From Bacteroidota bacterium (lineage in GTDB: Bacteria > Bacteroidota > Rhodothermia > Rhodothermales > JAHQVL01), in NCBI GenBank assembly GCA_039111535.1, contig JBCCIM010000017.1, positions 1 to 57,603 on the forward strand: DNA of 57,603 nt, in the 5' to 3' direction. The notes under the pieces were generated by a model. The model was not told where the DNA came from. It searched no databases and saw nothing but the letters and a program-made list of their open reading frames with translations. Shown piece after piece: positions 1-57,603 of the stretch. The position numbers and the translations under genes were made by a program. How positions within the stretch are numbered: the stretch's first letter is position 1; each line of letters begins with the position of its first letter.

Positions 1-60
1 CCCTATTAAGAGGGTAGCAGGTTAAAGTCTTCTGTCGGCAGCCACTACAGCGGCCAACCC

Positions 61-885
61 CTATTTCACAGCGCCAAAGGTGAGGCCCTGTACCAGTTGG
101 CGTTGGCTCATCCAGCCGATCACGAGAATGGGCGCAATGGCAAGCGTGGATGCGGCGGATAGTTTTGCCCAGAAAAGGCCCTCTGGTGCTGAGAATGATG
201 CAATAAATGCGGTGAGGGGGGCGGCATCTGAAGTTGTGAGATTTAAGCTCCAAAAAGCTTCGTTCCAGCACAAAATGATGGATAACAACGCACAAGAAGC
301 GATACCCGGCATGGCAAGGGGAATCAGGATGTGCCGTAATTCTTCAACAAAGCTCACGCCATCGATTCTGCCGGCTTCCAGTATTTCGTAAGGGACATCA
401 CGAAAGAAACTGAAAAGCAGCCAGACGAGAATAGGAAGATTGATCAGTGTGTTGATAAGGATCAGGCCAATATGCGTGTCTAGCAAGCCCAGGTCCCGGA
501 AAATGAGGTACACCGGGACCAGTACACCTACAGAAGGCAACATCTTTGTTGACAACATCCACAACAACGTATTCCGCGTTTGTTTTGTAGGATGAAAAGC
601 AAAGGCATAGGCTGCCGGCGCAGCGATAGCCAGCGCGAGCGCGGTACTTCCCAGTGAAATGATGATGCTGTTCAGCGCAGATTGCAGGTAGTTGGCGCGC
701 GACTGTACTTCTATGTAATTCTCCCATGTGGGCGCGAAAAGCAGCGCAGGCGGTGATGCAATTGCGTCTATTTCTGTTTTGAAGCCGGCCAAAAACATCC
801 ACAGAATAGGGAAGAAAATGAGCAGGGCAATCAACCAGGCTGAAACCGTAATCAGGTTGCGATATGTAGCGGAAGGCTGCAGCAT
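61..885 (-). CDS. ABC sugar/polyol transporter permease, MalG/SmoG-like
   Basis: This 274-residue inner-membrane protein is the second permease of a binding-protein-dependent carbohydrate importer. It has an N-terminal membrane segment (about residues 12-32) and five further hydrophobic stretches. The cytoplasmic EAA loop that docks the ATPase reads EAGRIDGVSFVEELRHILIP near residues 168-190, typical of the MalG family. Its ATG follows the TAA of the upstream permease with no gap, so the two are translationally coupled in a leftward operon. The binding protein upstream resembles sorbitol/mannitol (SmoE-type) proteins, so a polyol or sugar substrate is inferred. No ATPase gene is seen; it may lie left of the window or be a shared MsmK-type subunit. 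Confidence 0.9.
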   Translation of the reverse strand: MLQPSATYRNLITVSAWLIALLIFFPILWMFLAGFKTEIDAIASPPALLFAPTWENYIEVQSRANYLQSALNSIIISLGSTALALAIAAPAAYAFAFHPTKQTRNTLLWMLSTKMLPSVGVLVPVYLIFRDLGLLDTHIGLILINTLINLPILVWLLFSFFRDVPYEILEAGRIDGVSFVEELRHILIPLAMPGIASCALLSIILCWNEAFWSLNLTTSDAAPLTAFIASFSAPEGLFWAKLSAASTLAIAPILVIGWMSQRQLVQGLTFGAVK

Positions 886-1770
886 TTAGGCATCCATAGA
901 TTTTGCCACGGTACGAATGAGGAAAATTGCCACGATGTTCGCCAGCACAATGGCAATAATGCCGCCGGCTGAAGCAACACCTATGTCAAAATCCAACAAC
1001 GCACGGATATAAATGAGAAAGGCAAGATTGGTCGTTGAGAGCCCGGGGCCGCCATTGGTTGTGACAAAAATTTCTGCAAAGATGGTGAGAAAGAACATCA
1101 TCTCAATCATGACCACCATTGCGATCGCTCTTTTTATATGGGGGAGCACAACGTGGATAAAAACAGCAAACGTGCCAGCGCCATCCAGGTAAGCTGCTTC
1201 TTTTTGTTGAGGATCCACCGATTGTAGTGCCGTCATCAAAACGAGTAACGCAAAAGGCGTCCATTGCCAGGATACAATCAGGATAATGGAAACCATGGGC
1301 CAGTCGCCAAACCAATCAATGGCCGGTAGCCCCACAAGGCTGCTCCAAAAAGCGAACAGACCATTCACGGGGTGCATCAGCATGTTTTTCCAAACAAGGG
1401 CACTCACGGTAGGCATCACAAAAAAAGGAGAAATGGCGAGGATGCGGGCTACGGAGTTGCCGGGGAAGTCCTGCGCAAAAAGCAATGCCAACCCTAACCC
1501 CAGCACTACCGTAATGATCAGTACAACCCCCGATAAAACCAACGTATTTACCAGGGCCGTCCAAAGCGCGGGGTCTGACAACAGATAGCTGTAGTTGCTC
1601 CAGCCAATAAAACCGCGATTTTGAGGAGAGAGGAGCTGATAGCGCTGAAATGAAAACCAAAGCGTCATCACGAGGGGTACCAGCATCCAAAGCAGCAGGC
1701 TTGCCACGGACGGCCCGACCAGTGGGAGCGTTCTTCTTTTATGGATGTTTTTTTTCTGGATACCAAGCAT
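886..1770 (-). CDS. ABC sugar/polyol transporter permease, MalF/SmoF-like
   Basis: This is the first permease of the carbohydrate ABC importer, about 294 residues with six hydrophobic segments. The EAA motif (EAAYLDGAGTFAVFIHVVLP) lies near residues 190-210. I place the start at the ATG ending at 1770 (MLGIQKK), which has GGAAG five bases upstream; an in-frame TTG four codons earlier is the alternative. The binding-protein gene lies about 80 bp upstream and the second permease abuts downstream, so all three are probably one transcript. Substrate is inferred only from the neighbouring binding protein. Confidence 0.9.
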   Translation of the reverse strand: MLGIQKKNIHKRRTLPLVGPSVASLLLWMLVPLVMTLWFSFQRYQLLSPQNRGFIGWSNYSYLLSDPALWTALVNTLVLSGVVLIITVVLGLGLALLFAQDFPGNSVARILAISPFFVMPTVSALVWKNMLMHPVNGLFAFWSSLVGLPAIDWFGDWPMVSIILIVSWQWTPFALLVLMTALQSVDPQQKEAAYLDGAGTFAVFIHVVLPHIKRAIAMVVMIEMMFFLTIFAEIFVTTNGGPGLSTTNLAFLIYIRALLDFDIGVASAGGIIAIVLANIVAIFLIRTVAKSMDA

Positions 1771-1850
1771 AGGAGCTTCCAAAACTAACCCGAAAGCATA
1801 GGATTAAGGTCGTCCTATGCAATGAACTAACTGCTTTAGGCTTTTGCGTT

Positions 1851-3149
1851 TTACTTCACATACCCAGCTTGTGCCATGGTCCTGCGTGTGGCTTCCTGGG
1901 CAGATGCGAGGGCTTCCTCCACGGTCATCTGGCCGGCCAATGCAGCAGCTATCGACTGGCCAACTTGTGTACCAATGCCTTGAAACTCGGGGATGGCAAC
2001 AAACTGAACGCCTGTGTAAGGCACCTCGTCTCTGGTTGGATTGGCAGGGTCAGCGTTAAGTATTGCATCCTGGGTGAATGATGCAAACGGTGCCGCTTCC
2101 TGGTAGGTTTGTCTTGCGTAGGTCGATTTTCTTGTGCCCGGAGGCACCGCCGTCCAGCCTTCAGATTCGCCAACGAGGGTTACGTATTCCTTTGAAGTTG
2201 CCCACTGCAAAAATTGCTTGCCGGCTTCCGACTGTTTACTCGACTTCGGTATAGCCAACGCCCAGGCCCAGGCCCAGCCTGAACCGTTTTTTTCTGTGGC
2301 TACAGGCGCCCTGGTGAAACCTGTTTTGCCTGCCACCTTGCTGTCATCAGGATTGAAAATGTAGCCGGCAGCAGCGGTTGCGTCAATCCACATCGCACAA
2401 TTCCCACTGGCAAACAATGCCCGGTTTTCATTGTGCCCGTTGGTGCTTGCACCCGGTGGGCCGTAATTGGTGAGCAGGTCTACATAAAAATTAACGGCTT
2501 TTGCCCATTCAGGTGAGTCGAGCTGGGGATTCCAGTCCATGTCGAACCAGCGTCCGCCAAACGTATTCACAAGCGTGCTGATATACGCCATATTTTCACC
2601 CCAGCCGGCTTTGCCGCGCAAACAGATACCGTATTGATTATTGGCCGGGTCGTGTAAAGTGGCTGCGAAAGACGCAATCTGTTCGTAGGTGGGCGCTGCC
2701 GGCATGTCGAGGTTGGCAGCTTCGAATAGGTCTGTGCGATAAAAGGTAAACGAGCTTTCTGCGTAGAAGGGAACGGCATACAGGGTGCCATCTATGGATA
2801 GGCTGTTTTTTACAGGCTCAAAGATGTCATCATAATCATAAGCTTCTCCCAAATCATCCAGCGGAAGGATCCAGTCCTGCTTGCCCCAAATAGGGGTTTC
2901 GTATGCACCGATGGTAACCACATCAAATTGGCCGCCATTTGTCGCAATGTCCGTGGTTACGCGTTGCCGAAGCGTGTTTTCTTCGAGTACCACCCAGTCC
3001 AGTTCAATGCCTGTTTCTGCCTCAAATTGAGGAGAAAGCCGCTGCATGATGATCATGTCTGAATTGTTGACCGTCGCGATTGTAAGCGCCTTTTCGTCTG
3101 CGCAGCCTGCAAGGCAGATGAACAATATTACGGATAAAATCGATTTCAT
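1851..3149 (-). CDS. Extracellular solute-binding lipoprotein of a sugar/polyol ABC importer
   Basis: This 432-residue family 1 extracellular solute-binding protein begins with a lipoprotein signal peptide whose lipobox LAGC places the lipidated cysteine at residue 16. The mature part starts with the usual beta-strand (ALTIATVNN) and has the ESP1-type layout, including PFYAESSFTFYRTDLF and GNCAMWIDATAAAGYIF. The pattern is closest to the sorbitol/mannitol-binding (SmoE) branch as I recall it. In the cell it would be anchored in the envelope and deliver ligand to the two downstream permeases. It is divergent from the alginate-type lyase on its right, and the 449-bp gap between them probably carries both promoters. 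Confidence 0.88.
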   Translation of the reverse strand: MKSILSVILFICLAGCADEKALTIATVNNSDMIIMQRLSPQFEAETGIELDWVVLEENTLRQRVTTDIATNGGQFDVVTIGAYETPIWGKQDWILPLDDLGEAYDYDDIFEPVKNSLSIDGTLYAVPFYAESSFTFYRTDLFEAANLDMPAAPTYEQIASFAATLHDPANNQYGICLRGKAGWGENMAYISTLVNTFGGRWFDMDWNPQLDSPEWAKAVNFYVDLLTNYGPPGASTNGHNENRALFASGNCAMWIDATAAAGYIFNPDDSKVAGKTGFTRAPVATEKNGSGWAWAWALAIPKSSKQSEAGKQFLQWATSKEYVTLVGESEGWTAVPPGTRKSTYARQTYQEAAPFASFTQDAILNADPANPTRDEVPYTGVQFVAIPEFQGIGTQVGQSIAAALAGQMTVEEALASAQEATRRTMAQAGYVK

Positions 3150-3598
3150 TTCAAAATCTGAATGTGATACAAATGGGGTGCGCTATGATTATGACGCTCC
3201 AGCATGACCGGGGCATTTCGAGCATGAATACCCAAACCCAATCACCTGTCAAGTTCATGATTCACCCTTTTGACAGCATGTGTTAAGTAGTACCGGGGTT
3301 GGACTGTGAAGCCGTAGTTTACGGAATTTCTCTATTAGTTTTCTTGCAGCATTGTAGCAGGCTGATCCTTGTTTGGCAATGACTGATTACCAGGTTTTGT
3401 CAAATCTGAAGGTATAATCACTTTGTGCATGAGGCCTGGGTTTGGGGGCAAGATTTAACGCCAGGCAGATCTTTTTCATGTGTGCGATTTGCCGGCTGCA
3501 AGCTGCGCTACAGCTGTAGCTACGTTGAAAGATCGCTTCCATCCGCCTACCTTTAATTCTGATTACACAAGAAGCGAGGTACCGGACAAATACGAAAT
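3150..3598. promoter_or_regulatory. Divergent intergenic region with a perfect 14-bp palindrome
   Basis: No gene is visible in these 449 bp between the leftward ABC operon and the rightward lyase. A perfect 14-bp palindrome, GCTACAGCTGTAGC, sits at 3507-3520, about 80 bp before the lyase start, and is a candidate operator. A TATAAT hexamer at 3413-3418 could be a -10 box for rightward transcription, but no good -35 lies 16-18 bp before it. Which regulator binds here is unknown; the FadR-type protein at 7659 is the obvious local candidate. Confidence 0.4.
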
Positions 3599-5272
3599 AT
3601 GAAAGCGATTCAGCGAAAAGTACTACTCTTTTTTTTCATGCTTATCTGCGTTTGGCAACCGCTCCTTGCGCAAAATATCCCCGCTGACCGTGTCCTCGGA
3701 ATCGGGGAGCTATCACAGGTCCTTGTAGAAGAAGTACAGCGTGAATTGGGCGATGATGGCATGCGTAATACGGCCATTTTAGCCAGTTATTTCCGACAGA
3801 AATTCGCAGAACGCTTCTTTTATGATTATCAGACGGTGGATGATCGCATGGCGCTGTACAACAGAACCTATGGGAAGGCGCAGTACCATCAGGATCGCGC
3901 GATGGATCATATGGGGAAGTTTGCCGGCGACACGCAATGGGTGCTGCCCTTTGATTACCTCAATGGTGATGCTGTGAATGCCTATGCGCTACGGCATCTT
4001 GCCCGGCAGCATAAAATGGTGGACGTTGCTTTTCATTATTTCAATGATGAGAAAAAGCCGGCGTATATCTCCTACTTCAAAACGCAGCAACAGTCGCTAC
4101 GCGATGCGCTGCACGCCGGGGAATATGAAACGATTGAGGACGGCAATGGCGTCTATGAGGCGTTTCGGTCGGGATATCGCGTACTCAACTGGCTGTGGAT
4201 ACACAACCTGTTTTTGCAGGAAGATGCGTATGGTGATGAAGATCAGTTGCGCACAATCGCTTTGTTGCTTCAGCATGCTGAAGACTTGTATGAACGCAAT
4301 GCACGATTTCGTTTTGGTAATCATCAGACCCGGGGGATGTCTGCACTTGCCATGTTGGCCATCTTGTTGCGAGACTTTGAAGGCGCCGACTTGTGGTTGG
4401 AACGGGCGATGCTTCGCCTGAGCGAACACCTGGATAAAGAAATTAACGGAGACGGATTTCAGTTTGAGCGCTCTGTGCACTACCACATGAGCGATATCAA
4501 TAACTACTTCTATGTGTACCAGTTGGCCCAGATCAGCCAACTCGACGTTGATAAAGCATGGGAAGAAAAGCTGCGTACGCTTTTTACAACGCTTGCCAAA
4601 ATAGCCTATCCCGACGGCAGCGCGCCCGTCTTGCAGGATGACACGGATAATCCCTGGGGGGAGACCAATGACATCGCCGGCGTCATGACCCTCGGCTATC
4701 TCCTGTTTGATGAACCGGAATTGGGATTCTTTGCATCAGACCGTGTTGATGCCAGTATGTACTGGTTTTTGCAACAGAAGCAATTGGATAAACTGGATAA
4801 CATCGAACAACGCCGGCCGACCTATGGCTCGCTTAGTTTCCCCGATACGCACTACTACATAATGCGCGAAGGCTGGCAGCCGGATGACAAAATGATGATC
4901 ATCAGCGCCGGCCTGGATAGCGACAAACCAGACCATCAACATGGCGATATGCTCGGGGTTCAGGCGATGCCGTATGGCCACCCCATTTTGCCCAACTATC
5001 AGGTGCGCTACTCGCTAACGGATTTTGAGCTGTTCAAGAACTCCATGGTGAAGAATGTAGCGCTCGTCGATGATGTGCTACAGGGCAGAGACTGGACATC
5101 CAATAAAGGTGGCAGTGGTTTTGGCAAATTTAGAACACTTCCCAATCCGCATGTAATTGCCTGGGAAAGCAATGATGCGTTCGATCTGTTTGCCGGCAGG
5201 CACGATGGTTTCGCACACATCGGGGTTGATTATCAGCGGCAGGTCATTTTTATCAAAGATGATTTCTGGTGA
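3599..5272 (+). pseudogene. Heparinase II/III-like polysaccharide lyase, 3' end missing
   Basis: A Sec signal peptide (cleavage likely after LLAQ, residue 25) leads into an all-alpha domain of the alginate/heparin lyase type (residues about 60-390, with FGNHQTRG near 237). A beta domain of the heparinase II/III type follows (PDHQHGDMLGVQAMPYG near 445). Such lyases degrade alginate or other uronate polymers, or their oligomers, in the periplasm or outside the cell. The reading frame stops after VIFIKDDFW, exactly where family members normally continue into the rest of the beta domain (usual length about 650-750 residues, here 557). The next bases belong to the middle of a TRAP binding-protein gene, so the C-terminus has been lost by deletion or by an assembly error. 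Exact PL family not assigned. Confidence 0.75.
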
Positions 5273-5723
5273 GCTGTATACATCGCTACAGCAGGGCATC
5301 GTGGATGGCGCTGAAAACAATCCGCCAAATTTCTACCAGTCGAAGCACTTTGAGGTCAGCAAATACTACATCCTCGACGAGCATGCAGCACCCCCAGATG
5401 TTTTGTTAATTGGCACACATACCTGGAATAAGTTGTCCGACGAACAACGCGCCTGGGTAACGCAGGCGGTAGCAGAGTCAGTTGCTTACCAGCGAAAGTT
5501 ATGGGATGAAGCCACCACCGAAGCCCTCCAGAAGGTAGCTGATGCCGGTATTGAGGTCATTTATCCAGATAAAGCACCTTTTCGATCAGCCGTGGCGCCG
5601 CTGTATGAGTCGCTTGAAGGTTCGGAAATTGGTGGATGGGCAGATAAAATTATGAACCTGCCGCCTGTGCCCGAAGCCGGCGCAGAGGGAGATTCAACAC
5701 TTAACCTTCCTGAGGTGAATTGA
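5268..5723 (+). pseudogene. TRAP transporter substrate-binding protein DctP, C-terminal part only
   Basis: From about GELYTSLQQGIVDGAENN onward the reading frame matches the C-terminal half of DctP-family periplasmic binding proteins, including the conserved GAENNPPNFY turn and helix region, and ends in the normal way with TGA at 5721-5723. The N-terminal half (about 180-190 residues with signal peptide and first lobe) is absent. The frame runs upstream only as noise antisense to or out of phase with the lyase. As it stands, no functional binding protein would be made, although the membrane subunits follow directly. The DctQ start codon overlaps this stop. Confidence 0.8.
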
Positions 5724-6208
5724 TGGGAAGTCTCGTCAAGACCATAGACCACCTGCTACAACGTGTACTGGTGTTCCTGATGGCTATTATGGTAATAACT
5801 GTCACCTGGCAGGTTGTCACCCGGTTTGTATTGAACAATCCCAGTTCTTTGACAGAAGAATTAGCCACCTTTCTACTGATCTGGATTAGCCTGCTGGGCG
5901 GCGCGTATGCGTTTAGGGTCAATGCCCACCTGGGTGTTGATGCACTCACAAGAAATCTGACAGCCTCCAGGAAAAAAAAGGTCCGGTATTTTGTCAGCTT
6001 TTCAACGGTATTGTTTGCTGCAATCATATTCATTTATGGCGGCAGCCGGCTTGTGTACCTCACCCTCAAGCTTGAGCAATACTCCGCTGCCCTGCGCATA
6101 CCGATGGGGTACGTGTACATTGTCCTCCCGTTAAGCGGCCTGTTGATGGTCTTTTATGTACTGGCGGAATTACTTCACCAAAATAAGTCTGCAGGTACTG
6201 CCAAATGA
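5723..6208 (+). CDS. dctQ: TRAP transporter small permease subunit
   Basis: This protein of about 161 residues has four hydrophobic segments and the DctQ signature VTWQVVTRFVLN in the first helix-loop region. With DctM it forms the membrane part of a sodium-driven tripartite importer for organic acids, here probably uronates. The ATG at 5723 shares its A with the preceding TGA stop and has GAGGTG just upstream, so I prefer it to the in-frame TTG at 5720. The 3' end overlaps the dctM start by four bases. Substrate is inferred from the KDG kinase, aldolase and lyase genes that follow. Confidence 0.92.
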   Translation: MGSLVKTIDHLLQRVLVFLMAIMVITVTWQVVTRFVLNNPSSLTEELATFLLIWISLLGGAYAFRVNAHLGVDALTRNLTASRKKKVRYFVSFSTVLFAAIIFIYGGSRLVYLTLKLEQYSAALRIPMGYVYIVLPLSGLLMVFYVLAELLHQNKSAGTAK

Positions 6209-7503
6209 GCCCAGATGTCATCATACTCATCAGCGTATTTTTGCTGCTGCTGCTTGCCAGCGTACCGGTAGCTGTGGGCATTGGCCTCGCTACCATGCTG
6301 GCAATGTTGGCGACCGCTGATTTTGCTCCCGCTGCCAGCACCATGGCCCAGCGCATTGCAACCGGACTCGATTCGTTTACCCTGCTGGCCATTCCGTTTT
6401 TCATCCTGGCCGGCAACATTATGGGCCGCGGCGGTATTGCCCGCCGGCTCATCGAGTTTGCAAAAGCACTTGTAGGCTGGATTCCAGGCGGACTCGCCCT
6501 GGTTAATGTGATCTCAAATATGATGTTTGGGGCCATTTCGGGCTCAGCCATTGCTTCTGCCGCAGCTATTGGGTCTTTTATGCATCCCAAAATGGTCGAA
6601 GAAGGATACCCCGCAAATTACAGCGCTGCTGTTAATGTGACTTCGGCTACCACCGGACTGGTGATACCTCCCAGTAACGTATTGATTGTGTATTCGCTCG
6701 CCAGTGGAGGCGTTTCGATTGCTGCATTGTTTATCGCCGGCTATTTGCCTGGCATTGTCATTGGTCTGTTGTTGATGACAGTGGCCGGCATTATGGCAAA
6801 AAGAGGTGGATTTGGCGCTGCGGCACGCACGTCGATTGGTGACATCTTTCGCCGGTTTGGAGACGCCATTCTCGGATTGTCACTCATCCTGATTGTGATT
6901 GGCGGGATCGTCGCGGGCATCTTTACCGCAACCGAGGCGGCAGCCATTGCTGTTATTTATGCATTGCTCCTTTCTATGGTGGTGTACCGGGAAGTGGCTT
7001 TCAAAGACCTGTCTTCCATTTTGCTGGAAACAGTTGTCACAACGGCTGTGGTAATGCTGTTGATTGGCACATCGATGGGACTTGCATGGCTACTCGCTTA
7101 TCAGGAAATCCCGCAGACCGTGGGGTTGATGCTGATCGAGTTGAGCGCTAATCCTATCCTGGTACTACTGATTATCAACCTTGTGTTGCTGGTTGTTGGG
7201 ACATTCATGGATATGACGCCGGCCATCCTGATTTTTACGCCTATTTTCCTTCCAACCGCAGTGGCCATCGGCATCGATCCGCTGCACTTTGGAATCATCA
7301 TGGTTGTGAACCTTTGTATCGGTCTGGTGACCCCACCTGTGGGTACAGTTTTGTTTGCCGGATGTGGGATTGCAAAGGTTTCTATGACAGATATTGTGCG
7401 TCCTTTGCTACCTATGTACGTGGCGATGATCATTGGTCTGCTGTTGATTACTTTTTTCCCGCAGATAACAATGTGGGTCCCAGGTTTACTAGGCTTGCTG
7501 TAA
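6205..7503 (+). CDS. dctM: TRAP transporter large permease subunit
   Basis: This 432-residue, strongly hydrophobic protein has about 12 predicted membrane segments and typical DctM stretches such as AIPFFILAGNIM, FGAISGSAIASAAAIG and VVNLCIGLVTPPVGTVLF. It is the transport channel of the TRAP system. The ATGA overlap with dctQ implies translational coupling. It closes the transporter cluster; 155 bp separate it from the GntR-type regulator. The transporter lacks an intact binding protein in this assembly, so its activity depends on whether the break at about 5,268 is real. Confidence 0.94.
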   Translation: MSPDVIILISVFLLLLLASVPVAVGIGLATMLAMLATADFAPAASTMAQRIATGLDSFTLLAIPFFILAGNIMGRGGIARRLIEFAKALVGWIPGGLALVNVISNMMFGAISGSAIASAAAIGSFMHPKMVEEGYPANYSAAVNVTSATTGLVIPPSNVLIVYSLASGGVSIAALFIAGYLPGIVIGLLLMTVAGIMAKRGGFGAAARTSIGDIFRRFGDAILGLSLILIVIGGIVAGIFTATEAAAIAVIYALLLSMVVYREVAFKDLSSILLETVVTTAVVMLLIGTSMGLAWLLAYQEIPQTVGLMLIELSANPILVLLIINLVLLVVGTFMDMTPAILIFTPIFLPTAVAIGIDPLHFGIIMVVNLCIGLVTPPVGTVLFAGCGIAKVSMTDIVRPLLPMYVAMIIGLLLITFFPQITMWVPGLLGLL

Positions 7504-7658
7504 CCGAAAATTGTAGCCATAGGTATTTGTCATAAAGAACAATGATTTGTATGATGTCGTATGTAAATCACCTTTATTTTGTCCGCTTTCTTCGAGTCAG
7601 GCCTTGCTAAATGCGGTCTGCATAGACGATCAGGACTTCAATAGCGTACGACGCAACT

Positions 7659-8393
7659 ATGTCACATTCCTTTAAAGCAGTTGGGAAAGCCAAACTACTG
7701 AGTAAAACAGTAGAAGAGCAGATTGAGGGTGCAATACGGACGAAAGAACTTTCCCCTGGGGCGAAGTTGCCCACCGAGATGGAGCTGTGTGAACAGTTTG
7801 GGGTGAGTCGTACGGTGATGAGAGAAGCGTTGCGCGTGCTTAGTTCGAGAGGCTTGATTAGCATCGAAAAAGGGAGGGGAATGTTTGTCAATCAGATTTC
7901 CGTCGACAGCGTTACAGCACCGATGACGCTGTATCTCCAGATGAATCACGATTCTGACAACAAACTGCACGTTATTGAGGCGCGACAACTGATTGAGCCG
8001 GCTATTGCCGCGCAGTGTGCCATTCGGCATACAAAAGAAGATGCTGACCGATTGTTGAAAGATCACGATATGCTTATCGCAACGGCCGGCAACCTGAAGA
8101 ATTTATCCAAAGTAGACATGGCCTTTCACCTGCACATAGCAGAGGCCACCCATAACCCCGTTATTCCGTTACTGATTAGCCCTATTCACAAGATGATGCC
8201 GAGCATCAAGGCGGCTGTTTATGAAGTTGTGCAGGAAGCACACAAGGCAGCTGTCGAATGGCATGAGAAAATTCTCAAAGCCATTCTTGATCGTGATCCG
8301 GATGAGGCTTTTCGTCAAATGACCGGTCATCTCGACATTGCGAAGGAGCATATCCTTAGCGTCAACGCCACGAGCGACGAGAAGGCTGCCTAA
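7659..8393 (+). CDS. FadR-subfamily GntR regulator of the uronate locus
   Basis: This 244-residue regulator has an N-terminal winged helix (residues 10-78, with LPTEMELCEQFGVSRTVMRE and the wing GLISIEKGRG) and a C-terminal FCD domain that senses small carboxylates. Metal or ligand residues visible in FCD are the D and H of VDMAFHLHIAE and the H of VEWHEKI. It sits between the TRAP permease and the aldolase, 11 bp before the latter, so it probably controls uptake and breakdown of uronates, with KDG or KDPG as plausible inducers (inference). No clear Shine-Dalgarno precedes the ATG. Confidence 0.88.
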   Translation: MSHSFKAVGKAKLLSKTVEEQIEGAIRTKELSPGAKLPTEMELCEQFGVSRTVMREALRVLSSRGLISIEKGRGMFVNQISVDSVTAPMTLYLQMNHDSDNKLHVIEARQLIEPAIAAQCAIRHTKEDADRLLKDHDMLIATAGNLKNLSKVDMAFHLHIAEATHNPVIPLLISPIHKMMPSIKAAVYEVVQEAHKAAVEWHEKILKAILDRDPDEAFRQMTGHLDIAKEHILSVNATSDEKAA

Positions 8394-8404
8394 TTTTCTC
8401 CTAT

Positions 8405-9049
8405 ATGTCCCGATCAGATATCGTCCAGAAAATAACCGAGTTGGCGGCTGTAGCCGTAATTAGAGCAGACGATGTCACCACGTTAAAGCGGATCGTGGAT
8501 GCCCTGGTCGAAGGCGGGATTTCCGCACTGGAGATCACCATGACGGTACCGCGCGCGCTTGATATGATCGAAGAGCTTGCCCATAGCAAGGGCGATGAGA
8601 TTCTACTGGGCGTGGGATCAGTGCTGGACGCAGAAACGGCTAGACTGGCAATCAATGCAGGGGCCAGGTACGTTGTAAGCCCGGTCTTCAAAAAAGGCAT
8701 TGTGCAAATGGCACATCGCTATAATTTGCCGGCCATGCCAGGATGCTTTTCTCCAACCGAAATTTTTGAAGCGCACGAAGCCGGCGCTGATGTGGTGAAA
8801 GTATTCCCTGCCGGACAACTCGGGATGAAGTACTTCAAAGCCATCAAGGCCCCCATGCCACACCTGCAATTGATGCCAACGGGCGGCGTATCGTTGACAA
8901 ACGCGTCTGATTGGTTAGCCGCCGGCGCCTGTGCGGTTGGCGTAGGAAGTGCCCTCCTTGATCCTAAGGCCATTGCTGCCGGCCAGTTTCAGAAGTTAAC
9001 GGAAAATGCCCGTTTGCTCAAAGCGAACATCGCGCAGGCAAAAAACTAA
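8405..9049 (+). CDS. eda: 2-dehydro-3-deoxy-phosphogluconate (KDPG) aldolase
   Basis: This 214-residue class I aldolase splits KDPG into pyruvate and glyceraldehyde-3-phosphate. The Schiff-base lysine is K132 in VVKVFPAG and the catalytic glutamate is E43 in LEITMTV, matching K133 and E45 of the E. coli enzyme in spacing. The phosphate loop MPTGGVS is present. It starts 11 bp after the regulator gene and precedes KDG kinase, forming the cytosolic end of the uronate pathway. Its last codons and stop lie in the first copy of an 18-bp tandem repeat. Confidence 0.95.
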   Translation: MSRSDIVQKITELAAVAVIRADDVTTLKRIVDALVEGGISALEITMTVPRALDMIEELAHSKGDEILLGVGSVLDAETARLAINAGARYVVSPVFKKGIVQMAHRYNLPAMPGCFSPTEIFEAHEAGADVVKVFPAGQLGMKYFKAIKAPMPHLQLMPTGGVSLTNASDWLAAGACAVGVGSALLDPKAIAAGQFQKLTENARLLKANIAQAKN

Positions 9050-9087
9050 ACGCCGGCAAAAAACTAACTGCCGGCAAAAAACTAACA
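9034..9087 (+). repeat. Three 18-bp tandem repeats across the eda stop codon
   Basis: Three near-identical 18-bp units (consensus GCCGGCAAAAAACTAACT) occupy 9034-9051, 9052-9069 and 9070-9087. The first unit contains the terminal AKN codons and TAA of eda, so the following units repeat the gene end as noncoding DNA. This looks like a slippage-type expansion. The spacing between eda and kdgK grows by 18 bp per copy. Confidence 0.9.
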
Positions 9088-9127
9088 GTTGTACCACCAT
9101 TTTCAATTTAAACCCCAGAATTGCGCT

Positions 9128-10156
9128 GTGAAAGTTGTTTCTTTCGGAGAGATTATGCTCCGCCTCTCTACACCAGGATTTACCCGCTTTGTACAGGCCC
9201 AGAGCTTTGACGCTACGTACGGTGGCGGGGAAGCCAATGTGGCTGTTGCACTCTCAAACTATGGCCTCGACAGCTACTTTGTATCCAAGCTACCAACGCA
9301 TGAAATCGGACAATCAGCGGTTAATCACTTGCGCCGATTTGGGGTGAAAGACGATTACATTGTGCGTGGCGGAGACCGCGTCGGGATTTATTTCCTCGAA
9401 ACGGGCGCAAGTCAGCGGGCTTCCAAAGTTGTTTACGACCGCGCCAAATCTGCTGTCAGCGAAATGGACGCCGATGAAGTGGATTGGGATACCGTATTTA
9501 CCGGCGCACGCTGGTTTCACTGGACTGGCATCACACCAGCACTTGGGGTGAAAGCGCAAAAAGCCATTGTAGCCGCGTGTAAAGCGGCCCGGGCAGCCGG
9601 CGCCACTATCAGCTGCGACCTCAACTTCCGGTCAAAACTGTGGACAACCGACGAGGCGCAAGCCGTTATGATTCCACTGATGGAGTACGTCGACGTGTGT
9701 ATCGCCAACGAAGAAGACGCTGAGCGGAGCCTCGGACTCAAAGCGGGCCATACCGATATCGAGTCTGGCGACATCGACGAAGCCGGCTACGTGCAGGTTG
9801 CCAAAACCCTGAAGGCCACCTATGGCTTTGAAACGGTTGCCATCACCCTGAGAGAAAGCTTCTCTGCTTCGCATAACGGCTGGAGCGCCATGCTCTACGA
9901 CGACAAAGACTGCAAAACACCCACCCGTTCCAAACGATACGATATCAAACTCATTGATCGCGTTGGTGGAGGAGACAGTTTTGCCAGCGGGTTGATTTAC
10001 GGCTTGTTGAGCGAAGCCTCTACAAAAGACGCACTCGAATTTGCTGTAGCTGCATCTTGTCTCAAACAAACGATTCCGGGTGATTTTAACCTGGTAAGCG
10101 CAGAAGAAGTGCGCAAGTTAGCCAAGGGAAGCGGTTCCGGGAGAGTGGAGCGCTGA
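9128..10156 (+). CDS. kdgK: 2-dehydro-3-deoxygluconate (KDG) kinase, PfkB family
   Basis: This PfkB-family sugar kinase of about 342 residues begins with FGEIMLRLSTPG and ends with the PfkB signature around DRVGGGDSFASGLIYG, where the aspartate before SFASG is the catalytic base. It phosphorylates KDG to KDPG, feeding the aldolase just upstream. I place the start at GTG 9128 (VKVVSFGEI), where family members normally begin; an in-frame TTG at 9089 would add 13 unconserved residues. It is followed after about 56 bp by the PL6 lyase start, so the two probably share a transcript. Confidence 0.92.
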   Translation: MKVVSFGEIMLRLSTPGFTRFVQAQSFDATYGGGEANVAVALSNYGLDSYFVSKLPTHEIGQSAVNHLRRFGVKDDYIVRGGDRVGIYFLETGASQRASKVVYDRAKSAVSEMDADEVDWDTVFTGARWFHWTGITPALGVKAQKAIVAACKAARAAGATISCDLNFRSKLWTTDEAQAVMIPLMEYVDVCIANEEDAERSLGLKAGHTDIESGDIDEAGYVQVAKTLKATYGFETVAITLRESFSASHNGWSAMLYDDKDCKTPTRSKRYDIKLIDRVGGGDSFASGLIYGLLSEASTKDALEFAVAASCLKQTIPGDFNLVSAEEVRKLAKGSGSGRVER

Positions 10157-10212
10157 CGTTGCCTCAAGTTGTGTGGCCCCACCGTTCCTCCCCCACAGAT
10201 ATCCCCCATACC

Positions 10213-12525
10213 ATGAGACACATTCTATTACTTGTACTCGCGATCGTTGTCCTGCCTGGTTGTCGGCCATCGAATCCTGGCGTGCTGGTTTCAAATACTG
10301 AAGAGCTGAACGAGGCGATTTCAAATGCTGAGCCAGGGACAGACATCATCATGGCAAATGGTGAATGGAAGGATGTCGAAATCCGGTTTGTTGGGAACGG
10401 AACGGCTGACAAACCCATCACCTTGCGGGCTGAAACGCCGGGCGAGGTGCTCATTCAAGGCCAATCGGATTTGAAGCTTGGGGGAGAATACCTGGTTGTA
10501 GATGGGCTCTCTTTTACAAATGGGGCATCTCCGTCCAGTGCTGTAATTCAGTTTTTTATTGATAACGAAACGCTCGCCAACCACAGCCGGGTGACCAATT
10601 GTGTCATCAAAGATTTCAACAAGGCGCAGCGAAACATGCAGGATTTGTGGGTGCAGTTTAAGGGCCGGCACAATCAGCTTGACAACTGCTATATCGCCGG
10701 TAAATCCAACCGGGGACCAACCATCCGGGTCGACCTGGCCGGCAACCCAAGCATCAACAACTACCACAGAATCAGCCACAACCATTTTGGCCCGCGGCCG
10801 CCCAAAGGTGGGCCAAGTGCGGAGACCATTCAGATTGGCGATAGCGGTACGTCGATGTCACCAAGCTATACCATCGTAGAAAACAACCTGTTTGACCGAT
10901 GTAATGGTGAAGTAGAAGTTATTTCGAGCAAAACCAATTTTAACACCTTCAGAAATAACGTCTTTTACAAAAGCGAGGGTTCGCTGGTGACGCGGCATGG
11001 CAACTACGCTACCGTGGATGGCAACTACTTCATCGGTGACGACGCGTCGCCTCATGTTGGCGGGATCCGACTCATTGGTACAGGGCACTGGATTGTTAAC
11101 AACTACTTTTACAACCTGCGCGGTAAAATCTTCAGGGGCCCGCTTGCGGTGATGAATGGCATTCCCCGCTCTGCTTTAAACAGGTACATACAGGTTACAG
11201 ATGTTGTGGTCGCACACAATACGTGGGTGAACAGTACGTCGCCGTGGCAAATTGGTGTGGGGTCAAATATAGACCAAAAAGATGTGTTGCCGGCTTCTGA
11301 AATCCGGTCGGAAATCCCCATCCGCACATTGGTTGCAAACAACATTATATACAATACGGAAGGCGACAATACACCCATCCTCCGCTACGATTCCATCGAT
11401 GGTATTGATTTTAAAAACAATGTCATCAATAATCAGGGTGTGGCATTTGACGGTGTTGAAGGGTTAATCGAATACGATTTTTCGTTAACTGAGCTGGAAG
11501 AAAATATCTGGGTGCCGTCAGCGGATATGCCTGATGTCGAAGTGTATGCAGGCTTTGATTTTGATAAGATCGACAGCGATCTGTTAGGGAATGCCAGGAC
11601 TACCAACAATGCCATCGGTGCGACAAACGGTGTACACGCAGAAAAGCCAAATATCATGGATCTGGCGCAGTACGGTCCAGACTGGTATGCCCCAACGACC
11701 ATCGGTGCTGAAGCGCCTGCAACACACGCGGTTGCTAACACCGATGAACTGAACGCTGCGCTTGCAAATGCTGCTGATGGGGATGTGATTACGCTTACGT
11801 CTGCCACATACGAACTCGCGTCATCACTCAAAATCAACAAACCGGTTACCATTCAGTCAGCGGATACAGCGAACAAGTCGCTGATTGTTTACGCAGGGGA
11901 TACCGCTACGCCGGCTTTTGAAATGCATCCCGGCGGAGCGCTTCAGTTGAAATCGGTGGTGCTTGACGGGAACGGCAGGAACTATGCATTTGCCAGCCTC
12001 AAAGAGAATATGTCTAGCCTGTACAATCTGAAAGTTGAAGATTCAGAAATCTCAAACTTTGATTTTGTACTCAAGGCCTATAAGTTCTCTTTTGCGGAGT
12101 TTATCGAATTCAAAGCTTCGACCATCAGAAATAGCAACAATGGCCTGGAGCTCTCCGGTGAAGACGACGATAAGGGGGACTACAATGCAGAGAATATCTA
12201 TATCGTAGACAGTACTTTTGACAGGGTTAATAAAAACGTGATTGATTACTATCGGGGTGGATATGATGAATCGACGGTGGGGGGTAATCTGGTTGTACGG
12301 GGGAGCACGTTTACGAATAGCGGTGCCGGCGAAGAAACCGGGATATTGATTAATACCTATGGCATCATCAACGTCGATATTTCCGAAAATCAATTCCGGA
12401 ACAACGCGGTGAAGCTTGTTGCGCGCCTCTGGGGTGCACAGAACAATTCGCATACAGACAATGTGATCCAAAACTCTGGACAATTAATTGTCGAGCAAAA
12501 TCTCCCGTTGAAGCTCGTGTACTAA
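10213..12525 (+). CDS. Two-domain PL6 alginate lyase (chondroitinase-B-like) lipoprotein
   Basis: I choose ATG 10213, because it opens a lipoprotein signal peptide (MRHILLLVLAIVVLPGC); an earlier in-frame ATG at 10159 adds a non-signal leader. The protein has about 770 residues and two parallel beta-helix domains: residues about 25-440 hold the PL6 catalytic core, and about 510-770 form the second helix domain. PL6 landmarks are visible: FGPRPPKGGPSAETIQIGDS, the lysine K240 in ISSKTNF and the arginine R261 in LVTRHGN, with the same 21-residue spacing as the catalytic Lys/Arg pair of the characterised PL6 enzyme AlyGC. It would be lipid-anchored in the envelope and cleave alginate to unsaturated uronates for the TRAP and KdgK/Eda route. 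Its stop overlaps that of the convergent MarR gene. Confidence 0.92.
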   Translation: MRHILLLVLAIVVLPGCRPSNPGVLVSNTEELNEAISNAEPGTDIIMANGEWKDVEIRFVGNGTADKPITLRAETPGEVLIQGQSDLKLGGEYLVVDGLSFTNGASPSSAVIQFFIDNETLANHSRVTNCVIKDFNKAQRNMQDLWVQFKGRHNQLDNCYIAGKSNRGPTIRVDLAGNPSINNYHRISHNHFGPRPPKGGPSAETIQIGDSGTSMSPSYTIVENNLFDRCNGEVEVISSKTNFNTFRNNVFYKSEGSLVTRHGNYATVDGNYFIGDDASPHVGGIRLIGTGHWIVNNYFYNLRGKIFRGPLAVMNGIPRSALNRYIQVTDVVVAHNTWVNSTSPWQIGVGSNIDQKDVLPASEIRSEIPIRTLVANNIIYNTEGDNTPILRYDSIDGIDFKNNVINNQGVAFDGVEGLIEYDFSLTELEENIWVPSADMPDVEVYAGFDFDKIDSDLLGNARTTNNAIGATNGVHAEKPNIMDLAQYGPDWYAPTTIGAEAPATHAVANTDELNAALANAADGDVITLTSATYELASSLKINKPVTIQSADTANKSLIVYAGDTATPAFEMHPGGALQLKSVVLDGNGRNYAFASLKENMSSLYNLKVEDSEISNFDFVLKAYKFSFAEFIEFKASTIRNSNNGLELSGEDDDKGDYNAENIYIVDSTFDRVNKNVIDYYRGGYDESTVGGNLVVRGSTFTNSGAGEETGILINTYGIINVDISENQFRNNAVKLVARLWGAQNNSHTDNVIQNSGQLIVEQNLPLKLVY

Positions 12526-12965
12526 AGTTCTTCCAGTGCATTGTAATTCTCCCAGATCTGGTTGACTACCTTTTGGAAGACTTCAAAATCTGCCTCGGAG
12601 ATGTTGCGATGCCCTACGCTGCGCAGTTGCATCACCATGGGCAGTACCGCAAGCACCAATGCTTCGCCGGCTTCGGTGATCACCAGCTTGTATCGCTTCT
12701 GATCATCTACAAACCGCTCTTTGCTGATCAGGCCTTTTTTCTCCAACCCCGAGATTACTTTGGACGTGGCTGCTTTGTCGCGGTAGTTGGTTTTTGTGAT
12801 TTCTGCTTGTGAGGCGTCTGGCCGGAGCTCGTAGATGCGCTGCAAAATAACCCACTGCTCGATGGAGAGATCGATTTCCTTTCTTTTGAATTGCCGCAGA
12901 TACGAAAGCTGTACCCGCTTCAGCGCCCGGTCCATGTAGAACGCAAACCCGCCCGTTAAGTCCAT
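12522..12965 (-). CDS. MarR-family regulator, divergent from hppD
   Basis: A winged-helix MarR protein of about 147 residues. I take the ATG ending at 12965 (MDLTGGFAFYMDRALKR), preceded by GGGAGTGG; the longer frame upstream shows no family similarity. Core features are IEQWVILQRIYE, the recognition-helix region DKAATSKVISGLEKKGLI and the wing FVDDQKRYKLVITEAGEAL. The neighbouring divergent promoter of hppD carries two GTTG-N6-CAAC palindromes, so the regulator probably controls 4-hydroxyphenylpyruvate (tyrosine) catabolism, sensing an aromatic acid (inference). The 3' end overlaps the PL6 gene tail to tail. Confidence 0.88.
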   Translation of the reverse strand: MDLTGGFAFYMDRALKRVQLSYLRQFKRKEIDLSIEQWVILQRIYELRPDASQAEITKTNYRDKAATSKVISGLEKKGLISKERFVDDQKRYKLVITEAGEALVLAVLPMVMQLRSVGHRNISEADFEVFQKVVNQIWENYNALEEL

Positions 12966-13049
12966 ACCCACTCCCTTGAAAATAATATAGCAAGCCTCAT
13001 TTTGGTAGAAAATAAGCAATATTAAATAAAAAACAGGAGAGGCTAAACA

Positions 13050-13093
13050 TTGTGAAAGGTTGAAGGTTCAACTATATTGGTTGAGGGTTCAAC
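13050..13093 (+). promoter_or_regulatory. hppD promoter overlapped by two tandem MarR operators
   Basis: TTGTGA (13050-13055) and TATATT (13073-13078) are separated by 17 bp, forming a good sigma-70-type promoter toward hppD. The spacer is filled by a perfect palindrome, GTTGAAGGTTCAAC, at 13059-13072. A second near-perfect copy, GTTGAGGGTTCAAC, lies at 13080-13093, exactly 21 bp (two helical turns) further on. A dimer bound at the first site would block RNA polymerase directly. The sites are about 95-130 bp before the divergent marR start, so autoregulation is possible. Confidence 0.72.
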
Positions 13094-13264
13094 TATTTAC
13101 AGGTTTTAGAAATGTGCCTCCACACAGCCCTGTATTTGCCCTTGGATGATAGGGCAGAACCGTAGTTGGAGTCATATTTGGTGTACGCGGTGGTGGTCCG
13201 GTGCTTAAGACGCAAAGCCGGCTACCGTCCTGATTCTTTCCGCATAGCTTAAGACGATAATATC

Positions 13265-14398
13265 ATGACAAATACAACTGCTGAACTTCCCCAGGTTTTT
13301 GAAGGTGCCCAGGACTTTATGCCGATCAACGGCACAGATTACCTGGAACTGTATGTGAGCAATGCCCTGCAAGCCGCCCACTATTATCAGACGGCTTTTG
13401 GTTTTCAACCGCTGGCCTACTCTGGCCTGAAAACTGGTGCCAGAGACCGCGAATCGTATGTTGTGGTGCAGGACAAAATCCGCCTTGTGCTGACGTCGCC
13501 ACTTAACAGCAACACGGCTATTGGCAAGCACATCGACAAACACGGTGATGGCGTAAAAGTAACGGCGCTATGGGTAGATGACGCCACTTATGCGTACGAA
13601 GAAGCGGTAAAGCGCGGCGCTACTTCTTTTATGGCACCGGTTACCGAAGAAGATGCACACGGGAAAGTTGTACGGTCGGGTATTCACACCTATGGTGAAG
13701 TGGTGCACATTTTTGTGGAGCGCAAAGACTACCGCGGTATTTTCCTGCCTGGCTATGAGAAGTGGGAGCCCTCATTCCGTGCTGAAACTGTTGGTCTGAA
13801 GTATGTTGACCATATGGTGGGTAACGTTGAGCTTGGAGATATGAACAAGTGGGTCGACTTTTATGCCAACGTGATGGGTTTCACGCAGATCATGTCGTTT
13901 GACGACAAGGACATTTCTACCGACTACACGGCGCTGATGAGCAAAGTGATGTCGAACGGCAACGGTAAAATCAAATTCCCGATCAACGAGCCGGCCGCCG
14001 GCCTCAAAAAATCTCAGGTTGACGAATACCTCGAGTTTTACGAAGGTGCTGGTGTGCAGCATATCGCCGTGGCGACAGATAACATCATCGAGACTGTGCG
14101 TGACATGCAGGCGCGTGGCGTTGAATTTTTGCGTGTTCCAACCACCTACTACGATGTGTTGTTAGATCGTGTTGGTGAGATTGATGAAGATCTCCAGCCG
14201 CTCAGCGATTTGGGTATTCTTGTAGATCGCGATGACGATGGATATCTGCTGCAGATCTTTACCAAACCGGTCAACCCGCGCCCAACGCTCTTTTTTGAAA
14301 TTATCCAGCGCAAAGGCGCCCGCTCTTTTGGCAAAGGGAATTTCAAGGCGCTCTTTGAGGCCATCGAAAGAGAACAGGAACAGCGCGGTACATTGTAA
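13265..14398 (+). CDS. hppD: 4-hydroxyphenylpyruvate dioxygenase
   Basis: This 377-residue Fe(II) enzyme converts 4-hydroxyphenylpyruvate to homogentisate in tyrosine breakdown. It has the two-domain vicinal-oxygen-chelate fold; the three iron ligands are H183 (VDHMVGNV), H266 (GVQHIAVAT) and E345 (FFEIIQRKG). The C-terminal gate helix region GKGNFKALFEAIEREQ is intact. Homogentisate dioxygenase and the later pathway genes are not in the window. The gene is preceded by the MarR-type operator and followed by a strong terminator, so it is probably transcribed alone. Confidence 0.96.
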   Translation: MTNTTAELPQVFEGAQDFMPINGTDYLELYVSNALQAAHYYQTAFGFQPLAYSGLKTGARDRESYVVVQDKIRLVLTSPLNSNTAIGKHIDKHGDGVKVTALWVDDATYAYEEAVKRGATSFMAPVTEEDAHGKVVRSGIHTYGEVVHIFVERKDYRGIFLPGYEKWEPSFRAETVGLKYVDHMVGNVELGDMNKWVDFYANVMGFTQIMSFDDKDISTDYTALMSKVMSNGNGKIKFPINEPAAGLKKSQVDEYLEFYEGAGVQHIAVATDNIIETVRDMQARGVEFLRVPTTYYDVLLDRVGEIDEDLQPLSDLGILVDRDDDGYLLQIFTKPVNPRPTLFFEIIQRKGARSFGKGNFKALFEAIEREQEQRGTL

Positions 14399-14432
14399 GC
14401 TTTGCCGGCAAGGTTGTATTTTAGACTGTACG

Positions 14433-14471
14433 AAAAAACAGCAGATGATTACCTTTCATCTGCTGTTTTTC
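14433..14471 (+). terminator. Rho-independent terminator after hppD
   Basis: A perfect 14-bp inverted repeat (AAAACAGCAGATGA at 14435-14448 and its complement at 14456-14469) with a 7-base loop ends in a T-run and lies about 35 bp after the hppD stop. The A-rich left foot means it could also act on the opposite strand. Confidence 0.9.
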
Positions 14472-14529
14472 GTTTATCACTGATTAGTGAGTTAAGGGAC
14501 TAGATCTGCAGGATTGTATGCACTGCACA

Positions 14530-14568
14530 CCGTCATACCCAACTTGATTGGAACCACCGGGATGACGG
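14530..14568 (+). repeat. Dispersed REP-like palindrome, copy A
   Basis: The unit starts CCGTCATACCCAACTTGATT and ends GGGATGACGG, so its ends (CCGTCAT at 14530-14536, ATGACGG at 14562-14568) are inverted repeats. The same core, GTCATACCCAACTTGATTGG, recurs at 23284 and in two inverted copies at 47995-48103. All copies are intergenic. Part of the end is repeated again at 14576-14585 (AGGGATGACGG). Confidence 0.8.
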
Positions 14569-14669
14569 TAGAGCCAGGGATGACGGCCCGGCATCACAGA
14601 AGCACAAAAACTCGAGAATCCGTAAACACAAAAGAACGAGCCTTCATCAATCACACTTAATCCGGTTTC

Positions 14670-16118
14670 ATGTCCGCATCACACACAACACAACTGGCAG
14701 CAGCACTGGCGCTGGCGAAGCAAAGCATGACAGGCACCCAAAACACGTTTGCAGTGCATAATCCTGCTACACAGGAAGTGCTGGCGCAAGTCCCGAATAT
14801 GGGGCAAGCAGAAGCGGCCAGCGCGATTTCAGTAGCATTGGAAGCATTTGACGATTGGCGCGGACGCCTTGCCGGCGAAAGAGCCGCTATATTGCGGGCG
14901 TGGCGTGATTTGATCCTTGAACACGAAGACATGCTCGCTGTCCTGGTGACGGCTGAGATGGGGAAGCCGTTGACAGAAGCCCGGTCAGAAGTCAGGTATG
15001 GGGCGTCGTTTGCTGAATGGTTTGCTGAAGAGGCAAAACGGGTATATGGAGATGTAATTCCAACTCACCGCAGCGATGCCCGGATCATAACCCTCAAGCA
15101 GCCCATCGGCGTAGTGGGAGCCATTACGCCCTGGAATTTCCCTGTGGCGATGGTGACGCGGAAGGTAGCGCCGGCGTTGGCTGCCGGCTGCACGGTGGTG
15201 TTGAAGCCGGCTGAGGCGACGCCGCTGTCCGCACTTGCACTGGCAACACTGGCGCAGCAAGCCGGCTTTCCGGCGGGAGTGGTGCAGGTCATCACAACAG
15301 ATGCGCCGGCCGCTGTTGGTCTCGAACTTACCAGCAACCCGCTGGTCCGCAAAATTTCATTCACGGGTTCTACAGGCGTCGGGAAGAAGCTGTTTGCACA
15401 AAGCGCTGATACCATAAAGAAGCTCTCCCTCGAACTTGGTGGCAATGCGCCTTTCATTGTCTTTGATGATGCGGATATAGATGCTGCCGTTGCTGGCGCC
15501 ATTGCGAGTAAATACAGGAACAGCGGACAAACCTGTGTGTGCGCAAACAGACTGTTCGTTCAACACAATGTTTATGACGCATTTGTTGAAAAGTACACCG
15601 CTGCCGTTAAAGCCCTGCGCATCGGTAACGGTTTTGAAGACGTACAAATTGGCCCCCTGATCAATACAGCGGCGCTTGAAAAGGTTGAGCATATCGTAGC
15701 AGATGCTCTTGCGCATGGCGCGCAATTAAAAGCCGGCGGAAAACGGGCCGCGCTGGGTGGGACGTTCTATCAGCCCACGGTCCTTACCGAAGCCTCGATG
15801 GACATGCGCTGCGCCACAGAGGAGATTTTTGGACCCGTGTCTCCAGTCTTCAGATTCCATTCGGACGAAGAAGTGATTTCAATGGCTAACGCCACGCCTT
15901 ATGGGTTAGCGGCGTACTTCTTTGCAAGGGATATCGGCCGTGTATGGCGCGTGGCTGAGCAACTGGAATATGGGATGGTCGGGATCAACACCTCGGCTAT
16001 TTCTACTACAGTAGCGCCTTTTGGTGGGATGAAAGAATCTGGTATGGGGCGGGAAGGCTCGAAGTATGGGTTGAGTGAGTACGTAGAAATGAAGTACCTC
16101 TGCATGGGTGGTTTATAA
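14670..16118 (+). CDS. gabD: Succinate-semialdehyde-type NAD(P)+ aldehyde dehydrogenase
   Basis: This 482-residue aldehyde dehydrogenase has all core motifs: the oxyanion asparagine in ITPWNFP, the cofactor loop FTGSTGVGK, the general base in LELGGNAP and the catalytic cysteine in NSGQTCVCANR. The SSADH-like branch is suggested by length and by MGKPLTEARSEV and GGMKESGMGREG; the paired cysteines at the active site (CVC) are typical of that group. Substrate is probably succinate semialdehyde, but another short-chain semialdehyde cannot be excluded. No GABA transaminase lies nearby. It is separated from hppD by a terminator and a repeat, so it likely has its own promoter. Confidence 0.88.
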   Translation: MSASHTTQLAAALALAKQSMTGTQNTFAVHNPATQEVLAQVPNMGQAEAASAISVALEAFDDWRGRLAGERAAILRAWRDLILEHEDMLAVLVTAEMGKPLTEARSEVRYGASFAEWFAEEAKRVYGDVIPTHRSDARIITLKQPIGVVGAITPWNFPVAMVTRKVAPALAAGCTVVLKPAEATPLSALALATLAQQAGFPAGVVQVITTDAPAAVGLELTSNPLVRKISFTGSTGVGKKLFAQSADTIKKLSLELGGNAPFIVFDDADIDAAVAGAIASKYRNSGQTCVCANRLFVQHNVYDAFVEKYTAAVKALRIGNGFEDVQIGPLINTAALEKVEHIVADALAHGAQLKAGGKRAALGGTFYQPTVLTEASMDMRCATEEIFGPVSPVFRFHSDEEVISMANATPYGLAAYFFARDIGRVWRVAEQLEYGMVGINTSAISTTVAPFGGMKESGMGREGSKYGLSEYVEMKYLCMGGL

Positions 16119-16132
16119 TCGGTCATGTAAAT

Positions 16133-16170
16133 AAAAAAAGGCCAACTGATTGCTCAGCCGGCCTTTTTCC
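16133..16170. terminator. Bidirectional terminator between gabD and the outer-membrane barrel gene
   Basis: AAAAAGGCC (16135-16143) pairs with GGCCTTTTT (16160-16168). With an A-run on the left and a T-run on the right, it can stop both converging transcripts; the stops lie about 20 bp on either side. Confidence 0.8.
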
Positions 16171-16185
16171 CTGAGGCAATGAAAA

Positions 16186-18672
16186 TCATTGCATTTCGAG
16201 ACCTTCAAAATCACCCTCTCCACCGCGAGAAGAATTCTGACGCCGGCGGTTGTCTTTTTTGCCGAAGTTGTAGGTGAAGGAGAGGCCAATGCTCTGAGAC
16301 TGGAATGAGCGGTCAATTTCCTGGAACGAACGTGTATCTTCACGCAAAACGTGGAAGCCCATCGTGTTAAAGACATCACGGATCCGCAAACTCAGGTTGG
16401 CTCTGTCTCCCATGAGCTTCTGACGCAGCGCAAGGTCTGCACTCTGGCGTGAGGCCATGCGGCCGTTTTCGATGTTCATTGGCGCGCGGTAGTAATACGA
16501 GAACTGCAGCGCCATGCCTGTATTCATTGTATAGGTTGCGTTGGCCCGAGATGAGAATCCTATCGCTTTGTTGGAGAGGCCCGTATCCACGCTGCTGCCA
16601 TCTGTAACCACGCGGTAGACATTAAAACTCGCATACGCATTCAGCTTGCGGCCTTGTTTGTAGGTACCAATGATCTCGGTACCCCAAGAATTACTGGAAT
16701 CGAAGTTCTCGAAAGTCAAGACCGAAACCCCGTCGTCTCGAAAGCGCTGGAAAAAGCTGATTTCGTTTACTGTGTGCCGGAAATAAGGGGTCAACGTAAG
16801 CGAAGTGGCGTCGGTAAACTGTGTGTAACTGAGTTCAAAAGCGTGGATGTACTCAGGCTCGAGGAACGGATTCCCCTGGCGGATAAAGAGTGGGTCTTCA
16901 CTTGAATTAAATGGATTCAGCATGTTGAAGCGGCCGCCAGTTCTCGGGCGCTGGATGCGTTTGCTGTACGCCAGTTTTAGGCTGCGGGTCTCCGTGAATT
17001 CGTAGACCGCAAATGCACTTGGAAATACGCTGAAGTAGTTGTTGTCAAACGACTCATTGGTGTTTTCAAGCTCAAACGTGGTGAATGCTTGCTCAAGGCG
17101 TACGCCGGCCTGTAATCCAAAACGGCCAATTTTAGCGCCTAAAATCCCGTAACTGGCCAGGATGGTCTGGTCATAGATAAACGTGTTATTCCTATTTAGA
17201 TTCGGAATAAGGAGGCCGGTGCCCATGTCGAGATCTTCCGTAAAGAACTCGCTGTCCTGCCGCTCCAGGTCACCTTTGAAGCCAACTTCCATTTTACCCG
17301 ATTCACCAAAGGTCCGCATGTAATCGATACGCAAGGAGCCTTCCTGGTTGTTGTCTTTTTGCAGGTCGGATTGTTGTTCGGATAGGGCTGACTGAGAAAG
17401 GTCCGCCAGATCAAATACCATCTGATTGTATGTGCCGGTATCCTCTTCTTTTTCCTGCTCAAATTCCAGCTCAATATCGAGCTCGTTTTTGCCAGGCTCA
17501 ACAATGCGTTTGAAGGCGAGGCGGTATTCCATTTCAACATCGCTTCGGTCACCCAGCGTCGAACGGTCATAGCGTTCGGTGAGTGCGCTCAGATTGTCTA
17601 GTTCAAAATACGACGTCAGGCCGTCTTCATCGCCTGAACGCGTGCTGAACGAGGTGGACAGATTTAGATTCGAAAGCCGGCCAATTTTGTAATCGATGCT
17701 GGCATTGGCATTATGTGACAGGCTGCTGCGAGAGTCGAAGCTTTCCTGGTCGAGTAAGCTAATGGGGTCGCTAATTCTGTTTTCGCTGAAGCGCCAGCCT
17801 TCACTGTCCCGTGAGCCATAGCGTGCACCGTACCCGGCAAACAGGCCGAGTTTTCCTTTCTGATACCCGATGTTGCCTGACGCACCATACCGGTCTGGTG
17901 TTGATGCATTGGCGGTGAAGCTACCGCTCAGGCCCAAGTCCTGGTTCTTTTTTAATTCAATGTTCAGGATGCCGGCCATCCCGTCGGGCTCGAACTTGGC
18001 AGATGGGTTTGGGATAACTTCGACTTTGTCGACCACTTCAGCAGGAAGGCCTTGAAGATAAGATACCAGGGCTTCGCCGCTCATGGGGGCAGGCCGGCCG
18101 TTGATCAGAATGGCCACGTTTTGACTGCCGCGCAGGCTGATGTTGCCTTCGATGTCTACCTCTACCGACGGAATGTTTTCGAGTACATCAGTAGCTGATC
18201 CGCCGGCGCTCACCAACTGGTCTTTGGTATTGTACGTGGTGCGGTCAATCCCGACTTCTACAAAATTACGATCAGCCGCTATTTCAACCTCATCCATCAT
18301 CTGGGTATCTGCTTCCAACTCAATTGCCGCCAGTTCTGGGGCGAGGTTGCCACGCGAAATCTCTATATCAGAAACAACAGTTTTAACAAACCCGACAAAA
18401 CTTACGTGCACATCATATTTACCCGGACGCAGCCCCTCAAGTACAAACGATCCATCAGGTTGAGTGATTGTACCAGTTACCAGGGAAGAATCTGAAGCCG
18501 TCCATAGGGCAACCGTTGCTGAGGGAACAGCGCGTTGCGTGTCGCGCTCAAGCACACGGCCTGAGATTTTGCCTTGTGTACGTTGTGCACGATCTGGACG
18601 TGTCTGTGCCTGCACCGGAAGGGCAATTAAGGTGCAAATTGCGAAAAGAAGGTAGCGGTAAATATGCGTCAT
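16186..18672 (-). CDS. TonB-dependent-receptor-like outer-membrane barrel protein
   Basis: About 828 residues. I choose the ATG ending at 18672, since it begins a signal peptide (MTHIYRYLLFAICTLIALPVQAQ); the longer frame adds 30 residues before it. After the signal come a carboxypeptidase-regulatory-like beta-sandwich (residues about 38-125, ISGRVLERDTQRAVPSATVA), a plug domain (about 140-240, with GQ/S-rich LRGSQNVAILINGRP and VEVIPNPSAKFEPDGMAGILNIELKK) and a large barrel of the OMP_b-brl_3 type ending in an aromatic strand near the C-terminus (GLSFTYNFGKK). No SusD partner is adjacent, so it is more likely a peptide, metal or general receptor than a glycan SusC. The last residues are charged and glycine-rich, unusual after the final strand. 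Substrate unknown. Confidence 0.88.
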   Translation of the reverse strand: MTHIYRYLLFAICTLIALPVQAQTRPDRAQRTQGKISGRVLERDTQRAVPSATVALWTASDSSLVTGTITQPDGSFVLEGLRPGKYDVHVSFVGFVKTVVSDIEISRGNLAPELAAIELEADTQMMDEVEIAADRNFVEVGIDRTTYNTKDQLVSAGGSATDVLENIPSVEVDIEGNISLRGSQNVAILINGRPAPMSGEALVSYLQGLPAEVVDKVEVIPNPSAKFEPDGMAGILNIELKKNQDLGLSGSFTANASTPDRYGASGNIGYQKGKLGLFAGYGARYGSRDSEGWRFSENRISDPISLLDQESFDSRSSLSHNANASIDYKIGRLSNLNLSTSFSTRSGDEDGLTSYFELDNLSALTERYDRSTLGDRSDVEMEYRLAFKRIVEPGKNELDIELEFEQEKEEDTGTYNQMVFDLADLSQSALSEQQSDLQKDNNQEGSLRIDYMRTFGESGKMEVGFKGDLERQDSEFFTEDLDMGTGLLIPNLNRNNTFIYDQTILASYGILGAKIGRFGLQAGVRLEQAFTTFELENTNESFDNNYFSVFPSAFAVYEFTETRSLKLAYSKRIQRPRTGGRFNMLNPFNSSEDPLFIRQGNPFLEPEYIHAFELSYTQFTDATSLTLTPYFRHTVNEISFFQRFRDDGVSVLTFENFDSSNSWGTEIIGTYKQGRKLNAYASFNVYRVVTDGSSVDTGLSNKAIGFSSRANATYTMNTGMALQFSYYYRAPMNIENGRMASRQSADLALRQKLMGDRANLSLRIRDVFNTMGFHVLREDTRSFQEIDRSFQSQSIGLSFTYNFGKKDNRRRQNSSRGGEGDFEGLEMQ

Positions 18673-19034
18673 TTCGAATCTGAAAAAGGTGCTTGCTCTG
18701 TAAGCCGGTAGCCAAGGGTCGTATCTATGTTCGACGAATCGCCCGAAAAGTTCAGGCCTCATTTTCCATTTTACATGTACTTAGCATCTCTTAACATTCC
18801 ACTGCAATTTCTTAAAATTTGCAGGCGGATTAGGCCTATTCGATTCAACCTGAGCGCGAGATAACGACTGATTCCTGTCTCGCCCAAATACATGCTAAAT
18901 CGTTAACCTTGCTGAACCACATCAATCGATTTAGCCGGGGGCATACAAAACCTGTTTCCCACGTAAGCAGACGCTATCTTTGGGGCTGCCGCAGGGGCAA
19001 ATTGTGAGTCCGATTAACTTCAAGCGAGGTATCT
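18673..19034. other. Divergent intergenic region with two inverted repeats
   Basis: No gene is seen in these 362 bp. Two weak structures are present. One is CTGCAA...TTGCAG with a 23-bp span (18802-18824). The other is a perfect 9-bp pair, GCTAAATCG (18894-18902) and CGATTTAGC (18927-18935). Neither has a U-run, so they are candidate operators or leader hairpins rather than terminators. Confidence 0.35.
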
Positions 19035-19727
19035 ATGCGAAAGGTTTGTATTGTTGGTGCATCGGGGAAACTCGGTAAGTACATGGTACAACACTGCCTG
19101 GAACGAGGATATGAGGTGGTTGGGGTGTGCCGGCCTAAAAGTGTCGGCAAGCTCGATGCCTATAAAGATCGCATGACAATTGTGCCGGGCGCCACCAATG
19201 ATGTGCAGGTGATCAAGAAAGCAGTTGACGGATGTGATGGTGTCCTCACAGTGCTAGTCCCCTGGGGCGTAAAGCAGTATTCAACCGGGACGGCCCAGGC
19301 TATATTGGATTATGCCGCAACTGACGCCCGGCTGATTTTCTCGTGCGGTTGGCATATCACAAAGGATGGAAAAGACACGTATACCTGGACGTTGCGCGCG
19401 TTGGTGAAGGTTTTTGGCTGGTTGGCAAAGGTTGTGCGGTTTGCGGATCTGGACGATCAGGTAGAGGCTTGCCGGCGCGTGTTTGCAAGTAATACAAAAT
19501 GGACCGTCGTCCGCGGCAGTGATCTTGAAGAAGGAGAAAGTGAAGGGCTACCGGTATGGAGCCAACACGTGGGTGATCCTATCCTCGAAAGCAATCGGAC
19601 GCGCCGTATCGATTTTGCCCTTTTTATGGTCGCCGCGTTGGAAGATGATGCGCTCGTCCACGAAGCACCGGCGATTGTGAGCTGTCAGTCCGCCTCAGCG
19701 CTTGCACATAGCGCCTCATACTCGTAA
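19035..19727 (+). CDS. NAD(P)H-binding (NmrA/SDR-a5-like) protein
   Basis: This 230-residue protein opens with a Rossmann motif (VCIVGASGKLGKYMVQHC) and follows the atypical SDR pattern of NAD(P)H-binding sensors and reductases: VPGATNDVQVIKKAVDGCDGVL, then FSCGWHI and WTVVRGSDLEEG. There is no classical YxxxK pair, in keeping with the atypical group. Substrate unknown. The stop codon lies only one base before the MITE-like element at 19729, so insertion may have altered the natural C-terminus; the last residues (SASALAHSASYS) look unconserved. Confidence 0.75.
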   Translation: MRKVCIVGASGKLGKYMVQHCLERGYEVVGVCRPKSVGKLDAYKDRMTIVPGATNDVQVIKKAVDGCDGVLTVLVPWGVKQYSTGTAQAILDYAATDARLIFSCGWHITKDGKDTYTWTLRALVKVFGWLAKVVRFADLDDQVEACRRVFASNTKWTVVRGSDLEEGESEGLPVWSQHVGDPILESNRTRRIDFALFMVAALEDDALVHEAPAIVSCQSASALAHSASYS

Positions 19728-19728
19728 A

Positions 19729-20090
19729 CAGGAGTGTTCAGAAAAATTATTTATCCATTGTTCGGGGATATCACATACAAAACGCGTTTTAATAATTGTG
19801 CCCCGTGGCTTTTTGACTGTGCTAAAACGCAAGAGTTACAATCTCACATTAAAAACTGTGTACGTTCATTTCTTTTGCTTGCCCAAAAGAAACGAACCAA
19901 AGAAAAGGGCACCACCAAATAAATGCACGCTTTTATCGCCATACGCACAGGTCCTCCTGAATTTTATTCAGGAAAACGCTTCGATAAAAGCTCCCACCGC
20001 ACATCGCCACGCATTTGGTGGACATCCACACACTAAATTGCTAAACACGAACTGAACTTTGCCAGCTACTATTTTTTCTGAACACCCCTG
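19729..20090. mobile_element. MITE-like element with 18-bp terminal inverted repeats
   Basis: About 362 bp flanked by imperfect inverted termini: CAGGAGTGTTCAGAAAAA at 19729-19746 and, read on the other strand, CAGGGGTGTTCAGAAAAA ending at 20090 (17 of 18 match). Inside are nested palindromes: 14-bp arms at 19864-19877 and 19884-19897 (13/14 paired), perfect 10-bp arms GCTTTTATCG/CGATAAAAGC at 19929-19938 and 19982-19991, and CCTGAA/TTCAGG at 19956-19972. A, T and palindrome content differ from the neighbouring genes. No transposase is encoded; short frames inside are probably not proteins. No clear target-site duplication was found. Mobilisation by a transposase elsewhere in the genome is inferred. 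Confidence 0.65.
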
Positions 20091-20105
20091 ACTGGTAAAG
20101 CGTAA

Positions 20106-20816
20106 TCAACCTTGTCTGAATAGCTGGCTTGCAAGGTCGATAAAATCTATTGCTACAAAATCACAATACGGATCTGGCTCCAGGTCTTGTTGTTGATTTG
20201 GACCGTATTCGGTCGTCCGATAGACAAACGCGGTTTTAAAGCCAACCGCTCGTGCAGCTTGCAGGTCGTTGTTGTGCGCCGCCACCATCATGATTTCTTC
20301 AGGAGGAAGGCCGAGGTGCGTAGCTGCAGTTAGATACACTTCGGGGTCAGGCTTGTAGTGCCTTGCAAGTTCTGCTGAAAGGATACAATCCCACCGCAAG
20401 TCTGCATTTTTTGCAATGTTGGTCAGGATGGCAACGTTTCCGTTTGATAATGCGGCAACGGTAAACTGCCGGCGCAAGGCATCCATGCCGGCCAGCACAT
20501 CGGGCCACAAGTCAAGTCGGTGCCACACCTGTGTTAAATAGGTTTTGTCCGCTTCCTGCAGGCCTGAAATTTGAAATTTCTCCAGCAAGTCTTCCATGAT
20601 CATGTGATGCAGGCCGTCGAGGTTGGTCCAGGGCAACTCGCCCGTGCGGACCCTATGCATCGAGGGCTCATATTGCGCGCGCCAGGTGTCTGCAAAAGAA
20701 ACCCAGTTGGCTTCAATGCTGCGCTTTTTGCCCAGTGCAGCAGCTTCCCGAATAAGCGTTGTTCGCCAATCAGCCACGGTACCAAAAACGTCGAATGTCA
20801 GTGCTTTAATTTTCAT
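20106..20816 (-). CDS. Haloacid dehalogenase, type II (HAD superfamily)
   Basis: This 236-residue HAD hydrolase has its nucleophile D9 in FDVFGTV, motif II in ALSNGN, the lysine motif HYKPDPEVY and the acidic motif as VAAHNNDLQAA. This set matches 2-haloacid dehalogenases of type II, which replace the halogen of L-2-haloacids by hydroxyl through an aspartyl ester. The AHNxDL variant of motif IV also occurs in homologues of unproven activity, so a general HAD hydrolase remains possible. Its ATG overlaps the stop of the DehI-type gene by four bases, and both follow two SDR genes in one leftward operon. Confidence 0.87.
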   Translation of the reverse strand: MKIKALTFDVFGTVADWRTTLIREAAALGKKRSIEANWVSFADTWRAQYEPSMHRVRTGELPWTNLDGLHHMIMEDLLEKFQISGLQEADKTYLTQVWHRLDLWPDVLAGMDALRRQFTVAALSNGNVAILTNIAKNADLRWDCILSAELARHYKPDPEVYLTAATHLGLPPEEIMMVAAHNNDLQAARAVGFKTAFVYRTTEYGPNQQQDLEPDPYCDFVAIDFIDLASQLFRQG

Positions 20817-21667
20817 GGTTGCGCCGGATTGTGTATTCGATCAAGCCAGGAGGACAACCCAAGCCCAATGGCTACCATCCTGACGACAAGCCCGGGGTGT
20901 GTTATATACCGCGAAATGGTTTGTTGGGCTGCTGCCGGGATTTGAATTTTCGTGTTTTTTGTGTGCGACATCCGCCCCGCATTTGCTGCTGCAAAAGTTA
21001 ACATGGAATGGATGCAATCTGCAATAGTGCCCTGGTTTTGGAGTGGGGCAAAGGCTGCATGGGTTACGGCCAGGAAGCCCGGCCAGTGGGCAAGGTGACG
21101 CCAAACGGTAGCAAGGCCCGGTTCGTCGGGGGCCGCACCAAATTTGTTGAGTTCATACAGAAATTGCCACAGCTTTGGCGGGAGGTCGGCTTCTGTGGGC
21201 AGGCGGGGTAATGCAACGTTGGTATTGACTGGGTTTGTATTGGCTGATGAAAAGGCAGGGGGCGACGTTGCTGGTAACGCAGGCCCAATGGGTTGCGCAA
21301 TTAAGGCAGACAGCGTTAGGAAGTTCAGGCTGTTGGATCGGTTGTATACGTTCAGGATTTGCTGAATGGAGGTACGGTCTCGCTGTGTAAGGCCGGCAGC
21401 TTCAAGCTGGGAAGGCACGAGGGCAGGAGGGATAGGCAGCGGGCCGGCTTTCAGGTCAAGCAGTATTTCCTCCGGTAATCCTGATTCGAAAATAGGTTTT
21501 GTGGCCTGCCAAACGGCTTCAAGTGCAGCCTCATCCGCTGCAAGAATGCGCCAGATCGAAGTCAACAGCGGCAGCCGCATCGTTTGCCTGATGTCCTCGA
21601 AGATCTCGGCAATGTTGCCTGTAGCGTCTTCTTCCGCGAGTGCGGATACAGGGTCGTGTTTAGCCAT
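20813..21667 (-). CDS. DehI-type (group I) 2-haloacid dehalogenase homologue
   Basis: About 284 residues, starting at the ATG ending at 21667 (MAKHDPVSALAEED), which overlaps the stop of the upstream SDR as ATGGCTAA. Two similar alpha-helical repeats are visible, as in the DehI pseudo-dimer: GNIAEIFEDIRQTMRLPLLT then SIWRILAADEAAL in the first, and LWQFLYELNKFGAAPDEP with TVWRHLAHWPGFL in the second. DehI enzymes hydrolyse both D- and L-2-haloacids by direct attack of water. The asparagine-tyrosine pair region appears as VYNRSN. I did not locate the catalytic aspartate with certainty. It is unrelated in fold to the HAD dehalogenase next door, which makes the pairing notable. Confidence 0.8.
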   Translation of the reverse strand: MAKHDPVSALAEEDATGNIAEIFEDIRQTMRLPLLTSIWRILAADEAALEAVWQATKPIFESGLPEEILLDLKAGPLPIPPALVPSQLEAAGLTQRDRTSIQQILNVYNRSNSLNFLTLSALIAQPIGPALPATSPPAFSSANTNPVNTNVALPRLPTEADLPPKLWQFLYELNKFGAAPDEPGLATVWRHLAHWPGFLAVTHAAFAPLQNQGTIADCIHSMLTFAAANAGRMSHTKNTKIQIPAAAQQTISRYITHPGLVVRMVAIGLGLSSWLDRIHNPAQP

Positions 21668-22469
21668 GGGCGTAAGGAGAGGCTGCAGCTGATTTGGTAA
21701 GCGAAAACCCACCATCAACAGTAAGCACACTACCGGTTATATAAGAAGCCATGGGGGAGGCCAGGAAGCAACAGGCGTGGCCCACGTCAGCCGGCCGGCC
21801 GGCTTTGCTGAGGGGGATGTCTGCTGTGGTATACATGGTTTGCTTGTCCGTGAGTACAGGCGCGGCCCAGTCGCCCAAAATCCAGCCGGCAGATACAATG
21901 TTCACGCGGATACCGTGTGGCGCAAGGTCTACAGCAGCCATCCGTGCCACTACATCGATAGCCGCGAGGGACGCGCCCGTCAGGTTGGTTTTTACCATCG
22001 GTATTTTGCCCACCACAGAAGACAGGAATATGATGCTACCTGCCTGCTGATTTGCCGCCATGTGTTTCGCTGCAGCCTGTGCTGCAAACGTGCTGTCAGC
22101 AAAGTTGACGTCAAACGCGGCGTCTATGTCCTGGTAGACATCAGTAGCTTCTCCTGCCATAAACGCTGCGTGTTTAAACCAGCCAGGACTGACGATGGCC
22201 GTATCAAACGCGTGTGCTGATAAGGTTTGCTGGAGCTGCTCGGGATTGTTTAATGTTACGGGCAACAGCGTTGCATCCGAAAGCGTCGCAGGTATCCGGG
22301 GTGCATCTTCACCAGCTTTGTAGGTAAGGATGAGGGTGGCGCCGGCTGCTGCAAAAGCTTCAGCAATGCCCCACATGATTTCATGTACCCCGCCCAGAAA
22401 TAACACGGACTGTCCCTTGAAATTAAAAACGGATTTATGCGGTGTATTTGCCAATGCCAAGCCCCCCAT
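21660..22469 (-). CDS. SDR-fold protein lacking the catalytic Tyr and Lys
   Basis: A 269-residue enoyl-ACP-reductase/SDR-like Rossmann protein. The cofactor turn is unusual (FLGGVHEIMWGIAEAF instead of TGxxxGIG). At the active site, alignment of AAIDVVARMAAVDLAPHGIRVN with normal SDRs puts threonine where the tyrosine should be and leucine where the lysine should be. The late motifs GSVLTVDGGF and the PLSKAGRPADVGHACCFL region are normal. So it may be a FabI-like variant, a non-catalytic partner of the adjacent SDR, or an enzyme with other acid-base residues. Start overlaps the end of the next SDR gene by 35 bp. Confidence 0.8.
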   Translation of the reverse strand: MGGLALANTPHKSVFNFKGQSVLFLGGVHEIMWGIAEAFAAAGATLILTYKAGEDAPRIPATLSDATLLPVTLNNPEQLQQTLSAHAFDTAIVSPGWFKHAAFMAGEATDVYQDIDAAFDVNFADSTFAAQAAAKHMAANQQAGSIIFLSSVVGKIPMVKTNLTGASLAAIDVVARMAAVDLAPHGIRVNIVSAGWILGDWAAPVLTDKQTMYTTADIPLSKAGRPADVGHACCFLASPMASYITGSVLTVDGGFSLTKSAAASPYAHG

Positions 22470-23217
22470 CTACTGCAATAAATGCGCCTGTGGTATACGC
22501 GGCCTCTGGTTTGGTAAAGTAGAGCGCGGCATCCGCCATTTCGTTTGTGGTGCCGGCGCGGTGCATCGGAATGGCTGCTTTTTGGTTTTCGATGGCTTCT
22601 GCAGTTTGCAACTCGGGCGAGGTATCATTCATCGCCGTTTGCACCCAGCCAGGCCCAATGTGATTTACGGTGATGTTGTGCGGCGCAAGCTCAAGTGCAA
22701 GCGCGCCAACAAAAATGTGCTGCGCATGCTTGGTGCCGCCGTACACGGGTGTGATGGGGAAGTGGAGATAGGTTTGAATCGAGGACGTGACAATAATTTG
22801 CCCGCCTTCACCCTGCGCTATCATTTGTTTGGCTGCTGCTCGGCATACATACATGCTGCCTTTTACGTTGAGGGCAACCTGCTTGCTGAGGATGTTGGGG
22901 GTGATCTCAAGAAAATGCTGCCAGCGAATCATGCCGGCATTGCTGCATGCTACGTCCAGTCTGCCCGCCGTTGCGGTGATCTCCTCCATCATGCGATGCA
23001 CTTCATCAGGATCCGTGATGTCAGCGGCTGCCGTGAAAGCGGATTGTTGCCGGTCTTGCAGGGTTTGGACGCGCGCTTTCAGCTCTGCTTCTCGCGTTGG
23101 CAGGTCATTCAGTGCTACCGTAGCTCCGGCTGCCGCCAAAGCCTGTGCGATGCCCCAGCCAATGCTGCGGTCGCCGGCAGCACCCGTCACAAGCGCAACT
23201 TTATCTTTTAAATGCAT
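22435..23217 (-). CDS. Short-chain dehydrogenase/reductase, first gene of the dehalogenase operon
   Basis: About 260 residues from the ATG ending at 23217 (MHLKDKVALVTGAAGDRSIGWG), which has GGAG eight bases upstream; the longer upstream frame crosses the repeat region and lacks similarity. The cofactor motif TGAAGDRSIGWGIA, the NNAG equivalent CSNAGM, the catalytic serine in VTSSIQ and the YGGTK (YxxxK) pair are present, so it should be an active oxidoreductase. In the operon it could oxidise the hydroxyacid formed by the dehalogenases, but this is only inference from context. Confidence 0.87.
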   Translation of the reverse strand: MHLKDKVALVTGAAGDRSIGWGIAQALAAAGATVALNDLPTREAELKARVQTLQDRQQSAFTAAADITDPDEVHRMMEEITATAGRLDVACSNAGMIRWQHFLEITPNILSKQVALNVKGSMYVCRAAAKQMIAQGEGGQIIVTSSIQTYLHFPITPVYGGTKHAQHIFVGALALELAPHNITVNHIGPGWVQTAMNDTSPELQTAEAIENQKAAIPMHRAGTTNEMADAALYFTKPEAAYTTGAFIAVDGGLGIGKYTA

Positions 23218-23283
23218 ACATACTCCTGAATAATGCGGATTAAGGATGCCCATAATACCACGCAAACGGATGAGTACTCCGCT

Positions 23284-23322
23284 CGTCATACCCAACTTGA
23301 TTGGGTACTACAGGTATGGCAG
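23284..23322 (+). repeat. Dispersed REP-like palindrome, copy B
   Basis: CGTCATACCCAACTTGATTG followed by GGTACTACAGGTATGGCAG, sharing 21 consecutive bases of its left part with copy A at 14531. It lies between the SDR-dehalogenase operon and the sulfatase gene. Confidence 0.8.
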
Positions 23323-23347
23323 TGAGAAGGGCCTACCGGCTCCTACA

Positions 23348-24913
23348 TTAGAGCGCCGGCCTCGTTTGTGTAGCCGCTTTGATCTCTTCAAGAAAGGCAG
23401 CCATTTCTGCTGCTTTCTCTGTCGTGGTTGGCGCGAGGTTGGTTGTCTCTCCGATATCTTCAGAGAGGTTATACAATTGCGGTGCCGGATCATTACCCAG
23501 TTCGATATCCGTTTGCTGATTATAGGCGCGTGCATCGCTAGGTTCAATGTATTTCCAACCTTGATGAATGAGCGAAAGGGTACCTGCTGCGTTGTGCTCG
23601 ATCAGGTATTCGCGCCCGTCAGGATCTGTGCCGAGCAGTGTTGCCGTGGCGTCGAAGCTGTCCGGGCCTTCTCCTGCTGCCAGTTGCACGCCGGCGAGTC
23701 GGGTCAGTGACCCCATCAGGTCGACCTGCGAAACCAAAGCGTCAGACCTTGCCGGCTCAACCTCTGCCGGCCAGGAGAGGAGAAACGGGACCCGCGTGCC
23801 GGCTTCAAATGCGCTGTATTTACCACCCCGAAACGGACCTGAAGGGTTGTGGTCGCCAAGGAGTGTTACAGCCTCGTCTTCGTAGCCATCGTCGATAACC
23901 GGACCGTTGTCGCTTGTAAAGATGACCATCGTATTGTCAGCCAGACCTTGCGCTTCGAGGGCATCCAGGACCTGTCCGACGCTCCAGTCGGTTTGTAGAA
24001 TCACGTCACCGCGCGGTCCCATACCGCTTTTGCCGACAAAGCGGGGATGCGGTACGCGGGGGACGTGGATATCATGCAACGAGAAGAAGAGGAAAAATGG
24101 CGCATTGTGTTCGCGTTCGATAAAGTCGACTGCACGTGCCGTGATGATGTCTGCCATGTCTTCATCCACCCAGCGTGCTGCGTTGCCACCCGTCATGTAG
24201 CCGATGCGGCTAATGCTATTTACAATGGTCATGTCGTGACCGTGGCTCGGGTGCATTTTTAGTAATTCAGGATTGGCTTTGCCAGTCGGATCAGTACCAA
24301 TTGGGCCCTTAAAGCTTACGGTGATTGGATCTGCTGGATCAAGGTCGACGACACGGTGATTTTCTACGTAGACTGTTGGGACGCGGTCGCCTGTTGCAGG
24401 GATCAGAAAAGCTTCGTCAAAACCAATTTCCAGGGGCCCCGGTTTTATGTCGCCATTCCAGTCTGGCCCACCATCTGGCCCAAGGCCGAGGTGCCATTTG
24501 CCGACGACGCTTGTGGTGTAGTTGGCGCGTTTAAGCACATCTGGCAAGGTCACTTGATCCGGATCGATGATCATGGCTGCATCACCGCGTGCGATACCGG
24601 TGCCGGCTTTGCGCCATGCGTATTGCCCGGTTAGCAGGGCATACCGCGAGGGGGTGCACGTAGCTGAGGGGGCATGGGCATCCGTAAACAAGATGCCTTG
24701 TTCAGCAATGCGGTCGATGTGCGGTGTGGCTACGGCGGTAGCGCCATAACTGCTTACGTCTCCGTAACCCAGGTCATCAGCATAGATGAGTACTACATTG
24801 GGAGCTGTGGAAGAATTGTCAGTTGCACTGTCGGACGGCACTGCGCAACCTGCCAATAGCAGGAGGAAGACAGGAATAAGGCGACTCAAAGTTGGGGGGA
24901 TAGTCAGATGCAT
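23348..24913 (-). CDS. Type I sulfatase lipoprotein (arylsulfatase A-like)
   Basis: This 521-residue protein starts with a lipoprotein signal (FLLLLAGC, Cys23). Metal ligands appear in LIYADDLGYGD (D46, D47), and the formylglycine signature CTPSR has Cys86 as the residue to be oxidised by a sulfatase-maturating enzyme. Later ligands are in FTSDNGP and the HDIHVPRVPHP region. It would remove sulfate esters from polysaccharides in the envelope. It is divergent from a second sulfatase at 24986, about 70 bp apart, so they probably share a control region. Target glycan not known; fucoidan, ulvan, carrageenan or animal glycans are all possible. Confidence 0.93.
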   Translation of the reverse strand: MHLTIPPTLSRLIPVFLLLLAGCAVPSDSATDNSSTAPNVVLIYADDLGYGDVSSYGATAVATPHIDRIAEQGILFTDAHAPSATCTPSRYALLTGQYAWRKAGTGIARGDAAMIIDPDQVTLPDVLKRANYTTSVVGKWHLGLGPDGGPDWNGDIKPGPLEIGFDEAFLIPATGDRVPTVYVENHRVVDLDPADPITVSFKGPIGTDPTGKANPELLKMHPSHGHDMTIVNSISRIGYMTGGNAARWVDEDMADIITARAVDFIEREHNAPFFLFFSLHDIHVPRVPHPRFVGKSGMGPRGDVILQTDWSVGQVLDALEAQGLADNTMVIFTSDNGPVIDDGYEDEAVTLLGDHNPSGPFRGGKYSAFEAGTRVPFLLSWPAEVEPARSDALVSQVDLMGSLTRLAGVQLAAGEGPDSFDATATLLGTDPDGREYLIEHNAAGTLSLIHQGWKYIEPSDARAYNQQTDIELGNDPAPQLYNLSEDIGETTNLAPTTTEKAAEMAAFLEEIKAATQTRPAL

Positions 24914-24985
24914 ATCAAATTTGATGGTTTTTGCTAAATTTAGGATATCTGATACAAATGTACACGATCTACATTCCCCGATATT

Positions 24986-26383
24986 ATGATCACCTGCTCT
25001 CGCTACCTCGTCCTCCTGTATGGTTTGTTGTTGGTCGGGTGTGGTTCAACGACCTCCGATGCGCTTGACAAGCCCAATATTGTACTGATTTATATTGATG
25101 ACCTTGGGTGGCGGGATGTTGGATTTAACGGCAGCACCTATTATGAGACGCCCAATATCGATAGCCTTGCGTCTGCCGGCATTGTGTTTACAAATGGATA
25201 TGCGAACGCCCCAAACTGCGCGCCCAGCCGTGCATCCCTGATGACGGGCATGTATGCTCCGCGTCACGGTATTTATACGGTTGCTTCAGCGGCTCGTGGG
25301 AAAGCAGAAAACAGGAAAATGATTCCCGTTGAGAATGAGACAACGCTGGATCTAGATTTTGTGACGCTCGCAGAAGCTTTACAGGGGGCAGGCTATACGA
25401 CGGGCCATTTTGGGAAATGGCATCTGGGCCACGAAGGCAATTTTCCTGAAGACCAGGGGTTTGATGTAAATGTCGCCGGCCATCACCGTGGCTCGCCGCC
25501 AGGGGGGCATTTTTCACCGTATAAAAATCCGACCCTTGATGATGGCCCGGAAGGAGAATACCTGACCGACCGTTTGACAGACGAAGCGCTTGCCTTTATC
25601 GAACAGTACAATGCCTCACCGTTTTTTCTCTACTTGACCCACTACGCGGTGCATACCCCGATTCAAGGGCAGGAAGATCGCACGGCAAGGTACCAGGAAA
25701 AGCCGGCAACCGATGACCAACAAAATGCAACGTATGCAGCCATGATTGAAAGTGTTGATATTGGGGTGGGCCGGGTACTTGAATCCCTGGACGCTTTGGG
25801 GTTGACAGAAAATACGCTGGTAATCTTTTATTCAGACAATGGCGGGGCTATTCAGGCAACATCCAATGCCCCATTACGCGGATACAAAGGCATGCTCTAT
25901 GAAGGCGGCATTCGGGTGCCGTTGGCAATGAAATGGCCGGCAGCAATTCCAGCCGGCCAGGCAGATGATACACCGGTTATTGGCACCGACTTTTACCCCA
26001 CATTTGCGCAAATTGCCGGGTTTGCGTTGCCGCAACAGAAAGACGGTGAAAGTTTACTCCCTTTGATAACCGGGGAAGGCAAACTGGGGGCACGCAATCT
26101 GCACTGGCATTTCCCTGCGTACCTGGAGAAAGCCGGCCCGATGACGGAGCCCTGGCGCACAACGCCGGCAGCTGCCATACGCAGCGGTGAGTACAAACTC
26201 ATTGAGTTTTTTGAAGACAATCGCCTGGAGCTTTACAATCTTTCCACGGATCCCGGAGAATCACGCAACCTTGCAGCAGAAATGCCGGACAAAGTCGCTG
26301 CGTTACATAAAATGATGGAAGACTGGCGGATTGCAACCGATGCTGCTATGCCGACAATGAAACCGGAGTATGCTGACCTTTAA
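24986..26383 (+). CDS. Type I sulfatase lipoprotein
   Basis: This 465-residue sulfatase begins with a lipoprotein signal (LYGLLLVGC, Cys19). Metal ligands lie in IYIDDLGWRD (D38, D39). The maturation motif is CAPSR with Cys78, followed by GKWHLGHEG and YSDNGG. The CAPSR form differs from the CTPSR of the divergent neighbour, so the two probably belong to different S1 subfamilies and attack different positions. It is convergent with the DUF1080 gene at 26386, with only two bases between stops. Confidence 0.93.
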   Translation: MITCSRYLVLLYGLLLVGCGSTTSDALDKPNIVLIYIDDLGWRDVGFNGSTYYETPNIDSLASAGIVFTNGYANAPNCAPSRASLMTGMYAPRHGIYTVASAARGKAENRKMIPVENETTLDLDFVTLAEALQGAGYTTGHFGKWHLGHEGNFPEDQGFDVNVAGHHRGSPPGGHFSPYKNPTLDDGPEGEYLTDRLTDEALAFIEQYNASPFFLYLTHYAVHTPIQGQEDRTARYQEKPATDDQQNATYAAMIESVDIGVGRVLESLDALGLTENTLVIFYSDNGGAIQATSNAPLRGYKGMLYEGGIRVPLAMKWPAAIPAGQADDTPVIGTDFYPTFAQIAGFALPQQKDGESLLPLITGEGKLGARNLHWHFPAYLEKAGPMTEPWRTTPAAAIRSGEYKLIEFFEDNRLELYNLSTDPGESRNLAAEMPDKVAALHKMMEDWRIATDAAMPTMKPEYADL

Positions 26384-26385
26384 TC

Positions 26386-27120
26386 TTAAGGGAGCCGGCG
26401 AATCCGAAGTTTGCGAAAGAGAATCGGAGCGCCTTCTGCTTCGAGGCACAGGTGCCCCATGGCCGGTGATGCGTTGTTGCCACCGGATACTTCTTCGCCA
26501 TTGACCCAAAGCCTTACTTCGCCATTGATGGCGCGCACATAGTAATGATTCCATTCACCATGGCCCCGGCTCCGGTTAGATCGAGGGAAGCTGCGGACGC
26601 CATTGGGGGAGGTTGGGGGGAGGGGGGTGAGGCTTGATTGTCCTACCGGGAAAATATCGCCATTGGTTGAAAACCAGTCTGCTGTGTTACCGGATGTAGA
26701 TTCATACCATGTGGTGTAGCCGTGGTCCAGCATCTGAATTTCTATGCCTTGCTTTGGCAGTTCGCCGGCTACCAGGGTATCCAGGGCTGAACGCGGGACC
26801 CAGGCAAACATACCAGAATTGCCGGCTGCCTGCTGGTGTTGCCATTCGATGACCATCTCAAAATTTTTAAACGTCTCGCGTGTACGGTACACCCCAATGG
26901 GTTCTCCGGTTGAGGCAAGGATACCGTTTTCCCAACGCCACGTATCAGCTTCACCATTAACTGGCGCAAAATCATCCGGCTCCAGGGTCTCCCAACCCGG
27001 GCTGGTGTCGTCTATATACGCCCGGTCTGTTGCAACTGGCACATCTGGTGATAAAAAGGAAAAGCCGAGGAATAAGAGGACGGCCACAAGGATCAAAAGG
27101 AAAAAAAGGTCGCGTTTCAT
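26386..27120 (-). CDS. DUF1080 (3-keto-disaccharide hydrolase-like) membrane-anchored protein
   Basis: This 244-residue protein has an N-terminal membrane anchor (residues 5-24, LFFLLILVAVLLFLGF) and a concanavalin-like DUF1080 fold with WRWENGILASTGEP, GNSGMFAWVP, GIEIQMLDHG and the late GEWNHYYVRAINGEVRLWVNG. DUF1080 proteins include 3-keto-disaccharide hydrolases and many of unknown role in carbohydrate loci. Its place between a sulfatase and a GH5 enzyme fits envelope glycan processing. The insert PPTSPNGVRSFPRSNRSRGH is longer than I would expect and may be a loop. Confidence 0.85.
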   Translation of the reverse strand: MKRDLFFLLILVAVLLFLGFSFLSPDVPVATDRAYIDDTSPGWETLEPDDFAPVNGEADTWRWENGILASTGEPIGVYRTRETFKNFEMVIEWQHQQAAGNSGMFAWVPRSALDTLVAGELPKQGIEIQMLDHGYTTWYESTSGNTADWFSTNGDIFPVGQSSLTPLPPTSPNGVRSFPRSNRSRGHGEWNHYYVRAINGEVRLWVNGEEVSGGNNASPAMGHLCLEAEGAPILFRKLRIRRLP

Positions 27121-27329
27121 GGGGGTGAGGGGGGTAAGAAGGCGCTTTACTAATTCATTTAGTTAGCAAAAAAGAAAAAATTTCCACCTGGCGGTTAACT
27201 ATCGGAAAAAAAGTGCGATAAATACTCCTGTAGTACCATAGTAAATAGGTTGACCGTATTAATCCAGACGCAACCTGCCTACGTAAACATCACACGAACA
27301 AAAGGAAGACTTAAACCAGGTATTTAGAC

Positions 27330-27431
27330 ATGTTTGCCACAGAATTAGCCGTAACAGCCCTTGTAGCTTTCTTAGGATTGATGGCATGCATGACGTTATT
27401 GAAACCAACCAGGCGCACCTATAGATCATAA
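27330..27431 (+). CDS. Predicted 33-residue single-pass membrane protein
   Basis: ATG 27330 opens 33 codons: an acidic start (MFATE), a hydrophobic helix at about residues 6-24, and a basic tail (KPTRRTYRS). The charge pattern is that of a small inner-membrane protein with its C-terminus in the cytoplasm. A purine-rich AAAGGAAG lies about 22-30 bp upstream, too far for an ideal ribosome site. A strong terminator follows 45 bp after the stop, which supports a short transcript here. Function unknown; coding status rests on these features only. Confidence 0.45.
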   Translation: MFATELAVTALVAFLGLMACMTLLKPTRRTYRS

Positions 27432-27474
27432 GCGATCACGCCTTTTATATATAGATAACCTCCCCCACCCGGGA

Positions 27475-27520
27475 GAAAGCCGGCATCAGGTAGTACACTG
27501 GTGCCGGCTTCGCTTTTTTA
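27475..27520. terminator. Rho-independent terminator between the small ORF and the GH5 gene
   Basis: AAGCCGGCA (27477-27485) pairs with TGCCGGCTT (27502-27510), extended by further pairs into a 13-bp stem, then GCTTTTTTA. It ends rightward transcription through the small ORF at 27330. The convergent GH5 gene stops just to its right, so it may serve both, but the left side lacks a long A-run. Confidence 0.8.
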
Positions 27521-27529
27521 TAGCTTTTT

Positions 27530-29584
27530 TTAGGGCGCATAGATCAGCTTGTCGACTAAATGGTGCGTTTGCTGCCCATCGTCGAGCTTGAGCTTGTACA
27601 CATAAAGGCCGGCTGCCAATGCCGTTGGCCGGAAAGTTAGTTCGTGCTGGCCCGGTCCAAATGATTGCCCCGTTTGTTCGCTTACACGTCTGCCCAGCAT
27701 GTCGAATACTTCGAAGCTTACGTTGACCGTTTGCGGCGTTTCGAAGCGGATCTGCACCTTGTCGGAGAAGGGGTTGGGGTAGTGTGGAAGCAATTTGGTG
27801 GCGTAACCCGGTGCTTCCTCATCAATACTTGTTGCCTGGATGAGGCGGAAAGTTATGCGGTTGACATTGTATCCTCCCGTTCCAAAGAACAGTTTGATGG
27901 TTTGCTCTCCTGCCGGAAGTTCGATATTCCGAATGGTAGTTGTTGCCCAATTTTGCCAGCCTCCAGTGTAGCCTACATTGGGTGTTGTCCCGAGGGCACT
28001 GCCGCCTTCAAGAGAAAGGGCAATACCGCCTCCGCCGCCTGCGTTATTTGTGGCCACCCTGAAATCAACATCATATATCCCTTGCTTTTCGATATTGACG
28101 GTGTATTTCAGCCACTCATTGTTCTCAATCCAGCCAACGTTGTAGTCAAATCCCTCCGGGTCAGTTGAGGCTTCGATGTCAACGCCGTCGTTTCTGTACT
28201 GACCGCCCGTGTTGCCTGTACCCGGTGCGCCTGTAACGGCCTTGGCATCTGTATCTCGGTATGCAAGCAGGTGGTTGCCATAATCAAAGTCTACAGCATT
28301 GATTTCACCTGGAATCGTGTGTGTTTTGAAGGGTTGGCGTTCCGTACGGAATTCCGGGTCAAAGAGTGCTTTCAACACGCCGGGGCGTACCGAGGAGGAA
28401 TCAATTGCAAGGTTGGCCGCCAAATCAAACAATGCTTCCCGCGCAAAACTGGCAGATGGTTTGGTTGCATTGCCGTTCCAGTAGTCGATAATACGCTGGT
28501 AGCCCTCTGAAAAAGGCGCTGAGAGGGGGGAGGTGTGCGTATTGATTTTTTTATGCGTCCACCAGTTCCAACCGATGTTATTGCGTTCCATCAATTGGAC
28601 AGTGTCGCTATACCACGGATTGCTGTTTTCACCAGATTCACCCAGCCAAAGCGGTGTTTGATGGGTATTGCGGATGTCAATCAGATATTGGATGGTGCCC
28701 TGGTCGGTTGGATTCCAATATTTGTGGAAAGCGTAGACCATGTTGTCATCAAAAGGCGGGAAGAGCTTGTCGAAGGTGGTTGCAAAGTAGTTGCCTTCGA
28801 TGAACAGGATGTGGTTTTTGTCGACTTCTCGAATGGCATCGGTAAGTCTGACATACAGATTTTTTAACGCCTGTGCACCGTCGTTTATACTGTTGGGTGT
28901 TACAGGCTCGTTAATGAGGTCATACCCTATGATTTGGGTTTCATTGGCGTATCTACGCGCAATTTCGACCCAGATTTGCTCCGCCTGGTCCTGGTAAGGG
29001 ACGGGCTCTGTCCAAAGCCGTGCCTCGCCATCGCTATCTGCGATGTTGTGCTCACTTTGGGCGCCAGGGAGTGCGTGCATATCGAGAATCACGTACAGGC
29101 CATAGGTTTTACACCAGGAAAGAAATTCGTCAATGAGCGCAAAGCCATCTTCGTTGAACGTTTCTGTAGCGGGATTGAACAGGATGTTGTAATGGAAGGG
29201 GAGGCGGATGTGATCAAAGCCCCACGCCGCGATCATCTCTATGTCTTTCTCAGCGACATAGTTTGCCTGGTACATTTTATAGAAAGTCTCCGTATCCGCC
29301 GGCCCAAGTACGTCCTCAATCATTTCGCGGATGGTGGTTGGTGAGCCAAACCCCGGCACGTGGAGCATGTATCCTTCAGGCATCAGCCAGCCACCCAGGC
29401 CAACACCCCGCATTAACACCGGCTCTCCATCAGGATTTACAATCTCGATGCCATCCGTCCTGAAAAAATCAGTTGAGCTTTGGGCAGATGCGGTTGAGGA
29501 AGCTGCACATAGGAGCAAAAAGATACAGCAATGCAATACGGTGCTGCACCATCTCTGGATGTGGATACGCTTTCGTAGATACAT
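27530..29584 (-). CDS. GH5 glycoside hydrolase with CBM6 and type IX sorting domain
   Basis: This 684-residue secreted enzyme has a signal peptide ending near SASAQ (residue 35). A GH5 (beta/alpha)8 domain covers about 45-395, with acid/base E226 in YDLINEPV and nucleophile E316 in LWLGESGEN. A CBM6-like beta-sandwich follows at about 425-583 (VGWIENNEWLKYTV). A T9SS C-terminal domain (LPHYPNPFSDKVQI onward) covers about 597-684. It would be exported by the type IX system and act on beta-glucan or mannan; the opening RGVGLGGWLMPEGY is reminiscent of exo-1,3-glucanase-like GH5 enzymes, but the subfamily is not resolved. Confidence 0.92.
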   Translation of the reverse strand: MYLRKRIHIQRWCSTVLHCCIFLLLCAASSTASAQSSTDFFRTDGIEIVNPDGEPVLMRGVGLGGWLMPEGYMLHVPGFGSPTTIREMIEDVLGPADTETFYKMYQANYVAEKDIEMIAAWGFDHIRLPFHYNILFNPATETFNEDGFALIDEFLSWCKTYGLYVILDMHALPGAQSEHNIADSDGEARLWTEPVPYQDQAEQIWVEIARRYANETQIIGYDLINEPVTPNSINDGAQALKNLYVRLTDAIREVDKNHILFIEGNYFATTFDKLFPPFDDNMVYAFHKYWNPTDQGTIQYLIDIRNTHQTPLWLGESGENSNPWYSDTVQLMERNNIGWNWWTHKKINTHTSPLSAPFSEGYQRIIDYWNGNATKPSASFAREALFDLAANLAIDSSSVRPGVLKALFDPEFRTERQPFKTHTIPGEINAVDFDYGNHLLAYRDTDAKAVTGAPGTGNTGGQYRNDGVDIEASTDPEGFDYNVGWIENNEWLKYTVNIEKQGIYDVDFRVATNNAGGGGGIALSLEGGSALGTTPNVGYTGGWQNWATTTIRNIELPAGEQTIKLFFGTGGYNVNRITFRLIQATSIDEEAPGYATKLLPHYPNPFSDKVQIRFETPQTVNVSFEVFDMLGRRVSEQTGQSFGPGQHELTFRPTALAAGLYVYKLKLDDGQQTHHLVDKLIYAP

Positions 29585-29753
29585 GGAAGTCTGTTCCTGG
29601 TTATTGAGTGGGTGACATCCAGTATACCCTTTTTTGTATTTGTAATCCGACCGACGCGCTCAAATTATACGAAATGATGGTTGAGCGCATCCCATGCGCC
29701 TGCCAAACAACTCAAAGCGGATCCTTGTCGCCTGAAAAGAAGGACGGTATGCG

Positions 29754-30440
29754 TTAGCCTGTAATTTTCCAGCCGTATTGCAGGAGGGGATGCACGTTGC
29801 CCATAAAATCAACAACTTCTTCCATAAACGCCGGCGTTTGCATGGCTTTGTCTTTTACCGGCTTTGCAATGGTAAATGACTTCCATTTCAAGTAGGGCGC
29901 AATGGGGGTATCAGCGTGTTCTTCATAGCCACGTGGCATGCGTTTAAGCTGTTCGTCGCTTTCAACCTCCAATCCAGCCTTGGCAGTCTGTTCAACCATT
30001 GCCAGGAAATCGTCCGGCTGATTTGCCATAGCCGCCCTGAACGCCCGGAGTGCGTCATTTTCGGGGTGCCAGAAGCCGGCAGCCAGGAAGCATTGACCCG
30101 GCTCGAGATGCACGTAGACACCACCGGGGCTTTTGCGCGTACCGTCACGCGATAGCACGGCCCCTGAAGCCGTTTTATAGGGCGCCTTGTTTTTTGAAAA
30201 CCGGGTGTCTCTGTATATGCGAAACATGGCTTTCTTGGGTTGGGCTGTCAGTTGCAGTCCGCGGCCGGCTGCTTCGCGCGCGGCTTCGATCAGGAGGCAA
30301 TGCATGGGCCATACGATTTCATCATCATAGGTGGCCTTGCGGGCTTTGAACCATTCTCGCTCGTTGTTGGCTGCGAGGTTTTTTAGAAAGGTAAACGCTG
30401 CCGGCTGAAAACCGGGAAATGGTGGAAGTTCTTCTTGCAT
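29754..30440 (-). CDS. DUF2461 family protein
   Basis: This 228-residue cytosolic protein shows the DUF2461 pattern: FLKNLAANNEREWFKARKATYD near the start, FRIYRDTRFSKNKAPYKT in the middle and GGVYVHLEPGQCFLAAGFW after it. The family is widespread in Bacteroidota and has no established function. It stands alone, with about 100 bp to the amidohydrolase downstream on the same strand and 170 bp to the GH5 gene. No regulation can be read from the sequence. Confidence 0.9.
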   Translation of the reverse strand: MQEELPPFPGFQPAAFTFLKNLAANNEREWFKARKATYDDEIVWPMHCLLIEAAREAAGRGLQLTAQPKKAMFRIYRDTRFSKNKAPYKTASGAVLSRDGTRKSPGGVYVHLEPGQCFLAAGFWHPENDALRAFRAAMANQPDDFLAMVEQTAKAGLEVESDEQLKRMPRGYEEHADTPIAPYLKWKSFTIAKPVKDKAMQTPAFMEEVVDFMGNVHPLLQYGWKITG

Positions 30441-30543
30441 GGACGTTCGTATATTCTAGTTATGCACATAATATACACATGTGTTGATAACCGTGCAATC
30501 TGTTTGGGAATCTTTGCCGTTTCCGAACAATTCCGGAAGCAGC

Positions 30544-31746
30544 TTACTTGTAGTTCCTGCCGTATTCCAGGGCCAGATAAGCCATGAAGCCGGTAGAGGT
30601 GCGCAGCACTTCCTCGTCTACATTAAAGGTAGGCGTGTGCAGGCCTCTGACAGCACCCAGGGTGTCGCTGTGAATGCCTACCCGGTAAAAAGAGCCGGGG
30701 ATTTCATTCAGGTAGAAAGAGAAATCTTCGCTGGCAAACCACTTGTCGAGCTCTACGGTGTTTTCTTCGCCAACATACCGGTAGGCTGCATCGCGCAGAA
30801 AGTTGGTTGGTGTGTCGTGGTTAAATAGAGCTGGATAACCGACAACGATATTGAGGTCTACCCGTGCGCCGTGTGCGGCAGCTGTGTGTTCTACCGTGCG
30901 CTTGATTAACTCGTGCGCGTGAAAACGCCAGGTTTCGTCCATGGCCCGGAAGGTACCTTCCATCTGCACGGTTGTTGGAATCACGTTGGTTGCGCCGTCA
31001 CCAATGAATTTGCCAATGGATAGAACGCTTGGGGCGTCGGGGGAGCAGTGCCGGCTGATAACACTTTGCAGCGCCACGACAATTTGAGAAGCTACATAAA
31101 CGGTATCCGTATCCATCAAATGCGGGGCCGCAGCGTGACCACCCTGTCCGTGTACCGTGATGTAAATTTCATCGGCGGAAGCCATGTACATGCCATTGCG
31201 AACGCCAATTTTTCCGATCTCTAGACCTGGTTGTACGTGTTGTCCGTAGATGGTGGTAGGCGAACTGCTGTGCTGTGAGTCTGAGAGGGCACCTTCGGCA
31301 ATCATGACTTTGGCGCCACCCGGTAACCGTTCTTCGCTGGGCTGAAAAAGCATTCGCACGGATCCATGCAGTTCATCCCGCATGTTGTTCAAAATCATGG
31401 CTGTGCCAAGCATTGAGGAGGTATGCACATCGTGCCCACAGGCGTGCATTTTTCCATCGTTCTGCGATCGAAAAGGCAGATCGTTTTCTTCGTGGATGGG
31501 GAGGGCGTCCATGTCGGCCCGCAGGGCGAGGGTAGGCCCGGGGTGTTTGCCGGTAATGGTTGCGACAACACCTGTTTTTGCGACACCACGTTGCATGTCG
31601 ATGCCGAGGCCGGCGAGGGTGTCTGCAACGAGGTTGGCTGTTTCTACTTCTTCAAAGGCCAATTCCGGATTGGCATGGATCGTTCTCCGGAGGGTTACAA
31701 CCTGGTCGAAATTTGCATCAACCAGGTCGCGAATCTTGTCCGTCAT
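30544..31746 (-). CDS. M20 family amidohydrolase/carboxypeptidase
   Basis: About 400 residues, starting at ATG 31746 (MTDKIRDLVDANFDQ); a longer TTG-initiated frame overlapping the upstream gene is less likely. It has the di-metal peptidase core (LRADMDALPI, CGHDVHTSSML, FQPSEERLPGGAKVMI) and the small dimerisation domain in the middle (VHGQGGHAAAPHLMDT). Relatives include N-acyl-L-amino-acid amidohydrolases, hippurate hydrolases and IAA-amino-acid hydrolases; the precise acyl amino acid substrate cannot be told. The DUF58 gene lies 48 bp upstream, possibly in the same transcript. Confidence 0.9.
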   Translation of the reverse strand: MTDKIRDLVDANFDQVVTLRRTIHANPELAFEEVETANLVADTLAGLGIDMQRGVAKTGVVATITGKHPGPTLALRADMDALPIHEENDLPFRSQNDGKMHACGHDVHTSSMLGTAMILNNMRDELHGSVRMLFQPSEERLPGGAKVMIAEGALSDSQHSSSPTTIYGQHVQPGLEIGKIGVRNGMYMASADEIYITVHGQGGHAAAPHLMDTDTVYVASQIVVALQSVISRHCSPDAPSVLSIGKFIGDGATNVIPTTVQMEGTFRAMDETWRFHAHELIKRTVEHTAAAHGARVDLNIVVGYPALFNHDTPTNFLRDAAYRYVGEENTVELDKWFASEDFSFYLNEIPGSFYRVGIHSDTLGAVRGLHTPTFNVDEEVLRTSTGFMAYLALEYGRNYK

Positions 31747-31794
31747 CGGTAAGCTCTTGCTTGGTACACAAAGGGGGCGGTGGTTAAAACCCAA

Positions 31795-32727
31795 CTACAG
31801 CAGTTTCTTGCGCTTGTTGAGGTAAGCCATCAGGGCTGTGTCATAAGATTCTGCCGTATCCAGTTCGACAAAATCGATGTTGTAGCCGAGGCATTGCTTG
31901 CGAAACCGCTCGCTGAAGGCTTTTACTGCTTCAGCATAGTTTTGCTTTAGTTGCGCCGGCTGGAGAGAGATTTCCTCACACGTTTCCATATCCCGAAAAA
32001 CCATAGGTACGTCAGGGAATTGGAAGTTACGTTCTGTGGCGCTTTCGAGCACGTGAAAAACAAGAATTTCGTGTCCACGGTACCGCAGGTGGCGCAGGGC
32101 TTTTAACAACGCATCGTGTTCGCCAATATTCTCGAACAGGTCGGTGACAACAACAACGAGTGAGCGGCGTGAGATCCGTTCTGCTACTTCATTCAGTACG
32201 GCGGCTGCACTGGTGCGGTTTGTTGCTTCAGGCGTCTGGTTGAGTTGCTCAAGCGTAACAAGAATTTGCCGCAGTGCACTGTGCGTACTCTTGGGCCGGA
32301 TGAGGGTGTGTACCGTTTCGTCGAAGGCAATCAGGCCTGTGGCGTCGCGCTGCTTGATCATCAGATAATGTAGCGCAGCAGAAAGGTACGATCCATATTC
32401 AAGTTTCGTGAGTCCGCTCGAATGCTTGTACCGCATAGAAGGCGACGTATCGAGTACGACGTAGTGTTTGAGGTTGGTTTCTTCCTCGTATTGCTTCAAG
32501 TAGTGGCGGTCTGTTTTTGCAAACACCTTCCAGTCTACGTGCCGCAGTTCATCGCCGGGGTTGTATGGCCTGTGTTCTGCAAATTCAACCGAAAACCCGT
32601 GATAAGGGCTTTTGTGTAGTCCCGTGATGAAGCCCTCTACAATCAGGCGTGCCCGCATCTCCATGTTCTTGAGACGTGAAGCAACAACGGGGTCGAGGTA
32701 GCGGCGTGCAGTTTCTTGGGTAGCCAA
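31795..32727 (-). CDS. DUF58 domain protein with vWA-like MIDAS
   Basis: This 310-residue protein has the DUF58 core (RPYNPGDELRHVDWKVFAKTD) followed by a von Willebrand A-type metal site (VLDTSPSM, the DxSxS motif). Such proteins normally act with a MoxR-type AAA ATPase and membrane vWA proteins in envelope or complex-assembly roles. Here the MoxR and other partners are absent, since the upstream gene is NhaA. It may be a stray member of a split operon. It ends 48 bp before the amidohydrolase start. Confidence 0.9.
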   Translation of the reverse strand: MATQETARRYLDPVVASRLKNMEMRARLIVEGFITGLHKSPYHGFSVEFAEHRPYNPGDELRHVDWKVFAKTDRHYLKQYEEETNLKHYVVLDTSPSMRYKHSSGLTKLEYGSYLSAALHYLMIKQRDATGLIAFDETVHTLIRPKSTHSALRQILVTLEQLNQTPEATNRTSAAAVLNEVAERISRRSLVVVVTDLFENIGEHDALLKALRHLRYRGHEILVFHVLESATERNFQFPDVPMVFRDMETCEEISLQPAQLKQNYAEAVKAFSERFRKQCLGYNIDFVELDTAESYDTALMAYLNKRKKLL

Positions 32728-32834
32728 AATGAAGCAATTTATATAAACAGATAGCGCAGGGGGTACGCGAAGATTAAAGGATGGGTTTCGCGTAGCTGCC
32801 CCTGCACCTCAGGAATTAAAGATGCCGGTCCTGT

Positions 32835-34175
32835 TTATTTGTTTGCCGCCAAAGCCTCCTGGTCTGCATCTGCAGAGACGCGAGGTGCTGAGGAAAGCAG
32901 AATCCAGCCCAAAATGCCGCTGACGAGTGAGGCTGATAGAATTGCCATTTTAGCGATCTCTAGTGTCGCAGCATCTTCAAAAGCAAGGTTGGCAATGAAA
33001 AGCGCCATTGTGAATCCGATACCGGCCAATGCCCCTGCGCCGGCAATGTGCCGCCAGGTAATACCGGTTGGCAGCTCGGCAATTTTGGTTTTGATGGCAA
33101 GCCAGGTAAGCGAAAAGATGCCGATCGGTTTGCCAATGAGGAGCCCAAGGAAAATACCCCAGAATACCATGCTGCCTCCCACGCTGCTTATCGCTTCTCC
33201 CGAGATGGCAACGCCGGCATTGGCGAGTGCAAAGATCGGCATCACACCAAAAGCAACCCAGCCGTGTAGCGCATGCTCCATCCGTTCAAGTGGGGTTTGT
33301 GCTTTTTTACTGGTTTCCTCTACATAATGAATCACTGCGCGTTGATCAGTCCCTGTACCAAGTTGATCGCGAATAGAGCGTATGAAATCCAGGCTCTTTT
33401 CGAGGAAATCTTCGGTATTCAGCTTGGTGCGGGTTGGAATGGCGGTTGCAAAAAGGACGCCGGCTACGGTCGCATGCACACCTGATTTCAGAAACGCCAC
33501 CCAGGTAATAATCCCAAGGATCACATACACGGCCGTCCGATGAACACCGAAGCGATTCAAAATCAGCGCCAGGATGTATGTACCAAAACCAATAGCGAGA
33601 CTGAAGAATGAAATTTTTGCGGTGTAAAATATTGCGATGACAAGTACCGCCATCAAGTCGTCTACGATAGCGAGTGCTGTAACAAATATTTTGAGTGCCA
33701 GTGGGGCACGGCTACCAAGCAGTGCCAGCACGCCAATGGCAAAGGCAATATCTGTTGCCATCGGCACGCCCCAGCCGTTGATGTCTACACCGTTCAGGTT
33801 CAACAAAACGTATATAAGGGCCGGAAGCACAGCGCCTCCTATGGCCGCGGCAATGGGTAAAGCTGCTTTTTTTCGCGTTGACAATTCTCCGCTCAGCAAC
33901 TCGCGCTTGATTTCGAGGCCTACAACAAAAAAGAAAATTGCCATGAGCCCATCATTGACCCAGAGCAGCAGGGGCTTGCTTATTTCTGCAGCACCAAATC
34001 CAACGGTTACATAGGTTTTCCAGAGGGCTTCATAGGCGTCAGACAGCGCTGAATTTGCCCATATAAGCGCAACGACAGTGCTTACAATGAGGAGGATACC
34101 ACTTCCTGCTTCTGTTTTGAAAAACTCCTGGAAAGGACGCAAGCTAAGTAAGTTTTGCAGCCTGGTAGATTTCAT
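32835..34175 (-). CDS. nhaA: Na+/H+ antiporter NhaA
   Basis: This 446-residue, 12-helix inner-membrane antiporter exchanges two protons for one sodium ion. The ion-binding aspartate pair is in ALAIVDDLMAV, and the TDIAFAIGVLALLG assembly motif of helix IV is intact. It fits a marine or salt-exposed life. The variant DDLMAV (normally DDLGA) is a small oddity in a critical helix. It follows the large APC permease gene with 57 bp between, so the two may be cotranscribed and both deal with ion or pH homeostasis. Confidence 0.95.
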   Translation of the reverse strand: MKSTRLQNLLSLRPFQEFFKTEAGSGILLIVSTVVALIWANSALSDAYEALWKTYVTVGFGAAEISKPLLLWVNDGLMAIFFFVVGLEIKRELLSGELSTRKKAALPIAAAIGGAVLPALIYVLLNLNGVDINGWGVPMATDIAFAIGVLALLGSRAPLALKIFVTALAIVDDLMAVLVIAIFYTAKISFFSLAIGFGTYILALILNRFGVHRTAVYVILGIITWVAFLKSGVHATVAGVLFATAIPTRTKLNTEDFLEKSLDFIRSIRDQLGTGTDQRAVIHYVEETSKKAQTPLERMEHALHGWVAFGVMPIFALANAGVAISGEAISSVGGSMVFWGIFLGLLIGKPIGIFSLTWLAIKTKIAELPTGITWRHIAGAGALAGIGFTMALFIANLAFEDAATLEIAKMAILSASLVSGILGWILLSSAPRVSADADQEALAANK

Positions 34176-34232
34176 TTTAACAAGGATTGATGGATGGTGT
34201 GGGCAACAACGGTGGTATGGTTTATCCTGCCA

Positions 34233-36332
34233 TCAGGCATCGGATCTTTTATACTGCTGATAGAGGATCTGTATATCCCGCGGCTCCCCAATAATTGTCA
34301 GGCGGTCATCGGCCTGCAATACAGAATCACCATGTGGAATCAGGATAGATCGTTCGCGCCGGATAAGCACAACAAGTGCGCTTTCTGGTAACTCAATTGT
34401 GCGCAGCATTTTGCCAATCAAGTGTTCAGATGGCGCCTCTTTTTCGATCAGTAGCGACAGGAAGCGTTCATCGCGCAACAGGATTTCTTTGAGCGATTGC
34501 TGATTATGTGCATCGCACCAATCAGATATAAACGTTTCAGAGTCAACACAAACAGCAAGCTGGGCGAGCATGCGCAGGTGTTGGCGAGCATTTTCCTCCT
34601 CGCTGATCAACATGAACAGGGCGTGTGTTGGCGGATCGTCTTTGTAAAGGATACCATCGTTGGACCGCACGATAAGCAGTTGCGGGTGCTCGATGCCCGG
34701 CAAATGCATGTGCGGCAACGCCACACCTCTTGCGATAGGCATCGGGCCAAGCTGCTTCAATTCTTTGAAATGGGTTTTTAGCTCTTCTTGCCGGTCCGGC
34801 ATTTTAGCTGTGAAGACCTCTTCAAGGGTATCCATAACCGACTCAAACGACTGCTGGCCTTCTTGCAGGTCTATAACCTCGGCTTCGGCAACAACTTCTT
34901 CAAACGGATCTTCACTGCGGAGTCCTTTTTCCTTGAGGATGGAACGGAGTTCAACATCGAGGTCCTGGTACACGCGTTCGCCGAGGCGAGCAAACCAGTG
35001 GTAGATTGCGCCGTCACGCACAACGCGTTTGCGCGCATAGTAGTGGAACCAGATCAGGCAGAGGATGATGATGCCGAGCGTGAAAATAATAGCCAGCCAG
35101 CCCATCGCAACAATGAGTACCAGCGAAGCAATCATGCCGAAAATCTGCATCCAGGGATAGAGCGGTGATTCAAAGCCGGGGTCATACGCCGTGATTTTGC
35201 TTTCGCGCATCACGATGACGGCAAAATTGACAAGGATGAAGATGAACAGTTGAAACGCACTGGCAAGCTTGGCAATTCCTTCTTCGTCGAGTGCGATGAT
35301 AAAGAAGATGATGAGCGCTGATGTGAGCAGGATGGCTGGAACGGGAGTCTGGAATTTGCCGAGACGCGCGAGTGTGGTTGGCACGAGGCGGTCGCGTGCC
35401 ATGGCAAACGGATACCGCGATGCGGCAAGGATGCCCGCGTTACCCGTAGAGGCAAACGCAGCCGTAGCAGCAATGACAATCAGGAGCAGACTGATTTCTG
35501 GTGTTGGCCAAAACATAAACTCCTTTGTCGCGGATGCCACTGGCGTCAGGTCGGAAAACAGCGCCCCGGGTTCCATAAATGCCACGATAATGAAGATGCC
35601 CACTACATAAATTACAGTCGTTGTTGCCAGCGACAGAATCATGCCGAGGGGGATGTTGCGGTCGGGATTGTCTACTTCTTCAGCGACGCTGGCAACCTTG
35701 GTAAGGCCGGCGTACGAGACAAAAACAAAACCCACGGTGGAAAGAAGGCCGCCTACACCAAAAGGCATGAAGGGCGAAAATGTGCTCTCAAGATCAATTC
35801 CTGGCGATGGGCTCGTGAGGCCCAAGACGCCTTGTGCAATAAAGAATACCAGTACCGAGATAAGCACGGTAACGAGCACGCGCTGCAGCCCTGTTGTTTC
35901 TTTGGCGCCGAAAATATTGAAGCCCATAAAAGCGACCGTTAGCGAGATGGCTACCGGCTTAATGGGCAAATCCACGTAAATGGTCAGGTAGGCGCCAATA
36001 CCGATAAGCGCAAATGCCGTTTTGAGGACAAGGGCGAGGTACGTGCCCAGGCCGCCTATCGTGCCGGCCATGGGGCCGAGTGCGCGGTCGAGGAAGTAAT
36101 ACGTACCGCCCGCACGGGGCATAGCTGTGCTAAGTTCTGCCTTGCTGAACATGGCCGGCAGGATAAGGATACCCGCAACGGCGTAAGCAAGTACTACGGC
36201 AGGTCCGGATTTGGCAGCTGCCAGCCCGGGGAGCAGGAAAAAACCGGAACTAATCATTGCGCCCGTACTGATGACGTATACGTCAAACAGTCCAAGCTCT
36301 TTTTTCAAGCGGTTTCCTTTGTCTTTTGACAT
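34233..36332 (-). CDS. APC permease fused to EIIA-like and TrkA_C-like domains
   Basis: A 699-residue fusion. Residues about 1-430 form an APC-superfamily amino acid or cation permease (GAMISSGFFLLPGLAAAKSGP at the start, 11-12 membrane segments). A linker leads to a cytoplasmic domain resembling PTS EIIA of the fructose/nitrogen type (about 475-620), with the phosphorylatable-type histidine H541 in ARGVALPHMHLPG. The last 80 residues look like TrkA_C/RCK_C (ALVVLIRRERSILIPHGDSVLQADDRLTIIG), which in other transporters binds nucleotides such as c-di-AMP. Transport gated by phosphorylation state or a nucleotide signal is inferred. No other PTS gene lies in the window. Confidence 0.85.
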   Translation of the reverse strand: MSKDKGNRLKKELGLFDVYVISTGAMISSGFFLLPGLAAAKSGPAVVLAYAVAGILILPAMFSKAELSTAMPRAGGTYYFLDRALGPMAGTIGGLGTYLALVLKTAFALIGIGAYLTIYVDLPIKPVAISLTVAFMGFNIFGAKETTGLQRVLVTVLISVLVFFIAQGVLGLTSPSPGIDLESTFSPFMPFGVGGLLSTVGFVFVSYAGLTKVASVAEEVDNPDRNIPLGMILSLATTTVIYVVGIFIIVAFMEPGALFSDLTPVASATKEFMFWPTPEISLLLIVIAATAAFASTGNAGILAASRYPFAMARDRLVPTTLARLGKFQTPVPAILLTSALIIFFIIALDEEGIAKLASAFQLFIFILVNFAVIVMRESKITAYDPGFESPLYPWMQIFGMIASLVLIVAMGWLAIIFTLGIIILCLIWFHYYARKRVVRDGAIYHWFARLGERVYQDLDVELRSILKEKGLRSEDPFEEVVAEAEVIDLQEGQQSFESVMDTLEEVFTAKMPDRQEELKTHFKELKQLGPMPIARGVALPHMHLPGIEHPQLLIVRSNDGILYKDDPPTHALFMLISEEENARQHLRMLAQLAVCVDSETFISDWCDAHNQQSLKEILLRDERFLSLLIEKEAPSEHLIGKMLRTIELPESALVVLIRRERSILIPHGDSVLQADDRLTIIGEPRDIQILYQQYKRSDA

Positions 36333-36905
36333 GGGTGTCAGGGGATATACAGTTTGGTAAAAAAGGCCACAGCACTAGCTTGCTTGTGTATGGTAGTATA
36401 CACGACCAGCCACGATGTAGTACTATTGGTCTGGAAAGATCCCGCACGCGTGCAGGATTGTTGAAGTTTATACATGCCCCCTTTACTGTGAACTATCAGA
36501 AGTGTCAGGAAACAACGAGCCGGCAATGGGTGGGTCTCGGTGGCGTTGGGCATCGGATTACACCAATGCGTCATCAAGTGTTGCCGGATAGAAGACGAAT
36601 GGAACAGGTGCTAGCTACGTTCAGAGAGGGTGTGGCGGAGGGCAAGCCATGCTTTTTTATTACAGGACGTTCTGTGGGTCCAGGGAGACGCTATGGTAAA
36701 TCTGCTATACAAAATGGTGGCAGGAAATCTCCGTGCTGCGAAAATTGAATCGGTATACGTGTTGAGCCACACGTTGTGCCCGCTAATCTAAACATTTTGG
36801 GTGGTTCTGGCAAACATATGCGGGCGATATACGTGTACGTATGCCGAAAATCGGGGAAAGCAAATTTCTTGTATTTCAATAATCGAAATTCCTTAACTTT
36901 TGGGC
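36333..36905. other. Long intergenic region before pyrR with an 18-bp inverted repeat
   Basis: These 573 bp lie between divergent genes. Open frames exist but show no protein-like composition or family motif, so I call no gene. GTGTAT-N6-ATACAC at 36386-36403, about 54 bp before the permease start, is a perfect 6+6 inverted repeat and a candidate operator for that gene. I searched for a PyrR-type attenuator hairpin before pyrR and did not see a convincing one. Confidence 0.35.
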
Positions 36906-37499
36906 ATGGAGCCGCAAGATCGCATTAAGGCAAAGTTGATGGATGCGAACGATCTGGATCGCACGCTTGAGCGGATGGCGAGGCAGATCGACGAACTCAT
37001 CGACCCGGCTGTTAGCTCGGTAAACGATTTTGCATTGATAGGTATGCAGACCCGCGGGGTCTACCTGGCAAAGCGTTTGCAGGAAAAGATTCGCGCCATT
37101 GAGGGCGTTGAGGTGCCATTGGGCATTCTCGATGCCACCATGTACCGCGATGATTTTCGGTTGCGTTTGAAACAGCCGGCTGTACGCGCTACTGATATCC
37201 GTTTTGACATCTCTGGCAAGCACGTTGTGCTTATAGACGATGTCATGTATACGGGCCGAACAGCGCGCGCTGCCATGGATGCGCTGATAGATATGGGGCG
37301 GCCGGCTTCTGTTAAATTTCTGGTGATCGTCGACCGTGGACTCCGCGAACTACCTGTTTATGCGGACATCGTCGGACTCCAGGTACCCACTTTTCCCGGT
37401 GAAGAAGTTCGCGTGCGTCTCAATGAAATTGACAAGCGTGAAGGGGTGTGGCTCGTAGAGACTCCGCGTGCACAATTGCGAGGCACAATGGATCAATGA
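36906..37499 (+). CDS. pyrR: Bifunctional pyr operon regulator / uracil phosphoribosyltransferase
   Basis: About 197 residues; ATG 36906 is preferred over an in-frame TTG two codons upstream. The type I phosphoribosyltransferase fold is clear: the PRPP-binding loop VVLIDDVMYTGRTARAA, LIGMQTRGVYLAKRL early, and VDRGLRELPVYADIVG late. PyrR attenuates pyr operons by binding leader RNA when UMP is high and may also make UMP from uracil. It sits 110 bp before pyrB, the usual arrangement, though no leader hairpin was recognised. Confidence 0.94.
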   Translation: MEPQDRIKAKLMDANDLDRTLERMARQIDELIDPAVSSVNDFALIGMQTRGVYLAKRLQEKIRAIEGVEVPLGILDATMYRDDFRLRLKQPAVRATDIRFDISGKHVVLIDDVMYTGRTARAAMDALIDMGRPASVKFLVIVDRGLRELPVYADIVGLQVPTFPGEEVRVRLNEIDKREGVWLVETPRAQLRGTMDQ

Positions 37500-37609
37500 A
37501 TCGTTCATTCTTCCATCCTGCTCCCCTGAAGCCGGCTCTTTTTAGAAGCAAAGGCGTGGCCCTCCCTGACAGGCCCGAATCCTTTTCTTTAACCTAGGAT
37601 AGCGGATTG

Positions 37610-38572
37610 ATGGCGGTAACGGTAGATAAAAGCACCACGAGGACCCTGACCTCACTAGAGCATCGTCATTTATTAGGTTTATCAACGTACAGCGAGGCTG
37701 AAATTCAGCTCATTCTCGAAACAGCACGTCAGTTTCGTGAAGTGTTGGAGCGGCCGATCAAACGTGTGCCAACGTTGCGTGGTATCACGGTGGTGAACCT
37801 ATTTTTTGAGTCCTCAACCAGGACGCGTATTTCGTTCGAATTAGCAGAAAAACGTCTTTCTGCAGACACTGTTAATTTCTCTGCAGCCGGCTCCTCAGTT
37901 TCCAAAGGCGAAACCCTGAAAGACACGGCACAGAACATTGAAGCCATGAAAATAGATATGGCTGTCATTCGCCACCGATCTCCAGGTGCAGCGCATTTCC
38001 TCACGCAATGCGTGGACTCCGTTGTACTCAATGCCGGCGATGGTGCGCATGAACACCCTACCCAGGCTTTGCTGGACATGCTTTCAATTTCTGATGTCTT
38101 TGACTCTTTCAAAGGGCTCAATGTGTCAATCATCGGAGACGTTACGCACAGCCGCGTTGCCCGGTCAAATATTTTTGGCCTCACAACCATGGGGGCGAAC
38201 GTAACGCTCTGTGGCCCCAAAACACTGATCCCGTATGGTGTCGAACAATTGGGCGTGCGCGTAACGCATAACCTCAATGAAGCACTTGAAGGCTGCGATG
38301 TTGCGATGGCGTTGCGGATTCAACTCGAGCGCCAGGGGACCAGCTTGTTTCCAAGCCTGCGGGAATACCACAACCAGTTTGGCATTACTGCCGCCCACCT
38401 GATCCAGCATCCGGATTTAATTATTATGCATCCTGGGCCAGTAAACCGTGGTGTTGAACTTGCCAGTGATGTTGTAGACCATGAGCGGGCCATCATTCTC
38501 AATCAGGTGACAAACGGTGTGGCTGTGCGCATGGCTGCGCTTTATCTGCTGAGCGGCGCTGCTGCGGGTTAA
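37610..38572 (+). CDS. pyrB: Aspartate carbamoyltransferase catalytic subunit
   Basis: About 320 residues; ATG 37610, with an alternative TTG directly before it. It catalyses the committed step of pyrimidine synthesis, joining carbamoyl phosphate to aspartate. Motifs: the carbamoyl-phosphate site [13 protein letters not shown], the SVSKGET loop, [10 protein letters not shown], and [10 protein letters not shown] near the C-terminus. The regulatory subunit PyrI and PyrC are not adjacent, in line with the PyrR-controlled type. The next gene, a hybrid histidine kinase, starts 58 bp downstream. Confidence 0.96.
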
Positions 38573-38630
38573 TTCTGCCCGCACAATGGTCGATACCCAG
38601 TGATGATCTCCTCACTCATCACAAAGCACC

Positions 38631-40118
38631 ATGTTGCCGGCAGCTCCTTCGTTCCAATCCAGTCTGGCTGCCCGCGAGCAACTCGTATCTGCTGCGTTGT
38701 TTGACGCAACAACAGACGCTGTTTATTTGCTCGACCCAAACGGCAAGATTCTTTGCTGGAATGCGGCTGCAACTGCGTGTTACGGATGGTTGCAGGAAGA
38801 AGTCATCGGCCAGTCCGTAGAAGATCTATTGTATGGTGCCGAACAAGATGCCTACCATCTTGCGTGCACCGGCTTACAGGCGCAAGGCCGTTGGCAGGGC
38901 GAACAACGGCAACTGACCCGCGCAGGCAATGAAGTGCTTGTCTTTAGCCGGTTTTCTTGGCTCAATACCCCCAGTGGCCGTTGTGTACTTGTAGTCAATA
39001 CCAATGTTACGCAGCAGAAAGCCATTGAAAGTCGTCTCTTTCAATCGCAGCGCATGGAAAGTCTCGGCGCACTGGCCGGCGGGCTGGCGCATGATATGGG
39101 GAATATGCTTGGCTCTGTACTCATGCTCCTCGAAGGCTTGCCCACTGAGCTCGAACCTGCAAAGCAGCAATTGCACATCCAGCAGGCTGTTGATGCCGCG
39201 CGAAAAGGCATCGATATGGTAGAGCAGATGCTGGTGTTTGCAAGTGGCGGCGCTGGCCGGCAGCATACCCTCGATACGGGCGCCCTGCTGGCTGATGTGC
39301 TTTCGCTGTTGCAATCCGTATTGCCCGATGCTGTACGCCTTGATTTGCGCATTACACCGGGTCTGTGGTCGTTGGAAGGAGACCCTGTGCAACTGCAGCA
39401 AGTGCTCATGAATCTCTGCCTGAATGCCCGCGATGCTATAGTTGAGGAGGGTGTTATTCGTATCCGTGCGCATAATATTACGCTCGAGCAACCAAGACTA
39501 CTGGGAAGACAGGTGGTGCCGGCCGGGCATTACGTCCTGTGCTCTATCGCCGACAATGGGCAAGGCATTTCCCGCGCCAATCTGGATCGTATTTTTGAGC
39601 CGTTTTATTCGACAAAAGAAAAGGGGACCGGCCTCGGGCTCGCTACTGCCCTCGGGATTGTCACGCGGCACGAAGGGTTTATGGATGTATTAAGTACAGA
39701 AAGCCTCGGTACAACCTTTAAAGTTTATCTACCGGCCCTCGCGCCGGCCTGCGTACCGCAAGTATCAAACATCCTCATCCTCGATGATGACCCCGTTTTT
39801 CGGCGAGGACTGGCTTCTTTGCTTGTGTCAATGGACCTGTCAGTATCGGAGGCGCAAGATGTCGCCAGTGCACGTCAGGAGTTGCGTACGGCAGCACCCG
39901 ACCTCATCATGTGTGACCTTCGGCTGGACGACGAACACGGCGGCGCCTTCCTTTCATGGCTTAAGGCACACCCGGTTTTCAAGACAATTCCGGTTGTTGC
40001 CATCAGCGCCGGCCCATTTCCGCTTTTGATACAACAACAGGCAGACCATACGCTCCGAAAACCATTTGGCGTAAACGAACTGAAAGCCCTGCTCCTGACC
40101 ATTTCTCACAATCCATAA
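38631..40118 (+). CDS. PAS-containing hybrid histidine kinase with C-terminal receiver
   Basis: This 495-residue soluble sensor has no membrane segment. Domains in order: PAS (about 20-130, ATTDAVYLLDPNGKILCWN), HisKA with phosphoacceptor H154 in GGLAHDMGNML, HATPase (NLCLNARDAI, DNGQGISR, KGTGLGLAT) and a receiver domain (about 378-495) with acidic residues DDD at 385-387 and phosphoacceptor D429 in LIMCDLRLDD. It is an NtrB-like kinase group (HDxxN). No DNA-binding response regulator is adjacent, so its output is unknown. Transcribed after pyrB with 58 bp between, but a functional link to pyrimidines is not implied. Confidence 0.9.
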   Translation: MLPAAPSFQSSLAAREQLVSAALFDATTDAVYLLDPNGKILCWNAAATACYGWLQEEVIGQSVEDLLYGAEQDAYHLACTGLQAQGRWQGEQRQLTRAGNEVLVFSRFSWLNTPSGRCVLVVNTNVTQQKAIESRLFQSQRMESLGALAGGLAHDMGNMLGSVLMLLEGLPTELEPAKQQLHIQQAVDAARKGIDMVEQMLVFASGGAGRQHTLDTGALLADVLSLLQSVLPDAVRLDLRITPGLWSLEGDPVQLQQVLMNLCLNARDAIVEEGVIRIRAHNITLEQPRLLGRQVVPAGHYVLCSIADNGQGISRANLDRIFEPFYSTKEKGTGLGLATALGIVTRHEGFMDVLSTESLGTTFKVYLPALAPACVPQVSNILILDDDPVFRRGLASLLVSMDLSVSEAQDVASARQELRTAAPDLIMCDLRLDDEHGGAFLSWLKAHPVFKTIPVVAISAGPFPLLIQQQADHTLRKPFGVNELKALLLTISHNP

Positions 40119-40123
40119 TCTAA

Positions 40124-40155
40124 CAAAAAAGGGCAATGCGTAGTGCACTGCCCTT
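40124..40155 (-). terminator. Rho-independent terminator of gltA
   Basis: Read on the minus strand, AAGGGCA and TGCCCTT arms (40149-40155 and 40129-40135), extended by three further pairs around one mismatch, are followed by TTTTTT (40129 down to 40124). It lies 34 bp after the gltA stop. Confidence 0.85.
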
Positions 40156-40188
40156 GGCGTAACAGAATGTGTACGAGACCGCAAAGCG

Positions 40189-41463
40189 CTACCGATCCGC
40201 GATAGGCGTATAAGACCGCAAGTTGGGTCCAGTATAAATCTGCCTTGGACGGAAGATGCGTGTTGCAGGGTCGTGTTTCATTTCTTTCCACTGCGCAATC
40301 CAGCCTGGCAGCCGGCCCATGGCAAACATCACCGTGAACATTTCTGTCGGGATGCCCATTGCCCGGTAGAGGATGCCGCTGTAGAAATCGACATTTGGAT
40401 ACAACTTACGCTCAACGAAATACTCGTCTTCCAGCGCAATACGTTCCAGGTTTTTGGCGATGTCGAGGAGCGGGTCGTCAATACCCAATTCTTCGAGTAC
40501 GTCGTCTGCCGCTTTCTTGATAATCCTGGCGCGGGGGTCAAAGTTTTTGTAAACCCGGTGGCCAAAGCCCATCAGACGGAACGGATCTTCTTTGTCTTTT
40601 GCCTTCGCCATGTACTTGTTGTAATCGCCGCCATCAGCAACAATCATTTCAAGCATGTTGATCACCGCCTGGTTTGCTCCGCCGTGTAGCGGACCAGAAA
40701 GGGCGCTGATGCCGGCTGCAATCGTGGAGAACAAGTTTGCTCCGCTACTGCCTACAAGGCGCACCGTTGAGGTACTACAATTCTGCTCGTGCTCGGCATG
40801 CAAAATCAGCAACAGATCAAGCGCGCGTTCAAGCGTTGGCGAAATCTTGTATTCCTCAGAAGGCACCGCAAACATCATGTTGAGGAAGTTGCCCGGGAAG
40901 CTCAGTTTGTTCTTTGGATAAACGTAGGGTTGTCCAACTGATTTTTTGTGCGAAAACGCAGCGATGGTATTCAACTTGGCCAGCAACCGGATGATGTTCA
41001 ACTCAACCTGTTCGGGGGCATCAGACTCCGGATAGAAGGTTGAAAGCGTTGCAACCATCGCAGAGAGCACACTCATTGGATGCGCTTTTGCCGGGTAGTT
41101 TTCAAAAAACTTCTTTAGATCCTCGTGGATTAAGCTATGGTGTTTGAGGTCGTGCTCAAATTTTTCAAGCTGCGCCTTGTTGGGGAGTTCACCATAGATA
41201 AGCAGGTAGCTTACTTCCACAAACGATGAGTTTTCTGCAAGATCCTCGATGGAGTAGCCGCGATAGCGGAGGATACCTTTTTCACCGTTAATGAAGGTGA
41301 TGCCACTCTGGCATGAGCCGGTACTGCCAAAGCCTACATCGAGTGTAATTGCTCCTGTCTTTGCCCTTACGTGGGAAACGTGTACGCCAACCTCGCCCTC
41401 GGAGCCAACAACTACAGGCAAGTCTAGCTCCTGATCTCCAATTGTAAGTTTTGCAGTCTTCAT
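40189..41463 (-). CDS. gltA: Citrate synthase, type II
   Basis: This 424-residue enzyme condenses oxaloacetate and acetyl-CoA at the entry of the TCA cycle. It has the small N-terminal domain of hexameric type II enzymes (DQELDLPVVVGSEGEVGV), the catalytic histidine in GPLHGGANQAVI and the MGFGHRVYKNFDPRA motif with another active-site histidine. It is a single-gene unit with its own terminator, divergent from the HtrA-like gene across 237 bp. Confidence 0.97.
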   Translation of the reverse strand: MKTAKLTIGDQELDLPVVVGSEGEVGVHVSHVRAKTGAITLDVGFGSTGSCQSGITFINGEKGILRYRGYSIEDLAENSSFVEVSYLLIYGELPNKAQLEKFEHDLKHHSLIHEDLKKFFENYPAKAHPMSVLSAMVATLSTFYPESDAPEQVELNIIRLLAKLNTIAAFSHKKSVGQPYVYPKNKLSFPGNFLNMMFAVPSEEYKISPTLERALDLLLILHAEHEQNCSTSTVRLVGSSGANLFSTIAAGISALSGPLHGGANQAVINMLEMIVADGGDYNKYMAKAKDKEDPFRLMGFGHRVYKNFDPRARIIKKAADDVLEELGIDDPLLDIAKNLERIALEDEYFVERKLYPNVDFYSGILYRAMGIPTEMFTVMFAMGRLPGWIAQWKEMKHDPATRIFRPRQIYTGPNLRSYTPIADR

Positions 41464-41700
41464 ATGCTGATTATTTATGCTTCGTTACGCTTTATCTCTG
41501 TCTTTCCATATTGGTTGTTTTGTCCAACCTTGGGAAACGTGGTAGGGTCCACCCTTGTGGAGAAAATCCCTCGTATTTGAGGAGATTTTATGGAATTCTT
41601 CCGGAAAAGATCAATTCTATCCTAAACGAAAGGGTGATTTTGTTGCATACTATTTGCAAAGACAAGATCAACCGAAGAATTTACACGGTAGGTCCACATC

Positions 41701-43140
41701 ATGACTGTAACGCGGAAGATTTTTCTTTTCCAGGCGAGTATTCTGACTGTTGTGCTTTGTCTTTTTGGGCTGGCTGCAGAATGGGTGGCCGTGCCTGCGT
41801 CAGCGCCGGCTTTGCCGGTGGAGCTGGATTCCAGAGAAGAGTATCGGATAGAACAACAAACTTTTCAAGCTGTGCTATCCGATTGGATGCCGGCGGTTGT
41901 ACAGGTCCGCTTGCTGAAACACAGGCATTTTGGTTTTGGGGCCAAGTACTTCGAAGACTTCTTCCTGCCTGAAAATTTGCACAAACAGCAAACATCGTTT
42001 GCAGACGACCGCATGGTGGGCAGCGGTGTGATTTTTCGCCAGGATGGATTTATTGTTACAGCGAGGCATCTGGTTGCTGATGCTGACGAAATTCACGTGG
42101 TGCTGCACGATGGTACAAGGCTTCCTGCCATTGTTGCTGGTGTCGATTTACGGCTGGACCTTGCTTTACTGCAGGTTGCTGCTACCGGGCTGCCATACAA
42201 CCGCCTGGACAACGCAACCGCTGTGCGTGCCGGACAACTGGCGTTTGCCATTGGTTCACCCATGGCGCCCGCATTCAAGAATTCGGTAACAATGGGGGTT
42301 GTTAGTGCTGCGCCGAAAGCCACACAAGACACCACAGGTGCCTTCTGGCTCACCGATGCGGCCCTGAACCCGGGAAATAGCGGCGGCCCCTTGTTTGGTA
42401 GTGACGGTGTGTTTTTGGGGCTTGCGCAGGTCCCTTTTACCGATGATGGGGTAGAAACCGGATTGAAACGGGTACTGGCTGCGCCACAAGTTTCTGTAGC
42501 TGTGCACCGCATGCTGGCGCGTAGCGCCGCCGGCAAAGCACAATTAGGCATCCAGTATGAGCCCGTGGCTGCGCGGCACCGGGGTGCTGTTGAAATTATT
42601 CAGGTAGAACCCGGGTCTTCTGCCTCTGAAGCGGGGTTGCGGCAAGGTGATATTATCCTCGCTATCAACGGGGCCCAACTTTCAAACGAATACGAATTGA
42701 CGGAAGAGATGGCCGGCCGCGTGCCCGGTGAAGTGATAACGTTGACGATAGAACGCGGCAAAGATGCGATAAGTATGCAAATTCGTCTTAAAGCCGCCCC
42801 CCAATCCCGGCCGGCAGCCTTGCAAGGGAGTTTGGCCGACGACGTGATTTGGCCTGCATTGGGGATACTAATCGATGCTATGAGCGTGCCACTGGCATAC
42901 GATCTCGGTATTCCTGCTGAGCAAGGCGTTGTTGTGCTCTATGCAGACCCGTCGCGAAAAGCTTATCAAGAGGCCGGCATCAGAAGTGGTATGGTGGTCG
43001 TGGAACTCGATGGGCAACCTGTGGCAACCCGGGCAGATTTTGTGCGCATCTTTGCACAATTAAAGCCGGGCACCTTCGCGCGCGTTAAAATGTACCGGGC
43101 CCATTCGTTAGATCCTGAAATTACTGCAATTAAAAGATAG
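41701..43140 (+). CDS. HtrA/DegP-like envelope serine protease with two PDZ domains
   Basis: This 479-residue protein has an N-terminal membrane segment (residues 7-27) that may be an uncleaved anchor. A trypsin-like domain follows with the complete triad H123 (VTARHLVAD), D153 (RLDLALLQV) and S227 (NPGNSGGPL), then PDZ domains at about 275-370 (VEPGSSASEAGLRQGDIILAING) and 385-475 (YQEAGIRSGMVVVELDGQP). Such proteases degrade or sense misfolded envelope proteins. The insertion HRHFGFGAKYFEDFFLP before the protease core corresponds to the LA-loop region seen in DegP relatives. A strong terminator follows. Confidence 0.92.
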   Translation: MTVTRKIFLFQASILTVVLCLFGLAAEWVAVPASAPALPVELDSREEYRIEQQTFQAVLSDWMPAVVQVRLLKHRHFGFGAKYFEDFFLPENLHKQQTSFADDRMVGSGVIFRQDGFIVTARHLVADADEIHVVLHDGTRLPAIVAGVDLRLDLALLQVAATGLPYNRLDNATAVRAGQLAFAIGSPMAPAFKNSVTMGVVSAAPKATQDTTGAFWLTDAALNPGNSGGPLFGSDGVFLGLAQVPFTDDGVETGLKRVLAAPQVSVAVHRMLARSAAGKAQLGIQYEPVAARHRGAVEIIQVEPGSSASEAGLRQGDIILAINGAQLSNEYELTEEMAGRVPGEVITLTIERGKDAISMQIRLKAAPQSRPAALQGSLADDVIWPALGILIDAMSVPLAYDLGIPAEQGVVVLYADPSRKAYQEAGIRSGMVVVELDGQPVATRADFVRIFAQLKPGTFARVKMYRAHSLDPEITAIKR

Positions 43141-43206
43141 CACCCGCGCATATTCTTGTCGGGGCTATTGTTTTGCCGGCTGCACCGTCTCCAAGTGGCA
43201 GAAAAT

Positions 43207-43246
43207 AAAAAAGCCCAACGCCAGTAGAACCAGCGTTGGGCTTTTG
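43207..43246. terminator. Bidirectional terminator between the protease and the malectin gene
   Basis: Perfect 13-bp arms, AAAAGCCCAACGC at 43209-43221 and its complement at 43233-43245, with an 11-base loop. A-run and T-run feet allow it to end both converging transcripts. Confidence 0.93.
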
Positions 43247-43264
43247 CATGTCGTCTGCCTTGGC

Positions 43265-44602
43265 TTATTTGAGCAGGGTCACCTGCTGGGTTTCAAGGAA
43301 GCTTTCGCCCTGAACCTGAATCAGGTAAATGCCACTTGGCAGGGTGCCAGCTTCGAAGCTGAACGTCTGCTCTTGCTGCGCAGCCATGGTGCCATTGTAC
43401 ATGGTCTGTACGTGCTGTCCGAGAAGGTTGTACACGTTGATACGAACCTGCTGAGTGGCAGCAACAGAAAGCGAGAACTGCGTCTGCGGGTTAAACGGGT
43501 TAGGGTATGCAGCGGTCAGTTTGTGAGAACCAGGTACCGCCAGGTCTACAACGTCTTCGTTGGATACCGAGCTTGCGCTGGTAATGGCAATGGCGTTGAT
43601 TGTAGCGCTGCCCACAGAGCGGCTGAGGGTCACATTCAGGATGCCATCAAGTACAGGCACATTCTGGAATTCCTCAACGATGGCAACGCTGAAGCCGCCG
43701 GCTTCGACAAAGATGTCATAGTCTGTAAATTCTGTCACGCCTTCAATAGCTATATCAAACAAGCGCTGGCCGCTGGTCTGGTGGAAGGTTTCTGCAAAAT
43801 GCAGCTCAACCGTGTAATTGCCACGCTCAAGACCAGGCAGCAGGAAGCGGATATCATTGTTGAACCGCTCTGCTTCGTAGAGGTCGTCGTCTTCCGTGCC
43901 GGCGATGTTGGCAATTTTCGAAAATGCCGTGCCTTCATTCAGGAAGTAAACACCGGTATCTTCCATCCAGGTAAGGTCTGTTGAGATGTACTCAATGCCT
44001 CCCGCGTTAAGGGCAAACGGAATACTTACATCTGCAACAGCACCGCTGATTTCAATACCACTGATTTTGGCCCGCTCTACGATCGAAATGAAATCGATGT
44101 CCAGTGAATCATCTGATACCTGGATGTTGAAAATGTTTTCAGATACTGCCGTATTGGAGTTACCGGCTTCTGCCAGAATATCGTAGTTGTCCAGTACAGT
44201 AACACCTTCAATCTGTACGTCAAATACACGCTGGCCGGCGTTTGCAAAGGCCGTCTCAGCAAAATGTAGTGTTACCGAGTAGGTACCATTCTCCAATGGG
44301 ATTGTGTACCCAAACGGAGAAAGTGAAGCATTGGAAATACGCTCGGTCTGGTAAAGGCCGTCGTTATTTGTGTTGCTGATTGTATTCATTGATTCCGGAC
44401 CAACACTGCTGTCTTCGCTGAAGAACGAATCGCCAATGTAGGTCTCGCCGTCACCCGTAGCTTCGTTTGCCGTTCCTGCGTTGATGCGCATGATAGGACC
44501 GGTTTGCGCAACTGCAGACTGGAAACTGAACAGGAAGATGAGGAGGAGTGCGGAAAGGAGGAAGTTGGGTCGAAAAGGAATTGTATCAGTAATTCTATAC
44601 AT
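43265..44602 (-). CDS. Secreted protein with two malectin-like domains and a T9SS sorting domain
   Basis: This 445-residue protein has a signal peptide (cleavage near AVAQ, residue 33). Two malectin-like carbohydrate-binding repeats follow, at about 37-180 and 190-340, each with the hallmark YxVxLHFAET followed by GQRVFDVQIEGV or GQRLFDIAIEGV. The C-terminal T9SS domain (about 360-445) starts LTAAYPNPFNPQTQFSL. No catalytic domain is present, so it is a secreted or surface-attached glycan-binding protein of unknown target. It is transcribed alone toward the shared terminator. Confidence 0.88.
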   Translation of the reverse strand: MYRITDTIPFRPNFLLSALLLIFLFSFQSAVAQTGPIMRINAGTANEATGDGETYIGDSFFSEDSSVGPESMNTISNTNNDGLYQTERISNASLSPFGYTIPLENGTYSVTLHFAETAFANAGQRVFDVQIEGVTVLDNYDILAEAGNSNTAVSENIFNIQVSDDSLDIDFISIVERAKISGIEISGAVADVSIPFALNAGGIEYISTDLTWMEDTGVYFLNEGTAFSKIANIAGTEDDDLYEAERFNNDIRFLLPGLERGNYTVELHFAETFHQTSGQRLFDIAIEGVTEFTDYDIFVEAGGFSVAIVEEFQNVPVLDGILNVTLSRSVGSATINAIAITSASSVSNEDVVDLAVPGSHKLTAAYPNPFNPQTQFSLSVAATQQVRINVYNLLGQHVQTMYNGTMAAQQEQTFSFEAGTLPSGIYLIQVQGESFLETQQVTLLK

Positions 44603-44811
44603 AGCTATGTTTCGGGGTTACCCAGTTCTATCAATGTGGGAATCGTAAAATATTTTCGTGACACAGGTACTTTGTTACTGAATTCAACATCGATTTCGAT
44701 GCTTTATTCATGCAGCGTTGGGCATTATGGGCAATGCGCCGGCGCCGGCTATAACATTTGACCTCGTTCACAGGTGTTGCCAACCGCTTGCATGAGGCGC
44801 GAAGTACGGTT

Positions 44812-45300
44812 ATGTTGGAGATGTTTAGGCAATGTTTATACCGTAGCAGGGTGGAACCACTCAATTTTCCACATTATCAATTCGAAATCCAGGAAGCTGA
44901 AGGCCGGCAAGTCATTTTCGACAACCTGAGGAAGAAATGGCTGCAGTTGTTGCCGGAAGAATGGGTGCGTCAGCACGTTGTGCAATACCTCGTTCAGGAA
45001 AAACAGGTACCTGCCGGCCTGATTGGCGTAGAGAAGGGTTTTCAGTTCCAGGGCATGCAGCGGCGGGCAGACCTGATTGTCCACGATCGACAGGGTGCAC
45101 CAGTACTCATGGTTGAGTGCAAAGCACCCGCTGTGAAAATTACGCAAGACGTCTTCGACCAGGTAGCCCGGTATAACATGGTGATTCACGCTGAGTATCT
45201 ATTTGTAACGAATGGTTTACAACATTACTGCTGTAAAATTGAAGCAGATACCAGGCAATACAGCTTTTTGAAGGAGTTGCCCGTTTTTTCAGCGCTTTAG
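44812..45300 (+). CDS. Standalone HsdR N-terminal-like (PD-(D/E)XK) protein
   Basis: About 162 residues from ATG 44812 (MLEMFRQCLYRSR); an in-frame TTG at 44758 or the ATG at 44821 are alternatives. It matches the N-terminal nuclease-like domain of type I restriction R subunits, with the motif RADLIVHDRQG followed by LMVECKAP, the D and ExK of a PD-(D/E)XK site. There is no helicase, HsdM or HsdS here. Lone proteins of this kind are common in Bacteroidota and are not thought to be restriction enzymes on their own. Function unknown. Confidence 0.8.
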   Translation: MLEMFRQCLYRSRVEPLNFPHYQFEIQEAEGRQVIFDNLRKKWLQLLPEEWVRQHVVQYLVQEKQVPAGLIGVEKGFQFQGMQRRADLIVHDRQGAPVLMVECKAPAVKITQDVFDQVARYNMVIHAEYLFVTNGLQHYCCKIEADTRQYSFLKELPVFSAL

Positions 45301-45446
45301 GGCCTGATAATGCAGCGGTTGCTTATCTGATCGGTCAAATTGCCACACTTATAGGTAGACTTGGCGATAGTTTCTGGATCTTGGGCCGGTATTTTGCTCC
45401 TATCATTTCTGTTTAAATCTAAAGGACACGAAGCGTTATTAATATT

Positions 45447-46436
45447 ATGAACTATTCAACTGAACAGGAGATTGCTGTAAAGGCGGTGCAGGAAGCTGCA
45501 AAACTGTGTCAGGCTGTGCAGGCGCAGATTACAAGTAGCGTGCTGGAGAAGAAAGACAAAAGCCCCGTTACGGTTGCAGATTTTGGCAGCCAGGCGCTTG
45601 TTTGCCGGGCTATCCGCGAAGCATTTCCTGACGATCCCATTATTGCCGAAGAAGACAGCGCAGCGCTCAAAACGGACGAGAACGCTCCCCTGCTCGAAAA
45701 AGTTGTTGCACACCTGTCTGATTTAAGATCCGGTGTTGATGCTGAAACTGCCTGCAAATGGATTGACCATGGTGGCGCACAGGAGTACAGCGAACGGTTC
45801 TGGACGCTTGACCCCATCGATGGCACAAAAGGCTTCCTCCGCGGTGAGCAGTATGCCATTGCGCTTGCCTTGATTGTTGACGGAGAAATTGTGGTAGCCG
45901 CATTGGGTTGCCCCAACCTGCCAGTAAGCGCAGATCAACCGGATAATACGGGTGTAGTTTATGCCGCAGTCCTTGGAGAAGGCACAACCTGCATTCCAAT
46001 GGATGGCAGCACCGAATCTGTTGCTGTAAAAGTGAGCGATACCACTGATTCTGCCCAGGCGCGCTTCTGTGAGTCTGTTGAATCGGGTCACACGTCGCAC
46101 AGCGACTCTGCCAACGTAGCGGAGAAGCTTGGTATTACAGCAGATTCTGTACGCCTTGACAGCCAGGCTAAATATGCTGTGGTTGCACGAGGCGAAGCAG
46201 ACATTTACCTGCGCCTGCCTACGCGGCCCGGTTATGTTGAGAAAATCTGGGACCACGCCGCTGGGGTACTGGTGATGACCGAAGCTGGTGGGAAAGCATC
46301 AGACATTTACGGTCAGCCACTCGAGTTTAACCATGGCTGGGGACTGCACGCCAACAAAGGTGTGATTGTGAGCAACGGCAAACTGCATGATGCCGTTATC
46401 GAAGCGATCAACGAAGTGGGTGTTACCGCTGCGTAA
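45447..46436 (+). CDS. 3'(2'),5'-bisphosphate nucleotidase (HAL2/CysQ-like)
   Basis: This 329-residue magnesium-dependent phosphatase of the inositol monophosphatase superfamily carries IIAEEDSAAL, the metal motif DPIDGTKGF and the late motif WDHAAGVLV. Length and the long insert after EED resemble the yeast/plant HAL2 type more than the short CysQ. It would remove the 3' phosphate of PAP, a by-product of sulfate assimilation or sulfotransfer, and such enzymes are typically salt-sensitive. It is monocistronic with its own terminator. Confidence 0.9.
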   Translation: MNYSTEQEIAVKAVQEAAKLCQAVQAQITSSVLEKKDKSPVTVADFGSQALVCRAIREAFPDDPIIAEEDSAALKTDENAPLLEKVVAHLSDLRSGVDAETACKWIDHGGAQEYSERFWTLDPIDGTKGFLRGEQYAIALALIVDGEIVVAALGCPNLPVSADQPDNTGVVYAAVLGEGTTCIPMDGSTESVAVKVSDTTDSAQARFCESVESGHTSHSDSANVAEKLGITADSVRLDSQAKYAVVARGEADIYLRLPTRPGYVEKIWDHAAGVLVMTEAGGKASDIYGQPLEFNHGWGLHANKGVIVSNGKLHDAVIEAINEVGVTAA

Positions 46437-46462
46437 GTTGGTGTGATAAAAGTAGATTTTTT

Positions 46463-46502
46463 GCAGGGTTGTGGGGTTTATCCTCGCAACCCTGCTTTTT
46501 TT
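46463..46502 (+). terminator. Rho-independent terminator after the HAL2-like gene
   Basis: GCAGGGTTG (46463-46471) pairs with CAACCCTGC (46487-46495), followed by seven Ts. The stop codon of the convergent aminotransferase (46478-46480) lies inside the loop, so the hairpin overlaps the 3' end of that gene. Confidence 0.9.
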
Positions 46503-47656
46503 ATCTGGGTACAGGCTTGCTCCAGGACCGGGAATTCCTTGGCGTAACAGAAGCGGAGGGAGGGTGGTGCTGTGGCTGGGTCATGGTAAAACGCATCCCC
46601 CGGAACGGTAGCTACGCCAACGCGCTGGATCATGGTTTCACAGGCTTCCTGGCAGGTTGCAAAGCCCGGCACGACCCCGTGCAAATTTTCAAAGCCGGCC
46701 AACACGTAGTAGGCGCCTTGCGGTGGCGCAAAAGTGAAGCCGGCCATGTCCAGTGCGTCACACATCATATCGCGTTTGACGCGGTAGTCTGCCATCATCT
46801 GTTCGAAGTAGGCATCCGACATTTCAAAGGCCTCGGCAAGGCCGTGTTGCAAAGGTGTTGGTGCGCAAATGTAGAACAGGTCGTTGAGCAGTCCCATCTT
46901 TGCAATAATTGGCGCTGGTCCAACGGCATACCCCAGGCGCCAGCCTGTCATGTTGTACGTTTTACTAAAGCCAGACAGCGTGATGGTGCGCTCATAGGCG
47001 TCGGGTAACGAGGCCAGCGACACATGTACGTGGTCGTCGTAAACCATGTATTCGTAGATTTCATCGGTTACAATATACAGACCGTGTCGCGTTGCGATAG
47101 CAAGGATAGCCGTGAGTTCATCGTGCGACCACACCTTACCATTTGGGTTGCCCGGCGTGTTTATAACGATCACTTTGGTTGCCGGCGTAATGGCCCGCTC
47201 AACTTCGTCAAAATCTATGGCCCAATTCAGGCCACGCGCCGGCACGTACGTTGTTGTTGCCCCCGTGAGCCGGATGAGGTTGCGATGATACCCGTAAAAC
47301 GGTTCGAAAAGCAGAACTTCATCGCCCGGGTCAAGCAGGGCAAACATGGCTGATACAAAGGCTCCGGTAGAACCAATGCTGACCATCACTTCCGCTTCGC
47401 TTTGTGCCGGAATCTGGTTGAACGTCTGGGCTTTGTTGAGAATGGCAGACCGCAGCCGGTCGATGCCGGCGTAACTCGAGTAAATCGACAGATTTTCGTC
47501 GATGGCTTTTTTTGCGCCTTCCTTGATGGGATCTGGCGTTGGCAGGTCGCAAATACCCTGGCCCAGATTGATACCGCCGGTTGCATTGATCATCTGGGTG
47601 ACAGCACGGATTTTACTCTGCGCGAGGTTTTGGGTACGGGCTGAGAGTGGTTTCAT
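46478..47656 (-). CDS. Class I/II PLP aminotransferase
   Basis: About 392 residues from the ATG ending at 47656 (MKPLSARTQNLAQSKIRAVT), with AGGGGTG at a good distance; a longer frame begins 10 codons earlier. PLP-fold motifs are the Schiff-base lysine in SGFSKTYNMTGWRLGY, TPGNPNGKVW (the substrate-carboxylate region), VTDEIYEYMVY and the C-terminal arginine in PSLRFCYAK. It resembles kynurenine/glutamine or aspartate-type aminotransferases of subgroup Ib; exact amino acid unknown. The SemiSWEET gene ends four bases before its start, so they are coupled. Confidence 0.88.
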   Translation of the reverse strand: MKPLSARTQNLAQSKIRAVTQMINATGGINLGQGICDLPTPDPIKEGAKKAIDENLSIYSSYAGIDRLRSAILNKAQTFNQIPAQSEAEVMVSIGSTGAFVSAMFALLDPGDEVLLFEPFYGYHRNLIRLTGATTTYVPARGLNWAIDFDEVERAITPATKVIVINTPGNPNGKVWSHDELTAILAIATRHGLYIVTDEIYEYMVYDDHVHVSLASLPDAYERTITLSGFSKTYNMTGWRLGYAVGPAPIIAKMGLLNDLFYICAPTPLQHGLAEAFEMSDAYFEQMMADYRVKRDMMCDALDMAGFTFAPPQGAYYVLAGFENLHGVVPGFATCQEACETMIQRVGVATVPGDAFYHDPATAPPSLRFCYAKEFPVLEQACTQIKKAGLRG

Positions 47657-47660
47657 GGCA

Positions 47661-47927
47661 TCACCCCTGGCTGCGCGAAATGACAAGTGCTACAATGATA
47701 AAGTCGAGAATGGCCGTCCCGAGGAAGCCGAGAATCGATGGAATTGATTTGTATTTTTCGGTGTAGATGTAAAATCCGATATTGGACAGGCCAAACATCA
47801 TCCAGGTGACCCAGCTTACACCGTCGACGGTGGGCGCGCGGTATACTTCAACCAGTTGTAACAGGGTTGCAGCAGGAATAACAATGGCCGGCAACCAGCC
47901 GGCAAGTTCAATGAATCTGCGTTTCAT
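47661..47927 (-). CDS. SemiSWEET family transporter (PQ-loop, three-helix)
   Basis: This 88-residue protein has three membrane segments (about 8-27, 36-54 and 62-83) and the PQ-loop pattern LLQLVEVYRAPTVDGVSWVTW, in which the usual PQ is replaced by RAPTV. SemiSWEETs work as homodimers that pass sugars across the inner membrane without energy. It is upstream of, and nearly overlaps, the aminotransferase. Substrate unknown; a related PQ-loop protein of other function is the alternative. Confidence 0.8.
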   Translation of the reverse strand: MKRRFIELAGWLPAIVIPAATLLQLVEVYRAPTVDGVSWVTWMMFGLSNIGFYIYTEKYKSIPSILGFLGTAILDFIIVALVISRSQG

Positions 47928-47994
47928 GGCCTACTCGTTCTTTCACTTTGGGGGCGCATCAAGAGAAAATACTTTATCTGTAACGCCGGCACAC

Positions 47995-48103
47995 TGTCAT
48001 CCTCAGCTTGACTGGGGATCCACAGGTATAACAATCGCCATTGAATGTAAATTGATGACCAGTGCTATCCCTGTGGATATCCAATCAAGTTGGATATGAC
48101 GGG
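47995..48103. repeat. Two REP-like units in inverted orientation, copies C1 and C2
   Basis: C1 (47995-48033, TGTCATCCTCAGCTTGACTG and onward) and C2 (48063-48103, ending CAAGTTGGATATGACGGG) are the same dispersed element as at 14530 and 23284, but facing each other. They can pair over about 38 bp with a 29-base loop. In the surrounding 550-bp gap (47928-48478) I see no coding sequence. Confidence 0.78.
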
Positions 48104-48290
48104 TAAAGGGTCGCTGTTAGTTACCGCCAGACTTAAGCGAAGTGCTCAACCCTTAATCCGCGTTATTGATGAGCAACCAACTCGGATCTTCCGTAAGGGT
48201 TCTACTGCTGTACTGATTTGACTCGAATGGTGGGGTGCATTGCAAATGGCTGAATTAATCGCTAGCGTATAACTGTGCATCTCTCACAGG

Positions 48291-48344
48291 CATAAAAAAA
48301 GAAATAGAGGCCTCGTCTGCCACCTAGACAAAGACCCCTATTTC
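48291..48344 (-). terminator. Leftward Rho-independent terminator-like hairpin
   Basis: On the minus strand, arms GAAATAGGG (48344-48336) and the imperfect complement at 48310-48301 enclose an inner GTC/GAC pair and are followed by TTTTTTT (48300-48294). No protein gene lies between this and the next terminator at 48417, so it could end a short RNA or be a second-stage stop for the gene at 48479. Confidence 0.6.
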
Positions 48345-48416
48345 TAACCAGTTAGCCACACACCAGAAATGTAAGGCTCACAACATCTCTGGATTCATTG
48401 ACTAGTGTTATAGTGC

Positions 48417-48462
48417 ACAAAAAGCCCGTAGTGTTACAAAAAACACGTACGGGCTTTTTTAT
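48417..48462. terminator. Strong bidirectional terminator downstream of the tail-fibre-like gene
   Basis: AAAAAGCCCGTA (48419-48430) pairs with TACGGGCTTTTT (48448-48459), and the inner GTGTT/AACAC extends the stem. Runs of A and T flank it. It lies 17 bp after the stop of the leftward gene at 48479. Confidence 0.9.
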
Positions 48463-48478
48463 AGGTTTTTAGGCCGAT

Positions 48479-49915
48479 TTACAGGCCGGCATCTGCCAGG
48501 CGTTTTTCCAGGGTTTTGATCCTGTTATTCAACTGTTCGATGTAGATATGTGCCTTTTCCAATTCTTCCAGGATTTGCTCCCGGCGCTCTGCCATGTCGT
48601 ACAGATCGTTTTCTTTCAACGCCTTTTCGCTGGTTACCGCCGGCAGATGGCCTTCGCTCCACATAAAAGCTGCGTGCGCTTCGATAGATTCGAGCTGGTA
48701 GCTTTCAGAGAAAACATAGTCGGGGACACGTAATTCGCGAGAGCCGGCAATGAAGGAGCCGACAGCGGTAATCACATCACCCCCGAAAGAGCGGATGTTG
48801 CCGGCTACGTCGAGTGTTTCGCCTGGGTTGGTCATTCCGATGCCGACGTTGCTGCCAGACATTGTAAGGGTTGGGATAGGTGACCCGGGAGATCCGCCCG
48901 TCCAAAATCGCAAGCTGCCGTCGTCTTCAAAGGACTGAATCATGCTGCGCGTATTTCCTTCATGCCTGAATTCAATCCAGCTTGTCCTGAACAAGTCGAC
49001 CAGTGGCGCTTCTGTGTTGAAGTCTTTGACATGAAAGTGAATGCTGCGGTTTTCTGCGTTGATGTCGAGTTCACCACGTAAATCCATTTCGCTGCCGATA
49101 CCTACGCTGCCATTTTGCTCAAAATGCATCGCGCGCGTGGGGTTACCTGAGTTGATGGGCGTAAATTGGAGCGAGAGCTCGTTCTGGGCGAAATCGTGTG
49201 CATAGCTGTTGCTGTACATTTTTATGGTCCATTCCCCCGGCATACCGTTAGGATTGTCGCTTGAAGTACCAGCGGATATGAATTCGAGTTCTGCGCTGCC
49301 GAGGATGGAGCTGGCGTTTGATTCAAGCCGCAGCCTCGGAGAACTGGCATTCAGATGAAGGAGGGCTGCGGGTGAAGACGTTCCGATACCCACATTCCCA
49401 CCATCCAGGATAGTCATGCGATTGGTTGAACCATTCCAGAAATTAAGCTGCGTGTTTTTGCCGGCGATGTGCCAGGCTGTGGTTCCGTCCTCCATGAACG
49501 ACAGTCGCGCATAATCGCTGTGGGTTTCGTGTAATACGAGATGTGGCGAGGCGCCTGTGCTGTTGTGTGAAATTTCTACCCTACCTGAAGGCGAGGTGGT
49601 GTTGATGCCGAGTCGGCCAAGACGAGTAATCCTCATATACTCGAGGAAAGAGCCATCCCATTGTCCAAATTGAAGGGCCTGATTGCGCGTTGCCGCAAAA
49701 TCCATCTCACTATCCAACAAAATTGCAGGAAGCTCTAAGGAGCCCACAATATGGAGCTGGGCGCCCGGTTCGTTGGTGCCTATGCCGACCTTTGCTTCTT
49801 TTGTATTTGCCCAAATCTGCGAACCGTCACTGTCCCACTGGGCAAAAGCGGGTGTGCTTACTAGATAGAGTGCCAGGTACAGGCAGGCTGTACCGCGATA
49901 AAGGGTTTTTTTCAT
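48479..49915 (-). CDS. Secreted tail-fibre-like repeat protein with C-terminal coiled coil
   Basis: About 478 residues. The ATG ending at 49915 opens a signal peptide (MKKTLYRGTACLYLALYLVSTPAFAQ). The mature part has several copies of a beta-structural motif like GNVGIGTSSPAALLHL (also VGIGTNEPGAQLHI, LGINTTSPSGRVEI, NVGIGMTNPGETLDV), as found in phage tail fibres and bacterial trimeric surface proteins. A C-terminal coiled coil (about 425-475, MAERREQILEELEKAHIYIE) follows ALKEND. No peptidase S74 catalytic pair was recognised, and no phage genes are nearby, so it is probably a bacterial surface fibre. Function unknown. Confidence 0.8.
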   Translation of the reverse strand: MKKTLYRGTACLYLALYLVSTPAFAQWDSDGSQIWANTKEAKVGIGTNEPGAQLHIVGSLELPAILLDSEMDFAATRNQALQFGQWDGSFLEYMRITRLGRLGINTTSPSGRVEISHNSTGASPHLVLHETHSDYARLSFMEDGTTAWHIAGKNTQLNFWNGSTNRMTILDGGNVGIGTSSPAALLHLNASSPRLRLESNASSILGSAELEFISAGTSSDNPNGMPGEWTIKMYSNSYAHDFAQNELSLQFTPINSGNPTRAMHFEQNGSVGIGSEMDLRGELDINAENRSIHFHVKDFNTEAPLVDLFRTSWIEFRHEGNTRSMIQSFEDDGSLRFWTGGSPGSPIPTLTMSGSNVGIGMTNPGETLDVAGNIRSFGGDVITAVGSFIAGSRELRVPDYVFSESYQLESIEAHAAFMWSEGHLPAVTSEKALKENDLYDMAERREQILEELEKAHIYIEQLNNRIKTLEKRLADAGL

Positions 49916-50115
49916 GTCTTCCAATAACCAGGGGAAACGAGGATGATGAGTAGTAGTAGGTGGATTGCTGCTACGTACAACTTCCGTGTAGAGCTGACCC
50001 CTGACAAGGTACCCTGGGGTTAATTAGGGTATGCTTAAGGAGTATTGATGCAGCAAAATTAGAAAATTTGCGTACAGATTAGGAGCTTATTTAATCACCA
50101 GATGAAGAGGATGTT

Positions 50116-50184
50116 ATGACACTTGGGAAAAGACTTCGCCGGCTCATCAAGAGCTTGTTTCGCTGGCCGTGGCGTAGGAGGTAG
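50116..50184 (+). CDS. Candidate 22-residue, highly cationic small protein
   Basis: ATG 50116 is preceded by AGAGGA at six bases and opens 22 codons with nine Arg or Lys and no acidic residue (MTLGKRLRRLIKSLFRWPWR plus two more Arg). The first part could form an amphipathic helix and the tail is Trp/Pro/Arg-rich, like membrane-active peptides. It sits in the 320-bp gap between the divergent fibre gene (49915) and the DUF1572 gene. The purine-rich stretch GAGG/GTAGGAG after the stop has no recognised role. With so short a frame, chance cannot be excluded. Confidence 0.35.
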   Translation: MTLGKRLRRLIKSLFRWPWRRR

Positions 50185-50235
50185 GAGTTTGGAGTGAGGA
50201 GTTTTTTGGGTGAAAATTTACGTTGAAAAAACAGC

Positions 50236-50760
50236 ATGCTAATGGTTGAAGGCTACCTGATTGAGTACCGGCGTTACCGCATGATTGCTGAGAAAGCTAT
50301 TGCCCAGGTGGATGAAGCCGGACTCAACCGTGCGCCGTGTGTAGATGGTAATTCGATTGCCATGATTATGCGGCATCTCAGTGGCAACCTGAAGTCGCGT
50401 TTTACCAACTTTCTGACTTCAGATGGTGAAAAACCGTGGCGTAACCGCGATCGTGAATTTGAAGAAGGGTATTACCGTGCTGCTGAGTTAACGCAAGATT
50501 GGGATGAAGCCTGGGGGCTAATCGAGCAAATACTGGCAGGTCTGACGGATGCTGACCTGGAGCGCGAAGTGAAAATCAGGGGTATAGGTCTGCGGGTGCG
50601 CGAGGCATTGAACCGGTCAGTGGCACACGTGGCATATCATGTTGGGCAGATTACCTTGCTCGCCCGAATCGACCAGCAAGATGCGTGGCAATGGATTTCG
50701 GTGCCGAAAGGTGGGTCTGCTGCGTATAACCAAAACCCAACCAAAGAGCGGTTGCCCTGA
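50236..50760 (+). CDS. DUF1572 / DinB-like protein
   Basis: This 174-residue helical protein of the DinB superfamily has the DUF1572 pattern: a histidine in RHLSGNLKSRFTNFL and two more in VAHVAYHVGQI, the likely metal triad of the fold. Family members are putative metal-dependent thiol transferases or simply uncharacterised. The start at ATG 50236 (second ATG two codons on) is uncertain. It stands 85 bp before an SDR gene on the same strand. Confidence 0.87.
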   Translation: MLMVEGYLIEYRRYRMIAEKAIAQVDEAGLNRAPCVDGNSIAMIMRHLSGNLKSRFTNFLTSDGEKPWRNRDREFEEGYYRAAELTQDWDEAWGLIEQILAGLTDADLEREVKIRGIGLRVREALNRSVAHVAYHVGQITLLARIDQQDAWQWISVPKGGSAAYNQNPTKERLP

Positions 50761-50844
50761 CAGGTTGTGCGATTGCTCGACCGTTTTAGAAAGCTTAATC
50801 GTCTGAAGAATAAATACGTTGTTTAACCAATCTATCAGACGAAA

Positions 50845-51642
50845 ATGCTCGATAACAAAGTAGCCGTTGTATTTGCAGCCAGTGGCGCTATTGCCGGTCA
50901 GGCTGCCCGTTCATTTGCCGACGCCGGGGCCCATGTATTTGTATCTGCGCGCCGGGCTGACGCCGTTCATACCCTGGCTAAAGAAATTAATGCTGCCGGC
51001 GGAAAGGCTGAAGCTACCGTTGTGGACGCGCAAAACGAAACAGAAGTTGATCAATATTTAGATCAGATATTTGCAGCTCACGGCCGCGTTGACGTTGTGT
51101 TCAACGGCATAGGTCGCGATCCGGATAAAATGGGGTATGCAGTGCCTTCTACTCTGTTATCGTTTGAGCAGTTTATGGAGCCCATGGAGGCAATGGTCGG
51201 ATCCCAGTTTATCACGTCCCGTATTGCCGCAGGGAAAATGGTGGCACATGGTAAGCCTGGTACAATTCTGTTACTGACGGCGAGCCTTTCGCGTATCAAG
51301 GCGCCATGTATGGCAGGCATTACCGCCGCCTGTGCTGCAATAGAGGGATTGACCCGTTCCCTGGCTGGCGAGTTTGGGATGCATGGTATACGGGTCCAGT
51401 GTTTGAATGCCACGGCATTGCAGGAAACGCCGACAATCCAGAAAACTTCTGCTGCCCAGGCCCGGTTACTGAATATTCCGGCAGAAGCCATGCGCGAGCA
51501 AATGCAGCAAGGCTTCCTGCTGGGCCGCGGACCATCACTGGAAGATGTGGGCCGCGCGGCTGTATTGCTGGTCTCAGATGCTGGCGTCGTGTTTAATAGC
51601 CATATTGTGGATGTCGATTGCGGCAACGCAGGCGTGATATAA
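50845..51642 (+). CDS. SDR-fold protein without the canonical catalytic Tyr/Lys
   Basis: This 265-residue protein has the overall SDR fold (SARRADAVHTLAKEINAAGGKAE, GRVDVVFNGIG, LTRSLAGEFGMHGIRVQCLN), but the glycine-rich turn reads FAASGAIAGQAA. The active-site segment GITAACAAIEGLTRSLA has isoleucine in place of tyrosine and cysteine in place of lysine. It is probably catalytically altered or a binding protein. It precedes a DoxX-like gene by 14 bp and an ECF sigma factor, suggesting one transcript. Confidence 0.8.
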   Translation: MLDNKVAVVFAASGAIAGQAARSFADAGAHVFVSARRADAVHTLAKEINAAGGKAEATVVDAQNETEVDQYLDQIFAAHGRVDVVFNGIGRDPDKMGYAVPSTLLSFEQFMEPMEAMVGSQFITSRIAAGKMVAHGKPGTILLLTASLSRIKAPCMAGITAACAAIEGLTRSLAGEFGMHGIRVQCLNATALQETPTIQKTSAAQARLLNIPAEAMREQMQQGFLLGRGPSLEDVGRAAVLLVSDAGVVFNSHIVDVDCGNAGVI

Positions 51643-51656
51643 GCGAGGGAGAAACC

Positions 51657-52058
51657 ATGCAACAAATTATCTCGATGGGCCGGTGGATTTTTGTACTACC
51701 TTTTGCCTTCTTTGGATTGCTTCACTTCGGACCGCTAGAATTCAGTTTGCCGTACGTGCCGGCGTATTTGCCCGCACCGGCGATCTGGGTATATTTTACG
51801 GGTGTATGCCTGCTGGCTTTTGTCCTGAGCGCTGTATTGGGTAAATATGACAAACTCGCGGCTGTACTGTTGGCCGTCATGCTTACGCTGTTTGTGGTCC
51901 TTGTACATATACCGGCTGTAATAGACGGCGCTTTTACTTCCCTGATTGGCAGCTTTCGGGATCTAGCAATGGCTGGTGCTGCGCTCATGTATGCAGATCA
52001 ATACGCAAAGGACGGAGCTCTTTTGACTAAATCTGTAGCAGAGACGATTCACAACTGA
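51657..52058 (+). CDS. DoxX-like small membrane protein
   Basis: About 133 residues from ATG 51657, which has GGGAG at eight bases; the longer frame upstream overlaps the SDR. Four hydrophobic segments with FAFFGLLHF at the start and VLLAVMLTLFVVLVHIPAVI in the third fit the DoxX/DoxD-like family of quinone-linked or unknown membrane proteins. It lies between an SDR gene (14 bp) and an ECF sigma gene (1 bp), so it is coupled to both. Confidence 0.75.
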   Translation: MQQIISMGRWIFVLPFAFFGLLHFGPLEFSLPYVPAYLPAPAIWVYFTGVCLLAFVLSAVLGKYDKLAAVLLAVMLTLFVVLVHIPAVIDGAFTSLIGSFRDLAMAGAALMYADQYAKDGALLTKSVAETIHN

Positions 52059-52059
52059 T

Positions 52060-52890
52060 ATGCAACGAGAAGCCAACAAGCGGCTCCAAGCGGCGCTGGA
52101 AGGTGATATCAACGCCTTCCAGAGTCTCTTTGCCGCATTTCAACCCCAATTGAAGTCCTACCTGTATCGGCTGCTTGCAGACCGAAACGATGTAGACGAC
52201 CTGACCCAGGACACGTTCGTGAAAGCGTTTGATAAACTGTCAACCTTTAAGGGTAATTCGACGCTCAAGACGTGGGTATTCAGGATAGCCACCAACCTTG
52301 CCTATGATTTCCTGAAGCGCCGTAAGCGCTGGAAATCGGATGCCCAGGATACTGCCAAAGCCTATGCGGAGGACTCCCCCGAGATGCAGCGGCTGTTCTG
52401 GTTTACGCATCAGAACGCGCCGGCGGGGCAATACGACATCAAGGAGCATATCGACTTTTGCTTCACCTGCATCGCCAAAACGCTTTCGATATCCCATCAG
52501 GTTGCGCTTATCCTGAAAGACGTCTACAGTTTTCCCCGAAAAGACATCAGCCAGATTTTGGATAAAACAGAAGGCGTGGTGAAACACTTGTTGTTTGAAG
52601 CGCGCAAAACGATGGTTGATGTGTTTGATCATCGTTGCGCCTTGATAAACAAGGCCGGGGTCTGTCATCAGTGTACCGAGCTGAATGGGATTTATAATCC
52701 GAAGCAAAATGCACAGAAGGCGCTGATGAAAATCGACATGGTAGCTGTATCAGAAGAATCGTCCAGCGAACGGCTTTATGAGTTGCGTGCTGCGCTGGTT
52801 CGCGCCATTGATCCGCTACAATCTGAAGGCGCTGACTTGCAAGACGTCATTATGCAATGTACACGTGCAAGTATCGGGGAGATTGGGTAA
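52060..52890 (+). CDS. ECF sigma factor with a cysteine-containing C-terminal extension
   Basis: This 276-residue sigma-70 family protein has region 2 (about 12-90, with DDLTQDTFVKAFDKL and TLKTWVFRIATNLAYDFLKRR) and region 4 (about 135-190, ISHQVALILKDVYSFPRKDIS). Normal ECF factors stop near 190 residues. Here about 85 more follow, starting HRCALINKAGVCHQC, whose His/Cys spacing suggests a metal site or redox switch. No anti-sigma gene is adjacent. It starts one base after the DoxX-like stop. Confidence 0.88.
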   Translation: MQREANKRLQAALEGDINAFQSLFAAFQPQLKSYLYRLLADRNDVDDLTQDTFVKAFDKLSTFKGNSTLKTWVFRIATNLAYDFLKRRKRWKSDAQDTAKAYAEDSPEMQRLFWFTHQNAPAGQYDIKEHIDFCFTCIAKTLSISHQVALILKDVYSFPRKDISQILDKTEGVVKHLLFEARKTMVDVFDHRCALINKAGVCHQCTELNGIYNPKQNAQKALMKIDMVAVSEESSSERLYELRAALVRAIDPLQSEGADLQDVIMQCTRASIGEIG

Positions 52891-52908
52891 AGGTGGATTG
52901 TGCAGGAT

Positions 52909-54273
52909 TTATACCTGTACACTTTTTTGCTCCGCCAAATCAAAGACAGCCGTGAAGTAGAAGGTTGAGCCGACGCCTTCCTCGCTTTCCAGCCATATTT
53001 CTCCCTGCATCGAATGTACCAGTTGCATGGAGATGGTTAGGCCGAGGCCCGTGCCGCCGAATTGCCGGGTAATGGTACCGTCTGCCTGGGTGAATGCTTC
53101 GAAAATCTTCTTCTGCTTGTTTTTGGGGATACCAATGCCTGTATCCTTTACAGAGAGCACAACTTCCACTTGTTTATCTGTATTGGACTTGATGCGTGCG
53201 CCTATGTCTATACGACCACCGGTGGGCATAAATTTGACCGCATTGCCGATCAAATTGATCAGAACCTGTTTGAGTCGGTCGCTGTCACCCAACAGCGTTT
53301 GAGGTATGTCAGGGCTTATACGGACATCAAATTGAATGTCTTTTGATCCATTGCCGGCGATGTATATCGTACAAAGCTCCTGAAGAATAGCCATCAGGTC
53401 AAACGGTTTTGAAATCAAATCAACCTTTCCGTCCTCTAATTTTGAGATGTCAAGGATGTCGTTGATGATGCGCAGCAGACTTTCTGCAGAACTTAAAATC
53501 GTATCTGTTATATCTTGCTGCTCTTCGTCAAGCGGGGTGTCTCGCAACAAGTCGGCCATGCCCAGTACACCATTCATGGGGGTACGAATTTCATGGCTCA
53601 TGTTTGCCAGGAACTCCCCTTTAATTCGGGCAGACTCGATGGCCAGCTCTTTTGCTGTCTCTGCCTGCTCCTTTTCATGTTGCAGCGCTTTGAGTGCATG
53701 TTGGGCTTCACCTAATGCACGATTGTAATTGGCGTCAAAGACACGAGCAAGGCAAAAAATGAAAACACCGATGCCTAGAAAGGCGGAAAGGGAGTGGTAT
53801 GTAAGGATTCCTTCGGGGGCATCGGGAAGATCAATAAATTCAGTGTGCGTTAGCAATAACACAAACCCAAGCGCCAGGAGGTTGACGCCGAGCCAGATTA
53901 CGCCGGCTCGCTTGCCGAGCAGCAAGAATGCAACCAGAGAGAGACTGGCGAGCCATGCATTTGCCGCGTCATAAATACCAAAGCCTGTAACGGCAATAGC
54001 AACCAGGGTATACATGGCAACGAAGAGCATCCCATGTGCCTGCACACGCAGCCAACCGGCGCGTAAAAAAAGTAAGTTGCAACTTATCAATACAACAGCT
54101 GCAGATACAGCATATCCAGCAGCTTTATGACCAATCAGGAAATAGTAGGGGACATAGAGCGACCCCGTCACTAACCAGACTATATTGAGGGTAGTGGAAA
54201 GTTTAGCCTTGCGAAGCAACTCTTCATCGGCATAGAATTGCGCGTGGAATAATGTGCTGAATAGCCACTTCAT
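52909..54273 (-). CDS. Membrane histidine kinase
   Basis: This 454-residue sensor kinase has about six membrane segments in residues 25-178, then a coiled coil (185-215), HisKA with H227 in [12 protein letters not shown], and a HATPase domain with [19 protein letters not shown] and [11 protein letters not shown]. There is no receiver domain and no obvious periplasmic sensor loop, so it may sense through the membrane. It is convergent with the ECF sigma gene (19 bp between stops). No partner response regulator is adjacent. Confidence 0.92.
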
Positions 54274-54480
54274 GTAAAATGGGTCGGTAGTATGGGTCTT
54301 TCCATTAATTAATCGGATATGAAGATTGATACATTAGCCCCATAAAATGCGATGTCGAAGATGCGGTATTTGCTGCATGGTATTTAAAGCTATGTGTTAT
54401 GATTGTTAGGTTTTTGGCCAGTTAACATTTGGTTTCAAGCGGTTCAAGCGCCGGCGTTTTTTGAGATGGAAATCGAAACG

Positions 54481-54526
54481 TTGACATTATGGTGCACGGA
54501 CAACTATATTTAGTTGTCCGTGCACC
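54481..54526 (+). promoter_or_regulatory. yceI promoter with a perfect 36-bp palindromic operator
   Basis: TTGACA (54481-54486) and TATATT (54505-54510) with 18 bp between form a near-consensus promoter. Overlapping the -10 box is a palindrome with perfect 15-bp arms, GGTGCACGGACAACT (54491-54505) and its complement (54512-54526), around ATATTT. Each arm contains a GTTGTCCGTGCACC-type 14-mer, also seen before the marR and cytochrome b561 genes. Transcription should begin near 54517, which rules out an upstream ATG at 54489 as the yceI start. Confidence 0.85.
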
Positions 54527-54557
54527 TTTGCTTGATACCCAAATGTTCAATATATCC

Positions 54558-55199
54558 ATGAAGTATGATTCTCTGATCCTGGCCATCGCTTTTAGCCTGT
54601 CTGCTCTGTTAACGCAGCATCCATGCGACAGTAAAGTGATATTTAAGTCTGATGAACATGGTGTTGCCTATTGCACCACAAAAGGGACGTTGTTCAAGCG
54701 GAACGCTGTGGTGGTTGGAAAAAACCTAGACATAGCGGCGCGTCTCACTTGGTCTGCAACGGCTGATCAAGCCCAAGTTGAAGTGGCAGTGCCTGTTCGT
54801 TCATTCAGATCTGGGAGCAAAAAACGCGACAAACATGTCGCGGAGATACTCGGCGCTCCAGAGCATGCGCGTATTCATTTTAGGACTGAGTGGTTGGATG
54901 CTGACATGCTGTGTGAAAGTGTCGTACAGCAGAACTGGATGCTCCCAGGCAGCCTCGAACTGAAAGGGATACGGTTTCCTGTAGACTTTAACCTTCAATT
55001 TTCTTCTGCTACCTCAATCCCAATTGTCAAAGGATCGCTGCAGACAACATTTTCGACGCTAAGTATTGAGGTGCCAAGTGTGGGGCCTGGTGGAATGATT
55101 GCCAGACCTCATGATGACCTCCAACTCTTTGTGCAGCTCCATTTGGAAAAGATAGATGGCGCAGGCGCATTGCATCACTGTTTTTCTAATGGCAACTAG
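54558..55199 (+). CDS. YceI-like secreted protein
   Basis: About 213 residues from ATG 54558, chosen because it opens a signal peptide (MKYDSLILAIAFSLSALLTQ) and lies downstream of the predicted transcription start; ATG 54543 is the alternative. The mature part fits the YceI lipid-binding beta-barrel: VEVAVPVRSFRSGSKKRDKHV, ARIHFRT, and LPGSLELKGIRFPV. YceI proteins are periplasmic, bind isoprenoid-type lipids and are often paired with cytochrome b561. Both belong to the same putative MarR regulon here. Confidence 0.78.
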   Translation: MKYDSLILAIAFSLSALLTQHPCDSKVIFKSDEHGVAYCTTKGTLFKRNAVVVGKNLDIAARLTWSATADQAQVEVAVPVRSFRSGSKKRDKHVAEILGAPEHARIHFRTEWLDADMLCESVVQQNWMLPGSLELKGIRFPVDFNLQFSSATSIPIVKGSLQTTFSTLSIEVPSVGPGGMIARPHDDLQLFVQLHLEKIDGAGALHHCFSNGN

Positions 55200-55285
55200 G
55201 TATGCATGGAATGCACATGGTGCGTGTTATAAGCATGCACGGCAATCAAAATACGCTGAAAACGACTTTAAACGATGGCAGATAA

Positions 55286-55555
55286 ATGACCGGTGACAGG
55301 CACGCAGTTATCATAAAATACGCCACTCTATTGGGTTCATTATTCGGCGTTGCTATGGTGGTCTGCATTCACCTTAGAATAAGCAGCAGTAAGTACCTGT
55401 ATCTTTTTTTGCTTGCCATAATGCTCTGTTTTCTTATGACAAGGAGAACCATAAAGCAGGTTTCATACTGGGAGCTATCGCTGTCATCATTACTAATTGT
55501 CCTTGTAGCATCAGCAATTGTCTTGCTCTACCTTGGGGTAGCATTTATGTGGTAG
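55286..55555 (+). CDS. Small membrane protein of unknown function
   Basis: This 89-residue protein has three hydrophobic segments (about 10-30, 37-52 and 65-87), with basic residues between the second and third (TRRTIKQ). No family recognised. It lies 86 bp after yceI on the same strand, with no terminator seen between, and could be cotranscribed from the MarR-controlled promoter. Ribosome site weak (GATGGCAG upstream). Confidence 0.55.
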   Translation: MTGDRHAVIIKYATLLGSLFGVAMVVCIHLRISSSKYLYLFLLAIMLCFLMTRRTIKQVSYWELSLSSLLIVLVASAIVLLYLGVAFMW

Positions 55556-55781
55556 ACTCAGTTGCTAATTTTGGTAAATGTTCTTTGATATCAAGTGGAA
55601 TGGATAAACGAACAGCGAAGGTGTTTGTAAATGAGCTGCCTGGGCGTTCCAAATTGTAGTCTAGCCTTGCTATTCGTATTATTGGGGCGTGAGAAGTGGC
55701 CGAGTTAGTCTTACGGCGGCTTTTGCAAAATCAAAAAATCACCCGTTTGCTGCCATTATCACAAATCCTGATGATGACCAC

Positions 55782-55830
55782 TTGACATTTCGTTGGCTGT
55801 GCAACTATATTTAATTGTTGCTTGTGCAAC
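55782..55830 (+). promoter_or_regulatory. marR promoter with two directly repeated operator sites
   Basis: TTGACA (55782-55787) and TATATT (55806-55811) are 18 bp apart, the same layout as before yceI. GTTGGCTGTGCAAC (55792-55805) fills the spacer and abuts the -10 box. A second copy, GTTGCTTGTGCAAC, is at 55817-55830, 25 bp on. The marR ATG follows at 55844, so the gene should repress itself. Confidence 0.82.
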
Positions 55831-55843
55831 GTAACAAGCAACA

Positions 55844-56284
55844 ATGAAGAAAATCCCGCCTGCACTCGATGATGCAATGCCGTTTAATGTTTACCGGCTG
55901 GCTTTGCTTTTTCGAAGAGAGCTGATGGATGCACTCTCCGAGTACAAGTTGACGCCAGAGCAGTGGCAGGTAATGCGGGTGCTTTGGGAAATCAGTGAAC
56001 CACTGAATCAGAATGACATTGCCCACATTACGTTACGGGACCGCCATACAACGTCGCGTATTGTCGCTCGGCTTCAACGCGACGGATGGGTAACAAAAAC
56101 GGTGGATCCTAATGATGCACGTGCCTCGCTTATTACGCTCACCGCTTCTGCTGAGAAAGTAAAAGCCGAAGTGCCTGCCAAGCTAATTGGGCGTTTTGAG
56201 CCAATATTTGAGCTGTTGGAAGAAGAAGAAAGCAAACAATTTTTGAGTACGCTCAAAAAGCTCAGAAGCTTTCTTGAAGCATAA
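55844..56284 (+). CDS. MarR-family regulator of the YceI/b561 regulon
   Basis: This 146-residue winged-helix protein has LTPEQWQVMRVLWE, the recognition helix RHTTSRIVARLQRDGWV and wing DPNDARASLITLTAS. Sites of the form GTTG-N6-CAAC lie before its own gene, before yceI and before the cytochrome b561 gene, so it likely controls all three. The ligand is unknown; no conserved OhrR-type N-terminal reactive cysteine is present, as the protein has no cysteine in that region, which argues against peroxide sensing by that mechanism. Confidence 0.9.
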   Translation: MKKIPPALDDAMPFNVYRLALLFRRELMDALSEYKLTPEQWQVMRVLWEISEPLNQNDIAHITLRDRHTTSRIVARLQRDGWVTKTVDPNDARASLITLTASAEKVKAEVPAKLIGRFEPIFELLEEEESKQFLSTLKKLRSFLEA

Positions 56285-56326
56285 ATAACCATTTTAGTAA
56301 GTGTCATGAATATCTTTGCATAATAA

Positions 56327-56368
56327 GTTGTCCGTGCAACTGTGTATTTTTAATGTTGTCTGTGCAAC
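56327..56368 (+). promoter_or_regulatory. Paired MarR operator sites before the cytochrome b561 gene
   Basis: GTTGTCCGTGCAAC (56327-56340) and GTTGTCTGTGCAAC (56355-56368), 28 bp apart, match the sites before yceI and marR. The promoter is less clear here: TTGTCC with TAATGT 17 bp further is one reading. The start codon follows at 56403. Confidence 0.78.
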
Positions 56369-56402
56369 TTGTGTGATGAACACCTAACGATAAGGAAGAC
56401 CG

Positions 56403-56957
56403 ATGCTGTCCCAACGTACACCTGAGCAATATGGACTTAAAGCACAGCGCTACCACTGGCTTAGCGCTGTGCTAATCATCGCAATGATTCCGCTCGGAAT
56501 GATGATGCAAAATGTAGAGGCTGAAGCTACCAAAAGAATATTGTACAGGGGGCATATGATTATTGGTGCGTTAATCCTCCTCATCACAATTGCACGCATA
56601 GCTTGGGGAAGGAAAGACGTAAGCCCTGACCCACCTGAAGGGCTCCATGGAATACACCTGAGGACATTCCATGCGACCCACGTGTTTCTGTACGTATTTA
56701 TTTTCGTGCTCACTTTTAGTGGTATAGCCATGCTGATCAGTAGTGGGATTGGTGATATACTCACAGGTGGTTCTGAAGCCCTAATCCCTACTGATCTCAG
56801 TGAAATTGCACCTGGTCGGGCCCATGGCATTGCTGCCAAAATTTACATCGCTCTACTTGTGGGCCATATCGGAGGTGTCGTGTTTCATCAGACGACCAAG
56901 TCGGACGTTCTGCATCGGATGGGGATTAATGTTAAAAAATCCAAACAGCGCAGCTAA
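56403..56957 (+). CDS. Cytochrome b561
   Basis: This 184-residue, four-helix membrane cytochrome carries histidines in positions expected for two b hemes: QRYHWL (H18) in helix 1, YRGHMIIG in helix 2, HATHVFLYV in helix 3 and LLVGHIGGVVFHQT in helix 4. It would pass electrons between quinol and periplasmic acceptors. AGGAAG precedes the ATG at five bases. Grouping with YceI is seen in many bacteria. Its stop overlaps the upstream ATG of the next frame. Confidence 0.92.
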   Translation: MLSQRTPEQYGLKAQRYHWLSAVLIIAMIPLGMMMQNVEAEATKRILYRGHMIIGALILLITIARIAWGRKDVSPDPPEGLHGIHLRTFHATHVFLYVFIFVLTFSGIAMLISSGIGDILTGGSEALIPTDLSEIAPGRAHGIAAKIYIALLVGHIGGVVFHQTTKSDVLHRMGINVKKSKQRS

Positions 56958-56968
56958 TGGAGGCGATA

Positions 56969-57433
56969 ATGAACACCAAAACTAAAATCAGGCGAACATG
57001 CGAAATGCTTTCTGTAATAGGCATGAGTGCATTCTGCGCGGTGATGTTCGCCGTTGCCTCAACGGCTCTTAGCTATTGGAAGAGCGTCCCTGTAGCAGAA
57101 TTTGCAAGCATTTTTGCCAAACAGGATGCTGATATCATGTCGATGATATCAACAGTGGTTGCACCCACCATGATTGCAATGGTGGCAACCGTGATCATGA
57201 ATTGGAAGCACAGTACGGTGCGCTATCTCTGGCTTGCTTCGGCGGCGGCATTTGCACTCGTTCTCATAGTAACGGTGCTCTATTTCGTCCCTAACAATAC
57301 CGCTTTTGCAACTGGTGAATTCCCGGTTGGTGAAGTAGCGGTTAAGCTTGATCAGTGGGGTAATGTCCATTGGCTAAGAATTGCTTTGGCAGCCATGCCA
57401 GCAGGCCGACTTTATCGCTGCCGTCGTTGTTGA
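56969..57433 (+). CDS. DUF1772 (anthrone oxygenase-like) membrane protein, cut at a sequence join
   Basis: ATG 56969 has GGAGG at six bases and is preferred to the ATG at 56957, which overlaps the previous stop. Four-helix DUF1772 pattern with FVPNNTAFATGEFPVGEV and WGNVHWLRIALA is seen up to about residue 142. The normal last helix would follow, but from about 57,400 the DNA changes to an unrelated polyketide-synthase gene on the other strand, so the final residues (GRLYRCRRC) are not genuine. It forms an operon with cytochrome b561. Confidence 0.65.
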   Translation: MNTKTKIRRTCEMLSVIGMSAFCAVMFAVASTALSYWKSVPVAEFASIFAKQDADIMSMISTVVAPTMIAMVATVIMNWKHSTVRYLWLASAAAFALVLIVTVLYFVPNNTAFATGEFPVGEVAVKLDQWGNVHWLRIALAAMPAGRLYRCRRC

Positions 57434-57603
57434 CCGCCGAGCCGCGAATCACGGCGTGCACGTGATCGCCGTCGGCCAGGGCGCGCTCGAGTGGCTTTAA
57501 CACCACGATCCCAACGCCGTTGCCGAACAGGGTGCCGCGCCCGTCGGAATCGAAGGCACGGCAGTGCCCGTCCGGCGAGGCGATGCCGCCCGGCTGGTGG
57601 CGA
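57403..57603 (-). CDS. Polyketide-synthase ketosynthase fragment (foreign end of the contig)
   Basis: Read on the minus strand from 57602, the frame gives GGIASPDGHCRAFD, GRGTLFGNGVGIVVLKPLE and AVIRGSAVNNDGSDKVG, the typical stretch of a type I PKS beta-ketoacyl synthase between the active-site cysteine and the second histidine. Conservation stops right after DKVG, where KS proteins continue with a Y/F-T-A-P-type motif. Base composition is far more GC-rich than the neighbouring genes. Incomplete at both ends. A chimeric read or contig join is more likely than a real neighbour. Confidence 0.8.

Follow-up and report, generated by a model that had tools for sequence, protein, structure and literature searches.

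Putative paired operators of a MarR regulator at three promoters of a YceI/cytochrome b561 locus

The locus and the closest described systems

The YceI lipocalin BcnA and the cytochrome b561 LcoA of Burkholderia cenocepacia defend against lipid peroxyl radicals and lower lipid peroxidation (PMC9113575). The genes lcoA, bcnA and bcnB form one operon in that species; in proteobacteria lcoA usually lies directly upstream of bcnA and is read together with it, and in alpha-proteobacteria the two are fused (PMC9113575). MarR is not mentioned in the main text of that paper. Among the MarR regulators, MhqR is a cysteine-free repressor that senses quinones in its ligand pocket and acts at the operator TATCTCGAA-ATCGAAATA (PMC12893000).

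The window (the whole stretch of 57,603 nucleotides that was analysed) carries the following genes at its right-hand end.

54558..55199, + strand: yceI-like gene, 213 aa, probably exported (predicted); Pfam YceI 39.2 bits, cut-off 23.7
55286..55555, + strand: protein of 89 aa in which about three hydrophobic membrane segments are seen, of no known family (profile searches, sequence)
55844..56284, + strand: marR, 146 aa, without cysteine; Pfam MarR_2 44.2 bits (cut-off 27) and MarR 43.2 bits (cut-off 24.6)
56403..56957, + strand: cytochrome b561 family protein, 184 aa, with hydrophobic segments (about four) that contain histidines; Pfam Ni_hydr_CYTB 76.2 bits, cut-off 30.1
56969..57416, + strand: DUF1772/anthrone-oxygenase-like membrane protein, GGAGG before the start, truncated at its 3' end where the contig stops; Pfam Anthrone_oxy 26.0 bits

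An earlier, sequence-only reading of this DNA had not recognized the module as a described system; BcnA and LcoA combine the same two kinds of protein, a YceI lipocalin and a cytochrome b561 (PMC9113575), though the arrangement and the regulator differ. As in B. cenocepacia, YceI, as an exported protein, and b561, as a membrane protein, are predicted to be under common control, and the b561 gene is linked to yceI, both lying within 2.4 kb (54558-56957). Unlike the described operon, the window has the order yceI, 89-aa gene, marR, b561, in separate units with separate operator pairs; its YceI is a distant member of the family, and a MarR with operators of its own is added. It is by analogy with BcnA and LcoA that we infer what YceI and b561 may do here.

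The window MarR resembles MhqR in having no cysteine and a palindromic putative operator at its own operon, and sensing in the pocket, which is established for MhqR, is proposed here. In contrast to MhqR, the window operators are of the GTTG-N6-CAAC type (GTTGTCYGTGCAAC) rather than TATCTCGAA-ATCGAAATA, and the targets of MhqR are not YceI or b561. Although the winged-helix MarR domain is common to HpaR, OhrR, SlyA and other MarR families, assignment to any of these was rejected, all equivalog scores being far under cut-off (the best NCBIfam score, for HpaR, was 45.5 vs a cut-off of 121.2). A thiol-based MarR of the OhrR or QsrR type was likewise rejected, as the reactive cysteine is not present; a pocket ligand, not thiol chemistry, is therefore expected as the signal. 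No description of the operator, or of a MarR over YceI and b561, was found in the open literature, outside which most subscription journals lie. The regulator is an ordinary MarR, and its two targets are a pair already known, though arranged otherwise; what is new is the operator-regulator set and its patchy spread.

For yceI, the start at 54558 is likelier than the ATG at 54489, since the latter precedes the expected transcription start. The protein is a divergent member of the family and over 200 aa shared 37 % identity with the YceI encoded beside the orthologous marR in a SAR324 genome, a protein that also matches the YceI profile. Its sequence matched no solved chain, an AlphaFold2 model built from two sequences only had a mean pLDDT of 42, and no relatives were found on plasmids. 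The two other yceI genes of the same genome had no paired sites of the window type in the upstream regions examined. The 89-aa gene is probably read together with yceI. No homologue of the b561 protein other than the window's own was found in the class at E 1e-20.

The last gene had been called DUF1772, for which only a sub-threshold Anthrone_oxy match was obtained (26.0 vs 27.3 bits), the gene being cut at the contig end. Read on the - strand, the last 190 bases (approximately 57411-57603, 69 % G+C) look by eye like part of the ketosynthase of a polyketide synthase, to which the truncated DUF1772-like gene is fused. The genome yielded no second copy of this fragment, and the fusion probably reflects a join made in assembly where the contig ends.

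Putative operators and promoter layout

Six related 14-mers, noted previously as pairs before yceI, marR and b561, were all located at the expected positions, and near-consensus promoters were identified for the first two genes.

54481..54510, + strand: yceI promoter, TTGACA (54481-54486), N18, TATATT (54505-54510); consensus 11/12
54491-54504, - strand: putative operator 1 of yceI, GTTGTCCGTGCACC, in the spacer and abutting the -10 box; ortholog matrix 17.2 bits, rank 5
54513-54526, + strand: putative operator 2 of yceI, GTTGTCCGTGCACC, over the expected transcription start; ortholog matrix 17.8 bits, rank 4
55782..55811, + strand: marR promoter, TTGACA (55782-55787), N18, TATATT (55806-55811); consensus 11/12
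55792-55805, + strand: putative operator 1 of marR, GTTGGCTGTGCAAC, abutting the -10 box; ortholog matrix 19.1 bits, rank 1
55817-55830, + strand: putative operator 2 of marR, GTTGCTTGTGCAAC, the weakest of the six; ortholog matrix 10.9 bits, rank 6
56327-56340, + strand: putative operator 1 of b561, GTTGTCCGTGCAAC; ortholog matrix 19.0 bits, rank 2
56355-56368, + strand: putative operator 2 of b561, GTTGTCTGTGCAAC; ortholog matrix 18.7 bits, rank 3

The centre distances of 22 (yceI), 25 (marR) and 28 bp (b561) were as given before, and the different helical phases of the three pairs argue against a fixed dimer–dimer contact. Several details of the earlier description needed correction. Two of the six sites, those of yceI, end in CACC rather than CAAC, and the arms of the yceI palindrome, described as 15 bp long, measure 16 nt around a loop of 4 nt. 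The contrast drawn between an inverted pair at yceI and direct pairs at marR and b561 is present as an arrangement but means little, since GTTG-N6-CAAC comes close to being a palindrome already; a 14-mer is more aptly read as a single putative dimer site.

At yceI and marR alike, the first operator lies within the -35/-10 spacer and ends at the -10 box, and the second starts 2 or 5 bases past the -10 box, respectively, over the expected transcription start. This layout would be that of a repressor keeping polymerase off the promoter. No good -35/-10 match was found at the b561 promoter, where the candidates picked out by eye are TTGCAT with TGTGTA or TATTTT.

Single sites were not unusual in the window (31 matches at two mismatches vs 22.6 expected), whereas GTTG-N6-CA[AC]C occurred 12 times vs 3.7 in shuffled sequence, the null being 1000 dinucleotide-preserving shuffles of the whole 57.6-kb window. 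Pairs within 40 bp were seen four times vs a mean of 0.01, with at most one pair in any shuffle. Three of these four pairs are the yceI, marR and b561 promoters, and the fourth (13059/13080) precedes another MarR gene. A pattern search of the rest of the draft genome (6.59 Mb, 355 contigs, 97.6 % complete) found no other paired promoter; the best other sites were single, the four inspected fell inside genes, and there was no genome-wide excess of the operator pattern over the reversed pattern. Targets elsewhere are conceivable, given that the genome is a draft of this completeness.

Conservation with MarR orthologs

Orthologs of the window MarR are rare and were found in other lineages at 40–57 % identity. 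Among 245 genomes of the class, two Fodinibius-type genomes encode a 55 % identical protein; further orthologs were found in MAGs of Acaryochloris (57 %), SAR324 (48 %) and Spirochaetales (41 %), with one more within the phylum (genome G485). Cysteine is absent from the window MarR and from four of the five orthologs, the spirochaete protein having one. No relatives were detected in viral contigs, and plasmids yielded nothing but matches below 60 % identity.

The sequence-only reading had staked its proposal on the presence of the sites at orthologous promoters, and TTG-N6-CAA sites of the same type were found before marR or its neighbour in every ortholog. In both Fodinibius species marR is preceded by AGTTGCATAGACAACT and the gene after it by AGTTGTCTATGCAACT or AGTTGTCCATGCAACT. 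Acaryochloris has two copies of GTTGTCTGTGCAAC ahead of marR and GTTGTCTAAGCAAC ahead of the following gene, and its marR promoter repeats the order of the window, TTGACA-AA-GTTGTCTGTGCAAC-TATACT, with the second GTTGTCTGTGCAAC 31 bp on. Three sites lie ahead of a yceI-marR pair in SAR324, and the spirochaete and G485 have GTTGTCTGAACAAC and CTTGTCTGCACAAG, respectively. A putative palindromic operator at marR's own promoter is kept in orthologs. Several more distant MarR matches (under about 38 % identity) had no TTG-N6-CAA site upstream, and two YceI relatives without an adjoining MarR, from two genomes of the phylum and serving as a negative control, had no such site in front.

A 20-position matrix was built from twelve ortholog sites (Fodinibius, Acaryochloris, SAR324, spirochaete and G485), none of them from the window; MarR matches under about 38 % identity, except that of G485, were left out. 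Scanned over 57.6 kb, this matrix ranked the six window sites 1–6, five of them at 17.2–19.1 bits vs 10.4 bits for the best background, the outer letters being partly selected because the input sites were chosen with TTG-N6-CAA. The site at 55817 was near background (10.9 vs 10.4 bits). A motif-free comparison of the three window promoters with those of Fodinibius and Acaryochloris returned the operator as the best shared 16-mer in 15 of 15 cases, with 12–15 of 16 positions identical vs null means of 11.1–12.2; the same comparison did not recover the operator with SAR324 and recovered it weakly with the spirochaete. The short pattern AGTTGYNYRKRCAACT was rejected as a definition of the regulon: in the 245 genomes of the class it gave, besides the MarR orthologs, scattered single matches, many in repeats or unrelated places.

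The partner genes vary among the orthologs. In Fodinibius and Acaryochloris the orthologous marR is followed by a membrane protein of approximately 153 aa with no Pfam family and with the operator before it (L046:8880-9341, L047:8745-9209, L049:5512-5973). The spirochaete neighbour looks DoxX-like by eye and has no Pfam match. Just before a more distant MarR gene in the same order lies the pair GTTGATGAGGCAAC and GTTGCTCAGGCAAC, 29 bp apart (L014:4454-4494).

Gene transfer of the module is likely, not proved, in view of its G+C content of 46 % (51 % for the window), a b561 without a close relative in the class, and MarR orthologs scattered over phyla.

Proposed regulon and alternative readings

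That one MarR acts at three promoters through paired operators, as first proposed from the sequence, is well supported by the pairing test and the ortholog matrix, binding itself being predicted. The sites, their pairing, the layout of the yceI and marR promoters, the conservation with MarR orthologs and the lack of cysteine are there in the DNA; binding, repression, an inducer and a protective role are what we infer. We consider it likely that MarR is an autorepressor that acts on paired operators at the three promoters, is released by a ligand and controls an envelope protection by YceI and b561; the locus very probably represents a compact, self-contained switch for the stress response, ordinary in kind. 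MarR (55844-56284) would repress its own gene by binding GTTGTCYGTGCAAC-type sites as dimers. Every one of the three promoters would hold two dimers, the first in the interval from -35 to -10 and the second on the transcription start, so that RNA polymerase would be blocked. The repressor would come off once its pocket takes up a small ligand, for which a quinone-like or phenolic compound, or one arising from lipid peroxidation, is the likeliest candidate. The redox or quinone stress under which the sequence-only reading would look at transcription is a guess. The cell would then make two sets of products, on one side the exported lipocalin YceI and the small membrane protein that accompanies it, on the other cytochrome b561 plus the DUF1772-like protein, and together these would keep envelope lipids or quinones reduced.

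If so, the YceI/b561 pair, a type of system that protects envelope lipids, would have a dedicated ligand-controlled regulator, the matrix could be used to find targets of the same regulator in other genomes, and the inducer would reveal the threat that YceI and b561 meet; the understanding of MarR repressors would be unchanged. A broader reading, held tentatively and with more doubt than belief, is that a so far undescribed MarR lineage with the near-fixed operator TAGTTGTCTRTGCAACTA acts as a portable switch that controls small redox proteins of the envelope. Its patchy distribution over Rhodothermia-type bacteria, SAR324, spirochaetes and a cyanobacterium would probably stem from gene transfer, and in this genome the lineage would provide a YceI/b561 defence against lipid peroxides with a dedicated regulator.

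As the neighbours vary among the MarR orthologs, any function assigned to the regulon is uncertain. It is a serious possibility, if short of probable, that MarR binds the sites while the module is not antioxidant, an aromatic or foreign compound being sensed and the membrane proteins serving export, permeability or modification. Many aromatic compounds are ligands of MarR proteins, the product of the last gene is weakly similar to anthrone oxygenase, and the partners depend on the lineage (the membrane protein without a family in Fodinibius and Acaryochloris, the DoxX-like neighbour in the spirochaete). Against this, YceI and b561 under one regulator match the BcnA/LcoA pairing, and a paralogous MarR in the same genome adjoins a DOMON-domain gene, with sites before both, which is again a redox-type envelope protein.

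We think it improbable that another regulator uses the sites, or that MarR acts on its own promoter alone, with the yceI and b561 copies as relics of promoter duplication. The yceI and marR promoters do have in common a 37-nt block of 76 % identity that looks duplicated and perhaps represents an old duplication, and the yceI sites end in CACC. The b561 sites, however, lie outside this block and score equally high, the yceI sites still reach 17–18 bits within a perfect palindrome of 16-nt arms that decay would lose, and SAR324 independently has sites at yceI.

A terminator or RNA hairpin at the yceI palindrome, its likeness to the other sites being secondary, is very unlikely. The predicted RNA fold is very stable (-31.5 kcal/mol, z -8) and the palindrome was listed as terminator-like, but the preceding gene (52909-54273, - strand) points away, so there is no transcript to end there; a proper T run is absent on the 3' side, a near-consensus promoter sits inside the palindrome, and both halves match the external operator matrix. 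Finally, chance matches in AT-rich intergenic DNA, with which the near-expected count of single inexact sites would agree, are already refuted by the shuffles, none of the 1000 having more than one pair, and by the ortholog-derived matrix, which shows the sites conserved across phyla.

Similar sites accompany other MarR genes of the same genome. The second window MarR (12522-13019, - strand) faces a hydroxyphenylpyruvate-dioxygenase-like gene (13265-14398, + strand), with GTTGAAGGTTCAAC and GTTGAGGGTTCAAC, 21 bp apart, around CTATATT at 13059-13093. These two GTTG-N6-CAAC operators have the layout seen at marR but differ from those of the module in their inner letters (GTTGAAGGTTCAAC), which therefore suggests another specificity. 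On contig 162 (L113, 1383-2439), TTGCCTTGGCAA precedes the paralogous MarR and TTGCCTGAGCAA the following DOMON-domain gene, which fits the theme of envelope redox proteins. Similar sites also accompany a MarR related to this paralogue in a different genome of the order (L015).
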